Of a DNA stretch of 49,623 bases, positions 1 through 49,623 are shown piece after piece. Location: positions 1 through 49,623 of the forward strand of contig JALHNQ010000022.1 of the NCBI GenBank assembly GCA_022843405.1, given 5' to 3'. The position numbers and the translations under genes were made by a program. The stretch comes from Methylocystis sp. (GTDB lineage: Bacteria; Pseudomonadota; Alphaproteobacteria; Rhizobiales; Beijerinckiaceae). The notes under the pieces are model-generated. The model was not told the DNA's origin. It did not search any database and saw only the letters and a program-made list of their open reading frames with translations. How positions within the stretch are numbered: position 1 is the first letter of the stretch; each line of letters begins with the position of its first letter.

Positions 1-213
1 GCCCGCGCCCGGCGCGGTGAGATCGGCGGCGCCGCCCCCGCCGCCGCCGCCCGCTTGTTCGAGCGGGCCGACGCCGTTCGACCATGCGCCCCCAGCGCCG
101 CCATCCTTGGCGCCGCCCGTCGTTCCCGCGCTTCCAGCGTTCGCGACGCCGGCGACATAAACAATGCCGCCTGGGCCGCCATTGACGGGCGTATTGCCGG
201 CGGTGACGGAATA
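1..213 (-). pseudogene. Glycine-rich surface-protein-like fragment, no start, runs off the window
   Basis: Read on the minus strand from about 213 towards 1, one frame stays open and has strongly biased composition: Gly/Ala/Val/Thr-rich with runs such as GGPGGIVYVAG and GGGGGGGG. This resembles glycine-rich autotransporter or adhesin passenger repeats. The frame is preceded directly by a TAA (216-214), and no ATG, GTG or TTG follows in frame before the glycine-rich part, so it cannot start here. It is either a 5'-truncated remnant or a frameshifted gene. It ends at the window edge, so its C-terminal part is unseen. It abuts the left end of the IS1595-type element, and truncation by that insertion or an associated deletion is plausible. 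The family call rests on composition only. Confidence 0.4.
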
Positions 214-232
214 TTACCTTTCGCATACCCAC
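210..232 (+). repeat. Left terminal inverted repeat / target-duplication region of the IS1595-type element
   Basis: The stretch starts AATATTACC and ends ATACCCAC. Its mate on the opposite strand is at 4837-4859. The outer 7 and inner 8 positions match, plus a TT in the middle. The AATATTACC part is also found as a direct copy at 4854-4862. It overlaps the last codons and stop codon of vsr. Confidence 0.5.
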
Positions 233-648
233 CCGGTTTTTCGGGGGAATTCGGCTTCCAGCATTCTTGCCGCTTGGATAATAGTCCTAGTCTCGCATTC
301 CCAAATGACGAGCACCCGCCAGCCCATCGCCTTCAGGCGCGCGTAGCTTTCGGCGTCTCGCTGCTGGTTCGCTCGAAACTTTCGCTCCCAGAACGCGGAG
401 TTCGATTTGGGCACTGTGGTTCGTTTGCATCCTTCGTGACGATGCCAGAAGCATCCGTTCACGAAAATGACCGTTTTCCATTTCTTGAGCACTAGGTCCG
501 GCCGACCAGGGAGGCGCCTATCGTGAAGCCGGAATCTGAGTCCCAACCCGTGCGCCGCCTTCCTCACCCTCATTTCGGGAGAGGTGTCTTTACTCCTGAC
601 CCGGCCCATCATGGCGGATCGTGACTCGGAAGAAACGTGATCGATCAC
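214..648 (-). CDS. vsr: Very short patch repair endonuclease (Vsr)
   Basis: The 144-residue protein matches the Vsr/DUF559-like restriction-endonuclease fold. It has MGRVRSKDTSPE near residue 14, RLHDRRLPGRPDLV at 40-53 with the catalytic aspartate D51, and VNGCFWHRHEGC at 63-74. In the family this enzyme nicks 5' of T in T:G mismatches left by deamination of 5-methylcytosine, protecting sites methylated by a partner Dcm. Asn64 stands where E. coli Vsr has His64, while His69 and the metal-site Cys/His residues are kept. It starts at GTG 648, 28 bases after the GHKL ATPase gene, and is the last gene of a dcm-GHKL-vsr run. Its final codons and TAA lie in the terminal repeat of the mobile element. 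Function is confident; mismatch repair versus a restriction role in this cassette is open. Confidence 0.9.
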   Translation of the reverse strand: MIDHVSSESRSAMMGRVRSKDTSPEMRVRKAAHGLGLRFRLHDRRLPGRPDLVLKKWKTVIFVNGCFWHRHEGCKRTTVPKSNSAFWERKFRANQQRDAESYARLKAMGWRVLVIWECETRTIIQAARMLEAEFPRKTGWVCER

Positions 649-676
649 CGCAATCTCGGCTGATTTCGCCCCATCA

Positions 677-2377
677 TCACATTTCGATCAGGTGCCGCAA
701 CATCGGAAGAAGCTCGTCTCGAATACTGAAGACGCGGGCTCTGTCGATCGGTTGGAAGGGGTTGTGGATTGCCCCGTTCAGCGTCGGTATGTGCGCCGTC
801 ATTCTCTTCAGGCTGTGTTTGATATGCGCTTGTTTTGCTCCCCAAACGTCAGGGTTCTTTTCGAGATAGACCAGCATTTCTTCAATCTTCGGGAGAAAGC
901 TTTTTTCTTCTGCTGGGTTGATTGTGACTCCCTTTGAGCGGCGCCGGTCGATTGCGAACTGTTTCAGTTCGTCGAACTTACTATTGCGATGAAGGTATGC
1001 GGACACGCTGAATTCGAACAACATTCGCATCAATGCGAGGCCTGAATAGGAGAGATCGCCGAGGTCCAGCGCCTTCGCTTCGTGGACCACCTTCAGATGC
1101 TTGTCCACGCAATGCTGCTCGCTGACGTCGCTCGGTAGGATCGTTCGGAATTGATGATGGTCCGGCTTTATCACGGGCTGAGCAGGTTTGGTGGCCGGCG
1201 CACTTCGCGTCGGAGACGGCCTAGAAGCAGAAGTTAAGGGAGGCGGAGACGGCGGACCTTTCGCCGGCGCCTTCGGCGGGATAGGCGCCGGGATAGGACT
1301 GCGCTTGCGCTGATCTGTGAACGCGCGCCACTTCTCTGCATATTTGCGCATATCGGTCAGGGCCATCCGATAAGACGGATTGTTCAGGTCGACGTCGGTC
1401 TTGGTTGTATTCCACGGCAGTTTCTCTGGGTCGCCGACGAAGCTGACGAAACCGACGAAGCCGTAAAACTCGCTGTGGAACTTGGTTTCCCATCCCGTCT
1501 TGTCGGAGGTATCCGCAACCTTGATCGCCCTTTCATTGCAGAGGACGTTCCATCCGTATTCGCCTGTAAGCTGGGCGTTCCGGGCCTTATCATAATCGGT
1601 TTCCTTGCTGAAGCGATGGTCTCGGTGTTGGCCATACTTCACGATTATGGCCACGCCATCGGCAGACTTGTAGAACTTATGCTCCCCTTCGAACGGGCCG
1701 TTTTCCCGCAACTGAATCTCTTCATTCTCCGCCACGGTTCCGTTGACGGTGATGGCAAGACCTTTCGCGATGAATCTCGCATAACGGCGTCCGATCTCAT
1801 GCCGAAGATTCTTGGCCCAATCCGCATCGGCGAATTCCTGCGAAATCTCTTGCGGAAGGGCGGTGATTTCGATCCGGGTGCCTATTTTACCGGCCGAAGG
1901 AAATTTGGTTGCCGGCAAATTCCAGTCTTCGGAGGCGAGATATTCATCGACCCGCAACACTAGTTCGGTTCGCGATTTACCGGTATCGGTTTGCAGGTGG
2001 CTGTCGCGACCGAGTTTGAAAAGTGCGCGGTTTAGGCCCACGCCAAAGGCGCCAATTCCACCTAGGTGAGGCGAACGATGTCCGAATCTAAGGACCATTT
2101 CTTGAAGGTCCTTGGTCTCAATGCCCGCACAATTGTCTGAGATCGAAAATCCGGCTCCGCTGAATCTGAGGTCGATTTTGTATCCAGCGTAATCGCTGGG
2201 CATGGCGCCACTATCGGCCATAGCGCCGACGAGCGCCGCCTCGCTCGCCGCGTCAACGGAGTTGTCGATCAAGTCGAAAATGCACGCTTCGATCGTCGCG
2301 TCTTTGGTCAAGCCACTGACGACCACCTTCTTGGTCGGGCTTGTGTCGACTAAAATTTTCGTGCCGGCTTTAGCCAT
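677..2377 (-). CDS. MORC/MutL-like GHKL ATPase of a restriction-modification cassette
   Basis: The protein has 566 residues from ATG 2377, which is preceded by a good ribosome site (GGGGGGCGAAG); an upstream in-frame ATG at 2413 has none. The N-terminal half is a GHKL ATPase: FDLIDNSVDAA at 34-44, the Mg/ATP motif DNCAGI at 81-86 and GGIGAFGVGLNRAL at 106-119. An S5-like second half of the ATPase module seems to follow to about 340. Next comes a proline/serine-rich linker (roughly 345-400), then a helical C-terminal domain of about 165 residues that I do not recognise. GHKL ATPases related to MutL and eukaryotic MORC are known to co-occur with cytosine methylases and Vsr-type nucleases in restriction-modification operons. 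It sits between dcm (42-base gap) and vsr (28-base gap). The usual catalytic Glu is replaced by Asp (D35). Likely an ATP-driven DNA clamp or remodeller; mechanism unproven. Confidence 0.8.
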   Translation of the reverse strand: MAKAGTKILVDTSPTKKVVVSGLTKDATIEACIFDLIDNSVDAASEAALVGAMADSGAMPSDYAGYKIDLRFSGAGFSISDNCAGIETKDLQEMVLRFGHRSPHLGGIGAFGVGLNRALFKLGRDSHLQTDTGKSRTELVLRVDEYLASEDWNLPATKFPSAGKIGTRIEITALPQEISQEFADADWAKNLRHEIGRRYARFIAKGLAITVNGTVAENEEIQLRENGPFEGEHKFYKSADGVAIIVKYGQHRDHRFSKETDYDKARNAQLTGEYGWNVLCNERAIKVADTSDKTGWETKFHSEFYGFVGFVSFVGDPEKLPWNTTKTDVDLNNPSYRMALTDMRKYAEKWRAFTDQRKRSPIPAPIPPKAPAKGPPSPPPLTSASRPSPTRSAPATKPAQPVIKPDHHQFRTILPSDVSEQHCVDKHLKVVHEAKALDLGDLSYSGLALMRMLFEFSVSAYLHRNSKFDELKQFAIDRRRSKGVTINPAEEKSFLPKIEEMLVYLEKNPDVWGAKQAHIKHSLKRMTAHIPTLNGAIHNPFQPIDRARVFSIRDELLPMLRHLIEM

Positions 2378-2419
2378 CTTCGCCCCCCGGTAATAGGGCG
2401 AAAGCTGAACCAATACGGG

Positions 2420-3568
2420 CTATGCCGCAAGGGGAGCGCCTATTTTTGAGGCGATCCGTCGCATCAGGCCATAGGAAACCACAGGGGAGACGCTGTTCCC
2501 GATCATCCGGAAACTGTGCCACTTGGTTTCGTGAAAGACGAACCAGTCCGGAAAACCCTGAAGACGAGCCGCTTCGCGCACAGTGATGACGCGGCCTTTG
2601 CCGGGGTGAAGGGGACGAACAGCCTGAAACGCTCCTTTGTCCGCTCCGGTTCCCGCGCGCAGCGTCGGGCACTGTCCATCCCAGTCGAGCCGGAACGATT
2701 TCGTGATTCGGTCCGTCTTGCCGGCGGCAATGACAGCATATCTGCGGGCGATGTCGCCACTATGTCGGGTTTCGACCAATCCCGACACATATCCATCGCT
2801 ATGCCATGTGACGGCGTCACTCCATCCGAGACCGGATGGGGGGCGTTTTCTCAGGCGTTTGGCATAGTCGGAAAGATTTTCGGCATTCCGTTTTGGGTAT
2901 TTGGCCCAACCGAATTGATCGCTTTTGTTTTCGGGGATCGGGCTGGGTAAGTCTGAGATTGCATCCCGCACCGTCGCTACCGACGATCTCCGCTTGGGGC
3001 GCAGCCATTCTATGGACATGTCGTCGACTTCGGCGGGATCATAGCCCACAACCACGACACGCTTGCGGTTGGTTGCGGCACCGAAGTCGGCGGCGTTTAC
3101 GATGAATGGATCAAGCACTTTATAGCGCGAAGCGACCTGTTCGATTGCGCCGGTCAGCAGGCCGATCCTGTCTTCGTGCAAAAGGCCTTCCACGTTCTCC
3201 ATCACGAAAAACTTCGGCTTCAGCGCCGCAACATGCCGATAGAAATGATGAAGCAGGCTGTTCCGTGGATCGTCTTTCCGGCGTTTTCCGATCCAACTGA
3301 AGCCCTGACACGGCGGGCCGCCGATGACCCCATCGGGCCGCGCGCTTCCGAGTAGCAGGCGCCAGTCGGAAGCCCCTATATCGGCCACGCTGGCCTCTAT
3401 CGCTGCCGACCCGGGGAAGTTCCGGCGATAGGCGGATTGCAGGGTGCCGTCTATGTCGATAGCCGCAAGCGAACGAAAACCGGCCATTTCGGCACCTAGC
3501 GAAAACCCGCCGCACCCGCAGAATAAGTCGACCATCGTGCCGTGTTGCCGCGTCCCCGATGTAGCCAT
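2420..3568 (-). CDS. dcm: DNA (cytosine-5-)-methyltransferase
   Basis: The 382-residue protein has the ordered C5-methyltransferase motifs: MVDLFCGCGGFSLG (motif I, about 12-25), GGPPCQGFS with the catalytic Cys87 (motif IV), MENVEGLL (motif VI, about 123-130), then RLQGFPDW and MIGNSVSP (motifs IX and X) near the C terminus. It transfers methyl from S-adenosylmethionine to carbon 5 of cytosine in a recognition sequence that cannot be read from the protein. The start is taken at ATG 3568 because GGGGGTGAA precedes it directly; an in-frame start at 3610 would add 14 unconserved residues. It is the first of three co-directional genes (dcm, GHKL ATPase, vsr), so the host genome is probably methylated by an element-borne enzyme. 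Confidence 0.92.
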   Translation of the reverse strand: MATSGTRQHGTMVDLFCGCGGFSLGAEMAGFRSLAAIDIDGTLQSAYRRNFPGSAAIEASVADIGASDWRLLLGSARPDGVIGGPPCQGFSWIGKRRKDDPRNSLLHHFYRHVAALKPKFFVMENVEGLLHEDRIGLLTGAIEQVASRYKVLDPFIVNAADFGAATNRKRVVVVGYDPAEVDDMSIEWLRPKRRSSVATVRDAISDLPSPIPENKSDQFGWAKYPKRNAENLSDYAKRLRKRPPSGLGWSDAVTWHSDGYVSGLVETRHSGDIARRYAVIAAGKTDRITKSFRLDWDGQCPTLRAGTGADKGAFQAVRPLHPGKGRVITVREAARLQGFPDWFVFHETKWHSFRMIGNSVSPVVSYGLMRRIASKIGAPLAA

Positions 3569-3659
3569 TTCACCCCCGACAAATGTTTGAGGGCTACAAG
3601 ATGGCGGCAAACGTCACGGTTGTCGACCGGGGCCGGCCACGCGGGACGAAAAATTATTT

Positions 3660-3845
3660 CTATGTTGCCGACTTGTTACGCTTCTTGCGTCTGGGCGGCA
3701 CAATTTTAGAGAACGCGGCCTCGAATTCCTTGCCGGTCTCGTCGACGCCGAGCGCACGAGCGGTTTCAATGAACCGCCGGGACTGCTCGTCATCGACGTT
3801 TTTTTGGCTTTTTGGTTTTGAAGAACCCTTTGGGCGCAGGGCCAT
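3660..3845 (-). CDS. Small conserved-type hypothetical protein within the element
   Basis: A 61-residue basic protein: a Lys/Ser-rich start, a central DEQSRRFIETARALGVDETG segment, then FEAAFSKIVPPRRKK and a basic tail. The FIETAR-LG-DE-G-FE-AF-K-VPP pattern resembles small uncharacterised proteins I have seen in alphaproteobacteria and on plasmids; no function is known to me. It lies 14 bases downstream of the transposase stop in the same orientation and may be translated with it. It ends 91 bases before the methyltransferase gene. It could be an accessory factor of the element or simply cargo. Confidence 0.6.
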   Translation of the reverse strand: MALRPKGSSKPKSQKNVDDEQSRRFIETARALGVDETGKEFEAAFSKIVPPRRKKRNKSAT

Positions 3846-3859
3846 AAGTTCTCATTCCA

Positions 3860-4795
3860 CTAATGAGGCGTGCGATAGGTCAGCCGCTTGCCGACGATGC
3901 CTTTCACGATCCGATCCGCTCGCGCCGCATCTCCAACACCGAGCGATGCGCGATTATTATAGCGGAAGTCAAACTCCGCCAGATACCGGTGAAGATGTTT
4001 TTCGGCGCAGTGCTGATAGGTGCCCTTCATGCCGCGTTTGAACACAGAGAAATAGCCCTCGACAGTGTTGGTATGCACGGTGCGGCTTTCCTCATACCGG
4101 ACATACTCCTTCGCGGAATGCATGACGGTATGGTGCTCTGCGAACTCCCCTGAAACACTGCCATAGAGGCGACTTTCATCGGTGCAGACGGCGGTCTCGC
4201 GTGCGATATTGTTGCGCATAATCGCAGTGATGGTAGCCTTGTCCGCCTTCTCCACATAGAAGGTGCGGGCGTCGCCGCCGCGCTCGACGAGAGCGATGAC
4301 AGCGCACTTGCTGGAATGGGCCGCTTTGCCGCGCCGAGTGCGCTTGATGACGATTTCCTTGTCGCCGTGGTAGGTTTCGTCAACCTCGATAGTCTTGCCT
4401 GCTCCGCCCAAGGGCACAATCCCGACGGTCTTCATCGCTTCGCGAATGCGATGCGACATGAACCATGCGGTCTTCAGGGTGACACCCAGAGTGCGGTGAA
4501 GCTGGTTCGAACTGACGCCCTTCTTGCTGGAGCACATCAGGAGCATCGCCTGCAACCAAAGATGCATAGCAACGTGGCTGGATTCGAAGACGGTCCCGAC
4601 CTTAACGGTGAACGGCTTTCGGCAACCGTAGCACTTATAAGTGCCAATCCGGGTGCTCTTGCCGCCCATCTTGGAGATACGCTCGATGCCGCCGCAATGG
4701 GGACAGATAGGGCCGTCCGGCCATACCCGCGCCTCAACCCACGCGTAAGCAGCGGCTTCGTCATGCAAATGTTCCGAAGATAGGACTGAAGTCAT
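3860..4795 (-). CDS. IS1595-family transposase
   Basis: The 311-residue protein has the IS1595/ISXO2-like layout. An N-terminal zinc ribbon (CPHCGG near 34-39, CYGCRKPFTVKVGTVFESS near 55-73) is followed by a helical region with the signature LWLQAMLLMCSSKKGVSSNQL. A DDE-type catalytic core comes next: VDETYHGDKE, TDESRLYG and HTNTVEGYFSVFKRGMKGTYQHC. All parts appear intact, so the element may still be active. It is read towards the methyltransferase cassette. The 60 bases upstream are AT-rich and hold the right terminal repeat. Family assignment is firm; subgroup is not determined. Confidence 0.9.
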   Translation of the reverse strand: MTSVLSSEHLHDEAAAYAWVEARVWPDGPICPHCGGIERISKMGGKSTRIGTYKCYGCRKPFTVKVGTVFESSHVAMHLWLQAMLLMCSSKKGVSSNQLHRTLGVTLKTAWFMSHRIREAMKTVGIVPLGGAGKTIEVDETYHGDKEIVIKRTRRGKAAHSSKCAVIALVERGGDARTFYVEKADKATITAIMRNNIARETAVCTDESRLYGSVSGEFAEHHTVMHSAKEYVRYEESRTVHTNTVEGYFSVFKRGMKGTYQHCAEKHLHRYLAEFDFRYNNRASLGVGDAARADRIVKGIVGKRLTYRTPH

Positions 4796-4836
4796 AATGC
4801 TCTAACCCTCTGTTACGGCTTATTATGGCTGCTTCA

Positions 4837-4859
4837 GTGGGTATATCAAGTATAATATT
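4837..4859 (-). repeat. Right terminal inverted repeat of the IS1595-type element
   Basis: Read on the minus strand from 4859 inward it starts AATATTA and ends ATACCCAC, matching 210-232. It lies about 40 bases upstream of the transposase start. The direct copy AATATTACC at 4854-4862 overlaps it and could be the target duplication. Confidence 0.5.
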
Positions 4860-4899
4860 ACCAATATAATCCTCAAACCAGAAAATAATCCGCAGCGCG

Positions 4900-5412
4900 T
4901 CAGAATCGCGCCTTCTTCGGCCAGCGCTTGGGCCACAGCCTGATGAAATCCGGCAGATCGTCGGTGTCGACATCGTCCTCGCCCGCCTCGATCCGGCCTC
5001 GCGCCGACACGCCGGCGCGACGGACGCTTGCCGGATCGCCGGAGATCAGCGGATGCCAGGGCGGCAGCGGCTTGCCGTGAAAGCGCAGGACATAGGCGCA
5101 GGTCGGCGGCAGCCAGCGAATATCCTTGAGTTTCTCCAGCGTTAGCCGCACGCAGTCCGGCACATAGCGCCGCCGGCGCGGATAGTCGCCGCAGCGGCAG
5201 CTCTCCTTGTCGAGCAATTTGCAGGCGACGCTCGTGTGATAGATCGCGCCGGTGTCCTCGTCTTCGAGCTTGACGAGGCAGCAGCGGCCGCAGCCGTCGC
5301 AGAGTTGCTCCCACTCGGCGCGGGCGAGGTCCGAAAGCGGTTTTTCCCAGAACGGCGTCTCGGTCCGCGCGGGCGCGGCCGGCAGGGCATTTTCGCCTTT
5401 TTTTAACGCCAT
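4900..5412 (-). CDS. ycgN: YcgN/UPF0260 family cysteine-cluster protein
   Basis: From ATG 5412, preceded by GAAAGAGAAG, the product is 170 residues. It has [30 protein letters not shown] early, then more cysteines in [10 protein letters not shown] and [10 protein letters not shown], and the family tail [27 protein letters not shown]. The CxxCxxCC and later cysteines belong to the YkgJ/UPF0153-UPF0260 zinc or iron-sulfur cluster families, whose function is not established. It is a monocistronic minus-strand gene between the mobile element and a divergent penicillin-binding protein gene. The in-frame ATG at 5484 would add 24 basic residues and is less likely. Confidence 0.85.
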   Translation of the reverse strand: [170 protein letters not shown]

Positions 5413-5554
5413 TCTTCTCTTTCGGCTTGCCGCTTTGCGCGCTGGAAACCATAACGGCAGGTGGGTCGCGCGGACTGTCGTCAAGATGGTTTAAAAAGTG
5501 TTAAGGTCCACAGAGCGCCGGTAAGTATGATCGGCGTGAGGGAGCATTCGAGCT

Positions 5555-7795
5555 GTGTTGAAGCGTTTCCAGGCTTCCGCTTTCGTCAAGCGTATCAAGC
5601 GCATCCTGCTCGGGTTCGACGCGCTGATCGACTCCGCCATGTACCAGAGCGGGCGGCGCGCCCGCGAGCGCTATGAAGATTTCTCGACCTTCATGGAGCG
5701 CTTCCACGTCTCCGGCGTGGCGCGGGTCGGGGTGGAACTGTCCTGCGAGGCGCTGACGCTCGGGCTTGGCGCCGGAATCGTCGCCATGGCGCTGGCCTCC
5801 TCGGCCTTTCAGATGACCAGCGACGAGAATTGGCTCAAGCAGACCGATCTCGCCGTCACTTTTCTCGACCGCTACGGCGCCGACGTCGGCCAGCGCGGCA
5901 TCAAGCATGACGACGCCGTGCCGCTCGATCAATATCCTGATCATCTTATCAAGGCGGTGCTGGCGACGGAAGACCGCCGCTTCTACGAGCATTTCGGCAT
6001 CGACGTGATCGGCACGCTGCGGGCGCTGACCGTCAATGCGCGTTCGTCCGGCGTGGTGCAGGGCGGCTCCTCGATCAGCCAGCAGCTCGCCAAGAATCTT
6101 TTCCTTTCGAACGAGCGCACGATCACCCGCAAGATCAACGAGGCCTTCCTCGCGCTGTGGCTCGAGCACCATCTGACCAAACGCGAAATCCTCAAGCTCT
6201 ATCTCGATCGCGTCTATATGGGCGGCGGCGCCTTCGGCATTCAGGCGGCGGCGGAGTTTTATTTCGGCAAGTCGGTCAAGGACGTGACGCTCGCTGAAGC
6301 GGCGATGCTCGCCGGCCTGTTCAAGGCACCGACGAAATACGCGCCGCATGTCAATCTGCCGGCGGCGCGCGCCCGCGCCAATGACGTGCTGCGCAATCTC
6401 GTCGACTCGGGCCTCATGACCGAAAGCCAGATCGTCGCCGCCTTGCGCAATCCGGCGACGCCGATCGACCGCGCCCGGGAGACGAGTCCCGACTGGTATC
6501 TCGACTACGCTTACAGCGAAATCCGCAAACTCGCTCAGAACGGCAAGCTCGGCGACCATCGCGTGCTCAGCGTGCGCACCGCGCTCGACTCGAACATCCA
6601 AAGGCGCGCCGAAGAGGTCGTCGAAACCAATTTGCGCGAGCAGGGCCGCAGCTTTCACGCCAAGCAGAGCGCGGCGGTGGTCATGGAGCCGGACGGCGCG
6701 GTTCGCGCCATCGTCGGCGGGCGGGACTATGGCGCGAGCCAGTTCAACCGTGCGACCGACGCCGCGCGCCAGCCCGGCTCCTCCTTCAAGCCCTATGTCT
6801 ATCTGACGGCGCTGATGAGCGGCAAATTCAAGCCGACGACCATCGTCACCGACCGGCCGACCTGCATCGGCAATTATTGCGTCCATAATTACAGCGGCGG
6901 CTACGCCGGCTCCATGCCGCTCGCCATGGCGTTGGCGAAATCCTTGAACACGATCGCCATCCAATTGTCGCAGGCGATCGGCAATGGCGATTCGCGGATC
7001 GGCCGCGCCAAGATCATCGACACTTGCCGGCGTCTCGGCATCACCACGCCGCTTGAGGATACGCCGTCGCTGCCGGTCGGTCAGAGCGACGTCATTCCGC
7101 TCGAACATTCGGCGGCTTACGCCGCCTTCGTCAACGGCGGCAAGAAGGTCACGCCTTACGCCGCCGTCGAAATCCGCAACCGCCAGGGCGATCTGCTCTA
7201 TCGCCACGACCGCGACGCCCCGCCGCAAAAGCAGGCGGTGCCTTACGACAAGGTCGTCGAACTCGCCGGCATGATGAAAAAGGTCGTCGAGGAAGGCACC
7301 GGCAAACGCGCCCAGCTTGGCGAAGGCATCGACGTCATCGGCAAAACCGGCACGACGAACGGCTACAAGGACGCGTGGTTCTGCGGCTATTCCGGCACGA
7401 TGGGCGGTTGCGTCTGGTACGGCAATGACGACAATGCGCCGATGAACAACATGACTGGCGGCACGCTGCCGGCCGGCACCTGGCACGACATCATGGCCTA
7501 TGCGCATCAGGGCGCGACCTTGAAGCCGATCGTCGGATTGCGGCCTGATCCCAAAGGCGCGACAGCCGCCGCCAACGCCAATGTGGTGAAGCCCGTCGAA
7601 CTCGGCGCCCCGCAGCGGCCCGCGACCTTGTCGAAGAGCGCGATCCAGGCGCTCGAATCGATACAGATGAAGATCAAGGCGGTTGGCGGCGACAAGCAGA
7701 GTGCGCTCGAGGCGCCCGAACCTACCGCGTCCGACGCCGCGCCGCGGGAGGCGATGCGCGCGCCGCACGCGGCCGACGGCGGCGTGATACGTTAG
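5555..7795 (+). CDS. Bifunctional class A penicillin-binding protein (PBP1A type)
   Basis: The 746-residue protein polymerises and cross-links peptidoglycan in the periplasm. A basic N-terminal cytoplasmic stretch leads to a membrane segment near 66-86. The glycosyltransferase 51 domain follows, with ATEDRRFYEHFGID (catalytic Glu139), GGSSISQQLAKN and KREILKLYLDRVYMGG. The transpeptidase domain carries S409SFK (SxxK), S463LN (SxN) and K597TG. The N-terminal cytoplasmic region is somewhat long. The C-terminal roughly 70 residues are Ala/Pro-rich and low in complexity. Translation probably starts at GTG 5555 after GGGAG at 5540-5544. The 142 bases up to ycgN should hold its promoter. It is followed 13 bases later by a DUF1214 gene. 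Confidence 0.93.
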   Translation: MLKRFQASAFVKRIKRILLGFDALIDSAMYQSGRRARERYEDFSTFMERFHVSGVARVGVELSCEALTLGLGAGIVAMALASSAFQMTSDENWLKQTDLAVTFLDRYGADVGQRGIKHDDAVPLDQYPDHLIKAVLATEDRRFYEHFGIDVIGTLRALTVNARSSGVVQGGSSISQQLAKNLFLSNERTITRKINEAFLALWLEHHLTKREILKLYLDRVYMGGGAFGIQAAAEFYFGKSVKDVTLAEAAMLAGLFKAPTKYAPHVNLPAARARANDVLRNLVDSGLMTESQIVAALRNPATPIDRARETSPDWYLDYAYSEIRKLAQNGKLGDHRVLSVRTALDSNIQRRAEEVVETNLREQGRSFHAKQSAAVVMEPDGAVRAIVGGRDYGASQFNRATDAARQPGSSFKPYVYLTALMSGKFKPTTIVTDRPTCIGNYCVHNYSGGYAGSMPLAMALAKSLNTIAIQLSQAIGNGDSRIGRAKIIDTCRRLGITTPLEDTPSLPVGQSDVIPLEHSAAYAAFVNGGKKVTPYAAVEIRNRQGDLLYRHDRDAPPQKQAVPYDKVVELAGMMKKVVEEGTGKRAQLGEGIDVIGKTGTTNGYKDAWFCGYSGTMGGCVWYGNDDNAPMNNMTGGTLPAGTWHDIMAYAHQGATLKPIVGLRPDPKGATAAANANVVKPVELGAPQRPATLSKSAIQALESIQMKIKAVGGDKQSALEAPEPTASDAAPREAMRAPHAADGGVIR

Positions 7796-7808
7796 CTTCG
7801 GGAGCGCT

Positions 7809-8402
7809 TTGTTGGACCTCAAGCCCTACGCGAATTATCTGCGCGCCGCCTCGGCGATGATCGCCGGCCTCGCGATCGGCCTTTTTGCGACCGTGTTGTC
7901 GCTCAACGCCGGCTATGGCTTCAATTCTTTACGCGCCGGCCCGTGGACGTCATGGCCGCATATCGGCGGCGCCGACATCGATCCTTACGCGCGGGCGGTG
8001 ATCTCGCGTTCCGGCGAAGCGCCGCTCGGCCGCGATCAGGGATTGGCCTTCATCGCGCGCGCCGACTCCGACGGCGCGGCGCTTGACGGCGAATGCGCCT
8101 ATCGCATCGTCGATCCGATGCCGGCGGCGCGGTTCTGGACGATTGCGCTCGCCAGTCCCGACGGAAGGCTCGTCGCCAATCCCACCGAGCGTTACGGCTA
8201 TTCCTCGGTCGACGTTCTGCGCAAGGAAAACGGCGCGTTCGAAATCGACGTCGCCCGGGAAGCGCGGCCCGGCAATTGGCTGTCGCCGGGAAAGGCGCAG
8301 GGTTTCGTCGTCATGCTGCGGCTCTATGATACGCCGCTCGACATCGAGTCTAATCCCGATCCCAATTCCTTTCCAAAAATCGTGAAACTCGGATGCGCCT
8401 GA
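7809..8402 (+). CDS. DUF1214 domain membrane-anchored protein
   Basis: A 197-residue protein with an N-terminal transmembrane segment (about 13-33) and then a DUF1214-type domain containing GPWTSWPHIGGADIDPYARA, ARFWTIALASPDGRLVANPT, YGYSS and a LRLYDTPLD ending. The biochemical role of DUF1214 is unknown. It starts at TTG 7809 with GGGAG just upstream, 13 bases after the penicillin-binding protein gene, so it may be co-transcribed with it. It overlaps the next gene by 10 bases. DUF1254 and DUF1214 are often fused in one protein; here they are split into adjacent genes, each with its own anchor. Confidence 0.8.
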   Translation: MLDLKPYANYLRAASAMIAGLAIGLFATVLSLNAGYGFNSLRAGPWTSWPHIGGADIDPYARAVISRSGEAPLGRDQGLAFIARADSDGAALDGECAYRIVDPMPAARFWTIALASPDGRLVANPTERYGYSSVDVLRKENGAFEIDVAREARPGNWLSPGKAQGFVVMLRLYDTPLDIESNPDPNSFPKIVKLGCA

Positions 8403-8995
8403 ATATTCCCGATCGCTATCTCGACCTCTTGCCCTGGCTGATGGCCACGCTGCTCGTCGCCGGGATTGTGCATATCGTTTCAGTGCTGCTGATGCCGACC
8501 GTCGCGCCGCGCGACGCGCTGGGGCGGCTTGCGGCCTATGTGAAGAGCGCCGCGCCGGCGGAAGGCGTGGTGCTGCTGCCGCCAATGGCGCCCGGCGACG
8601 AGACGCTTCCCTTCGAGGATCCGGCCTTCGCCGAGGCGGTCTGCGTCTATGATCTCGGCAAGGGTCCGCTGCGGGTCAAGACCAGCGTCGACGGCGAGGA
8701 TTTTCTCGGCCTGTCGTTTCACGCCAACGCCGGCCGCATCTATCATTCGATGACCGATCGCTCGGCGATCAAGGGCAAGATCGACATCGTCATTGGCGAC
8801 GCGCGCCAGATCGACGCCATGCAGAGCGCCGATGAGGGCGATGCGCCGCCGCCGTCGGAAGTGCGGCTCACGGCGCCGGCGAAGCGCGGCTTCGTGCTGA
8901 TCCGCTCTTTGGCGAAGCGCCCTTCCGATCAGGAGCGCGCGCGCAACCGCTTAAGCGCGATCAGCTGCCAGAACTTCGATTTGCCGCAGGGGTAA
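8393..8995 (+). CDS. DUF1254 domain membrane-anchored protein
   Basis: A 200-residue protein with one N-terminal transmembrane helix (about 13-35) followed by a DUF1254-like periplasmic domain: VAPRDALGRLAAYVK, CVYDLGKGPLRVKTSVDGEDFLGLSFHANAGRIYHSMTDR. Its ATG lies inside the last codons of the DUF1214 gene, which indicates translational coupling. A complex of the two is a reasonable inference; function is unknown. A MITE-like repeat follows its stop. Confidence 0.78.
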   Translation: MRLNIPDRYLDLLPWLMATLLVAGIVHIVSVLLMPTVAPRDALGRLAAYVKSAAPAEGVVLLPPMAPGDETLPFEDPAFAEAVCVYDLGKGPLRVKTSVDGEDFLGLSFHANAGRIYHSMTDRSAIKGKIDIVIGDARQIDAMQSADEGDAPPPSEVRLTAPAKRGFVLIRSLAKRPSDQERARNRLSAISCQNFDLPQG

Positions 8996-9000
8996 GGGAC

Positions 9001-9060
9001 GCTGTCATTCCCGACAGGCCAAGGCCCGATCGGAATCCCGCATCTGGAATGAGATTGGGC
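9001..9060 (+). repeat. Partial copy of an intergenic foldback repeat
   Basis: Between two convergent genes, GCTGTCATTCCCGACAGGCC at 9001-9020 matches the left arm of the repeat at 49261-49279 (CTGTCATTCCCGTCAGGCC) with one difference. The right arm is degraded (CTGGAATGAGA near 9043-9053). It appears to be a decayed copy of the same family. Confidence 0.55.
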
Positions 9061-9095
9061 GAGGCTTGCGTTTGGCGGCGTGATAGAGGCGCGCG

Positions 9096-9494
9096 TCAAT
9101 TGCCGTCGTTCGGCAATCCGGGAAGCGGCAGAATTTCGATGCCCTCTTCGAGCAGCGCCTTCGCCTCTTCGAAAGTCGCATGGCCGCGGATCGGGCGTCG
9201 CTCCGTTTCGCCGTCCTCGATGGCGCGCGCTTCTTGTGGAAAGCGGTCGCCGACATCTTCCGTATGCGCGATCACCGTGTCGTGCAGCTCGCGCAGCTTG
9301 GCGCGCAGTTCGCCTGCGGCGTCGTCGCGCTGCTTGGCGACATTGGGCGCCATCACGTCGCGCGCGATCTTCGTCGAGTCGCAAAAGGGACAGGAGATAC
9401 GTCCTTCGGCCGCCTGCTTCTCGAATCCTGCGCTGTCGCGAAACCAGCTGTCGAAGCTATGGCCGGCGTCGCAGATGAGCGAATAGCGGATCAT
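9096..9494 (-). CDS. DUF1178 family protein
   Basis: Starting at ATG 9494, the 132-residue protein begins MIRYSLICDAGHSFDSWFRDSAGF, followed by a CPFC pair near residue 37, VMAPNV, and the C-terminal RPIRGHATFEEAKALLEEGIEILPLP block typical of DUF1178. The family is a small cysteine-pair protein common in alphaproteobacteria with no established function. The start overlaps the stop of the glutaredoxin gene by 4 bases (ATGA), so the two are co-translated; a redox link is suggested by context only. Confidence 0.85.
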   Translation of the reverse strand: MIRYSLICDAGHSFDSWFRDSAGFEKQAAEGRISCPFCDSTKIARDVMAPNVAKQRDDAAGELRAKLRELHDTVIAHTEDVGDRFPQEARAIEDGETERRPIRGHATFEEAKALLEEGIEILPLPGLPNDGN

Positions 9495-9763
9495 GCCGGC
9501 GCTCCCCCGGCGAGGAGCGCGTCGAGTTCGCCCGCGCGGTCGAGTGCGTAAAGATCGTCGCAGCCGCCGATGTGCCGGTCGTCGATGAAAATCTGCGGCA
9601 CGGTCGAGCCGCCATTGGCGCGCTGGCTCATCCGGCGGCGTCCGAGCGGGTCCCACGCCACTGAAATTTCTTCAAAGGCGGCGCCCTTCTGCGTCAGCAG
9701 CCGCTTGGCGGCCAGGCAATAGGGGCAGGTGGGCGTGGTGTAGATTTCGATGCGGGGGGCCAT
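9491..9763 (-). CDS. grxC: Glutaredoxin 3
   Basis: A 90-residue cytosolic dithiol glutaredoxin with the active site C13PYC16 near the N terminus, the TVPQIFID cis-proline loop and the GGCDDLYALD glutathione-binding motif. It reduces disulfides and glutathionylated proteins using glutathione. Length and motifs are normal for GrxC. It lies between comF upstream (22-base gap) and the overlapping DUF1178 gene. Confidence 0.93.
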   Translation of the reverse strand: MAPRIEIYTTPTCPYCLAAKRLLTQKGAAFEEISVAWDPLGRRRMSQRANGGSTVPQIFIDDRHIGGCDDLYALDRAGELDALLAGGAPA

Positions 9764-9784
9764 GGCGCGCTTATACGCCGGCCG

Positions 9785-10570
9785 CTACGCGCTTGTCACG
9801 GCTCGCGCGAAGACCAGGAGATCGACGCGCGCCGCGCCCGCCCTGAGCAAGGCGCGGGTGGCGGCGTTGGCCGTCGCCCCGGTGGTCAGCACATCGTCGA
9901 CGAGCACGACATTGCGGCCGTCGATCGCGTCGGTCCGTTCAGGCGAGACGCGAAAGGCGCCGGAGAGATTGGCGGCGCGCTGCGCCCGCGTCAGCCCGAC
10001 CTGCGGCGCCGTCGGCTTGACGCGCAAAAGCGCCATCATCTCCGCCGGCACGGCGCTCTCGCGGGAAATCGCCTGCGCCAGCGCCGCCGACTGATTGAAT
10101 CGGCGCGCCAGAAGCCGCAGGCGGTGCAAGGGGATAGGCACGATCACATCGGCGTCGGCGAGGAGTTCGGCGCCGGCCCGCGCCATCCAGCGGCCGATCG
10201 GTTCGGCGAGCTCCAGCCGGTCGTAATATTTCAGCCGGTGCGCCAGGGCGCGCGCCTTGTCGCTGTCGTAGCGCGCGACCGCTCTGGCGCGGCCGAAGGC
10301 CGGCGGATTGGCTGCCGCTTCGAGCGAGATCAGACCCGGCTGCGCAAGATCGCGTTCGAATGGCGTGCCGAGCCGCTCGCAATAGGGGCGCTCGATGAAG
10401 GCGATGTCGCGCCAGCAGTCGGCGCAGATCGCGCCATGGGCGGCGACGGCCCTTCGGCAGACCAGGCAGGACGGCGGATAGACGAGGTCGAGAAGCGCAT
10501 GGCCGGCACCGGCAAGGCGTCGATAGAGGCCGTTCTCGACGCGCCGCCTCAGTGATTGAAACCGGCTCAA
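9785..10570 (-). CDS. comF: ComF family phosphoribosyltransferase-like protein
   Basis: The protein has the double zinc finger CLVCRR...CADCWRD, a central ARYDSDKARALAHRLKYYDR segment, VIVPIPLHRLRLLARRFNQS, and the PRPP-loop-like VVLVDDVLTTGAT near the C terminus, as in ComF/GntX proteins implicated in DNA uptake. No convincing ATG exists before the conserved region. The longest frame reaches 10807 but its first 70 or so residues run through a palindromic repeat and are unlike ComF. I place the start provisionally at TTG 10570, giving 261 residues; the true start is uncertain. It heads the comF-grxC-DUF1178 run. Confidence 0.8.
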   Translation of the reverse strand: MSRFQSLRRRVENGLYRRLAGAGHALLDLVYPPSCLVCRRAVAAHGAICADCWRDIAFIERPYCERLGTPFERDLAQPGLISLEAAANPPAFGRARAVARYDSDKARALAHRLKYYDRLELAEPIGRWMARAGAELLADADVIVPIPLHRLRLLARRFNQSAALAQAISRESAVPAEMMALLRVKPTAPQVGLTRAQRAANLSGAFRVSPERTDAIDGRNVVLVDDVLTTGATANAATRALLRAGAARVDLLVFARAVTSA

Positions 10571-10670
10571 TCGGTCAATCCAATTTAATGTTCGCCGCTT
10601 GCTGGCGAAATCAGGGGTTGAGCGCGGACGGAACTCTAACGCAATGTATGGACCAGGAAAAGAATCGCTA

Positions 10671-10770
10671 GAGCATTTTCCGCCGAAGTGGATGCCGGTT
10701 CGGCGTAGAAAATGCGTCAATTCAAGAAACGAGATCGCATTCATGAATCGAAGATTCGCGAATGCGATCT
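10671..10770 (+). repeat. Palindromic intergenic repeat, two nested hairpins
   Basis: First palindrome: GCATTTTCCGCCGAA (10673-10687) faces TTCGGCGTAGAAAATGC (10699-10715), a 15-bp stem with a two-base insertion. Second: AGATCGCATTC (10732-10742) faces GAATGCGATCT (10760-10770), an exact 11-bp stem whose loop holds a further GAATC/GATTC pair. Sequences with the motif GAGCATTTTCC-GAAGTGGA-CCGGTTCG recur between genes in Hyphomicrobiales genomes, to my recollection. It separates comF from the divergent antiporter gene and probably carries no protein. Confidence 0.6.
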
Positions 10771-10839
10771 TGTCCGCGTTGCGCCGTTGGCGATTCGCGG
10801 GCGCCATGCGAAGTCGAGCCCGACAGGAGACAGACGCCG

Positions 10840-12162
10840 ATGAGAGAGTTCCATGCGATCTTCATCATCGCCTGCATCGCCGTGCTCGCGCCGCTGCTCA
10901 ATCGCATTCCGGTTTTTGCGCGCGCGCCGATCGTCGCCATCGAACTGCTCCTCGGCATGGCTGTCGGCCCGAGCGGCGCGGGACTGGTCAGTGCGGACGG
11001 CGCTTTGGACTTTCTCAGAGAATTCGGGCTGGTCTATCTGTTTTTTCAGGCGGGGTTCGAGTTCAACCAGAAGGAAATAAGCGGAAAGCCGCTTCGACTT
11101 GGGTTTTATGCATGGCTCGTGTCCTTGAGCCTTTCGTTGGTTATTTCCGGAGCGCTTTACCTTCTCGGCCTCGTCGAGGCGCCGCTGCTCGTCGCGCTGA
11201 TCCTGCCGACCACGGCATTCGGCATATTGATTCTCATGTTGCGTCAGGCTGGAGAGCTCGATGACGAATTTGGACATTATGTCCTTGGCGTCGCGGCCGT
11301 CAGCGAACTCGGGCCGCTCGTTCTCGCGTCGATCGTTCTCGCGCAGCACGATCATCATCTCCACCAGACGCTGTTGAGCGCGCTGTTCATCGTAATCGGA
11401 CTCGCGGCGATTTTCCTTCTCAAGCGGGTCCGTTCCGATCGATTGGCGGAAAGCATCGTTCATTGGCTTGGCGACGGCGAACTGCTTCCCATCCGAATTT
11501 CGCTCGTGGTTTTGCTCGGTTTCGTCTCCTTCGCCGATCGGCTGGGCATGGAGCTTGTGGTCGGCTCCTACATGGCCGGTATGGCCGTCGCCGTCCTTGT
11601 GCGCGGCACCAGGGCGGAAATTCTCAAGGAGCGTTTGACCGCGATCGGCTCCGGCTTCCTCGTCCCGCTGTTTTTCATCGAGAGCGGCGTGGATTTCGAT
11701 CTCCCGGCGCTGGTGTCGAGCCCGGCGAGCGTCGTGCGCTTCATCTTCTTTTGCTTGGCGTTCCTGCTCATTCGTCTGGCGCCGCTCAATCTTTTTCGAG
11801 GGACGCTGCCGGAGCGCGACATGCCGGCGTTGGCGCTATTGTCGTCCACCACGCTGCCGCTGGTCGTCGCGCTGAGTTATCTTGGCGTGAGCAGAGGGCA
11901 GATGGCGCATGAGACCGCCTCGGCGCTTGTCGGCGCGGCGATGGTGACTGTCACGGCGTTCCCGACATTGGCCTTCTGGCTTCGCGGGACGCATGGACAA
12001 TCGCGTTTCGAGAGCGGTGTGTCGCTTGTCGCTCTCGCGGTCGCTGATTGGTTCTCTGCGCAAGCGTGCGGCGTGGTCGCGAAGCTTCCCCCTCGCTGGC
12101 GAGAGACCATCGAAATTTTCGAGCAGCGCGTCTTCGCCCTCTTCAACCGCTCGGCGAATTAG
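10840..12162 (+). CDS. Monovalent cation/proton antiporter (KefB/NhaP-like, CPA2 type)
   Basis: A 440-residue inner-membrane protein with about 12 hydrophobic segments. The pattern APIVAIELLLGMAVGPSG near 29-46, then FGLVYLFFQAGFEFN and LVVLLGFVSFADRLGMELVVGSYMAGMAVA, matches the Na+/H+ exchanger domain of CPA2 antiporters. Exchange of K+ or Na+ for H+ is the family role; the ion is not predictable. It lacks a TrkA-N NAD-binding domain at its C terminus, unlike full-length KefB/C. ATG 10840 follows AGGAGA by about ten bases. It is convergent with the COG0523 GTPase gene (2-base gap). Confidence 0.85.
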   Translation: MREFHAIFIIACIAVLAPLLNRIPVFARAPIVAIELLLGMAVGPSGAGLVSADGALDFLREFGLVYLFFQAGFEFNQKEISGKPLRLGFYAWLVSLSLSLVISGALYLLGLVEAPLLVALILPTTAFGILILMLRQAGELDDEFGHYVLGVAAVSELGPLVLASIVLAQHDHHLHQTLLSALFIVIGLAAIFLLKRVRSDRLAESIVHWLGDGELLPIRISLVVLLGFVSFADRLGMELVVGSYMAGMAVAVLVRGTRAEILKERLTAIGSGFLVPLFFIESGVDFDLPALVSSPASVVRFIFFCLAFLLIRLAPLNLFRGTLPERDMPALALLSSTTLPLVVALSYLGVSRGQMAHETASALVGAAMVTVTAFPTLAFWLRGTHGQSRFESGVSLVALAVADWFSAQACGVVAKLPPRWRETIEIFEQRVFALFNRSAN

Positions 12163-12164
12163 AA

Positions 12165-13373
<1,209 letters not shown>

Positions 13374-13392
13374 TCAGGCGGAACTCGCGCCG

Positions 13393-13414
13393 GAGCAGGA
13401 GAAAGTTCCTGCTC
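13393..13414. other. Short perfect hairpin between genes
   Basis: GAGCAGGA (13393-13400) and TCCTGCTC (13407-13414) form an 8-bp stem with a 6-base loop. There is no T-run on either side, so it is not a convincing intrinsic terminator. It lies upstream of the COG0523 gene and could be an operator or a transcript-end structure of the carboxypeptidase gene. Confidence 0.3.
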
Positions 13415-13472
13415 GCGGAAGGCGCGCAGTTTCGCTGAAAACGCGACGCGTTTCCAGAACGAATGGTGTTTC

Positions 13473-14930
13473 TCAGCTCTTGCCCGGTTCGGCGGGGGAG
13501 CGCAGCTTCGGCGCGACCGCGCGCTTCTGGCCTTCGGAGGGAGGCGCGGCGGTTTTGGCCTTGGCCGCGCTTCTCGGCGCCGCCTTTGGCTTTGGGGCGG
13601 GCGCGATTTCGCTTGCTTGGGCCCCGCCGGCGTCAGATGTGGCGGCTTCGGCCCTGGCGGCCCTTGCCGCCGCCGCGCGCGCCGCTTTCACCGCCTTTGC
13701 ATGCTTGGCGCGGCGTAGCGAGACCGCGTCCGGCGCCGGCTTGCTGATCGGCGAAGCGTTCGCGTCGCCGGGCTCCGGTTGCGCCGCATAGGCGGTGAGA
13801 TCGGGCTGCTCGCCGACCGGCGCGCCCGGCGCCCGCGTCCGGGCCACAGGCCCGACATAGCCCGGCGCCCGTCCGACATAGACGGGAACAGGTTCAAATC
13901 GCGGACGCGGCAGATGCGCGATTTCCTTGGCGTTCATGTGCGGCTGCTGCTGCTGCACGCCGCTCAGCGTGTCGAGCAGCGGAACGCCGGAGCCCACAGG
14001 GACCGACGCGTCTTCGATTTCCGCCATGAATTGGGCTGCGCCAGGGCCGCGATGATGACACACCGCCTCGCGCAAATCGGGCGCCGCAGTGGGGCCCGAG
14101 GACGGCAGCGAAGCGAGCGAGGCGACAGCCGCGCCGCTCTGGAAGCCGCGGTCGAGCAGGGCCGCCGTCTTCGCCGTGCGCAGAATCGGATTGGGCGCGC
14201 CGAGGACCACGGCGATCAGACGCCGGCCGCCGCGGGTGGCGGAGGCGACTAGATTGAATCCGGCCGAGCAGGTGAAGCCGGTCTTCATGCCGTCGGCGCC
14301 GGGATAACGGCCGAGGAGATGGTTGTGGGTGGGAATGATCTGCTTGCCGAGCTGCATCGCGCCGATGTTGAACAGATTGGCGTGCTCGGGAAACTGCAGG
14401 TAGAGGGCGCGGCCGAGAATGGCGAGATCGCGCGCCGACGTGACTTGCCGTTGGTCGGGGAGGCCGTTGGGATTGTACCAAACCGACTGCGTCATGCCGA
14501 GCGAGGCGGAGGCGCGGTTCATTTCGTCGGCGAAGGCTTCGACTGAGCCCGACACCCCTTCCGCGATCGCGACGGCGATGTCATTGGCGGATTTCACCAT
14601 CAGCATGACGAGCGCGTTGTGCAGGGTGACTTCCGCGCCGGCCCTAAAGCCCATCTTGGAAGGCGCCTCGCGACAGGCGCGCGGCGACATCATCACCGGC
14701 GTTTCGAGCGAGATGCGGCCCTGGCGCGCCGCTTCGAGCGCGACATAAACCGTCATCAGCTTCGTCACGGAGGCGGGATACCAAGCGGCGGTCGCCTGAT
14801 CATGCGAGAGCACGGCCCCGGAAGAGACATCGATGACGATCGACGGCGTCGCGCGGGCGGGCGCAGCTGCGCAAATTGAGACAAACAATGCGGTAGCCGC
14901 TGCGATCAATGTGGACTTCGAGAAGGTCAT
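13473..14930 (-). CDS. D-alanyl-D-alanine carboxypeptidase (S11) with long disordered tail
   Basis: The protein has 485 residues from ATG 14930. A signal peptide (about 1-27, ending APARA) exports it. The S11 catalytic motifs are S54VTK (SxxK), S114AN (SxN) and K216TG. The family trims the terminal D-Ala from peptidoglycan stem peptides. After about residue 330 the protein becomes Pro/Ala-rich and then strongly Ala/Lys/Arg-rich (KAVKAARAAAARAARAEAA-like). Many alphaproteobacterial relatives end in a SPOR domain here; none is visible, so the tail may be disordered or wall-binding by charge. A start at 14987 would precede a poor signal peptide and is rejected. Confidence 0.88.
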   Translation of the reverse strand: MTFSKSTLIAAATALFVSICAAAPARATPSIVIDVSSGAVLSHDQATAAWYPASVTKLMTVYVALEAARQGRISLETPVMMSPRACREAPSKMGFRAGAEVTLHNALVMLMVKSANDIAVAIAEGVSGSVEAFADEMNRASASLGMTQSVWYNPNGLPDQRQVTSARDLAILGRALYLQFPEHANLFNIGAMQLGKQIIPTHNHLLGRYPGADGMKTGFTCSAGFNLVASATRGGRRLIAVVLGAPNPILRTAKTAALLDRGFQSGAAVASLASLPSSGPTAAPDLREAVCHHRGPGAAQFMAEIEDASVPVGSGVPLLDTLSGVQQQQPHMNAKEIAHLPRPRFEPVPVYVGRAPGYVGPVARTRAPGAPVGEQPDLTAYAAQPEPGDANASPISKPAPDAVSLRRAKHAKAVKAARAAAARAARAEAATSDAGGAQASEIAPAPKPKAAPRSAAKAKTAAPPSEGQKRAVAPKLRSPAEPGKS

Positions 14931-15353
14931 CCGCTTAGCCCCATGAGACCCGTCGCCGAAACGCGCGGGCTCGCATGAAAACGCCAACTTTATAATAGCG
15001 CCAAAGGCGCAAAGCCGGGATAGGCCGAGATTTGGGCGATTCGGGGGCGGCGTTAGCGAACTGTTAACCGCAATTATTAAGAAAAGGCGCGACCGCGGCC
15101 AACGCTGCTTTCAGCGCGCGCGCTCCGGCTCGCCCTCGCCGCTTGGTAGAGGACAGATCGGGCAATTTGCCCGAGCCGTCCAGCCGATTGGAATCGGTTT
15201 AAAATATCGGCGCGGCCGCGACGGATGTGCTAATCTAAAGCTCGCGCGAGCTGCAGAAGCTCCAGCCATGCCTGCCTGGTCGATAGAGGGCGCGGGTCGC
15301 CCGAATCCGCTGGGCGCGTCTTTGCGGGTCCGCGCGCCTATGGACTCCGGCCC
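14931..15353. other. Divergent intergenic region, no gene seen
   Basis: About 420 bases separate the minus-strand carboxypeptidase gene from the plus-strand LysR gene. AT-rich patches at 14987-15000 and 15060-15080 (GTTAACCGCAATTATTAAG) and at 15195-15212 are the likeliest promoter positions for the two directions. No convincing reading frame or RNA is visible. Confidence 0.5.
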
Positions 15354-16253
15354 GTGATCGAAAAGCTTGAATTCCTGATCGCCGTCGCAAAAGAGAAGAG
15401 CTTCTCTCGCGCCGCGGAGATTTGCGGCGTCACGCAGCCCACGCTTTCGGCCGGCATCAAGCAGCTTGAAGATTCGCTCGGCGTGTTGCTCGTCAATCGT
15501 TCGTCGCGCTTTCACGGGCTGACGGCCGAAGGCGAGCGCGTGCTCGAATGGGCGAAGCGCATCGTCGGCGACGCGCGGGCGATGCGCCAGGAAGTCCGCA
15601 CGCTCAAGGAAGGTCTCGTCGGCCAGTTGAAGATTGCGGTCATACCGACGGCGCTCGGCATCGTTTCGGCATTGACCACGCCCTATCGCGAGAAGCATCC
15701 AGGCGTACGTTTTTCGGTGATTTCCGCCTCGTCGAGCGAAGTGCTGACGATGCTCGACAATCTCGAGATCGACGCGGGCATTACCTATCTCGACAATGAG
15801 CCGCTCGGCCGGGTGCGTACAGTGCCGCTCTGTTCGGAGCGTTACCGTCTGTTGACCTTCGCGGACAAGCCGCTCGGCGACCGCGAATGCGTGACATGGG
15901 CCGAGATCGGCCACATCGAGTTGTGCTTGCTGACGCCCGATATGCAGAATCGTCGCATCGTCGAGCAGCTCATTCGCAAGGGCGGCGCAGAGCCCGTGCC
16001 GGCGCTGGAGTCGAACAGCGTCATCCTGCTCTTCGATCATGTGAAGTCCGGGCGCTGGGCGACCGTGCTGCCGGAAAAGCTCGCCAAGACGTTGGGTGTC
16101 GCGCCGCCCCTTCGCTCGATACCGATCGTCGAGCCGGAGGCGGTTCACCAAATTGGCCTTGTCGCGCCCCAGCGCGAGCCGGTGATTCCATTGGTCGCAG
16201 CGCTGGTCTCAGAGGCCAAGAAGCTCGCCGAGAGCCGAGCGCTTGGAGATTGA
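15354..16253 (+). CDS. LysR-type regulator of the formate dehydrogenase operon
   Basis: A 299-residue regulator. The winged helix-turn-helix is at about 2-60 (FLIAVAKEKSFSRAAEICGVTQPTLSAGIKQLEDSLG), followed by the coiled linker and a two-lobe effector domain from about 90 to 290. Translation begins at GTG 15354; an ATG at 15340 is out of frame and stops at once. It lies 126 bases upstream of fdsG in the same direction, and in many alphaproteobacteria a LysR gene (fdsR-like) precedes fds. A LysR-type palindrome overlaps its stop codon. The effector is unknown; formate or a C1 metabolite is a reasonable guess. Confidence 0.9.
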   Translation: MIEKLEFLIAVAKEKSFSRAAEICGVTQPTLSAGIKQLEDSLGVLLVNRSSRFHGLTAEGERVLEWAKRIVGDARAMRQEVRTLKEGLVGQLKIAVIPTALGIVSALTTPYREKHPGVRFSVISASSSEVLTMLDNLEIDAGITYLDNEPLGRVRTVPLCSERYRLLTFADKPLGDRECVTWAEIGHIELCLLTPDMQNRRIVEQLIRKGGAEPVPALESNSVILLFDHVKSGRWATVLPEKLAKTLGVAPPLRSIPIVEPEAVHQIGLVAPQREPVIPLVAALVSEAKKLAESRALGD

Positions 16254-16268
16254 TAGGTTTGGCCTATC
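16252..16268 (+). promoter_or_regulatory. Likely LysR-type operator before the fds operon
   Basis: GATAGG-TTTGG-CCTATC is a perfect 6-bp inverted repeat with a 5-base spacer and contains the T-N11-A core expected of LysR binding sites. It begins at the end of the LysR gene and lies about 112 bases before fdsG, suited to activation. A further weak half-site (GCTAT-TGATCGC) follows near 16283-16295. No strong -10/-35 pair is obvious, as is common for activator-dependent promoters. Confidence 0.6.
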
Positions 16269-16379
16269 GCGTAACGAAGGGTCGCTATTGATCGCGCCCT
16301 GGATTTCCGGCACTGTCCTCGGAACTAATCCAATAAGGAGCGGCCGTTAAGCGCAACGCTCTGGACTGAAGGGGAAGAA

Positions 16380-16853
16380 ATGTCTGGCGCTGCTCAGTAT
16401 AGCGACGAGCGCGCGCGGGAGATCATCGCCGCCCATATGGGCCTTGAGGGGCCCGCGATGCCGATTCTGCATGCGCTCCAGGAAGAATTCGGATATGTGC
16501 CGGACGCCGCCGTCAAGCAAATGGCCGAGGCGCTCAATATTTCCCGCGCCGAAATGCATGGCGTCGTCACCTTCTATCACGATTTCCGGCGCGCCCCGCA
16601 CGGCCGCCACACGCTCAAACTGTGCCGCGCCGAATCCTGCCAATCTATGGGAGCGGAACGGCAGGCGCGGGCGTTCCTCGACAAATTGAAGCTCGACTGG
16701 GGCGGAACGACGCCGGATGGCGCTCTGACGGTCGAGCCGATCTACTGCCTGGGCCTGTGCGCGCATAGTCCTTCAGCGCTCTACGACGGCGAGCCGATCG
16801 GCTGCGTCGACGCTGAACGGCTTGACGAAATCGCCGCGGAGGCCCGGGACTGA
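16380..16853 (+). CDS. fdsG: NAD-dependent formate dehydrogenase gamma subunit
   Basis: A 157-residue NuoE-like thioredoxin-fold subunit that holds one [2Fe-2S] cluster. Cysteine pairs are in KLCRAESCQSMG (about 80-91) and YCLGLCAHSP (about 121-130). It passes electrons between the formate-oxidising subunit and the FMN/NADH subunit. ATG 16380 follows GGGGAAG closely. It overlaps fdsB by one base (TGATG), the start of a coupled five-gene operon. Confidence 0.93.
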   Translation: MSGAAQYSDERAREIIAAHMGLEGPAMPILHALQEEFGYVPDAAVKQMAEALNISRAEMHGVVTFYHDFRRAPHGRHTLKLCRAESCQSMGAERQARAFLDKLKLDWGGTTPDGALTVEPIYCLGLCAHSPSALYDGEPIGCVDAERLDEIAAEARD

Positions 16854-18403
16854 TGGCGAAAGTTTACATCCCGCTGGACATGGCCGCCGTCGCGATGGGC
16901 GCCGACAAACTGGCCGCCGCCGTCGCGCAAGAAGCCGCGGCCCGCGGCGAAAATGTCGAGATCGTCAGAAACGGCTCGCGTGGAATGCTCTGGCTCGAAC
17001 CCCTGATAGAGGTGGAGACTCCAGCGGGCCGTGTCGGTTATGGACCGGCCAAGGTCAAGGATGTCGCCTCGCTGTTCGACGCCGGGTTCCTCGCCGGCGG
17101 CGCGCATCGGCTGAGCATTGGGATCGTCGACGAACATCCCTGGATGAAAAGGCAGAACCGCGTCACCTTCGTGCGCTGCGGCGTGATCGATCCGCTGTCG
17201 GTCGCCGAATATGAGGCGCATGACGGCTTCAAGGGTCTCCAGCGCGCCTTCGCGGTCGGGCCCGCGGCGGTTGTCGAGGAAGTCACCAAGTCGGGTCTGC
17301 GCGGCCGCGGCGGCGCGGGCTTTCCGACAGGCATTAAATGGAAGACGGTGGCCGACTGTCCGCCCGGCAAGAAATATGTGGTCGTCAACGCCGACGAAGG
17401 CGATTCCGGCACCTTCGCCGACCGCATGATCATGGAGGGCGACCCGCTCTCGCTGATCGAAGGCATGCTCATTTGCGGATACGCCGTCGGCGCCTCCAAG
17501 GGCTATGTCTATCTTCGTTCCGAATATCCGATCGTGGCCAAGGTCTTTCAGTCGGCGATCGAGAAGGCGCTTGAGGCGGGCTGGCTCGGCAACAACATCA
17601 AGGGCTCGGGTTTCGACTTTGACGTGGAGCTGCGCATTGGCGCCGGCGCCTATGTCTGCGGCGAGGAGACCTCGCTGCTCGAATCTCTCGAGGGCAAGCG
17701 CGGCATCGTGCGCGCCAAGCCGCCGCTGCCGGCGCATGTCGGTCTGTTCGGCAAGCCCACGGTCATCAACAACGTGCTGTCCATGGCGACCATACCGATG
17801 ATCATGGAGAAGGGCGCGAAGCATTACGCCGACCTCGGCGTCGGCCGCTCGCGCGGCACCATGCCGCTGCAGATCGCCGGAAACGTAAAATATGGCGGCC
17901 TCTTCGAGACGGATTTCGGGATTCCGCTCGGCACGGTCGTCAACGAGATCGCCGGCGGCACCCGCTCGGGCCGTCCGGTCCGCGCGGTTCAGGTCGGAGG
18001 CCCGCTGGGGGCCTATGTGCCGGTGTCGCTTTTCGACCTTCCGATCGATTACGAAGCCTTCGCCGCCAAGGACAGCCTGATCGGCCATGGCGGCCTCGTC
18101 GTTTTCGACGACACCGTCGACATGTCCTGGATGGCGCGCTTTGGCATGGAATTCTGCGCGATCGAAAGCTGTGGCAAGTGCACGCCGTGCAGGCTTGGCT
18201 CGACGCGGGGCGTCGAAACGATCGACAAGATTCGCAGCGGCCAGAACGTCGACGCGAACATCGATCTTCTCAAAGATCTCTGCCATACGATGAGGTTTGG
18301 CTCGCTCTGTGCATTGGGCGGTTTTGCGCCCTATCCTGTAGAGAGCGCGCTTCGCCATTTTCCCGAGGACTTCCGCAAGTCGGCCCTTGAAGCCGCTGAG
18401 TGA
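16853..18403 (+). CDS. fdsB: NAD-dependent formate dehydrogenase beta subunit
   Basis: A 516-residue NuoF-like subunit. A thioredoxin-like N-terminal domain (about 1-110) precedes the FMN/NADH module with GLRGRGGAGFPTGIKW (about 149-164) and VVNADEGDSGTFADR. The [4Fe-4S] ligands are in ESCGKCTPCRLGSTRG (about 438-453) and a later cysteine in LCALGG. It reduces NAD+ with electrons delivered from formate. It lies directly between fdsG and fdsA, 10 bases before the latter. Confidence 0.95.
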   Translation: MAKVYIPLDMAAVAMGADKLAAAVAQEAAARGENVEIVRNGSRGMLWLEPLIEVETPAGRVGYGPAKVKDVASLFDAGFLAGGAHRLSIGIVDEHPWMKRQNRVTFVRCGVIDPLSVAEYEAHDGFKGLQRAFAVGPAAVVEEVTKSGLRGRGGAGFPTGIKWKTVADCPPGKKYVVVNADEGDSGTFADRMIMEGDPLSLIEGMLICGYAVGASKGYVYLRSEYPIVAKVFQSAIEKALEAGWLGNNIKGSGFDFDVELRIGAGAYVCGEETSLLESLEGKRGIVRAKPPLPAHVGLFGKPTVINNVLSMATIPMIMEKGAKHYADLGVGRSRGTMPLQIAGNVKYGGLFETDFGIPLGTVVNEIAGGTRSGRPVRAVQVGGPLGAYVPVSLFDLPIDYEAFAAKDSLIGHGGLVVFDDTVDMSWMARFGMEFCAIESCGKCTPCRLGSTRGVETIDKIRSGQNVDANIDLLKDLCHTMRFGSLCALGGFAPYPVESALRHFPEDFRKSALEAAE

Positions 18404-18413
18404 GGTAGCCGCC

Positions 18414-21293
18414 ATGACGCTGATCAAGGAAATCGATTACGGCACGCCCGAATCAAAAGCCGAGAAACTGGTTACGCTGACCATCGACGGCACGAGCGTC
18501 ACCGTGCCGGAGGGCACGTCGATCATGCGTGCGGCGATGGAGATCGGCACCGAAATCCCCAAGCTCTGCGCCACCGACAGCATCAACGCTTTCGGCTCGT
18601 GCCGGCTATGCGTCATCGAGGTCGAGGGGCGCAATGGGACGCCGGCCTCCTGCACCACGCCGGTTGCGCAGGGAATCTCCGTCAAGACGCAGACTCCACG
18701 TCTCGCCGCGATCCGTCGCGGCGTTATGGAGCTTTATATTTCCGACCATCCGCTCGACTGTCTGACCTGCGCCGCCAATGGCGACTGCGAATTGCAGGAC
18801 ATGGCGGGCGCGGTGGGCCTGCGCGACGTGCGCTACGGCTATGACGGCGCCAATCATGTTTTTGCCCGCAACAATGGCGAAGTGAATTTCGACTGGAAGC
18901 CGAAGGACGAGTCGAACCCCTATTTCAGCTACGATCCCTCGAAGTGCATTGTCTGCAATCGCTGCGTGCGCGCCTGCGAGGAAGTGCAGGGGACCTTCGC
19001 GCTGACGATTTCTGGCCGCGGCTTCGATAGCCGCGTGTCGGCGGGCATGGACGAAGCCTTCATGGAATCGGAATGCGTGTCCTGCGGCGCTTGCGTCCAG
19101 GCCTGTCCGACTGCGACTCTGATCGAAAAATCGGTCATCGCCGTCGGCCAGCCCGAGCATTCCGCCGTCACCACCTGCGCCTATTGCGGCGTCGGCTGCA
19201 CCTTCAAGGCGGAGATGCGCGGCGAGGAAGTGGTCCGCATGGTCCCCTGGAAGGACGGCAAGGCCAATCACGGCCATAGCTGCATCAAGGGCCGCTTCGC
19301 CTATGGCTACGCTCAGCACGGCGACCGCATTCTCGACCCGATGATCCGCGAGTCGATCGATCAGCCCTGGCGCGTGGTTTCCTGGGATGAGGCGATTGCT
19401 TTCGCCGCCGACCGGCTGAAGGCGACACAGGAGAAATACGGCAAGAACTCTGTCGGCGTGATCACCTCGTCGCGCTGCACGAATGAGGAGAGCTACCTCG
19501 TTCAAAAGCTCGCGCGTCAAGGCTTCCGCAACAACAACACCGACACCTGCGCGCGCGTCTGCCATTCGCCGACCGGCTACGGTCTGGCGCAGACCTTCGG
19601 CACCTCGGCGGGCACGCAGGATTTCGATTCGGTCGACGATGCCGACGTCATTCTCGTGATCGGCGCCAATCCCACCGACGCGCATCCGGTGTTCGGCTCG
19701 CGGATGAAGAAGCGCCTGCGCGAAGGCGCCAAGCTCATCGTCGTCGATCCGCGCCGCATCGACCTCGTGCGCTCGCCGCATGTCGAGGCCGACTATCACC
19801 TGCCGCTCAAGCCCGGCACCAATGTCGCGATGGTTACGGCGCTGGCGCATGTGATCGTGACGGAAGGGCTCGTCAATCTTGATTTCGTGAAGTCGCGCTG
19901 TGACTGGGACGAATTTCAGGATTGGGCGGAATTCGTCGCCCTGCCGAACAACAGCCCAGAGGCGATGGAAATGACGCTCGGCGTTCCGGCGGCTGACGTG
20001 CGCGCGGCCGCGCGTCTTTACGCCACCGGCGGCAACGGGGCGATCTATTATGGCCTCGGCGTCACCGAGCATAGCCAGGGTTCGACGACGGTCATGGGCA
20101 TCGCCAATCTCGCCATGGCCACCGGCAATCTCGGTCGCCGCGGCGTCGGCGTGAACCCGCTGCGCGGCCAGAACAATGTGCAGGGCTCCTGCGACATGGG
20201 CTCGTTCCCGCACGAACTGCCGGGCTATCGCCACATCTCCAACGAAGCGGCGCGCCAGGTGTTCGAGAAGGATTGGGGCGTCACGCTCGATCCGGAGCCG
20301 GGACTGCGCATCCCGAATATGTTCGACTCGGCGATCGAGGGCACATTCAAAGGCCTCTATGTACAGGGCGAGGACATTCTGCAGTCCGACCCCGACACGC
20401 GGCATGTGTCGCGCGCGCTGGCGAATATGGACATCGTCATCGTGCAGGATCTCTTCCTAGTCGAGACGGCGAATTACGCGCATGTCTTCCTGCCGGGCGC
20501 GACCTTCCTCGAGAAGGACGGCACCTTCACTAACGCCGAGCGCCGCATCCAGCGCGTCACCAAGGTGATGCGGCCCAAGAACGGCTATGCTGACTGGGAA
20601 GTCACCCAGCTTCTCGCCAACAGGATGGGTCTCAACTGGAACTACACGCACGCCAGCGAGATCATGGACGAGATCGCGCGCCTGACGCCGTCCTTCGCCG
20701 GCGTGTCGTTCAAGCGCCTCGAGGAGGACGGCTCGGTGCAATGGCCGTGCAATGAGAACTCGCCGCATGGCATGCCGATCATGCACATCGACGGCTTCGC
20801 GCGCGGCAAGGGCAAATTCGTCATCACCGAATATGTCCCGACCGACGAGAGAGTCGGGCCGCGCTTTCCGCTGCTGCTCACGACCGGGCGTATCCTGTCG
20901 CAATATAATGTCGGCGCGCAGACGCGGCGCACCGAGAATTCGCAGTGGCATTCCGAGGACGTCCTCGAGATTCATCCGCATGACGCGGAGGATCGCGGCG
21001 TGCGCGATGGCGATTGGGTGAAAATTGCGAGCCGCGCCGGCGAGACGACGCTGCGCGCAAAGATTACCGATCGCGTCGCGCCGGGCGTCGTCTATACGAC
21101 GTTCCATCATCCGACGACTCAGGCCAATGTGGTCACGACCGACAATTCCGACTGGGCGACCAATTGTCCCGAATATAAGGTCACTGCGGTTCAAGTCTCG
21201 ACAACGAACGGGCCGACCGACTGGCAGCATCAGTATCGCGAGTTGACGGAGCATAGCCGTCGCATCGCGAGCGCGATCGACGCGGCCGAATGA
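18414..21293 (+). CDS. fdsA: NAD-dependent formate dehydrogenase alpha subunit (Mo/W-bis-MGD)
   Basis: A 959-residue catalytic subunit from ATG 18414, with GAGG just upstream; an in-frame start at 18387 would overlap fdsB without benefit. N-terminal [2Fe-2S] ligands are CATDSINAFGSCRLC, then HPLDCLTCAANGDC, then two ferredoxin-type motifs CIVCNRCVRAC and CVSCGACVQAC. The molybdopterin domain starts at CAYCGVGC. Its metal ligand is Cys383, followed by His384 (ARVCHSP), so this is the cysteine rather than the selenocysteine form. It oxidises formate to CO2 in the cytoplasm and in C1-using bacteria supplies NADH. The C-terminal MGD-binding lobe is complete. Confidence 0.96.
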   Translation: MTLIKEIDYGTPESKAEKLVTLTIDGTSVTVPEGTSIMRAAMEIGTEIPKLCATDSINAFGSCRLCVIEVEGRNGTPASCTTPVAQGISVKTQTPRLAAIRRGVMELYISDHPLDCLTCAANGDCELQDMAGAVGLRDVRYGYDGANHVFARNNGEVNFDWKPKDESNPYFSYDPSKCIVCNRCVRACEEVQGTFALTISGRGFDSRVSAGMDEAFMESECVSCGACVQACPTATLIEKSVIAVGQPEHSAVTTCAYCGVGCTFKAEMRGEEVVRMVPWKDGKANHGHSCIKGRFAYGYAQHGDRILDPMIRESIDQPWRVVSWDEAIAFAADRLKATQEKYGKNSVGVITSSRCTNEESYLVQKLARQGFRNNNTDTCARVCHSPTGYGLAQTFGTSAGTQDFDSVDDADVILVIGANPTDAHPVFGSRMKKRLREGAKLIVVDPRRIDLVRSPHVEADYHLPLKPGTNVAMVTALAHVIVTEGLVNLDFVKSRCDWDEFQDWAEFVALPNNSPEAMEMTLGVPAADVRAAARLYATGGNGAIYYGLGVTEHSQGSTTVMGIANLAMATGNLGRRGVGVNPLRGQNNVQGSCDMGSFPHELPGYRHISNEAARQVFEKDWGVTLDPEPGLRIPNMFDSAIEGTFKGLYVQGEDILQSDPDTRHVSRALANMDIVIVQDLFLVETANYAHVFLPGATFLEKDGTFTNAERRIQRVTKVMRPKNGYADWEVTQLLANRMGLNWNYTHASEIMDEIARLTPSFAGVSFKRLEEDGSVQWPCNENSPHGMPIMHIDGFARGKGKFVITEYVPTDERVGPRFPLLLTTGRILSQYNVGAQTRRTENSQWHSEDVLEIHPHDAEDRGVRDGDWVKIASRAGETTLRAKITDRVAPGVVYTTFHHPTTQANVVTTDNSDWATNCPEYKVTAVQVSTTNGPTDWQHQYRELTEHSRRIASAIDAAE

Positions 21294-22117
21294 CGGAAAC
21301 GCCGTCGCCGACACTGCGGGTGGAATGCCTGGCGCGCCGTCACGATGTGACGGCGCGTTCTTCTCGTGTCATCCCCGAAGAGACGCCGGTGGCCTTCACT
21401 TTCGGCGGCACAACTCACGCAGTGATGATGGCGACGCCGGCCGACTTGGAGGATTTCGCCATCGGCTTCGCACTCACCGAAGGGTTGATCGACTCGCCGG
21501 AGCAGGCGGGCGATGTTGACATTGTCGTCTCCGACGCCGGCATTGAGCTGCGCGCTTGGCTCAAGGGCGGTCGGCAGGAAGCCTATAGCGAGCGCCGTCG
21601 CTCGATGGCGGGACCGACGGGTTGCGGTCTCTGCGGCATCGAAAGTCTGGAGGCGGCGACGCGCGTTCTGCCGACGCTCGACAATGCGCTCAGCGTGCGC
21701 GCCGACGCCCTGATCGAGGCGATGGAACGCCTGCCCGCCCTTCAGAATTACAATCGGGAAACTCGCGCCATTCACGCCGCGGCCTTCTGGAATCCGGTTT
21801 CCGGCTTACTGATTGCGCGCGAAGACGTCGGCCGCCACAACGCCCTCGACAAGCTCGCCGGCGCGCTGACGCGGCAAGCGATCGCCGCGACGCAGGGCGT
21901 GGTGTTGATGACGAGCCGCGTTTCGGTCGAACTCGTGCAAAAGGCGGCGCGCATGGGCGCGCCGATCATCGCCGCCGTTTCGGCGCCGACCGCGCTCGCC
22001 GTGCGCAACGCGCAAGCATGCGGCATGACGCTTGTGGCGGTCATGCGCGGCCGCGATTTCGAAATCTTCACCCATCCAGGACGCATCCTCGAACAGGTTT
22101 CCGCACATGTCGCATGA
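21290..22117 (+). CDS. fdhD: Formate dehydrogenase accessory sulfurtransferase FdhD/FdsC
   Basis: A 275-residue protein with the conserved GCGLCG loop (C112 and C115), which in the family transfers sulfur from a cysteine desulfurase to the molybdenum cofactor before insertion into the alpha subunit. Other family motifs are FAIGFALTEGLI (about 56-67), AAAFWNP and EDVGRHNALDKLAG (about 183-196). It overlaps fdsA by 4 bases (ATGA) and fdsD by 11 bases, the usual fdsC position. Confidence 0.94.
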   Translation: MTETPSPTLRVECLARRHDVTARSSRVIPEETPVAFTFGGTTHAVMMATPADLEDFAIGFALTEGLIDSPEQAGDVDIVVSDAGIELRAWLKGGRQEAYSERRRSMAGPTGCGLCGIESLEAATRVLPTLDNALSVRADALIEAMERLPALQNYNRETRAIHAAAFWNPVSGLLIAREDVGRHNALDKLAGALTRQAIAATQGVVLMTSRVSVELVQKAARMGAPIIAAVSAPTALAVRNAQACGMTLVAVMRGRDFEIFTHPGRILEQVSAHVA

Positions 22118-22379
22118 TTCGGTCGATAAGCTCGTCAAAATGGCCAACCAGATCGGTAAGTTCTTCGTGGCTCAGAAACATCCCGAAGGCGTTGCGAGCA
22201 TGACGGAACATTTGAAGAAGTTCTGGGACCCGCGCATGCGCAATGCGATCATCGCTCATGTCGATCATGGCGGCGCCGGTCTCGATCCGATCGCGATCGA
22301 GGCGGTGAAGCGACTCGTACATGGGGCAGGCGCCGCCGCTTCAGAATCGCGCCCCGACGAGCACAGCTTTGACGGCTGA
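22107..22379 (+). CDS. fdsD: Formate dehydrogenase delta subunit
   Basis: A 90-residue protein with the FdsD pattern: VDKLVKMANQIGKFF near the start, GVASMTEHLKKFWDPRMR in the middle and HVDHGGAGLDPIAIEAVKRL. It is the small non-redox subunit needed for stability or cofactor handling of the fds-type enzyme. The ATG at 22107 lies inside the end of fdhD. Upstream in-frame codons from 22032 belong to the fdhD overlap and are not part of it. It is the last gene of the operon. Confidence 0.92.
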   Translation: MSHDSVDKLVKMANQIGKFFVAQKHPEGVASMTEHLKKFWDPRMRNAIIAHVDHGGAGLDPIAIEAVKRLVHGAGAAASESRPDEHSFDG

Positions 22380-22406
22380 GCCGACAATTGATACGCCGAC
22401 CGAGCG

Positions 22407-22922
22407 ATGACGGACCAAACCTGCCCCTGCCGCGCGATGGACGCGCAACAACTCGCCTATTCCGCCTGCTGCGCGCCTTACATCGAGCAAGGACTGCCGG
22501 CGCCGACCGCCGAAGCGCTGATGCGATCGCGCTATACGGCGTTCGTGGTCGGCGACATCGATTATCTTGTCGACTCGCTCGCGCCGGAGTCGCGTCACGA
22601 TTTCGACCGCAAGGCGATCACGCATTGGGCGCGCAGCTCGCAATGGCTGGGACTTGAAATCCTATCGACGGAGCAGGGACTGCCGGGCGATGAATCCGGC
22701 TATGTCGAGTTCGTCGCTCATTTCACCAGCGAAGGCGAGCGCTATGCGCATCGGGAGCGCTCGCTGTTCCGCCACGACGCGCAGGACGGTCGATGGTATT
22801 TCCTCGAAGAGGTCAATCGTAAGAACGCGCCGATCGTGAAGGGCAAGCAGACGGGCCGTAACGATCCTTGTCCCTGCGGCTCAGGCAAGAAATTCAAGAA
22901 GTGCTGCGGCGCAGCCGCATAA
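22407..22922 (+). CDS. YchJ/UPF0225 family SEC-C motif protein
   Basis: A 171-residue protein. The N-terminal CPCR and CCAPY cysteines precede an NTF2-like core ([27 protein letters not shown]...), and the C-terminal SEC-C zinc motif [17 protein letters not shown] closes it. This is the YchJ-type arrangement; function is unknown beyond zinc binding. It starts 27 bases after fdsD and may be read from the same transcript. It is followed by a stress-type promoter region. Confidence 0.88.
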
Positions 22923-22982
22923 GGTCGGCGCCTTTAAGCTTTGCCGACAGAAGGGCGTAACGCGCGGAGCGCGCCGCATGTC

Positions 22983-23007
22983 GGAACATTCTCCAGGAGC
23001 AGGCGTT
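22983..23007 (+). promoter_or_regulatory. EcfG (general stress response) promoter
   Basis: GGAAC at 22983-22987, 16 bases, then CGTT at 23004-23007: the exact EcfG/RpoE2 consensus of alphaproteobacteria. It lies about 36 bases before the ATG of a 56-residue protein gene. Confidence 0.8.
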
Positions 23008-23042
23008 GTTTTCATATCCCTCTCCCGAGAAAGGAGTGCGAA

Positions 23043-23213
23043 ATGGGTTTGAAGCCGAAACTTGGAGTAAACTGGCAACAGCTTATTTCTGGAGCGTCAG
23101 GCGCTCTCTCCGGAATGTTCCTCGTCACTCCCGCCTTTTCGGGCGAGCGTGCCGTCTATGTTCGCGAACCGCGACGCGCGGAGATTGAATATTGGCTGCG
23201 CAGTCGAAAATGA
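23043..23213 (+). CDS. Small stress-regulated hypothetical protein
   Basis: The 56-residue product starts at ATG 23043 with an excellent ribosome site (AAAGGAG). It has a hydrophobic, glycine-rich middle (LISGASGALSGMFLVTPAFSG, about 15-34) and a charged C-terminal end (YVREPRRAEIEYWLRSRK). It may be a short membrane-interacting protein; I do not recognise the family. An exact EcfG-type promoter lies just upstream and a strong intrinsic terminator lies 7 bases after its stop, so it is a complete monocistronic unit. Confidence 0.7.
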   Translation: MGLKPKLGVNWQQLISGASGALSGMFLVTPAFSGERAVYVREPRRAEIEYWLRSRK

Positions 23214-23220
23214 TTCACCG

Positions 23221-23255
23221 AAGACTGCCTGTTGTGCGACAGGCAGTCTTTTCTT
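23221..23255 (+). terminator. Intrinsic terminator
   Basis: AAGACTGCCTG (23221-23231), an 8-base loop and CAGGCAGTCTT (23240-23250), then TTCTT. This is a perfect 11-bp stem followed by a T-rich tract on the plus strand, ending the small stress gene. Confidence 0.85.
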
Positions 23256-23298
23256 GCCCCAATTTCATGTGTTGGACCACCCTCGGCGGAAACGCCGC

Positions 23299-23508
23299 TT
23301 AACCTTCCGGATGTCGAGCAAGCAAAGCAAGCAGCTCGCTGATTCTTTTCGGCATCGGTTCGGAGAGACTCGCCTCATAGAAGCGCTTCAGCTCAGCCGC
23401 CAGCTGCGCGTTGAGTCCCAGGAAGGAGAGCAGCGCCGCCGCATCGGTTGGTCGTTGCACGAGCATTGTTCTGTCTCTCGGCGACTGCTTCTTGATCCTC
23501 TTATTCAT
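23299..23508 (-). CDS. NepR-like small protein (anti-sigma factor family)
   Basis: A 69-residue protein from ATG 23508. Its C-terminal half, LNAQLAAELKRFYEASLSEPMPKRISELLALLAR, follows the NepR pattern of an amphipathic helix, LxxxYxxxxxEPxPxR and a second Leu-rich helix. NepR binds the sigma factor EcfG and is released by PhyR during stress. The N-terminal part is basic and unlike NepR. No EcfG or PhyR gene adjoins, so it would be an orphan paralogue. A near-consensus EcfG site lies 83 bases upstream on its strand. The in-frame extension to 23742 would overlap ku1 and its promoter and is rejected. No good ribosome site is visible. Confidence 0.55.
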   Translation of the reverse strand: MNKRIKKQSPRDRTMLVQRPTDAAALLSFLGLNAQLAAELKRFYEASLSEPMPKRISELLALLARHPEG

Positions 23509-23590
23509 TGCGAAGCGTTTTCGGCGGCGCGGATCGGGGAGGGGGCGGCGCCATCGCCAACAGGCGTGGGAAGGCCTCAGTCGTGTATTC

Positions 23591-23616
23591 AACAGTTTTC
23601 GGCGGCGAAATGTTCC
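23591..23616 (-). promoter_or_regulatory. Candidate EcfG promoter for the NepR-like gene
   Basis: On the minus strand GGAAC (23616-23612), 17 bases, then TGTT (23594-23591). This fits the looser GGAAC-N18/19-TT form but lacks the C of CGTT, so it is weaker than the neighbouring sites. Confidence 0.45.
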
Positions 23617-23666
23617 CAAGAGCAGCCAAAACTTAATATCGGACTCTCTTGGGTCTTGGCCAAAGC

Positions 23667-23691
23667 GGAACGATGCGCTCGGAAGAGCGTT
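23667..23691 (+). promoter_or_regulatory. EcfG (general stress response) promoter of ku1
   Basis: GGAAC at 23667-23671, 16 bases, CGTT at 23688-23691: an exact consensus match. It lies 35 bases before the TTG start of ku1 and forces that start, since upstream in-frame codons would lie in the promoter. Confidence 0.8.
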
Positions 23692-23726
23692 AATTGCGAA
23701 GGCCGCCGCTGCGGAGGAAGGTCGGA

Positions 23727-24533
23727 TTGGCGCCGCGATCATTCTGGAAGGGCTATTTGAAACTATCGCTCGTGACCTGTCCGGTCGCGATGACGCCGGC
23801 CGCCACCGAAAGCGAAAAACTCCGCTTCCACATTCTTAACCGAAACACCGGCAATCGGGTCGTCAGCCAATATGTCGATTCGGTCTCCGGCGCGCCGGTC
23901 GGCGAAGACGACGCCGTAAGAGGCTATCCGCGCGGCGAAGATGATTATGTGTTACTCGAAGATGACGAACTCGACGCGCTCAGCCTCGACAGCACGCGAA
24001 CGATCGATATTGGCGCCTTCGTTGCTGCGGACAGCATCGACTGGATCTGGTTCGACAAGCCCCATTATCTCGTTCCCGACGATCCGATCGGCGTCGAGGC
24101 TTTTTGCGTCATCCGCGACGCGATGAAGGCGACGAATACGGTCGGCCTGTCGCGACTCGTCATGTATCGGCGCGAGCGCGCGGTGATGGTCGAGCCGCGC
24201 GACAAGGGCCTGGTCTTATGGACCTTGCGCTTCGCTGACGAAGTGCGCGATCCCAAGGTTTATCTCGCCGACATCCGCGCCGAGACGCCGAATGCGAAAG
24301 CGCTCGGCCTGATTTCGAAATTGATCGAGGAGCGCAAGAGTCATTGGAGCCCGTCGATGGCTGATGATCCCGTTCAAGACCAGTTGCTCGACATCATTTC
24401 GGGAAAACGCAACGATCGCAAACCCGCGCGCGGCAGGAAGCAGGCACCGGCGAGCCCCGGCAATGTCGTCAATATCATGGATGCGTTGCGCAAGAGCATA
24501 AACGCGGACAAGCACGGCGCCAAACGCCGTTAG
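23727..24533 (+). CDS. ku: Ku-family DNA end-binding protein (Ku1)
   Basis: A 268-residue bacterial Ku. It begins APRSFWKGYLKLSLVTCPVAM and continues with LRFHILNRNTGNRV, a typical Ku core from about 5 to 230 that forms a ring around DNA ends. A short basic C terminus (KPARGRKQAPASPGN... KHGAKRR) follows. It recruits LigD for non-homologous end joining. TTG 23727 is chosen because GGAGGAAGG precedes it and the protein then starts like other Ku proteins. An EcfG-type promoter lies immediately upstream. Its stop overlaps the convergent ligD stop. Confidence 0.92.
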   Translation: MAPRSFWKGYLKLSLVTCPVAMTPAATESEKLRFHILNRNTGNRVVSQYVDSVSGAPVGEDDAVRGYPRGEDDYVLLEDDELDALSLDSTRTIDIGAFVAADSIDWIWFDKPHYLVPDDPIGVEAFCVIRDAMKATNTVGLSRLVMYRRERAVMVEPRDKGLVLWTLRFADEVRDPKVYLADIRAETPNAKALGLISKLIEERKSHWSPSMADDPVQDQLLDIISGKRNDRKPARGRKQAPASPGNVVNIMDALRKSINADKHGAKRR

Positions 24534-27088
24534 GCTCTCTGCTTCCTGGTGGGGTTGCCCGATTCGATCGGCGCCGCCGCCTGTCGAAATTCCGCCCAGG
24601 GATCGCTCTGCAAGGAATCGAGCCGAGCCAAGGTCTTCGCGATCGAGAAATAGGCGGGTCCGATAGCCGGACTGAGTTCGTCCCAGGCGAGCGGAACCGA
24701 GACGGGCGCGCCGCTGCGGGCGCGCGTCGAATAGGGCGCGACAGCGGTGGCGCCGCGTTGATTGCGTAGATAATCGACGAGGATTTTGCCGCGGCGCTTT
24801 GACTTCGCAATCGTCGAAACGAATTTGTCCGGGCTGTCCTTCGCCATCGCGTCGGCGATGCTTTTGGCGAAGGCCTTAGCTTGCGGCCATTCCGCCTTCG
24901 GCGTCACGGGGGACATCACATGGAGGCCCTTGCCGCCAGACGTCTTCACGAAAGCGGCGAGACCGAAGTCTTGAAGCCGGGCCTTCGTTTCTTGCGCCGC
25001 CGCGATGATCGACTCCCACGCGACATGCTCGCCGGGATCGAGATCCATGATGATGACGTCGGGACGCTCCCAGTCCGACGTCGTCGAGCCCCAGGGGTGA
25101 ATCTCCAAGGCGGCCGACTGAACCAGCGCGAGCAGCCCATCGAGATTTTCAATGCTGAGCAGGGGCTCTTCTTCGGGCTCCTGAGGGTCGTTGATGAGAA
25201 CGATTTTGCGATCGATGCCCTTCCAAGGGTGCTTTTGAAAGAATTTCTCTCCGTCAACGCCGTTCGGACAGCGCAGCAGCGCCAGCGGACGATTGACGAT
25301 GAAGGGCGCGATATAGCGCCAGACGTCTGAGTAATAGTCCGCCAGCCCCTGCTTGGTGACGCCTTCTTCCGGCCAATAAAGGCGATCTGGATGGGTGAGC
25401 GTCACGGCGGTTTTCTCCGCTTTTGCGATGGCCCGCTTCGCTGGCGGCCCTTGCTCGCGAATGACGTCGCGCGGTTGCTTGTCTTCGCGCAGGCCCCGAA
25501 AGGAAGCGTGCCGGAGGATGTGATCGATCGTCCAGCCGCGAAATTCGACCTCCGCCACCAATTCGGGACGCACATAGCGCGCATGGCGCGCCGCCTCCGC
25601 GCCGAGGCGCGCGCCAAAAGGACTCGACGATGTGCGCAGCGGATCGAGCTTCACGAAAAGCTCATGCGCCATCGCGGTCGTAAATCCGGTCCCGACGCGG
25701 CCGACATGCCGCAGCGCTCCCTGCTGATAAACGCCGAGCACGAGGGCGCCGATCGCCCGTCGCGACACTGTCGACGGCGTATAGCCGGCAATGACGAATT
25801 CCTGACGTGCGAAGCATTTGGCCTTGATCCAACTCTTCACGCGGCCGGAGCGATAGGGCGAGTCCCGCAGCTTCGACACCACGCCTTCGAGACCGAGCCG
25901 ACAGGCATGCGACAGCACGACCGCCCCGCTGTCATCGAAATGAGCGCTGAAACGAATCTTGTCGTCGGCCCCGTCGCCAAGAAGCCTCGCCAGCGCAGCC
26001 TTGCGTTCGAGCAGAGTTGCGCCGCGCAAATCATAGCCGTCGAGATAGAGAAGATCGAAGACCCAGTAGACGAAGCGGTCGCTGCGCCCTTCGCTCAGAT
26101 CCGCCTGAAGCGCCGAGAAGTCGGAGACGCCCGAATTCGTCTCGACAATGATTTCGCCGTCGATGAGCGCCGAGCCGAGCGGCAGCGCGCGTAGCGCCGC
26201 GACGATCTCCTTGCCAAACTTCTTCGTCCAGTCGAGGCCGCTGCGCGAGAGGAGCCGCACGCGTCCCGCCTCGATGCGCGCCTGCACCCGATAGCCGTCG
26301 AATTTGATTTCGTGAACCCAGTCCTTGCTCGCCGGCGCGGCGCCGGCGCTGGCCTGCATCGGGGCGACGAAATTCGGCAGCTGAGCCTTCTTCGCGCCTT
26401 TCACGCGCGATGGCTCTATGTCCGACGCGGGCGCTTGACGCATGATCGCGGCGCCTGTCTTGACCGACCGGGATGTCGAGGCCTGCTTTGGCGCCGAGAC
26501 TTTGTTAGCGATCGGCTTCGTCGGGCCCAACGCGAGATCGCCGAACGAGCGTCCGGTCTTCGCCGATCGCGGCATTTCCTCAAGTATGTCTTCGTCGTCA
26601 GGCGTTCGCGCAAATTCGTCCTGGCTCTTGATGAGAAGCCAATTGTCGTGCTTCTCGCGCGGCTTTCGCGCCATTCGCACGAGATGCCAGCGGCCGCCGA
26701 GCTTTTTGCCCTTCAACTCGAAATCGAGATGGCCCTTGGCGTAGCCCTTGTGCGGATCGCCGTCTGGAATCCAGACGCCTTTGTCCCAAACGATCACTTC
26801 CCCGGCGCCATATTGGCCTTGCGGAATGACGCCTTCAAAATTGCGATAGTCGAGAGGATGGTCCTCGACATGAACGGCGAGCCGCTTTTCGCCGGGCACG
26901 AGGCTCGGGCCTCGCGTGACCGCCCAGCTTTTCAGAACGCCGTCCATCTCCAGGCGAAGGTCGTAATGCAAACGCCGCGCGGCATGTTTCTGGATGACGA
27001 AGCTGCTGCCGGTCCTTCGACCGCCGCGTCCCTGCGGCTCGCGAGTCGCCGAAAAGTCGCGCTTCTTGCGATAGTCGGCGAGCGACAT
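24530..27088 (-). CDS. ligD: Multifunctional DNA ligase D (phosphoesterase-ligase-polymerase)
   Basis: An 852-residue NHEJ enzyme. An N-terminal 3'-phosphoesterase domain (about 1-165, HYDLRLE, DHPLDYRNFEG) is followed by a linker. The ATP-dependent ligase domain has KFDGYR with Lys262 as the adenylated residue (about 245-540). A C-terminal primase-polymerase domain (about 560-840) has IIMDLDPGE holding the metal-binding aspartates. All three modules look intact. The domain order phosphoesterase-ligase-polymerase is the Agrobacterium/Pseudomonas type and differs from mycobacterial LigD. It starts 6 bases after ku2 and forms an operon with it. Confidence 0.95.
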   Translation of the reverse strand: MSLADYRKKRDFSATREPQGRGGRRTGSSFVIQKHAARRLHYDLRLEMDGVLKSWAVTRGPSLVPGEKRLAVHVEDHPLDYRNFEGVIPQGQYGAGEVIVWDKGVWIPDGDPHKGYAKGHLDFELKGKKLGGRWHLVRMARKPREKHDNWLLIKSQDEFARTPDDEDILEEMPRSAKTGRSFGDLALGPTKPIANKVSAPKQASTSRSVKTGAAIMRQAPASDIEPSRVKGAKKAQLPNFVAPMQASAGAAPASKDWVHEIKFDGYRVQARIEAGRVRLLSRSGLDWTKKFGKEIVAALRALPLGSALIDGEIIVETNSGVSDFSALQADLSEGRSDRFVYWVFDLLYLDGYDLRGATLLERKAALARLLGDGADDKIRFSAHFDDSGAVVLSHACRLGLEGVVSKLRDSPYRSGRVKSWIKAKCFARQEFVIAGYTPSTVSRRAIGALVLGVYQQGALRHVGRVGTGFTTAMAHELFVKLDPLRTSSSPFGARLGAEAARHARYVRPELVAEVEFRGWTIDHILRHASFRGLREDKQPRDVIREQGPPAKRAIAKAEKTAVTLTHPDRLYWPEEGVTKQGLADYYSDVWRYIAPFIVNRPLALLRCPNGVDGEKFFQKHPWKGIDRKIVLINDPQEPEEEPLLSIENLDGLLALVQSAALEIHPWGSTTSDWERPDVIIMDLDPGEHVAWESIIAAAQETKARLQDFGLAAFVKTSGGKGLHVMSPVTPKAEWPQAKAFAKSIADAMAKDSPDKFVSTIAKSKRRGKILVDYLRNQRGATAVAPYSTRARSGAPVSVPLAWDELSPAIGPAYFSIAKTLARLDSLQSDPWAEFRQAAAPIESGNPTRKQRA

Positions 27089-27094
27089 GCGCGA

Positions 27095-27952
27095 TCAGCT
27101 CGCTTTCCGGCGCGCGGCGGCTGCTTTGGTCTTGCGGGGCGCCGCCCGCTTCTTGGCCGCGGGCTTTTCGCGCCCCTCCGACAGCGCCGCGCTTTCGCGC
27201 AGCGCTTCGAGCAGATTGACGACCTTTGCGTCTCGCGCCTTGCGCCGCGGCGCGATCGGCTTGCCTTCGAGCTTCGCCTTTACGAATTCGGCGAGCGCCG
27301 CCTCGTAGCGGTCTTCGAACGTCGATGGGTCGAAAGCGCCTCTCTTGGTGTCGATGATATGTTTGGCGAGCTGAAGCATTTCGCCCTGGACCTTCACCTC
27401 GGGCACTTCATCGAACGCCTGCTGCGCGGAGCGCACCTCATAGTCGAAATTCAGCGTGATCGCGAGAAGTCCGTCGCCATAGGCGCTGATCAGAATGGTG
27501 CGCGCGCGCCTGAAGAGCGCCGTTTTGGCGATGGCCGCGACCTTATTCTTGCGCAGGCCTTCACGTATCAGCACGAAGAGGTCGCTCGCGTCGCTCTGTG
27601 ATGGCGAGAGATAGTACGGCTTGTCGAAATAGACAGTGTCGATCTCGACCCAATCCAAGAACGCCTCGATCGTCAGCGTCTTGTCGCTCTGAGGTCGCGC
27701 TTGCGCAATCTCATCTGGTTCGAGAACGACATAGTCGTTCTTGTCGACTTCATAGCCCTTGACCTGATCGCCGGAGTCAACCGGCGCGCCGGTCTCGCTG
27801 TCAACGAACGTCCGGCGCACGCGATGGCCCGTCGCGCGGTTGATCGTATGAAATGCAATTCTGTCGGACGTCGAAGTCGCTGAATAGAGCGCCACCGGAC
27901 AGGCGAGCTCAGCAAGCTTGAGAGAGCCTTTCCAATTCGCTCTCGGCGGCAA
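27095..27952 (-). CDS. ku: Ku-family DNA end-binding protein (Ku2)
   Basis: A 285-residue Ku starting at TTG 27952 after AAGAGG: PPRANWKGSLKLAELACPVALYSA, then the usual core and FDYEVRSAQQAFDEVPEV. The basic tail (about 240-285, KKRAAPRKTKAAAARRKAS) is longer than in Ku1 and suits DNA binding. Ku1 and Ku2 are clearly divergent paralogues that could act as a heteropair. A -35-like TTGACA at 28026-28021 on its strand suggests its own sigma-70 promoter in addition to stress control further up. Confidence 0.93.
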   Translation of the reverse strand: MPPRANWKGSLKLAELACPVALYSATSTSDRIAFHTINRATGHRVRRTFVDSETGAPVDSGDQVKGYEVDKNDYVVLEPDEIAQARPQSDKTLTIEAFLDWVEIDTVYFDKPYYLSPSQSDASDLFVLIREGLRKNKVAAIAKTALFRRARTILISAYGDGLLAITLNFDYEVRSAQQAFDEVPEVKVQGEMLQLAKHIIDTKRGAFDPSTFEDRYEAALAEFVKAKLEGKPIAPRRKARDAKVVNLLEALRESAALSEGREKPAAKKRAAPRKTKAAAARRKAS

Positions 27953-28042
27953 CGCATACCTCTTACGCTTGTCGGGCCATTGGCCGCGGCTGTCGCATTA
28001 GGCTTCGGGGGCCTTTGTCCTGTCAAGCTTTTCCGCAGGTTT

Positions 28043-28126
28043 CTACGCTGCGGCGTTCGCCGACGCTTTGGTGATGGCGTCCTGCGCCTCCTGGACCTTG
28101 TTCGTGAACTGAGATGTTACGCTCAC
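28043..28126 (-). CDS. Possible 27-residue peptide gene upstream of ku2
   Basis: GTG 28126 follows AGAGG and opens a 27-codon frame reading SVTSQFTNKVQEAQDAITKASANAAA, which is strongly amphipathic-helical. It lies downstream of a candidate EcfG site (28280-28304) and 90 bases before ku2. Too short for confident prediction; no family is recognised. Confidence 0.3.
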   Translation of the reverse strand: MSVTSQFTNKVQEAQDAITKASANAAA

Positions 28127-28279
28127 GTCCTCTGCTCCGCTGTTGCAGTCCGCTTTGATTGTTCCTTGGCGAGCCGCGCTTGCGCTCGACTTATCCTCAA
28201 AAGCCGCACAGCCGATTTTCCAACGCCGAACACCCGGTCTGCGCCGATGGCGACCAGCGGCGCCGGTCGCCAGGATAAA

Positions 28280-28304
28280 ACCGACAGGAGAGATCTATGT
28301 TCCA
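28280..28304 (-). promoter_or_regulatory. Candidate EcfG promoter upstream of the ku2-ligD side
   Basis: On the minus strand GGAAC (28304-28300), 16 bases, GGTT (28283-28280). One position differs from CGTT, and the looser GGAAC-N18-TT is matched. It could drive the short ORF, ku2 and ligD through a leader of roughly 320 bases. The 28127-28279 stretch between holds no convincing gene. Confidence 0.5.
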
Positions 28305-28380
28305 ACGGCGCTCGATTTTGCGCAGCTTGAGTCTCGGAGGGAGAAGAGAAGGCCTAGCGAAGGAAGAAAAAAATTGCCGC

Positions 28381-28938
28381 TCACTTGAATGGCTCTTCCA
28401 CGCCCGGCGGCAACGCGACATTGAAGCCTTGATTGATCCCCGAAAACATCTGGTAGAAGCCCGACAAAACCACAAGTTCGACGAACCCTTCGACGCCGAA
28501 AAGGTTGATCGCGTCGCTTTGAACGGGCTGCGGAATGTTTTGCCAGGACAATGTCGACTCGAGCACTTTTGAGACGACGTCATAGGGCGTCGCAGCAACC
28601 GCGCTCACATCCTCGCCCCGCTGCAGCGCGCCGATGAGCGACGATGGAACGCACGCCGCTTCGGCGTGTTGAATGTGGTCAACCCATTCGAAGGCCGCGC
28701 CGGTCCGGCGCGCAACGAAGAGCACGACGAATTGATAGACCTCGCGCGGCAGATGGCCTTTGAACTTCAAATAATAGCCAAGAGCTTCGATCTTCTCGCA
28801 AAGTTGCGGATGATTCATCAGCGCGGCATACGGGCCGCCGAAGCCTGCGCCTTGCGCCTTGCGTCGCTCGACCATGCGCTCGTAAAGCGCTCGATCGGCC
28901 GGCGACAGCGTTGAAGGATCGAAAGGCAACTGAGCCAT
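28381..28938 (-). CDS. Carboxymuconolactone decarboxylase (AhpD-like) family protein
   Basis: A 185-residue helical protein: FGGPYAALMNHPQLCEKIEALGYYLKFKG, then REVYQFVVLFVARRTGAAFEWVDHIQHAEAACVP, the family core that in AhpD contains a CxxC site. Here only a single Cys remains in that region (AACVP), so thioredoxin-like peroxidase chemistry is doubtful and a decarboxylase/hydrolase-like role is equally possible. It follows the TPP enzyme gene by 10 bases and is probably co-transcribed with it. Confidence 0.75.
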   Translation of the reverse strand: MAQLPFDPSTLSPADRALYERMVERRKAQGAGFGGPYAALMNHPQLCEKIEALGYYLKFKGHLPREVYQFVVLFVARRTGAAFEWVDHIQHAEAACVPSSLIGALQRGEDVSAVAATPYDVVSKVLESTLSWQNIPQPVQSDAINLFGVEGFVELVVLSGFYQMFSGINQGFNVALPPGVEEPFK

Positions 28939-28948
28939 AGGTTTTCGC

Positions 28949-30673
28949 TCACTCGTGGTAGGAATAGGCTGCGATCGCCTCGGCCCAGTCCTTCACCGGC
29001 GTCGTGAAGGCCTTATCTGCTTTGACGTCGATAAGGCAGGGGCCTTCGCCCTGCAGCGCTCGCTCGAACGCGCCGGCAAGATCGCCAGGCGCGCGCACGG
29101 TTTCGCCGCGAGCGCCCAAAGCTTGCGCGAAACCGGCCCAGTCATGATCTGGCAATCGCGTCAGTTCGTCGGGCGTCGGACCGAGTTTATGCGCGCGCAA
29201 CCAGACATTGCCAAGCGCCGCATTGTTGATGACGACAAAGACGATCGGCAGCCGATAGCGCGCCGCAGTGGCGATTTCCATTCCGCCCATGCGCATGCAG
29301 CCATCGCCGGTGATGACCGCCACGCGCCGGCGCGGCTTTGCGCATTGTACGCCGATCGCGGCGCCGATCGCCCAGCCCATCGGGCCGAGATTGGTGGCGG
29401 ATACATAGGTTTTTGGTTCGTAAGATTCCCAATAATGGCCGGCGAAGGCGCGATGCGCGCCGGAGTCCACGACCAGAACGCCGTCGCGTGGAAAAGCCTT
29501 TCTCAGTTCGCTGACGACGCGCGCCGGATGTATTGGAGCAGCGTCGCTCGCACAGTTTTCCGGATCTTGCAGCCGGGGCTTTGCGCGAATTTCAGCGACC
29601 CAGTTCGCGCGTGCGGCGCGCGTCGGCTCAAGCGCCGCGCGCAGCCTGTCGCTTTGATCGAGCAGATAACGCAGATAGGCGCCGCAGCTCCCCACGACGC
29701 CGCCGTCGTGGACATGCGTCCCGATGGCGGCGGGCAGCAAATTGACGCAGATCGACGCGTCGGGCTTCAGCTGCAGCGCCCAATGCATCGTGTCGCGCTC
29801 ATTCAGTCCCGATCCCAAAACGATCAGCAGGTCGAGCGAGGGATCGGTCAGGGCGGCGCGGGCGTGGTGCGTCCCGGCATAGCCGAATACGCCGAGCGAG
29901 AGAGGGTGATCCTCGGCAAAAACGCCTTTGCCGCGCAAGGTCGTCGCGACAGGAATGCGCCACAGCTCGGCGAATTCCTTTAACGCGGCGGCGGCGTTCG
30001 AATGTTCGACGCCCGCTCCGGCGAGAATGGCGATCGTGACAGGCGGCTTGCCGTCGGGGCCGACTGAGAAATATCGTAGCGACTCTTCGGCGGCGGTCAT
30101 CGACAGCGCGTCATTGTCGACCAGCGCCCGATCGATCGGAACGTGGCTGACCGAAAGCTCTGCGGCCAGACAGTCGCCGGGCAATGAGAGATGCACCGGC
30201 GCGGCGGGTCGGGTGCGAAGCTGCAGCAGCGCGTGCTGGAACAGATGCGGTATGTTCTTCGGATTGTCGATCGACGAGGAATAGCGGGTCAGCGGCTTCA
30301 TGACTGTCACGTCGTCCAGCGTCTGCGGACTGGCGTCCTGAAACACCCCCAATCCCTCGAGAACCGTCGCCACTTCGCCGCTCAAGAGAAGAAGCGGCGA
30401 ACCGTCGGTCTGCGCGGTCGCCACCGCGGTGACGGCGTTGGTCAGCCCAGGCCCGCCGATGCAGAGCGCCGCGCCGAAATTTCCGCTCGCCCGCGCATAG
30501 CCGTCGGCCATATAGGCGGCGCCGCCTTCCTGCGCGGCGACGATCGGCGTGAGCGCTTTCTGCCTGCCCAAAGCCGGCAGAAAGGGGTCGACGAGACCGC
30601 CGGGCACCATGAACAAATGGTCGAGTCCTTCGCTCGCCAGCGCTTCGAGGATGAAATCGACCCCTAGGGGCAT
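28949..30673 (-). CDS. Thiamine-diphosphate-dependent enzyme, acetolactate-synthase-like
   Basis: The protein has 574 residues from ATG 30673 (GGAG upstream). The PYR domain carries the cofactor-activating Glu49 (VAAQEGGAAYMADGYARASG) and FGAALCIGGPGLTNAVTAVATAQTDGSPLLLLSGEV. A central domain follows, then the PP domain with VAVITGDGCMRMGGMEIATA... VVINNAALGN, the TPP-Mg motif. The substrate is not determinable; acetolactate synthase, benzoylformate decarboxylase or sulfoacetaldehyde-type enzymes share this build. No regulatory small subunit is nearby, so housekeeping branched-chain synthesis is unlikely. It lies 135 bases downstream of eutC on the same strand, so it may use acetaldehyde produced there. 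Confidence 0.8.
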   Translation of the reverse strand: MPLGVDFILEALASEGLDHLFMVPGGLVDPFLPALGRQKALTPIVAAQEGGAAYMADGYARASGNFGAALCIGGPGLTNAVTAVATAQTDGSPLLLLSGEVATVLEGLGVFQDASPQTLDDVTVMKPLTRYSSSIDNPKNIPHLFQHALLQLRTRPAAPVHLSLPGDCLAAELSVSHVPIDRALVDNDALSMTAAEESLRYFSVGPDGKPPVTIAILAGAGVEHSNAAAALKEFAELWRIPVATTLRGKGVFAEDHPLSLGVFGYAGTHHARAALTDPSLDLLIVLGSGLNERDTMHWALQLKPDASICVNLLPAAIGTHVHDGGVVGSCGAYLRYLLDQSDRLRAALEPTRAARANWVAEIRAKPRLQDPENCASDAAPIHPARVVSELRKAFPRDGVLVVDSGAHRAFAGHYWESYEPKTYVSATNLGPMGWAIGAAIGVQCAKPRRRVAVITGDGCMRMGGMEIATAARYRLPIVFVVINNAALGNVWLRAHKLGPTPDELTRLPDHDWAGFAQALGARGETVRAPGDLAGAFERALQGEGPCLIDVKADKAFTTPVKDWAEAIAAYSYHE

Positions 30674-30807
30674 TTTGCGCTCCAGTTCAAGACTCGCGCG
30701 TCCGGCTTTGGCGCGCGAATTGTTGTTGGCGAAGCATATAGTCGGGCGCAAGCTTCACGATCAATCGGGATTTGGTTGGATCGCCGGATGCGCGGCTCCG
30801 AGACTCG

Positions 30808-31593
30808 CTAGTTCTTGACGTCGATGGCGCGTAGCTCTTCCGGCGCAAGCGTCTCGGCTTCGTCTTTGAGCTCGACGCCGGTGAGCTGACGCCGACGGGC
30901 CTCATTGCAAAGATAAAGCAGCTTTCGCGCCGCCTCGTCATAGGCGAGGCCTTGCGGGCGAATATTCGACAGGCAATTGCGCTCGGCTTCGGTGCGGCCG
31001 ACGCGCGGCGCAAAAGTAAGATAGACGCCCAGGCTATCAGGCGAGGAGAGCCCGGGCCGCTCGCCGATGAGCACCGCCGCGAGTCTGGCGCCAAGCGTTT
31101 CGCCAATATCGTCGCCAAGCGCGACGCGCCCCTGTTCGGCGAGCACGATCGGCGCGATCTTCCACGATGTTCGATCGAGGGATGAGAGCGTCCTTTCTAG
31201 GATCGGAATCGCGTGCCTGGCGATGGCGCGGGCGGACAGTCCTTCGGCGATGACGAATGCAAGGTCGTAATCGCCTGCGAAGGATTTCAGCCGCTCGCGG
31301 GATTCGTCATCCAGTCTTCGGCCAAGGTCCGGGCGCAGCAGGAAGCTGCGCCGATCGCGCGCGGCGCTCCTGACGCGAACCGCCGGCAGCCCGCGTGACG
31401 TCAGTTCATCGAAGAGCGTGTCGACGTCGAGCCGCTCTTCGACCGCGTCGCGCGCCTCGGCGTGCGCCAATTGAAAGTCCAGAGTGGCGCGCGTCGTGAC
31501 CCCCGCGCCGGCGCGCGGCAGGAAAATTCGCGCCGGCGTCGCCGAGCGCAGTTTCGAAATCATGTCGGGAGGCGCCGGGCGACGATCCGCCAT
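30808..31593 (-). CDS. eutC: Ethanolamine ammonia-lyase small subunit
   Basis: A 261-residue EutC from ATG 31593, which follows GAGCGTGAG. It has the family features ARIFLPRAGAGVTTRATLDFQLAHAEARDAVEERLD near the start, FVIAEGLSARAIARHA, GERPGLSSPDSLGVYLTFAPRVGRTEAERNCLSNIRPQGL and a cobalamin-binding fold. With EutB it converts ethanolamine to acetaldehyde and ammonia using adenosylcobalamin. The gene begins just after the eutB stop. The frame extending to 31662 lies inside eutB and is not used. Confidence 0.93.
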   Translation of the reverse strand: MADRRPAPPDMISKLRSATPARIFLPRAGAGVTTRATLDFQLAHAEARDAVEERLDVDTLFDELTSRGLPAVRVRSAARDRRSFLLRPDLGRRLDDESRERLKSFAGDYDLAFVIAEGLSARAIARHAIPILERTLSSLDRTSWKIAPIVLAEQGRVALGDDIGETLGARLAAVLIGERPGLSSPDSLGVYLTFAPRVGRTEAERNCLSNIRPQGLAYDEAARKLLYLCNEARRRQLTGVELKDEAETLAPEELRAIDVKN

Positions 31594-31594
31594 C

Positions 31595-32974
31595 TCACGC
31601 TCTTTCGAGAAGAGGCGCGAAGGACGCGGGAAGCGCCTGCGGCTGCGGCTCGCCGCGCGCATCGCCGAGCCCCACGTCAGTCAGCCATTGCGCGAATTCC
31701 GGCGCCGGCGCCAGATCGAGCATGCGCCGTACGGCGAGCACGTCATGATAGGAGGTGCTTTGGTAATTCAGCATGACGTCGTCCGCGCCGGGAACGCCCA
31801 TGACATAATTGACGCCGGCGACGGCGAGCAGCGTCAGCAAATCGTCCATATCATTCTGGTCGGCTTCGGCGTGGTTGGTATAACAGACGTCGCAGCCCAT
31901 CGGCAGTCCAAGCAGCTTGCCGCAGAAATGGTCTTCGAGCGCCGCCCGCGTGATCTGCTTGCCGTCGAAGAGATATTCCGGCCCGATAAATCCGACGACC
32001 GTATTGATCAGCAGGGGATCGAACATTCGCGCGACGCCATAGGCGCGCGCTTCAAGCGTCTGCTGATCGCAATTCCAATGGGCGTTGGCCGAAAGCGCGC
32101 TGCCCTGGCCAGTTTCGAAATACATGACATTGTCGCCGATTGTCCCGCGCTTCAACGCGAGCGCCGCTGCGTGAGCTTCGCGCAATAGCGCCAGATCAAT
32201 CCCAAAGCTTGCATTGGCGGCCTGTGTGCCGCCGATCGACTGAAAAACCAGATCGACCGGCGCTTGCCGCGCCATGAGCTGCAACGTCGTTGTGACATGA
32301 GCGAGCACGCAGGACTGAGTCGGAATATTCAGCGTCTCGCGCAATTCGTCGAGAAGGCGCAGGAGTTCATAGCACTGTTCCGGACTGTCGGACGCCGGAT
32401 TGACGCCGATGACGGCGTCGCCATTGCCGAGCAGCAGCCCGTCTATCGCGCTGGCGAGAACGCCGCGCGCGTCATCGGTCGGATGGTTGGGCTGAATGCG
32501 CGACGACAATCGTCCGCGCAGGCCGAGCGTGTTGCGAAATCTGGTGACGACGCGCCGCTTGGCGGCGATCAGAATGAGGTCTTGGTTGCGGCAGATTTTC
32601 GAGACCGCCGCCACCATTTCGGGCGTGAGCCCGAAAGTCAGAGCCGCGAGCGCTTCCTCATCGGCGGCGTCGGAGAGAAGCCAGTCGCGAAATTCGCCGA
32701 CGGTGAGAGAGGCGATCGGCGCAAAGGCCATTCGATCATGACTGTCGAGGATCAGTCGCGTGACTTCGTCTTCTTCATAGGGAACGAGCGCTTCATTCAG
32801 GAACACGCTCAACGGGAGATCGGCGAGCGCCATCTGCGCGGCGACGCGCTCAGCCGCGCTCGCCGCTGCAATTCCGGCGAGACAATCTCCCGAACGCAGC
32901 GGAGTGGCCTTCGCCATCAGCGATTTGAGATCGGGAAACCCATAACGCGTTCCGCGAATCGTCGTCCCATACAT
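31595..32974 (-). CDS. eutB: Ethanolamine ammonia-lyase large subunit
   Basis: A 459-residue TIM-barrel subunit that binds ethanolamine and adenosylcobalamin: LMAKATPLRSGDCLAGIAA near the start, GLRGRLSSRIQPNHPTDD, DAVIGVNPASDSPEQC, MARQAPVDLVFQSIGGTQAANASFGID and YFETGQGSALSANAHWNCDQQTLEARAYG. Length is normal. No eut microcompartment shell, EutD, EutE or cobalamin adenosyltransferase gene lies here, so acetaldehyde would be handled in the cytosol. It is divergent from the kinase gene with 159 bases between; no cobalamin riboswitch was recognised there. Confidence 0.95.
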   Translation of the reverse strand: MYGTTIRGTRYGFPDLKSLMAKATPLRSGDCLAGIAAASAAERVAAQMALADLPLSVFLNEALVPYEEDEVTRLILDSHDRMAFAPIASLTVGEFRDWLLSDAADEEALAALTFGLTPEMVAAVSKICRNQDLILIAAKRRVVTRFRNTLGLRGRLSSRIQPNHPTDDARGVLASAIDGLLLGNGDAVIGVNPASDSPEQCYELLRLLDELRETLNIPTQSCVLAHVTTTLQLMARQAPVDLVFQSIGGTQAANASFGIDLALLREAHAAALALKRGTIGDNVMYFETGQGSALSANAHWNCDQQTLEARAYGVARMFDPLLINTVVGFIGPEYLFDGKQITRAALEDHFCGKLLGLPMGCDVCYTNHAEADQNDMDDLLTLLAVAGVNYVMGVPGADDVMLNYQSTSYHDVLAVRRMLDLAPAPEFAQWLTDVGLGDARGEPQPQALPASFAPLLERA

Positions 32975-33133
32975 GGCTCGACCTCGAACGACCGTTTCTC
33001 AGGCTAGGGCGCCGATGCGAACATGTCACCTTGCCGGCCTATGGTTTTCCCCAGCGCCGTCGCAGCCCATGGCCTTTGCGCCCGGCCCGCATATACTAGC
33101 AAAGTCAAAGTTTGTTTCGTGCCGCCGGAGCCG

Positions 33134-34024
33134 ATGTCAGCCCATACCGCAGACCCCGAAACTTTTATACGCGCGCTACCGCTCTGGCGCGGGCCGATCG
33201 ACATCGCGCCCTTGCTCGGAGGCATCACCAATAAGAACTATGTCGTCGCCGACGGCGACCGGCGCGTCGTCGTTCGCCTCGGCGGCGACATCCCGGTTCA
33301 TGGCGTGATGCGCTTCAATGAATTGGCGGCGAGCAGGGCCGCGGGCGCCGCCGGCGTGTCGCCGAAGGTTCTTTATTCGGCGCCGATGGCGCTCGCGCTC
33401 GAATTTATTTCCGGCCGCACCTATGAAGCTCAGGACGTGCGCGCAAATCGTCGGCGCTGCGTCGATCTCGTCAAGCGCGTTCATCGCGAGCTTGCACGGC
33501 ATTTGCGCGGGCCGACGCTGGCGTTCAACGTCTTTCATGTGATCCGCGACTACGCCCACACGCTCGCCGACGACCAAAGCCGGATCGCGCCGCAATTGCC
33601 GCGTTTGCTCGCGGCGAGCGAAGTCCTGGAAAAATCCGTCGGTCCGATCGATCTCGTTTTTGGCCACAATGACCTCCTCGCCGCCAATTTCATCGATGAC
33701 GGACGACGCCTTTGGCTCGTCGATTGGGATTATACGGGCTGGAATTCGCCGCTGTTCGATCTTGGCGGGCTCTCGTCGAACAACGGCTTCGACGCCGCGG
33801 ACGACGACGCGATGCTTGAGGAATATTTCGAATCGGCGCCCACCGATGCGCTGCGCCGCCGGTTCAAGGCGATGCTGTGCGCCTCGCTCCTGCGCGAGGC
33901 GCTGTGGAGTTTTGTGTCGGAAAGCCGATCGGCGATCGATTTCGACTATGTCTCTTATTCCGATGAAAATATGAGTCGCTTCGAGGGCGCCTGGGCGGCG
34001 TTCCAGCGGATGGAAAAGGCATGA
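33134..34024 (+). CDS. Choline/ethanolamine-kinase-like phosphotransferase
   Basis: A 296-residue APH-fold kinase. LLGGITNKNYVVADGDRRVVVRLGGD (about 21-46) is the nucleotide loop, HRELARHLRG a middle segment, and the catalytic loop is FGHNDLLAANFIDD, followed by LWLVDWDYTGWNSPLFDLG with the metal-binding Asp. This is the choline/ethanolamine kinase (LicA) branch; hydroxylysine kinases share the same build. The start is placed at ATG 33134, close after CGGAG. It overlaps the next gene by 4 bases, implying tight coupling with the FAD oxidoreductase. Confidence 0.82.
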   Translation: MSAHTADPETFIRALPLWRGPIDIAPLLGGITNKNYVVADGDRRVVVRLGGDIPVHGVMRFNELAASRAAGAAGVSPKVLYSAPMALALEFISGRTYEAQDVRANRRRCVDLVKRVHRELARHLRGPTLAFNVFHVIRDYAHTLADDQSRIAPQLPRLLAASEVLEKSVGPIDLVFGHNDLLAANFIDDGRRLWLVDWDYTGWNSPLFDLGGLSSNNGFDAADDDAMLEEYFESAPTDALRRRFKAMLCASLLREALWSFVSESRSAIDFDYVSYSDENMSRFEGAWAAFQRMEKA

Positions 34025-36468
34025 CCGATCTTCCGCGAAGCGCGCAGATTGTCGTTGTCGGCGGCGGCATCGTCGGATGCTCGGTCGCTTACCACCTCGC
34101 CAAGCGCGGCGTCGAGACGCTGCTCATTGAACGCCATCAACTCTCATCGGGGTCGACATGGCATGCCGCCGGACTCATTGGCCAGTTGCGGACCAACGCC
34201 AATATCACCAAGCTGCTTGGCTATTCGGTCGAGCTTTACGATCGGCTCGAAGCAGAGACCGGCTATGCCACCGGCTGGCGGCGAAATGGCGGGCTACGCC
34301 TCGCATGCAACGCCGATCGATGGATCGAAGTCAAACGGCAGGCTACGTCCGCGAGGAGTTTCGGCCTGGAGATGCAGCTTCTGAGCGCCAAGGAGGCGCA
34401 GGCGCTCTGGCCGCTGATGAATGTCGATGATGTCGTCGGCGCGGCTTTCCTGCCGACTGACGGACAGGCGAATCCTTCAGACATCACCCAGGCGCTGGCG
34501 AAGGGCGCGCGGCTCGCCGGCGCGAAGCTTGTCGAAGGCGTCGCCGTGACGGATTTCGTCATCGAGAACGAATGCGTGCGCGGGGTCGCCACCAATCGCG
34601 GCCCCGTCTCCTGCGAAAAGCTGGTGCTCTGTGCCGGTCTGTGGACGCAGCCGCTCGCCGCGCGCGCCGGCGTCGCCGTTCCGCTCTCCGCGGTTCACCA
34701 TCAATATATCGTGACCGAAAAAATCGACGGCGTGACCAGCAATCTGCCGACACTGCGCGATCCGGATCGGCTGACCTACTACAAGGAAGAGGTCGGCGGC
34801 CTCGTCATGGGCGGCTATGAGCCCAATCCCGTGCCCTGGTCGTCGGGCGTCGTTCCCGAGGATTTCGCCTTCCGGCTTCTTGAAGACGACTGGGATCATT
34901 TCGAGCCGATCATGAATCTTGCGCTCGGCCGCGTGCCGGCGCTCGCCGGGGCTGGCGTCAAGCAGATGATCAACGGCCTCGAAAGCTTCACGCCCGACGG
35001 CAATTGGATGATCGGCGAAGCGCCGGAGGTGCGCAATTTCTTCATCGGCGCTGGCTTCAACGCCTTCGGCATCGCCTCTGCCGGCGGGGCCGGCATGGCG
35101 CTTGCGGAATGGGCGGCCGACGGCGAACAGCCGTTCGATCTCTGGCCGGTCGACATAAGCCGCTTCGGCGCGCCGCATAGGGATCCGGCCTGGGTGCGCG
35201 TGCGGACGCTCGAAGCCTATGCGCGCCACTACAGCATCGCCTGGCCCTTCGAAGAGTTTACCTCTGGACGGCCGCTGCGGCGTTCGCCTTTATATGAGCG
35301 GCTGAAGGCTAAAGGCGCGTGCTTCGGCGAGAAGATGGGTTTCGAACGGCCCAACTGGTTCGCGAATCTGAGCGTCGGCGAAGAGCCGGTGGATCGCTAT
35401 TCTTTCGGCCGGCCGGGATGGTTCGACGCCGTCGGGCGCGAGCATCGCGTCTGCCGGGAGGCGGCGGCGTTGTTCGACCAGACGAGCTTCGCCAAGGCGC
35501 TCGTCGTCGGCAAGGACGCCGAAGCGGCGCTGTCCTGGATCGCCGCGAACGATGTCGCCAAGCCGCCCGGCGCCGTCGCCTACACGCAATTGTTGAACGC
35601 CAAAGGCGGAATCGAAAGCGATCTGACGATCACGCGCTTGGCGAAGGATCGCTTCTATGTCGTGACCGGGACGGCCTTCGGCACGCATGACTTCGATTGG
35701 ATCAGGCGATCGATTCCTCAAGGATTGGACGCGACCCTCGTCGACGTCACTTCTGCGAATTCGGTATTGGCGTTGATGGGACCGCGCGCCCGCGACATTC
35801 TGCAATCCTGCTGCGACGATGATCTTGCAAACGCCGCCTTTCCTTTTATGAGCGCCCGCGAAATCCGCTTGGCCGGCGCGCCGGTTCTGGCGATCCGCGT
35901 CACTTATGTCGGCGAACTCGGCTGGGAGCTTCACATCCCTGTCGATTTCGCGGTCTCGGTCTATGACGCGCTTGTCGAGGCGAGCGCGCCGTTCGGACTT
36001 GTCGACTCCGGATACAGGGCGATCGAATCCCTTCGTCTGGAAAAGGGCTACCGCGCCTGGGGCGCCGATATCGGTCCCGATCATACGCCACCGATGGCGG
36101 GCCTGGGCTTCGCCGTCAAGATGAAGTCCGGCGCGCCGTTTCAGGGCAGGGAGGCGCTCGTTCGATTGGCCGGTGCGCCCTTGCCGCGCCTTCTCGCCGG
36201 CTTCGTTGTCGATGACCCTGACATCACGTTGCTGGGACGCGAAACCATCTATCGCAACGGCGCGCGGGTCGGCTGGCTGTCGAGCGGCGGCTATGGTTAT
36301 TCGATCGGCAAGGCGATCGGCTACGGCTACGTTCGTCACCCCGACGGCGTCGATCCGACCTTTGTCCTCTCGGGCGACTATCAGCTTGAAATAGCCGGCG
36401 AGCGCCGGCCGGCGGCCGTCTCGCTATCGCCATTTTACGACCCCAAGGGCGAGCGCATTCGCGCCTGA
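34021..36468 (+). CDS. DMGDH/sarcosine-dehydrogenase-like FAD enzyme with GcvT domain
   Basis: An 815-residue protein. The N-terminal Rossmann FAD motif VVGGGIVGCSVAYHLAKRG (about 11-29) is followed by SSGSTWHAAGL (about 41-51), whose His is the covalent FAD site in dimethylglycine oxidase/dehydrogenase relatives. A FAO linker domain spans about 380-440. The C-terminal half is a tetrahydrofolate-binding aminomethyltransferase-like module (MGPRARDILQ, YVGELGWELHIP, GYRAIESLRLEKGYRAWG). The family oxidises N-methyl groups and captures the one-carbon unit on folate. The coupled kinase suggests an amino-alcohol or a phosphorylated amine as substrate; this is inference. Confidence 0.87.
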   Translation: MTDLPRSAQIVVVGGGIVGCSVAYHLAKRGVETLLIERHQLSSGSTWHAAGLIGQLRTNANITKLLGYSVELYDRLEAETGYATGWRRNGGLRLACNADRWIEVKRQATSARSFGLEMQLLSAKEAQALWPLMNVDDVVGAAFLPTDGQANPSDITQALAKGARLAGAKLVEGVAVTDFVIENECVRGVATNRGPVSCEKLVLCAGLWTQPLAARAGVAVPLSAVHHQYIVTEKIDGVTSNLPTLRDPDRLTYYKEEVGGLVMGGYEPNPVPWSSGVVPEDFAFRLLEDDWDHFEPIMNLALGRVPALAGAGVKQMINGLESFTPDGNWMIGEAPEVRNFFIGAGFNAFGIASAGGAGMALAEWAADGEQPFDLWPVDISRFGAPHRDPAWVRVRTLEAYARHYSIAWPFEEFTSGRPLRRSPLYERLKAKGACFGEKMGFERPNWFANLSVGEEPVDRYSFGRPGWFDAVGREHRVCREAAALFDQTSFAKALVVGKDAEAALSWIAANDVAKPPGAVAYTQLLNAKGGIESDLTITRLAKDRFYVVTGTAFGTHDFDWIRRSIPQGLDATLVDVTSANSVLALMGPRARDILQSCCDDDLANAAFPFMSAREIRLAGAPVLAIRVTYVGELGWELHIPVDFAVSVYDALVEASAPFGLVDSGYRAIESLRLEKGYRAWGADIGPDHTPPMAGLGFAVKMKSGAPFQGREALVRLAGAPLPRLLAGFVVDDPDITLLGRETIYRNGARVGWLSSGGYGYSIGKAIGYGYVRHPDGVDPTFVLSGDYQLEIAGERRPAAVSLSPFYDPKGERIRA

Positions 36469-36477
36469 CCGCTGCGC

Positions 36478-37722
36478 CTATGCGTCGAGATGCTGACCGG
36501 CGCCTGCCGCCGCGTCGCCGACGTCGCGCGGGGCGTCAAATGTCGAGATCGTCTCCTCGACCGCGTCGAGCGCAAAATCGAGGTCATCTTGAGAGATGAC
36601 GAAGGGCGGCGCTAGGCGAACGACGGTGCGATGCGTGGCGGTCGTCAGCACCCCCTTGGCGATCAGCTTCTCGCACACTTCTCGCGCGTTCGCATAGCGC
36701 GGGTCCAGCTCCACGCCAGCCCATAGGCCGCGGCCGCGAATCTCCTTGATCGCTGGTAGGCGCATCGCGTCCAGCCGTTGCAGCATTCTCGCGCCGAGCG
36801 CCTGACTGCGCTCGACCAGCCGCTCATCGCGAATGACGCATAGCGCTTCGAGCCCGACGGCGGCGGCCAGAGTGTTGCCGCCGAAGGTCGACCCATGCGA
36901 GCCAGGCGTGAACACGTCCATCACTTCACGCTTCGCCACGAAGGCGGAAACCGGCAGCACGCCGCCGCCGAGCGCCTTACCGAGCGTGACGCCATCGGGG
37001 AGGACCTTCTCATGTTCGAAGGCGAACCACGTTCCGCTGCGTCCCAACCCGGATTGCACCTCGTCGAGCAGCAGCAAGACGCCGCGCGCGTCGCACAGCC
37101 GGCGGAGCCCCGCGAGCCAGCCGTCGGGCGGTACGATGATGCCCGCTTCGCCCTGGATCGGTTCGACCAAAATGGCGGCGGTATTGGGCGTGACGGCGGC
37201 TTCGAACGCCGCGAGATCGCCAAAGCGCGCCGCGCGAAAGCCCGGCATGAACGGACCGAATCCGTCGCGATATTCGCTCTCCGACGAAAAACTGATGATC
37301 GTCGTGGTGCGGCCGTGAAAATTGCCTTCGGCGACGATGATCTCCGGATCGGCGATCCCTTTGACGCGACTGCCCCAGCGCCGCGCCGCCTTGATCGCCG
37401 TCTCGACAGCCTCGGCCCCGGTATTCATCGGCAGAGCGGCGTCGAGCCCCGTGACTTTGCAGAGTTCGTCGAGAAACGGGCCGAGCCTGTCATCGTAAAA
37501 AGCGCGGGACGGCACGGCGAGACGCTGTGCCTGCTCGGCAAGCTTGGCAAGAATGCGCGGATGAGCGTGGCCAAGGCTGACCGCCGAATAGGCGCTCATC
37601 ATGTCGATGTAGCGCCGGCCTTCCACGTCCCATAGATAGGCGCCCTGTCCGCGCGCGAGCATGACGGGCAGCGGATCGTAGTTTCCGGCGACGTGCGAGT
37701 TCCTGAACGTGGAGCGATCCAT
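36478..37722 (-). CDS. Class III aminotransferase, ornithine/lysine delta-type
   Basis: The protein has 414 residues from ATG 37722. The ornithine-aminotransferase signature is strong: NYDPLPVMLARGQGAYLWDVEGRRYIDMMSAYSAV at the start, PMNTGAEAVETAIKAARRWG, GNFHGRTTTIISFS, LLLDEVQSGLGRSG, and the PLP lysine in TLGKALGGG. It transfers the terminal amino group of a diamino acid to 2-oxoglutarate, giving a semialdehyde. The opposite-strand ALDH7 gene makes lysine a credible substrate (yielding aminoadipate semialdehyde), though ornithine or a phospho-lyase reaction cannot be excluded. A start at 37824 would leave only 27 bases for two divergent promoters. Confidence 0.85.
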   Translation of the reverse strand: MDRSTFRNSHVAGNYDPLPVMLARGQGAYLWDVEGRRYIDMMSAYSAVSLGHAHPRILAKLAEQAQRLAVPSRAFYDDRLGPFLDELCKVTGLDAALPMNTGAEAVETAIKAARRWGSRVKGIADPEIIVAEGNFHGRTTTIISFSSESEYRDGFGPFMPGFRAARFGDLAAFEAAVTPNTAAILVEPIQGEAGIIVPPDGWLAGLRRLCDARGVLLLLDEVQSGLGRSGTWFAFEHEKVLPDGVTLGKALGGGVLPVSAFVAKREVMDVFTPGSHGSTFGGNTLAAAVGLEALCVIRDERLVERSQALGARMLQRLDAMRLPAIKEIRGRGLWAGVELDPRYANAREVCEKLIAKGVLTTATHRTVVRLAPPFVISQDDLDFALDAVEETISTFDAPRDVGDAAAGAGQHLDA

Positions 37723-37851
37723 TTCCGAGAGCTTTTTGCGCGCATCCGCATGAGAAAGGCGCGTGAGGACATTTGCGTGATTAAAGCATACATAGGCGGA
37801 TACGACAGGCTGCGCCAGCCGCATAAGTCATGACCATCATCGGGAGTCGAA

Positions 37852-39390
37852 ATGGAGGCGCGCGTTCCGCATGCCGATGTGGCCGCCGAAACTGCGGCCC
37901 TTCTGGAACAATTTGGCGTGGATTCTCGCAGGTTCACGCGAGGGTCTCTGACCATACGCACGCCGATTACCGGCGAGATCGTCGCGCATGTCGAGAGCGC
38001 CGAATCAATGATCGCGCAGCAGACCATCGCGCGCGCCGAGGCTGCGTTTCACGTCTGGCGCAGCCTCCCGGCGCCGCGCCGGGGCGAGTTCGTGCGCCTG
38101 CTTGGCGAAGAGCTGCGCACGGCCAAGGCCGAGCTGGCGCACCTCGTCACGATCGAGGCCGGGAAAATTACGACGGAAGGTCTCGGCGAAGTTCAGGAGA
38201 TGATCGACATCTGCGACCTCGCCGTCGGCCTGTCGCGGCAGCTCCACGGATTGACCATCGCCACCGAACGCCGCGGCCATCGCATGATGGAGACATGGCA
38301 TCCGCTGGGCGTCGCCGGCGTCATCACCAGCTTCAACTTTCCCGTCGCCGTCTGGGCTTGGAATGCGGCGCTCGCGCTCGTCTGCGGGAATGCGGTAGTG
38401 TGGAAGCCGTCGGAAAAAACTCCGCTCGTCGCGCTGGCGACGCAGGCGCTCGTCGAGCGCGCCGCCGGGCGTTTCGGCGATGCGCCGGAGGGTCTTTGCA
38501 GCCTGCTCGTGGGCGGGCGCGAGATCGGCGAGGCGCTGGTCGAAGACGCCCGGGTCCGGCTGGTTTCCGCGACAGGGTCGACCGCCATGGGCCGCGCCGT
38601 CGCGCCGCGCCTCGCGCGCCGTTTTGCGCGATCGATCCTCGAACTTGGCGGCAACAACGCCGCCATCGTGTGCGCCTCCGCGCCGCTCGACCTCACGGGG
38701 CGGGCGATCGCCTTCGCGGCGATGGGCACGGCGGGCCAGCGCTGCACGAGCTTGCGCCGCCTGATCGTGCATGAAGACGTTCATGACGAGCTTCTCACGC
38801 GGTTGCGACGCGCGTACGCTTCAGTTTCTGTCGGCGATCCTCGTGACGCCTCTACGCTCATTGGCCCGCTGATCGACGAGAGCGCCTATGCGGCGATGCG
38901 CGCCGCACTCGACGACGCCCGCGGCGCGGGGGGCGCTGTCTTTGGCGGCGAACGCCTGCTTGCGGAAAAATATCCCGACGCCTTCTATGTGCGTCCGGCG
39001 CTGGTGGACATGCCGGACCAGGCGGAGGTCGTGCGGCGCGAGACATTCGCGCCCATCCTCTATGTGATGAAATTCCGCAGCCTCGACGAAGCGATCAGGC
39101 TGAACAATGATGTCGCGCATGGGTTGGCGTCGTCGATCTTCACGGCGCGTCTCGATGAAGCCGAAAGATTCATGGCCGCCGACGGCTCTGACTGCGGCAT
39201 CGCCAATGTGAACATCGGGCCGTCCGGCGCCGAAATCGGCGGGGCGTTCGGCGGCGAGAAGGATACGGGCGGCGGCCGCGAAGCGGGCTCCGACTGCTGG
39301 AAGTCCTACATGCGCCGCGCCACCAACACGATCAATTATTCGGGCGAATTGCCGCTGGCCCAGGGGGTCAAATTCGATTTGGAGGCTTAG
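37852..39390 (+). CDS. amaB: ALDH7-type aldehyde dehydrogenase (aminoadipate semialdehyde)
   Basis: A 512-residue NAD-dependent aldehyde dehydrogenase. FNFPVAVWAWN with Asn162, ELGGNNA with Glu264 and GQRCTSLRRL with the nucleophile Cys298 are all present. The antiquitin-specific C-terminal motif RRATNTINYSGELPLAQGVKFD is complete. ALDH7 enzymes oxidise 2-aminoadipate 6-semialdehyde (in equilibrium with piperideine-6-carboxylate) in lysine breakdown. ATG 37852 follows GGGAG. It is followed by the HglS-type gene after 76 bases, matching the next step but one of lysine catabolism. Confidence 0.9.
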   Translation: MEARVPHADVAAETAALLEQFGVDSRRFTRGSLTIRTPITGEIVAHVESAESMIAQQTIARAEAAFHVWRSLPAPRRGEFVRLLGEELRTAKAELAHLVTIEAGKITTEGLGEVQEMIDICDLAVGLSRQLHGLTIATERRGHRMMETWHPLGVAGVITSFNFPVAVWAWNAALALVCGNAVVWKPSEKTPLVALATQALVERAAGRFGDAPEGLCSLLVGGREIGEALVEDARVRLVSATGSTAMGRAVAPRLARRFARSILELGGNNAAIVCASAPLDLTGRAIAFAAMGTAGQRCTSLRRLIVHEDVHDELLTRLRRAYASVSVGDPRDASTLIGPLIDESAYAAMRAALDDARGAGGAVFGGERLLAEKYPDAFYVRPALVDMPDQAEVVRRETFAPILYVMKFRSLDEAIRLNNDVAHGLASSIFTARLDEAERFMAADGSDCGIANVNIGPSGAEIGGAFGGEKDTGGGREAGSDCWKSYMRRATNTINYSGELPLAQGVKFDLEA

Positions 39391-39466
39391 CCCCAATGCT
39401 GCTGCATGATTTTCCCGCGCCGAATACCTAAATGCGGGGAGCGACCATCGATCGGTCAGGGCTGCG

Positions 39467-40870
39467 ATGAACGAGTCTTCTGCTTCCGCCGACGCCATTC
39501 GGGCGATGTTCGCCTCGGCGATATCGGACATGTATCAGGCGGAAGCGCCGCAGTATCGGGCGATGAAGGCGCTTGTCGCCGACATCAATCGGCAGGCGCT
39601 CGGCGACGACCCGCAGCTTGAGCGCCGGTTGCTGGAGAGAGACGAACTCGGACGACTCGACGTCGAACGCCATGGCGCCATTCGCGTCGGAACGGCCGAA
39701 GAATTGTCGATGCTGCGCCGGCTGTTCGCGATTATGGGAATGGCGCCGGTCGGCTATTACGATTTGTCGGTCGCTGGACTTCCCGTGCATTCGACCGCCT
39801 TCCGGCCGATCGGCGAAGCCGCGATGCGGGCGTGCCCGTTTCGTATCTTCGCCTCGCTTCTCAGACTGGATCTCATCGCCGATCCGCAAGCGCGAGAGAT
39901 CGCGGCAAGGGTTCTCGCTCAGCGCGACATATTCACGCCGCGCTGCCGCATGCTGATCGATATCCACGAGATGCGTGGCTTTGACGATGACGAGGCGCGC
40001 GAATTCGTCATTGAAGCGACACAGACGTTTCGCTGGAACGGGCAGGCGACGGTCTCATCCGACGTCTATCAGAAGCTCTATGCGACGCATCCGCTGCTCG
40101 CCGACATTGTTTGCTTCAAAGGGCCGCATATCAACCATCTCACCTTGCATGCGCTCGATATCGACGCCGTGCATGCCGCAATGGCGGTGCGCGGCATGAA
40201 TCCGAAGGCGATTATCGAAGGGCCGCCGCGCTGGCGCTGCCCCATTCTGCTGCGCCAGACGAGCTTTAGGGCGAGTCCCGAGCCTGTCGACTTCATCGAG
40301 GAAGGCGGCCGGCGCGTCGCCGGAGCACATGCCGCGCGCTTCGGCGAGATCGAACAGAGAGGCGCCGCGCTGACCGCAAAGGGCCGCGCGCTTTACGACA
40401 GGATTCTCGCCGAGGCGCAGGCCGAGGCTCCGCTCGCGACAGATGGCGCAAATGCAGTTGCCTTCAACGCGGCGCTGACCCGACGCTTTGCGGCGTTCCC
40501 CGACGATGATGAGACGCTGAGACGCGAGAAGCTCGCTTTCTTCCGCTATTCTCCCGATGCAAGCGCGCGGGCAGGGGAGCCGGCGTCCCATCCGTCGCTG
40601 GAGGATCTTCTGCGGAGCGGAGTTCTGCGCGCCGAACCGATTCTTTACGAAGATTTTCTGCCGGTCAGCGCCGCCGGCATTTTTCGCTCGAATCTCGGGG
40701 ATCAACGGGCGGAAGAATTCATCGAGCGCGCCGACCGATGCGCCTTCGAGACGGCGCTCGGCGCGCCGGTCGTTGACGAACTCGCGCTCTATGAAGAGGC
40801 GGAAACGCGCTCTCTCGCAATAAGCCTTGAGGCGCTTGGCCTCGATTGCGTCGCCGCTTCGCAACCTTGA
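39467..40870 (+). CDS. hglS: 2-oxoadipate dioxygenase/decarboxylase (HglS, DUF1338)
   Basis: A 467-residue DUF1338 protein of the vicinal-oxygen-chelate-like metalloenzyme group. Likely Fe(II) ligands and substrate residues are in GLPVHSTAFRP (His108, Arg113), GPHINHLTLHALDID (His221/His224) and FGEIEQRG (Glu294/Glu296). Characterised HglS converts 2-oxoadipate to D-2-hydroxyglutarate, closing a lysine route to 2-oxoglutarate. Position directly after the ALDH7 gene supports that role. The aminoadipate aminotransferase and D-2-hydroxyglutarate dehydrogenase steps are not assigned in this window. Confidence 0.88.
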   Translation: MNESSASADAIRAMFASAISDMYQAEAPQYRAMKALVADINRQALGDDPQLERRLLERDELGRLDVERHGAIRVGTAEELSMLRRLFAIMGMAPVGYYDLSVAGLPVHSTAFRPIGEAAMRACPFRIFASLLRLDLIADPQAREIAARVLAQRDIFTPRCRMLIDIHEMRGFDDDEAREFVIEATQTFRWNGQATVSSDVYQKLYATHPLLADIVCFKGPHINHLTLHALDIDAVHAAMAVRGMNPKAIIEGPPRWRCPILLRQTSFRASPEPVDFIEEGGRRVAGAHAARFGEIEQRGAALTAKGRALYDRILAEAQAEAPLATDGANAVAFNAALTRRFAAFPDDDETLRREKLAFFRYSPDASARAGEPASHPSLEDLLRSGVLRAEPILYEDFLPVSAAGIFRSNLGDQRAEEFIERADRCAFETALGAPVVDELALYEEAETRSLAISLEALGLDCVAASQP

Positions 40871-41012
40871 AAAAACGCGCCGAGCGGAAATCGACGCGAT
40901 GTTGGCGGCTCTGGTCGAGAAAAACGGCGAACGTTTCCGCTGTGCGAGCAACCGAGCTTTAGCGCGCTATTTACCGTAGCGGCGCCGCTTGGGAGCGGGC
41001 GAGGTCAAGGGA

Positions 41013-42296
41013 ATGACCATGGACAGCGCGCGATATCACAAGGCCAGCATCGGCGACCGTTTGCTTCAGCCGGAAACGCTGATGTTGAGTTATGGCTATG
41101 ACCCGGCGCTGTCTGAAGGGTCGGTCAAGCCGCCGGTGTTTCTGACCTCGACCTTCGTGTTTCGAACCGCCGAGCACGGCCGTGACTTCTTCGACTATAT
41201 GGCCGGCCGTCGCGCGCCGCCAGAAGGCGAAGAGTCCGGCCTCGTCTATTCGCGCTTCAACCATCCCAATCTCGAGATTGTCGAGGATCGTCTGGCGATC
41301 TACGAACATGCCGAATGCGGTCTCGTCTTTTCCTCCGGCATGTCGGCGATCGTCACGACGATTCTTTCGTTTGCGCGACCCGGAGAAACCATTCTGCGCA
41401 GCCGTCCGCTCTATGGCGGCACTGAAGTTCTCATCGACAAGACGCTCGCCCCGTTCGGCTTGACGGGCGTCGGCTTCACGGACGGGCTTGACGAAGAAAA
41501 CATCCGCGCCGCCGCCGAACGCGCGATGAGCATCGGGCGGATTGCGATGATTTTCATCGAGACGCCGTCCAATCCGATGAACAGCCTCGTCGACGTCGCG
41601 CTGGTGCGGCGCATCGCCGAAGACATCGAGGCGAAGCAGGGCGCGCGCCCGGTCATTTGCTGCGACAATACGCTGCTCGGCCCGGTTTTCCAGTCGCCGC
41701 TGCGCCACGGCGCCGATCTGTCACTCTATTCGCTGACCAAATATGTCGGCGGACATAGCGATCTCATCGGCGGCGCTGTCGTCGGCGACTGCGCGCATCT
41801 CAAGACGATTCGGGCGATGCGCAGCGCCATCGGCACACAGCTCGATCCGCATTCCTGCTGGATGCTCGGCCGGTCGCTCGAAACCCTGTCGTTGCGCATG
41901 AACCGGGCCGCCGAGAACGCGGCGATCGTCGCGACATTTCTGGCGGGCCACTCCAAAGTCGCCTGCGTTCATTACCCGCCGCTGCTGCCGCCCGATCATC
42001 CCCAGCGCATGCTGATGGAGCGTCAGTCCACATCTGCCGGTTCGACCTTCTCATTTGAGGTCGTCGGCGGGCAGGCGGAGGCTTTCGCCTTTCTCAATCG
42101 ACTTCAGATTTTCAAGCTCGCCGTGAGTCTGGGCGGCTCGGAATCCTTGATCTGCCACCCGGCGACCACGGTGCATTCGGGGCTGACCGAGGACGCCCGG
42201 CAGGAAATCGGCATCACGCCGTCGCTCATTCGCGCCTCGATCGGCATCGAGCATCCCGACGATCTCATCGCCGACCTCACGCTGGCGTTTGGTTGA
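41013..42296 (+). CDS. Cystathionine gamma-synthase family PLP enzyme
   Basis: A 427-residue Cys/Met-metabolism PLP enzyme. [40 protein letters not shown] is the N-terminal block of an alphaproteobacterial subgroup. [17 protein letters not shown] and [15 protein letters not shown] follow, then [16 protein letters not shown] with the PLP lysine and [19 protein letters not shown] near the end. Beta/gamma elimination or replacement on a thiol-amino acid is the family chemistry, but the substrate of this subgroup is unknown to me. ATG 41013 follows GAGG; ATG 41019 is also possible. It lies 142 bases after hglS; that gap shows no gene. Confidence 0.85.
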
Positions 42297-42416
42297 GTAA
42301 GCGTGGGCTTTACCTCTGGCGGTCGGAAGCGTCGCGCCGGGCCCTGTCAAAACGCCGCGCGCGGACATATGTATCAACTGTCTGTTAGCGGTCCGAAATC
42401 GAGCAGAGACTGGACA

Positions 42417-42749
42417 ATGAGAATAGCTAAGGAAATACGAGACGACCGCACCGTTTTGAGCATCCAGGAAGATCGCATCGATGCGCATAATTCCGGCGAG
42501 CTTAAGAATCTGGTCCTAAAAACGCTAGAAGGCGGCGCACAAAACTTGGTGATCGATCTCGCGAGAGTTCAATTCATCGACAGTTCGGGTCTGGGCGCTC
42601 TACTTTCCGGCTATAAAAACGCGAATTTGCGCTCGAGCGGGTTCGCTTTGGCGGGGCTACAGCCGCGCGTCAGATCGATGTTCGAATTGACGCGGCTACA
42701 TAGAGTTTTCGACATTTATCCAAGCCTGCAACTGGCGCTGAGCGCCTGA
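42417..42749 (+). CDS. STAS domain anti-sigma factor antagonist (RsbV/SpoIIAA-like)
   Basis: A 110-residue single STAS domain: VLSIQEDRIDAHNSGELKNLV near the start and LARVQFIDSSGLGALLSGYKN (about 48-68) with the phosphorylatable serine at 56 or 57. In partner switching it binds the RsbW-type kinase when unphosphorylated. It lies 13 bases upstream of that kinase gene. The in-frame extension to 42303 adds 38 unconserved residues and is rejected. The 120 bases before it probably contain the promoter of the four-gene run. Confidence 0.88.
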   Translation: MRIAKEIRDDRTVLSIQEDRIDAHNSGELKNLVLKTLEGGAQNLVIDLARVQFIDSSGLGALLSGYKNANLRSSGFALAGLQPRVRSMFELTRLHRVFDIYPSLQLALSA

Positions 42750-42762
42750 ATGGGGACGGGCG

Positions 42763-43197
42763 GTGATCGAAATGTGCGAGACGGCGGTCAATCTGGACAT
42801 TGTCGTTCCCAATGAAACGCGATATCTGCGTTTTGTTGGCGCGATCGCCGAACAACTCGCGAAAGAGTTGGACGTTCAGGAGGATAAGCGCGACACTCTC
42901 GCTTTCCATCTCAATCTTGCGCTGACCGAAGCCGTCGCCAACGCGATTCAATACAGCGCCGCAGCGAGCGCGAAGGACTCCGTTCGGATCTGTCTTTCCG
43001 TCAAGGATTCCTATCTTTCCGTGCGCGTCTTCGATCATGGCGGCGGCTTCGATCTTGCCGCCGTGCCGGCACCCGACTTTGACGAACTTGGCGAACGCGG
43101 CCGCGGCATATTCTTCATCCGTTCGGTGATGGACTCGGTTCAATATTCCAAGACGGATTCGGGCAATGTGCTCGAAATGCGCAAGAAGATCGCTTAG
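42763..43197 (+). CDS. RsbW-like anti-sigma serine kinase
   Basis: A 144-residue GHKL ATPase: ALTEAVANAIQYS (about 52-64) is the N box, VFDHGGGFD (about 89-97) the G1 box, and ERGRGIFFIRSVMD (about 110-123) the G2 box. Such kinases phosphorylate STAS antagonists and sequester a sigma factor or another target. It probably starts at GTG 42763 after GGGGAC. No sigma factor gene is present in the window, so its output target is elsewhere or not a sigma factor. It overlaps or abuts the glutamate dehydrogenase gene. Confidence 0.87.
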   Translation: MIEMCETAVNLDIVVPNETRYLRFVGAIAEQLAKELDVQEDKRDTLAFHLNLALTEAVANAIQYSAAASAKDSVRICLSVKDSYLSVRVFDHGGGFDLAAVPAPDFDELGERGRGIFFIRSVMDSVQYSKTDSGNVLEMRKKIA

Positions 43198-46100
43198 CCC
43201 TCCCGTGCTCGGTCCTCCGGAAACATCGGCGCATGAGATTTATCGCCCTGCTGACTGGGATACGGCGGTTCGCCGCTTCCTGAGGCGCGCCGGACGCCAT
43301 GTTGGACATGAATTGTCGGCGGATGCGCTTCGCGGTCTGCCGAAGTCCTATCGCCATCTCACGCCGGCTGCGCGCGCCGCGCGCGACATAGCGCTGATCG
43401 GGATCAACGACGACAGCGCGCGCGACATCGTCGAACTTCGCCCGCTGCGCGGCGCCGGCCTCGGCGAAGCGGGCTACGAGATTCGCCTCATCGGCGTGAG
43501 GGAGCGTTCGCTGGACGAACTCCTGCCGGTGCTGCAGAATCTGGGATTGCGCGTCTCGGACCAGATCAGGTTCAAGCTCGATATCGGCGCCGAGCCATGG
43601 TTCATCCGAAGTTTTACCGTTGAGCCCTCGGCGCAGATTGGAACGAACCTCGCGCGATGTCGTCGTCGACTGTTGGAAGCGCTCAAAGCGGTGTTTTCCG
43701 CTGAAGTCGAAAGCGACGACCTGAACGGCCTGATCCTGGCGACTGAGCTCGATTGGCGGCAGATCGATCTCTTTCGCGCTTACTGCAATTACTATCAGCA
43801 ACTCGGCGTGCGGCTCGGCCGCGCCCGCATCTATCGTGGGCTATTGCGAAATCCGGCGGCCGTCGAGCTGCTGTATCGCTATTTCGAAGCGCGGTTCAAA
43901 CCGGATCGCGGGGGACGCGATTCTTTCGAGACCGAGCTTGAATTGCTCACGCCGATCAGGGCTCAACTCGTCGAGGTTCTCGATAAGGTCGCCGACAGCG
44001 GCGACGATCGCATCTTGCGCGACCTTTTCAATCTCATTGACGCCACGGTGCGCACCAACTTCTACTTTTCGGGCGAGTGGGCGCGGAGATTCATCGCTCT
44101 CAAGATCAGCAGTCTCGGCGTGTTCAACATGCCGGCTCCAAAGCCCATGGCCGAGATTTACGTTCATTCGGCCTCGATGGAAGGCATCCACCTTCGCGGC
44201 GCGAAGGTCGCGCGCGGCGGCATTCGCTGGTCGGACAGGCCGGAGGATTTTCGCGGCGAAATCCTCGCCCTGATGCAGACCCAGATGATCAAAAACGCGC
44301 TCATCGTGCCGCAGGGCGCCAAGGGCGGTTTTATCCTGAAACTTCCCTTTGAGGACGCGACGCAGCGACAGCAGCTGGGGAAGGAGGCCTATTCGCAGTT
44401 CTTGCGCGGTCTTCTCGATCTGACTGACAATCTGCAAGACTCGAAAATCGTTCAGCCGCCGGAGCTTGTCGCCTACGACGATCCAGATCCCTATCTCGTC
44501 GTTGCGGCTGACAAGGGAACGGCGACCTGGGCCGACGTCGCCAATGAGATTTCTAAGACTTACGATTTCTGGCTCGGCGACGCCTTTGCCAGCGGCGGCG
44601 AGCATGGCTATCACCACAAGCGGTTAGGCATTACCGCGCGCGGCGCTTGGGTCTGCGTGAGACGGCACTTTTATGAGCTTGGTCGCAATGTCGATGCCGA
44701 GACCTTTACCGTCGTGGGCGTCGGCTCGATGGATGGCGACGTCTTCGGCAACGGGATGTTGCATACGTCAAACATCCGATTGCTCGGCGCCTTCGACGGT
44801 CATTACATTTTCTTGGACCCGAACCCGGACCCGCTGGCGTCCTACGCCGAGCGTCGCCGCCTGTTTGAACTGCCACACTCGACGTGGCGCGACTATAATC
44901 CGGCGCTGCTCTCGCCGGGCGGCGGCGTTTATCGGCGCGACGCCAAGGATGTTGCGCTTAGCCCCGAAGCGCGGGCCTGGCTCGGCGTGCGACACAGCGC
45001 GATTGACGGCGAATCGCTGGTCCGCTGGTTGTTGACGGCGCCCGTCGACCTTTTGTGGATGGGCGGCGTTGGAACTTACGTCAAAGCGAGTTCGGAGACG
45101 AATGAAAGCGTCGGCGACCGCGCCAATGACGGCGCGCGGGTCGATGCGCTGCAGCTTCGCGCCAAAATTGTTGGCGAAGGCGCCAATCTAGCGTTCACCC
45201 AGCGGGCGCGCGTCGAATATGCGCTGAAGGGCGGCCGGATCAACACCGACGCCGTCGACAATTCGGCGGGCGTCGATCTTTCCGATCATGAAGTCAATCT
45301 GAAGACCCTGCTGCGCACGCGGTCGGATAAAGACGCGCCGGAAACCGGCGACGCCAATGCGTTGCTCGAATCTCTCACCGAAGACGTTTGCGCGTCGGTA
45401 TTGCGCGACAATGACCAGCAGAGTCTTTGCCTGTCGTTGGACCGCGCGCGTTGTCTCGCCAATCTCGATCCATTCATGGATATCGCCGAGCAACTCGAAA
45501 ACGCCGGCTACGTAAATGCGACTGTGGATGCGTTCCCCACGCGCAAGGATGTCGCCGCGCGCGAGACGAAGGAGTTGACGCGGCCGGAACTCGCCTTGCT
45601 TATGGCGAACGCGAAACTGGCGCTGAAGCAGCGGCTGCTTGAGGACGAGTCTTTCCTGCAAGGGTCTTTCGCCAATGAGTTTCTGGCGAGCTATTTTCCG
45701 CAATATGTGCGGTCGCATTTTCCGGACCGGATCAGAAACCATTCGCTCGCGAGAGAAATCGCGGTCACCATGATCTGCAACAAAGTGATCGATCAGGCGG
45801 GCGTTTGTTTTCTGCTGCTCGGCGAGGGGCTGGCGCCGGCGCCGCTCAGCTACGCCGTGAAGCTCTATCTGTCCTTCGATCGCATTTTTGAAGGCGATAG
45901 ATGGCGCGCGGCTTTTCGGTCGCGTGGCGACCTCGACGCCGCGCATGAATATGGCCTGTTCCTTCAGCTTGAAGATGCGTTGTCCTACATGTGCCAATGG
46001 GCGATGCGGCGCGGCTATCGACTGAGCCCGGATGATGAAGGGATCGAACAATGGCGCGCCGATCTTCACGACTACCGCGCGCGCTTGGGAGCCGTCGCAC

Positions 46101-46597
46101 CGGCCGACGGGCTGGGCGAGCCCTATTTCGATCGCGTGGGCGATTTTCCTTTCCTTGTCGCGCTTGCCCGGGAGTCGGGAGAAGACATGCGCGCCGCCGG
46201 CGCCTATTTCGATCGTGCGGCCAATCTTTTTGGACTGCCAAAGCTCACCGCCTTTCTGCGGGAGGTAAAGCCGAGAGACCGCTGGGAGCAGCAATTGCAG
46301 GCGGCGCTCGACGCAAGGATGCGGGATGCGGCGGCGCGCATCGCATCGATGCAGTTCCTTACCGGAATCGCCGATCCCCGCGCCTTGTTTCGTAACGTTG
46401 GCCTCGAATTCCGGCTCGCCGGTCTTGAGCGGCTGGCCGTCAAACTGGAGTCCTCGCTGTTCACGACGCTCACGCCGATCGCGGCCTTCGTCGCCGAGCT
46501 GAACGCCCTCGTCGACGCCTGCGACGCGGCCTATCGCAGCCGCTCCCAGGGGGAGCGAAGGCGCGGGGGCGCTTCGACGCAAGCAAGGGTTTCTTAG
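43166..46597 (+). CDS. gdh: NAD-specific glutamate dehydrogenase, short form of the large class
   Basis: The protein has about 1143 residues and interconverts glutamate and 2-oxoglutarate with NAD. The catalytic core includes VHSASMEGIHLRGAKVARGGIRWSDR, MIKNALIVPQGAKGGFIL with the catalytic Lys near 386, and VGVGSMDGDVFGNGMLHTSNIRLLGAFDGHYIFLDPNPD. Bacterial relatives of the 180-kDa class are about 1600 residues; here roughly the first 450, holding ACT-like regulatory domains, are missing. The start is uncertain: ATG 43166 overlaps the kinase gene, and GTG 43205 follows its stop. The missing N terminus is not found upstream in another frame, so this is a natural short form rather than a recent break. 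Confidence 0.85.
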   Translation: MCSKCARRSLSPPVLGPPETSAHEIYRPADWDTAVRRFLRRAGRHVGHELSADALRGLPKSYRHLTPAARAARDIALIGINDDSARDIVELRPLRGAGLGEAGYEIRLIGVRERSLDELLPVLQNLGLRVSDQIRFKLDIGAEPWFIRSFTVEPSAQIGTNLARCRRRLLEALKAVFSAEVESDDLNGLILATELDWRQIDLFRAYCNYYQQLGVRLGRARIYRGLLRNPAAVELLYRYFEARFKPDRGGRDSFETELELLTPIRAQLVEVLDKVADSGDDRILRDLFNLIDATVRTNFYFSGEWARRFIALKISSLGVFNMPAPKPMAEIYVHSASMEGIHLRGAKVARGGIRWSDRPEDFRGEILALMQTQMIKNALIVPQGAKGGFILKLPFEDATQRQQLGKEAYSQFLRGLLDLTDNLQDSKIVQPPELVAYDDPDPYLVVAADKGTATWADVANEISKTYDFWLGDAFASGGEHGYHHKRLGITARGAWVCVRRHFYELGRNVDAETFTVVGVGSMDGDVFGNGMLHTSNIRLLGAFDGHYIFLDPNPDPLASYAERRRLFELPHSTWRDYNPALLSPGGGVYRRDAKDVALSPEARAWLGVRHSAIDGESLVRWLLTAPVDLLWMGGVGTYVKASSETNESVGDRANDGARVDALQLRAKIVGEGANLAFTQRARVEYALKGGRINTDAVDNSAGVDLSDHEVNLKTLLRTRSDKDAPETGDANALLESLTEDVCASVLRDNDQQSLCLSLDRARCLANLDPFMDIAEQLENAGYVNATVDAFPTRKDVAARETKELTRPELALLMANAKLALKQRLLEDESFLQGSFANEFLASYFPQYVRSHFPDRIRNHSLAREIAVTMICNKVIDQAGVCFLLLGEGLAPAPLSYAVKLYLSFDRIFEGDRWRAAFRSRGDLDAAHEYGLFLQLEDALSYMCQWAMRRGYRLSPDDEGIEQWRADLHDYRARLGAVAPADGLGEPYFDRVGDFPFLVALARESGEDMRAAGAYFDRAANLFGLPKLTAFLREVKPRDRWEQQLQAALDARMRDAAARIASMQFLTGIADPRALFRNVGLEFRLAGLERLAVKLESSLFTTLTPIAAFVAELNALVDACDAAYRSRSQGERRRGGASTQARVS

Positions 46598-46601
46598 CGC
46601 A

Positions 46602-49199
46602 ATGGAAACGCTGGCCGCCGATCGCGCCATTCTCGACGCTTTCGACGAGGCGCTTTGCGTTGTTGAGTCTTCAGGCGCTTTGCGAACGATGAATCGCGCC
46701 GCCGAACGTCTGACAGGCTATGTCGAGAGCGAGCTGCGCGGCCGGTCATTCTACTCGCAGCTTGTCGCGCGCAGCGGCGGCGACGGCGAACCATCGTGGC
46801 CGCCACATGCCCGCGAGCGGCTGTCCTTGCGCATGCGACGCAAGGATCGAACGCTGATCGACATTCGCTGCGAGATCGATCCGCTGGCTGGCGATGGCGG
46901 CGGCGCGCTCATCAAACTTCGCCCGATCGACGAAGGGCTGAGCGAGCGCGAGGCGCTCGACGACATCACCGAAAAGCTCGCAACGATCTTCGACGGCATG
47001 GCCGACGGGTTGGTGGTGATCAACGAGGCTGGCGACATATTGCTGTTCAGCAAAGGCGCGGAGAAGCTATTTGGCTATCGCGCCAAAGAAGCGCTCGGCG
47101 CGAACGTCAAGCTGTTGATGCCCTCGCCCTATCGGGAGGCGCATGACTCCTATCTCGCCGCCTATAGAAACACCGGCGTCAAGAAGATCATCGGCGTCGG
47201 CCGCGAGGTCGTGGGACGGCGCAAGGACGGCGCGACCTTCCCGATGTATCTTTCCATCGGCGAAATCCGGCTCAAGGGAACACGCTATTTCGTCGGCGTC
47301 ACCCATGATCTTACAAGACTGAAACGCGCTGAGGATAGGCTGCTGACGCTTTCCGCCGCGGTCGAGCAAAGTCCGATCGCGGTGATGATCGCCAACAGGG
47401 ACGGCGAAATCGAATATGTGAACAGCCGCTTCGCGACTCTCACCGGCTATCGGCCGCATGAGCTCATCGGCCAGAACCCGCGCATGCTTCAGTCGAAGCG
47501 CACGCAGGGCGACCAATATCGGCGCCTGTGGGACAACATTCTCGCCGGCGTCGAGTGGCGCGGACAGATTCAGGACAGGCGCAAGGACGGCGAGCTCTAC
47601 TGGGCGTCCGAAATCATCACGCCGCTGCGCGACGCCGCCGGCGAGATCACCCATTTTCTCGCCATCCAGCAGGACATCACCGAACAGAAGCGCGACAAGG
47701 AGGCGCTGTTCGAGAGCGAGCAGCGCTTTCGCCAGGTCGCCGAGATGGCGGGCGAGTGGCTGTGGGAGCAGGATCAAGACGGCCGCTACACTTTTAGCAG
47801 CAGCGCCGTCGAGGACGTGCTGGGCATGACGCCCGATGAAGTCATCGGCAAGACCTATCTCGACCTCTTCGCCGGGCCGCCTTCGAGAGGCTCCGCCGCA
47901 GAGAACATGCAGATTCCGACCGCTTCGCGTCGGGCGTTCCACCGCATCGTCAACCATTATCGCCATAAGGACGGCGGCGACGTCTATACCGAGTCGACCG
48001 GCGCGCCGGTTTTCGACGACGACGGCCGGCTCGTCAAATGGCGCGGCGTCGACCATGACGTCACCAGGCGCAAGAAATTCGAGGATGCGCTGCGCGTGCG
48101 CAACCGGGCGATCGAGGCCGTGCCGATCGGCATCGCGGTGTGGGATGCGCAGGCGCCCGGCGTTCCCAACGTCTATGTCAATCCGGCGTTGAGCCGGATC
48201 ACCGGATTCGCCCGCGAGGAGCTGCTCGGGCACAGCATGCATTTGTTGCGCGGGCCACAGACCGATCCCGCGGCGCTCGAAGAGATCAGCAACGCCATCG
48301 CGCATCGCCAGAGCTGTCGGGTCACCGTTAAATTCTACCGCAAGGACGGCTCGCCCTTCTGGGACGAATTGTCCATCTCGCCGGTCGCCAATGAGGCGGG
48401 GCGCATCACCCATTTCGTCAGCGTTCACGCCGACATTTCCGAACGGCGGCGGATCGAGGAGAGCCGCCACGAGCTCGAAATCGCCAAGCAGATCCAGCTG
48501 TCGCTGCTGCCGAACGCGCCGCTGCGCACGCCGCATATGGAGATCGCCGGAATCTGCGTGCCGGCGATGCATGTCGGCGGCGACTATTTCGACTATTTCG
48601 AAAATGCCGGCGTGATCGACATCGTCATCGCCGATGTCTCCGGCCATAGCGTCGGCGCCGCGCTGATCATGACCGAAGTGCGCAGCACGCTGCGCGCCGA
48701 GACGCGAAAGGCGACCAACGCCTTGAGCGGCCCGGCGGAGCTTCTGCACGATCTCAACGAACTCTTGCACCAGGACCTGACCGCCGCCGACCTCTTCATC
48801 ACCATGTTCTATTGCCGCTTCCTGCCGCAGACGCGCACGCTGCAATACGCCAACGCCGGGCATAATCCGCCGCTGCTGCTGCGCGCGTCGCATTCGGCCT
48901 GCGCGCCGCTCGACGCCGAAGGGCTGGTGCTCGGCGTCAAACGCGACATCGACTTTCATGAGCGCAGCGTCGAACTCGCGCCGGGCGACAGACTGCTGTT
49001 CTACACCGACGGAATCACCGAGACGCAAAATCGCCAGGGCGACTTCTTCGGCGTTGAACGCTTATGCAATGTGTTCAGGCGGCATCGCGCCCTTTCGCCG
49101 GAAGCGCTGATCCAGGCGGCGCTCGCCGACGTGCGCGCCTTCCACGGCGCGGCGCAAGCGTCTGACGACATCGCCATGGTTGTGGCGGACGTGCGCTGA
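46602..49199 (+). CDS. Multi-PAS sensor SpoIIE-type PP2C phosphatase (RsbU-like)
   Basis: An 865-residue cytosolic protein with about five PAS domains in tandem. The first is at about 8-110; the second has GDILLFSKGAEKLFGYRAKEALG; the third has VEQSPIAVMIANRDGEIEYVNSRFATLTGY, an aromatic/flavin-type pattern; the fourth and fifth lie around 380-620. A linker coiled coil (ERRRIEESRHELEIAKQIQLSLLP) precedes a PP2C domain (about 640-865) with metal-binding GGDYFDYF and VIADVSGHSVGAALIM, NAGHNPPLL, FYTDGITET and a final DDIAMVV. It should dephosphorylate a STAS antagonist in response to a signal. It lies 4 bases after the glutamate dehydrogenase stop and completes a partner-switching set. Confidence 0.88.
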   Translation: METLAADRAILDAFDEALCVVESSGALRTMNRAAERLTGYVESELRGRSFYSQLVARSGGDGEPSWPPHARERLSLRMRRKDRTLIDIRCEIDPLAGDGGGALIKLRPIDEGLSEREALDDITEKLATIFDGMADGLVVINEAGDILLFSKGAEKLFGYRAKEALGANVKLLMPSPYREAHDSYLAAYRNTGVKKIIGVGREVVGRRKDGATFPMYLSIGEIRLKGTRYFVGVTHDLTRLKRAEDRLLTLSAAVEQSPIAVMIANRDGEIEYVNSRFATLTGYRPHELIGQNPRMLQSKRTQGDQYRRLWDNILAGVEWRGQIQDRRKDGELYWASEIITPLRDAAGEITHFLAIQQDITEQKRDKEALFESEQRFRQVAEMAGEWLWEQDQDGRYTFSSSAVEDVLGMTPDEVIGKTYLDLFAGPPSRGSAAENMQIPTASRRAFHRIVNHYRHKDGGDVYTESTGAPVFDDDGRLVKWRGVDHDVTRRKKFEDALRVRNRAIEAVPIGIAVWDAQAPGVPNVYVNPALSRITGFAREELLGHSMHLLRGPQTDPAALEEISNAIAHRQSCRVTVKFYRKDGSPFWDELSISPVANEAGRITHFVSVHADISERRRIEESRHELEIAKQIQLSLLPNAPLRTPHMEIAGICVPAMHVGGDYFDYFENAGVIDIVIADVSGHSVGAALIMTEVRSTLRAETRKATNALSGPAELLHDLNELLHQDLTAADLFITMFYCRFLPQTRTLQYANAGHNPPLLLRASHSACAPLDAEGLVLGVKRDIDFHERSVELAPGDRLLFYTDGITETQNRQGDFFGVERLCNVFRRHRALSPEALIQAALADVRAFHGAAQASDDIAMVVADVR

Positions 49200-49260
49200 A
49201 GGAAAAGCGCGAACGGGCGCGCGAAGCGGTACGGATTCCCGTTGAACCCGTTCGCTGGGT

Positions 49261-49367
49261 CTGTCATTCCCGTCAGGCCGCAGGCCTGACCGGGAGTCCA
49301 GAGCCAATCCAACAATGCTGTTTTTGCTCTGGATTTACGATCGCGCTTCGCGCGTCGGGAATGACAG
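49261..49367 (+). repeat. MITE-like foldback repeat
   Basis: CTGTCATTCCCG (49261-49272) and CGGGAATGACAG (49356-49367) are perfect 12-bp terminal inverted repeats. An inner pair, CCAGAGC near 49298 and GCTCTGG near 49326, extends the fold. The left arm recurs at 9002-9020. There is no coding capacity. It follows the last gene by about 60 bases and may also act as a transcript end. Confidence 0.7.
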
Positions 49368-49623
49368 CCGAGCCGTTCAAACGGCGTATGAGAGGCGCGC
49401 CGACACGGGCGCGCGAAGATTTCCCGCCGCCGTGCGGCGCGGGGGGCGAGCGGTCCGGGACGCCCCGGCCGTCGCTGGCCGCAGCGCAAGAACTGTTTTC
49501 GACTGCCGGTTTCTCCCGGACACGGATCGCGTCGTCTCGCCGCCTCCGGGCTGAGGGAGCCGCTCCCCATCGTTCGGGTAACCGACGCCTGCGCCATCCT
49601 CGGATATTGTGGTCCGGGCTTTC
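49368..49623. other. Window end without recognisable gene
   Basis: About 255 GC-rich bases with several short palindromes (for example CCGCCGTGCGGCG near 49428). A minus-strand frame crosses it but is compositionally noise and runs through the foldback repeat. No RNA gene was recognised; a further repeat family is possible. Confidence 0.35.

What the first reader, a model, noticed from the sequence alone, without database searches (positions are those of the whole stretch)
210..4859. IS1595-family element that appears to carry a whole dcm-MORC-vsr cassette
The transposase, small ORF, cytosine methyltransferase, GHKL ATPase and Vsr are co-oriented and bounded by matching sequences: 23-bp imperfect inverted repeats (210-232 and 4837-4859) and a 9-bp direct repeat AATATTACC. 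No closer second end follows the transposase. A methylation/repair-endonuclease/MORC module moving as cargo of a single IS would be an uncommon vehicle for a defence-like system. GHKL-MORC proteins with Dcm and Vsr are known from restriction-modification operons; this packaging is what may be new.
Basis: partly seen in the sequence, partly recalled or inferred. Interest (0 to 1): 0.75.

Follow-up and report, generated by a model that had tools for sequence, protein, structure and literature searches.

The report
Cargo-carrying IS1595 element with DNA-methylation operon
A small jumping gene in a methane-eating bacterium carries a complete DNA-methylation and DNA-cutting gene set between its own two ends, and relatives of it in other bacteria carry other modules, some resembling toxins or virus defences.

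Summary
The packaging claim holds; the target-duplication claim does not. Window 207-4862 (4,656 bp) is one IS1595-family element in a Methylocystis genome. Its ends were fixed independently: 78 other unique relatives with matching ends and 8-bp target duplications give a 25-bp consensus. The distal-end matrix scores 4862 at 26.8 bits and 207 at 23.3; the next site in the window scores 9.1, and the best one between the ends 4.8. The real flanks (199-206, 4863-4870) match at 0 of 8 bases. In relatives these flanks lie about 14 kb (G032) or 21 kb (G010) apart around a gene-transfer-agent cluster whose marker this genome lacks, so a deletion at the element's end is likely. No delimited relative is a bare IS; cargo includes HEPN-like, DUF3800, PIN and HigBA proteins and one complete PD-lambda-5 pair. 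None of 80 named loci held dcm, GHKL or vsr. Passenger-bearing IS1595 elements, and a methyltransferase passenger in another IS family, are already described; this cassette on IS1595 I did not find in print. Anti-phage function is inferred, not tested.

The parts
207..231 (+). distal inverted repeat of the element (CGGAATATTACCTTTCGCATACCCA)
   Evidence: second-best site of the distal-end matrix in the whole window, 23.3 bits, next site 9.1; left-flank homology ends at 206 in G026, G021 and G010
214..648 (-). vsr, Vsr-type mismatch/nicking endonuclease, 144 aa, GTG start; stop codon inside the distal inverted repeat
   Evidence: PF03852 E 3.3e-29, TIGR00632 E 2.5e-40; frame check
677..2413 (-). 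GHKL (MORC/paraMORC-like) ATPase, 578 aa, with a C-terminal region weakly matching PD-Lambda-5_A profiles
   Evidence: PF13589 E 5e-10; PADLOC PDLC03998 E 4.5e-8 over residues 401-572; ATP-site motifs present
2420..3610 (-). C5-cytosine DNA methyltransferase, 396 aa
   Evidence: PF00145 E 2.1e-58, TIGR00675; PPCQG, ENV and GN.V motifs present
3660..3845 (-). 61-aa small ORF, recurrent element component
   Evidence: HMM of this family hits 72 of 86 elements (16 of the 86 trained it), always on the transposase strand
3860..4795 (-). IS1595 transposase, 311 aa
   Evidence: PF12762, PF12760, NF033547; D139, D206 and E246 invariant in the 11-row alignment A1
4838..4862 (-). proximal inverted repeat (read on minus strand GGTAATATTATACTTGATATACCCA)
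   Evidence: best site of both end matrices
4863..4870 (.). AATATAAT, probable surviving copy of the original target duplication
   Evidence: the matches of G032 and G006 begin at 4863; AT-rich like the TSDs of relatives, mean 77% AT, n=57; inference
1..206 (-). left flank: C-terminal fragment of a glycine-rich gene that lies next to a gene-transfer-agent cluster in relatives
   Evidence: 74% and 72% DNA identity over 1-206 in G026 and G021; translations
4900..5484 (-). right flank: CxxCxxCC (YcgN-like) gene
   Evidence: PF03692 E 2.7e-11; DNA match to 4800-5600 in 35 of 39 genus genomes, own included, some of them short

Best explanation
Window 207-4862 is a single transposable element of the IS1595 family, of a lineage (probably ISfinder's ISNwi1 group) whose sampled members carry passenger genes between the transposase and the far end. 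The transposase recognises the two 25-bp ends and moves everything between them, including dcm, the GHKL ATPase and vsr (structure shown; movement inferred). The passenger operon most likely works as a compact restriction/defence-like or self-maintenance module: Dcm marks host DNA, and the GHKL ATPase and the Vsr-type nuclease act on DNA lacking the mark or on mismatches (inferred from family knowledge). The element probably first inserted beside the YcgN-like gene, keeping AATATAAT as its right target copy. A later intramolecular event at its distal end then deleted some 14-21 kb, namely the gene-transfer-agent cluster and part of the glycine-rich gene, which removed the left target copy (inferred from comparison with relatives).
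For: Ends: 57 of 80 named loci have IR >=18/25 and TSD >=7/8, shuffled control 0 of 40, all 57 with 8/8; 26 of 47 other loci have 8/8. Window ends rank 1 and 2 in the window, and no listed site between them reaches the lowest training score. Homology to relatives stops at 206 (G026, G021, G010) and starts at 4863 (G032, G006). No delimited relative is under 1,862 bp, also when elements of 700-1,862 bp were sought in the 80 loci. Small ORF in 72 of 86 elements. A sister element in L209 carries both PD-Lambda-5 genes (E 1.9e-159 and 3.4e-123), the second also hitting type II methyltransferase models. Two of four GHKL relatives in the family sample have dcm and vsr hits within the stretch held (L152, L154), and a plasmid relative lies in a DISARM operon. 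PF13547 in 30 of 39 genus genomes but not in this one; the marker lies between the two flanks in six genomes (G005, G006, G007, G010, G021, G032), in the same order and orientation.
Against: No second copy of this element with this cargo was found: one copy in the own genome, no dcm/ghkl/vsr hit in 80 related loci, no plasmid record covering 80% of the element. This copy has no target duplication. The left flank is only 206 bp to the contig end, and the left-flank matches in G032 and G005 are short (51 and 71 bp). BLAST match limits are approximate, and in most relatives the right-flank match begins further in, mostly 4877-4907. Some real distal ends score as low as 8.4 in the matrix. No experiment shows mobility or defence. 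The PD-Lambda-5 similarity of the GHKL protein is weak; direct BLASTP with the L209 protein gives E 0.087.
Confidence: 0.85

Rival explanations
1. The IS is a bare or small IS1595 that inserted next to a resident dcm-GHKL-vsr operon; the distal end is a chance match.
For: The inverted repeat on its own is only 74% complementary and listed 11th of 97 pairs. In the same genome another IS1595 sits at the stop codon of a different vsr-dcm operon without carrying it (L076 9160-11451, IR 15/24, TSD AATGAGTA 8/8).
Against: Position 207 scores 23.3 bits against 9.1 for the best other site in 49.6 kb; flank homology to relatives stops at 206; no alternative end between transposase and vsr (best 4.8 bits); GC of transposase (0.576) and cargo (0.566) agree and differ from the rest of the window (0.631).
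Confidence: 0.06
2. The element inserted after an unrelated deletion had already joined the two flanks, and its target duplication has decayed or was never made.
For: The flanks are non-adjacent in the six genomes where both were found on one contig; a few relatives also lack a clear duplication (L067; L172, IR 24/25 with TSD 4/8); other genomes of the genus lack the cluster marker too (G015, G020, G036), so it can be lost in other ways.
Against: Both deletion breakpoints coincide with the element's ends, which an earlier independent deletion would not predict; 78 other unique elements keep the duplication.
Confidence: 0.12
3. The cargo is housekeeping for the element or host (orphan methylation plus very-short-patch repair), not defence.
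For: Vsr with Dcm is the classic repair pair (established knowledge); no further restriction endonuclease or helicase is present among the five ORFs.
Against: GHKL ATPases of this kind recur in restriction-type operons (Iyer 2008, passages); the plasmid relative sits inside a DISARM operon; some sister elements carry toxin- or defence-like cargo.
Confidence: 0.35

Closest known systems
IS1595 family 'transporter IS' with passenger genes (Siguier et al. 2009; ISNha5 and ISNwi1 groups)
   Same: Transposase family, 8-bp duplications in relatives, single IS moving passenger genes. The PMC11891212 passage names ISNha5 (IS1595 family) with a regulator as passenger. End pattern GGNNAT...TAT and size 1.75-4.75 kb fit the ISNwi1 group as I recall it from the ISfinder/TnPedia table.
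   Different: Passenger is a Dcm-GHKL-Vsr operon; this copy lacks a duplication. ISfinder and the 2009 paper were not available, so the group name is not tested.
IS elements with a methyltransferase passenger (IS1380-family example named in PMC11891212)
   Same: A methyltransferase gene as IS passenger is already on record (passage).
   Different: Another IS family; no GHKL or Vsr mentioned in the passage.
Prokaryotic MORC/paraMORC restriction-modification operons (Iyer et al. 2008)
   Same: GHKL ATPase with cytosine methylase and Vsr; the paper also says these systems behave like transposable elements (passages read).
   Different: No SFII helicase and no extra nuclease here; packed inside an IS.
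PD-lambda-5 (Vassallo et al. 2022)
   Same: Weak profile match of the GHKL protein's C-terminus; a sister element in L209 carries the complete pair. The paper calls it a compacted prophage version of an RM+Abi system (passages).
   Different: The window operon lacks PD-lambda-5_B and has a GHKL N-terminus.
DISARM-associated ATP-binding protein (Microvirga terrae plasmid pR24_2)
   Same: 28% identical GHKL protein between the MmeI and O-methyltransferase genes of an operon with drmD and drmA.
   Different: No drm genes in the window element.

Membership tests
IS1595 family | DDE_Tnp_IS1595 domain and N-terminal zinc ribbon | tested here: met
   PF12762 and PF12760 above cut-off; NF033547 193 bits, cut-off 75
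IS1595 family | terminal inverted repeats bracketing the transposase | tested here: met
   207-231 and 4838-4862 are the two top sites of the relatives' distal-end matrix
IS1595 family | 8-bp target duplication | tested here: not met
   this copy 0 of 8 (flanks); met (8/8) in 26 of 47 loci and in 57 of 80. 'Usually' present according to PMC8101967 (passage); absence here is explained by a flank deletion, so membership rests on domain and ends
ISNwi1 group of IS1595 | group-specific end sequence and transposase clade | not testable with these tools
   ISfinder not held; end pattern and size recalled only; ISNwi3 is listed as an ISNwi1-group member in PMC9670130 (passage)
passenger-carrying ('transporter') IS | genes not needed for transposition between the ends of a single IS | tested here: met
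   dcm, GHKL and vsr lie between 207 and 4862; best intervening end-like site 4.8 bits
MORC restriction-modification operon | GHKL ATPase with DNA methylase and/or restriction-fold nuclease | tested here: met
MORC restriction-modification operon | S5 domain after GHKL (MORC proper) | not tested
   no structure was obtained; only PF13589 matched
MORC restriction-modification operon | SFII helicase partner (about 70% of MORC neighbourhoods in Iyer 2008) | tested here: not met
   none among the five ORFs
PD-lambda-5 | A plus B genes | tested here: not met
   only a partial C-terminal match to A, no B among the matches shown for the five ORFs (for dcm the best 25 of 59 families were shown)
DISARM | drmA/drmB with methyltransferase | tested here: not met
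   no helicase-type ORF in the element; dcm also matches DrmMII models, far weaker than its best MTase_II model

The most novel reading that the evidence does not exclude
A clade of IS1595 elements in Alphaproteobacteria is a general single-IS chassis (transposase, two 25-bp ends and a dedicated ~60-aa protein) that collects and exchanges toxin-antitoxin and anti-phage modules, from HEPN, PIN and DUF3800 proteins to PD-lambda-5 and, here, a Dcm-MORC-Vsr system; such small elements would be an overlooked carrier of bacterial immunity, and this copy also erased the host's gene-transfer-agent cluster.
Probability: 0.5. Interest if true: 0.78.

Novelty: new variant of a known kind. Interest (0 to 1): 0.6.

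Why it matters
Defence genes are usually traced to prophages, plasmids, large transposons and islands. If 2-5 kb single-IS elements routinely carry them, they offer a fast and easily missed route for immunity genes to move, and the well-defined ends make their cargo easy to mine. The link to loss of the gene-transfer-agent cluster is a testable case of an element removing a host DNA-exchange system.

Tried and rejected
Rejected: AATATTACC as target duplication. Rejected: the own-genome vsr-dcm at L076 as cargo of its neighbouring IS1595; that IS has its own ends (IR 15/24) and an 8/8 duplication just outside the operon. Rejected: deriving the GHKL protein from PD-lambda-5_A by direct comparison (E 0.087).

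Led nowhere: genome-contig scan with the GHKL protein, 9 pattern matches and no relative; plasmid search with GHKL, 3 records, all under 30%; the same protein in 248 family genomes, 4 others at 31-34%, none with an end-like site of 6 or fewer mismatches in the stretch held. Of those four, L152 and L154 have dcm and vsr hits, L151 and L153 have none. Dcm on plasmids: 787 records, all under 60% identity, best listed 40%. Whole element on plasmids: 42 records, matches to the transposase/small-ORF part in the 10 rows listed, none covering 80%. Papers: three searches for IS1595 with toxin-antitoxin, anti-phage or (without the name IS1595) cargo/defence/passenger terms listed 3, 5 and 2 papers; no title or shown abstract described defence cargo on IS1595, and I opened none of those ten. 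Siguier 2009 and the 2014 review were not held and were not read.

Limits: the relatives were found with this transposase and this end pattern, and only the best 80 of 565 loci were kept, from a candidate list that was itself capped, so 'no bare IS' is a statement about the sample. In 23 of the 80 no validated pair was found; for 12 of those fewer than 2,300 bases were held downstream of the transposase start; L166, L172, L205 and L217 are near misses. Of 47 loci, 19 gave no credible pair; one of them (L142) was a stretch I fetched in error. 84 elements reduce to 79 with different sequence, window included. The small-ORF HMM was trained on 16 of the 86 elements it was run on. Cargo: 33 of the 42 proteins that I listed were scanned singly and 14 of the 33 matched any Pfam family at E 0.01, some below the curated cut-off (HEPN in L120, Cas2 in L115, PIN in L114). 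The cargo-swap count (14 HEPN-like elements, at least 11 changes on a 77-row FastTree tree) has no shuffled-label control. The gene-transfer-agent loss rests on one marker, PF13547, and on the joined flanks.
Full report
What was checked. The region holds five intact minus-strand ORFs: IS1595 transposase, a 61-aa ORF, a C5 methyltransferase, a GHKL ATPase and Vsr.

Fixing the ends. A nucleotide search of 248 family genomes with the transposase region, own-genome searches, fetched stretches and an end-pattern search of 397 order genomes (27 genomes hit; reversed-pattern control 3 hits in all) gave 47 loci for an end finder. Of 47, 24 have a perfect 8-bp duplication exactly three bases outside RATATTATACTTGACRTACCCA; two more (L071, L080) have 8/8 with one extra base; L067 has none and L114 has 6/8; 19 gave no credible pair. 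A named-genome scan with an alignment of 11 transposases kept the best 80 of 565 loci. Of 80, 57 have IR >=18/25 and duplication >=7/8, in fact 8/8 in all 57; a shuffled-downstream control gave 0 of 40. Together these are 79 elements of different sequence including the window. A matrix from the 57 distal ends scores the window's 4862 end at 26.8 bits and its 207 end at 23.3; the next site in 49.6 kb scores 9.1 and lies outside the element, and the best site between the ends scores 4.8. The 57 training ends themselves range from 8.4 to 39.9, so the matrix is not a perfect classifier. The element is therefore 207-4862, 4,656 bp, the largest among the delimited ones (others 1,862-4,116 bp).

The duplication. 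Both AATATTACC copies lie inside 207-4862, and AATATT is self-complementary. The real flanking octamers are GGCGGTGA and AATATAAT, 0 of 8. The left-flank homology to other genomes of the genus ends at 206 in G026, G021 and G010, and that of the right flank begins at 4863 in G032 and G006, further in for the others. In G032 the two flanks are about 13.9 kb apart, with terminase, portal, prohead protease, NlpC/P60 and GTA_TIM/Rcc01698 proteins between them; the left-flank match there is weak. In G010 they are about 21 kb apart. In six genomes (G005, G006, G007, G010, G021, G032) the PF13547 marker lies between the two flanks, which keep the window's order and orientation. PF13547 is found in 30 of 39 genus genomes, 26 of 30 high-quality ones, and not in this 99.98% complete genome. 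It is also missing from G020, G015 and G036 among the high-quality genomes, so its absence is not unique. The right octamer is AT-rich like the duplications of relatives (mean 77% AT; 43 of 57 with at least 6 of 8). I infer insertion beside the YcgN-like gene and then deletion outward from the distal end. Intramolecular deletion is known for IS elements in general (recalled); it is not shown here.

The genus. G011, placed in the same genus, has a contig of the same length, 353,969 bp, as a Methylocystis silviterrae record with a matching transposase, so the window belongs to Methylocystis or its genome-taxonomy equivalent.

What relatives carry. Among the 80 named loci no element under 1,862 bp was found, also when 700-1,862 bp was searched, and each of the 57 has at least one further ORF of 110 aa or more (81 in all). 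Pfam on these 81: DUF3800 in 15, PIN in 4, GmrSD_N in 2, and single RelA_SpoT, NYN, Schlafen-AlbA_2 and HNH matches among others; at most 31 of 81 matched anything. PADLOC listed 56 families, 25 shown, many of them hitting one protein. Of 33 cargo proteins scanned singly, 14 matched Pfam, adding SocA/Panacea, HigB plus HTH, DUF6932 and, just below its cut-off, HEPN. A HEPN-like family with an R-x4-H motif occurs in 14 of 79 elements. L209 carries PD-Lambda-5_A and _B, L206 a PDC-S33 candidate, L187 a partial pAgo-like match. No locus of the 80 had a dcm, GHKL or vsr hit at E 1e-3. The small ORF is found in 72 of 86 elements (16 of the 86 trained the model), always on the transposase strand, at varying distance from it. 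So part of the cargo is toxin- or defence-like, and most of it is of unknown function.

What the cargo does. All catalytic motifs looked for are present (their meaning is recalled). Iyer et al. 2008 (PMC2292703, passages) describe MORC GHKL operons with cytosine methylases and Vsr-type nucleases as restriction-modification systems. Bellieny-Rabelo et al. 2021 (PMC8011034, passages) link related GHKL proteins to type II systems and Vsr. The nearest plasmid relative of the GHKL protein lies in a DISARM operon, and G265 has vsr, dcm and a GHKL gene side by side without these IS ends. Defence is thus the likeliest role, but orphan methylation with repair is not excluded.

Known or new. Passenger-bearing IS elements, including an IS1595 member with a regulator and an IS1380-family member with a methyltransferase, are described (PMC11891212, passage, citing Siguier 2009). 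IS1595 groups and 8-bp duplications are described in PMC8101967 (passages). I found no paper in my searches describing defence cargo as typical of these elements, but I saw only listings and passages, and the library lacks most subscription papers and ISfinder.

Verdict. The observation of an element with cargo is sound, the duplication is not, and the more interesting result is the breadth of toxin- and defence-like cargo on this chassis.

Noticed in passing
L076 7550-11451 (own genome C2, about 78549-82450): A different IS1595 element with its own ends and 8/8 duplication AATGAGTA sits at the stop codon of another vsr-dcm pair; a second dcm-vsr pair lies about 6 kb away (L076 383-1977).
   Followed up: partly
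window 1-206 and 4863 onward; L150: The genome lacks the gene-transfer-agent marker PF13547, which lies between these flanks in six relatives.
   Followed up: yes
window 3660-3845: A ~60-aa lysine-rich protein recurs in 72 of 86 elements (core RF.E.AR.L..DESG..FE.A..KI); no Pfam, NCBIfam or PADLOC match for the window copy; role unknown.
   Followed up: partly
window 207-231: The stop codon of vsr lies inside the distal inverted repeat, so cargo gene and element end are fused at base level.
   Followed up: no
L209 (CALHAW010000001.1), element of 3,512 bp: An IS1595 element with an 8/8 duplication carries a complete PD-lambda-5 pair.
   Followed up: partly
L074 and L075 (own genome C10 and C60): Two more IS1595 elements in the same genome with 8/8 duplications and different cargo; the L075 cargo falls in the HEPN-like family, and neither of the two cargo proteins scanned had a Pfam match.
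   Followed up: partly
L187: Element cargo of 522 aa matching part (49-449 of 1121) of a pAgo model (E 5.6e-42).
   Followed up: no
L120: The 4,116-bp element has an extra 321-aa ORF whose start reads like another IS transposase (my reading, not a database match), which may explain its size.
   Followed up: no
G020 (same genus, 100% complete): Another genome of the genus without the PF13547 marker; how it lost or lacks it was not examined.
   Followed up: no
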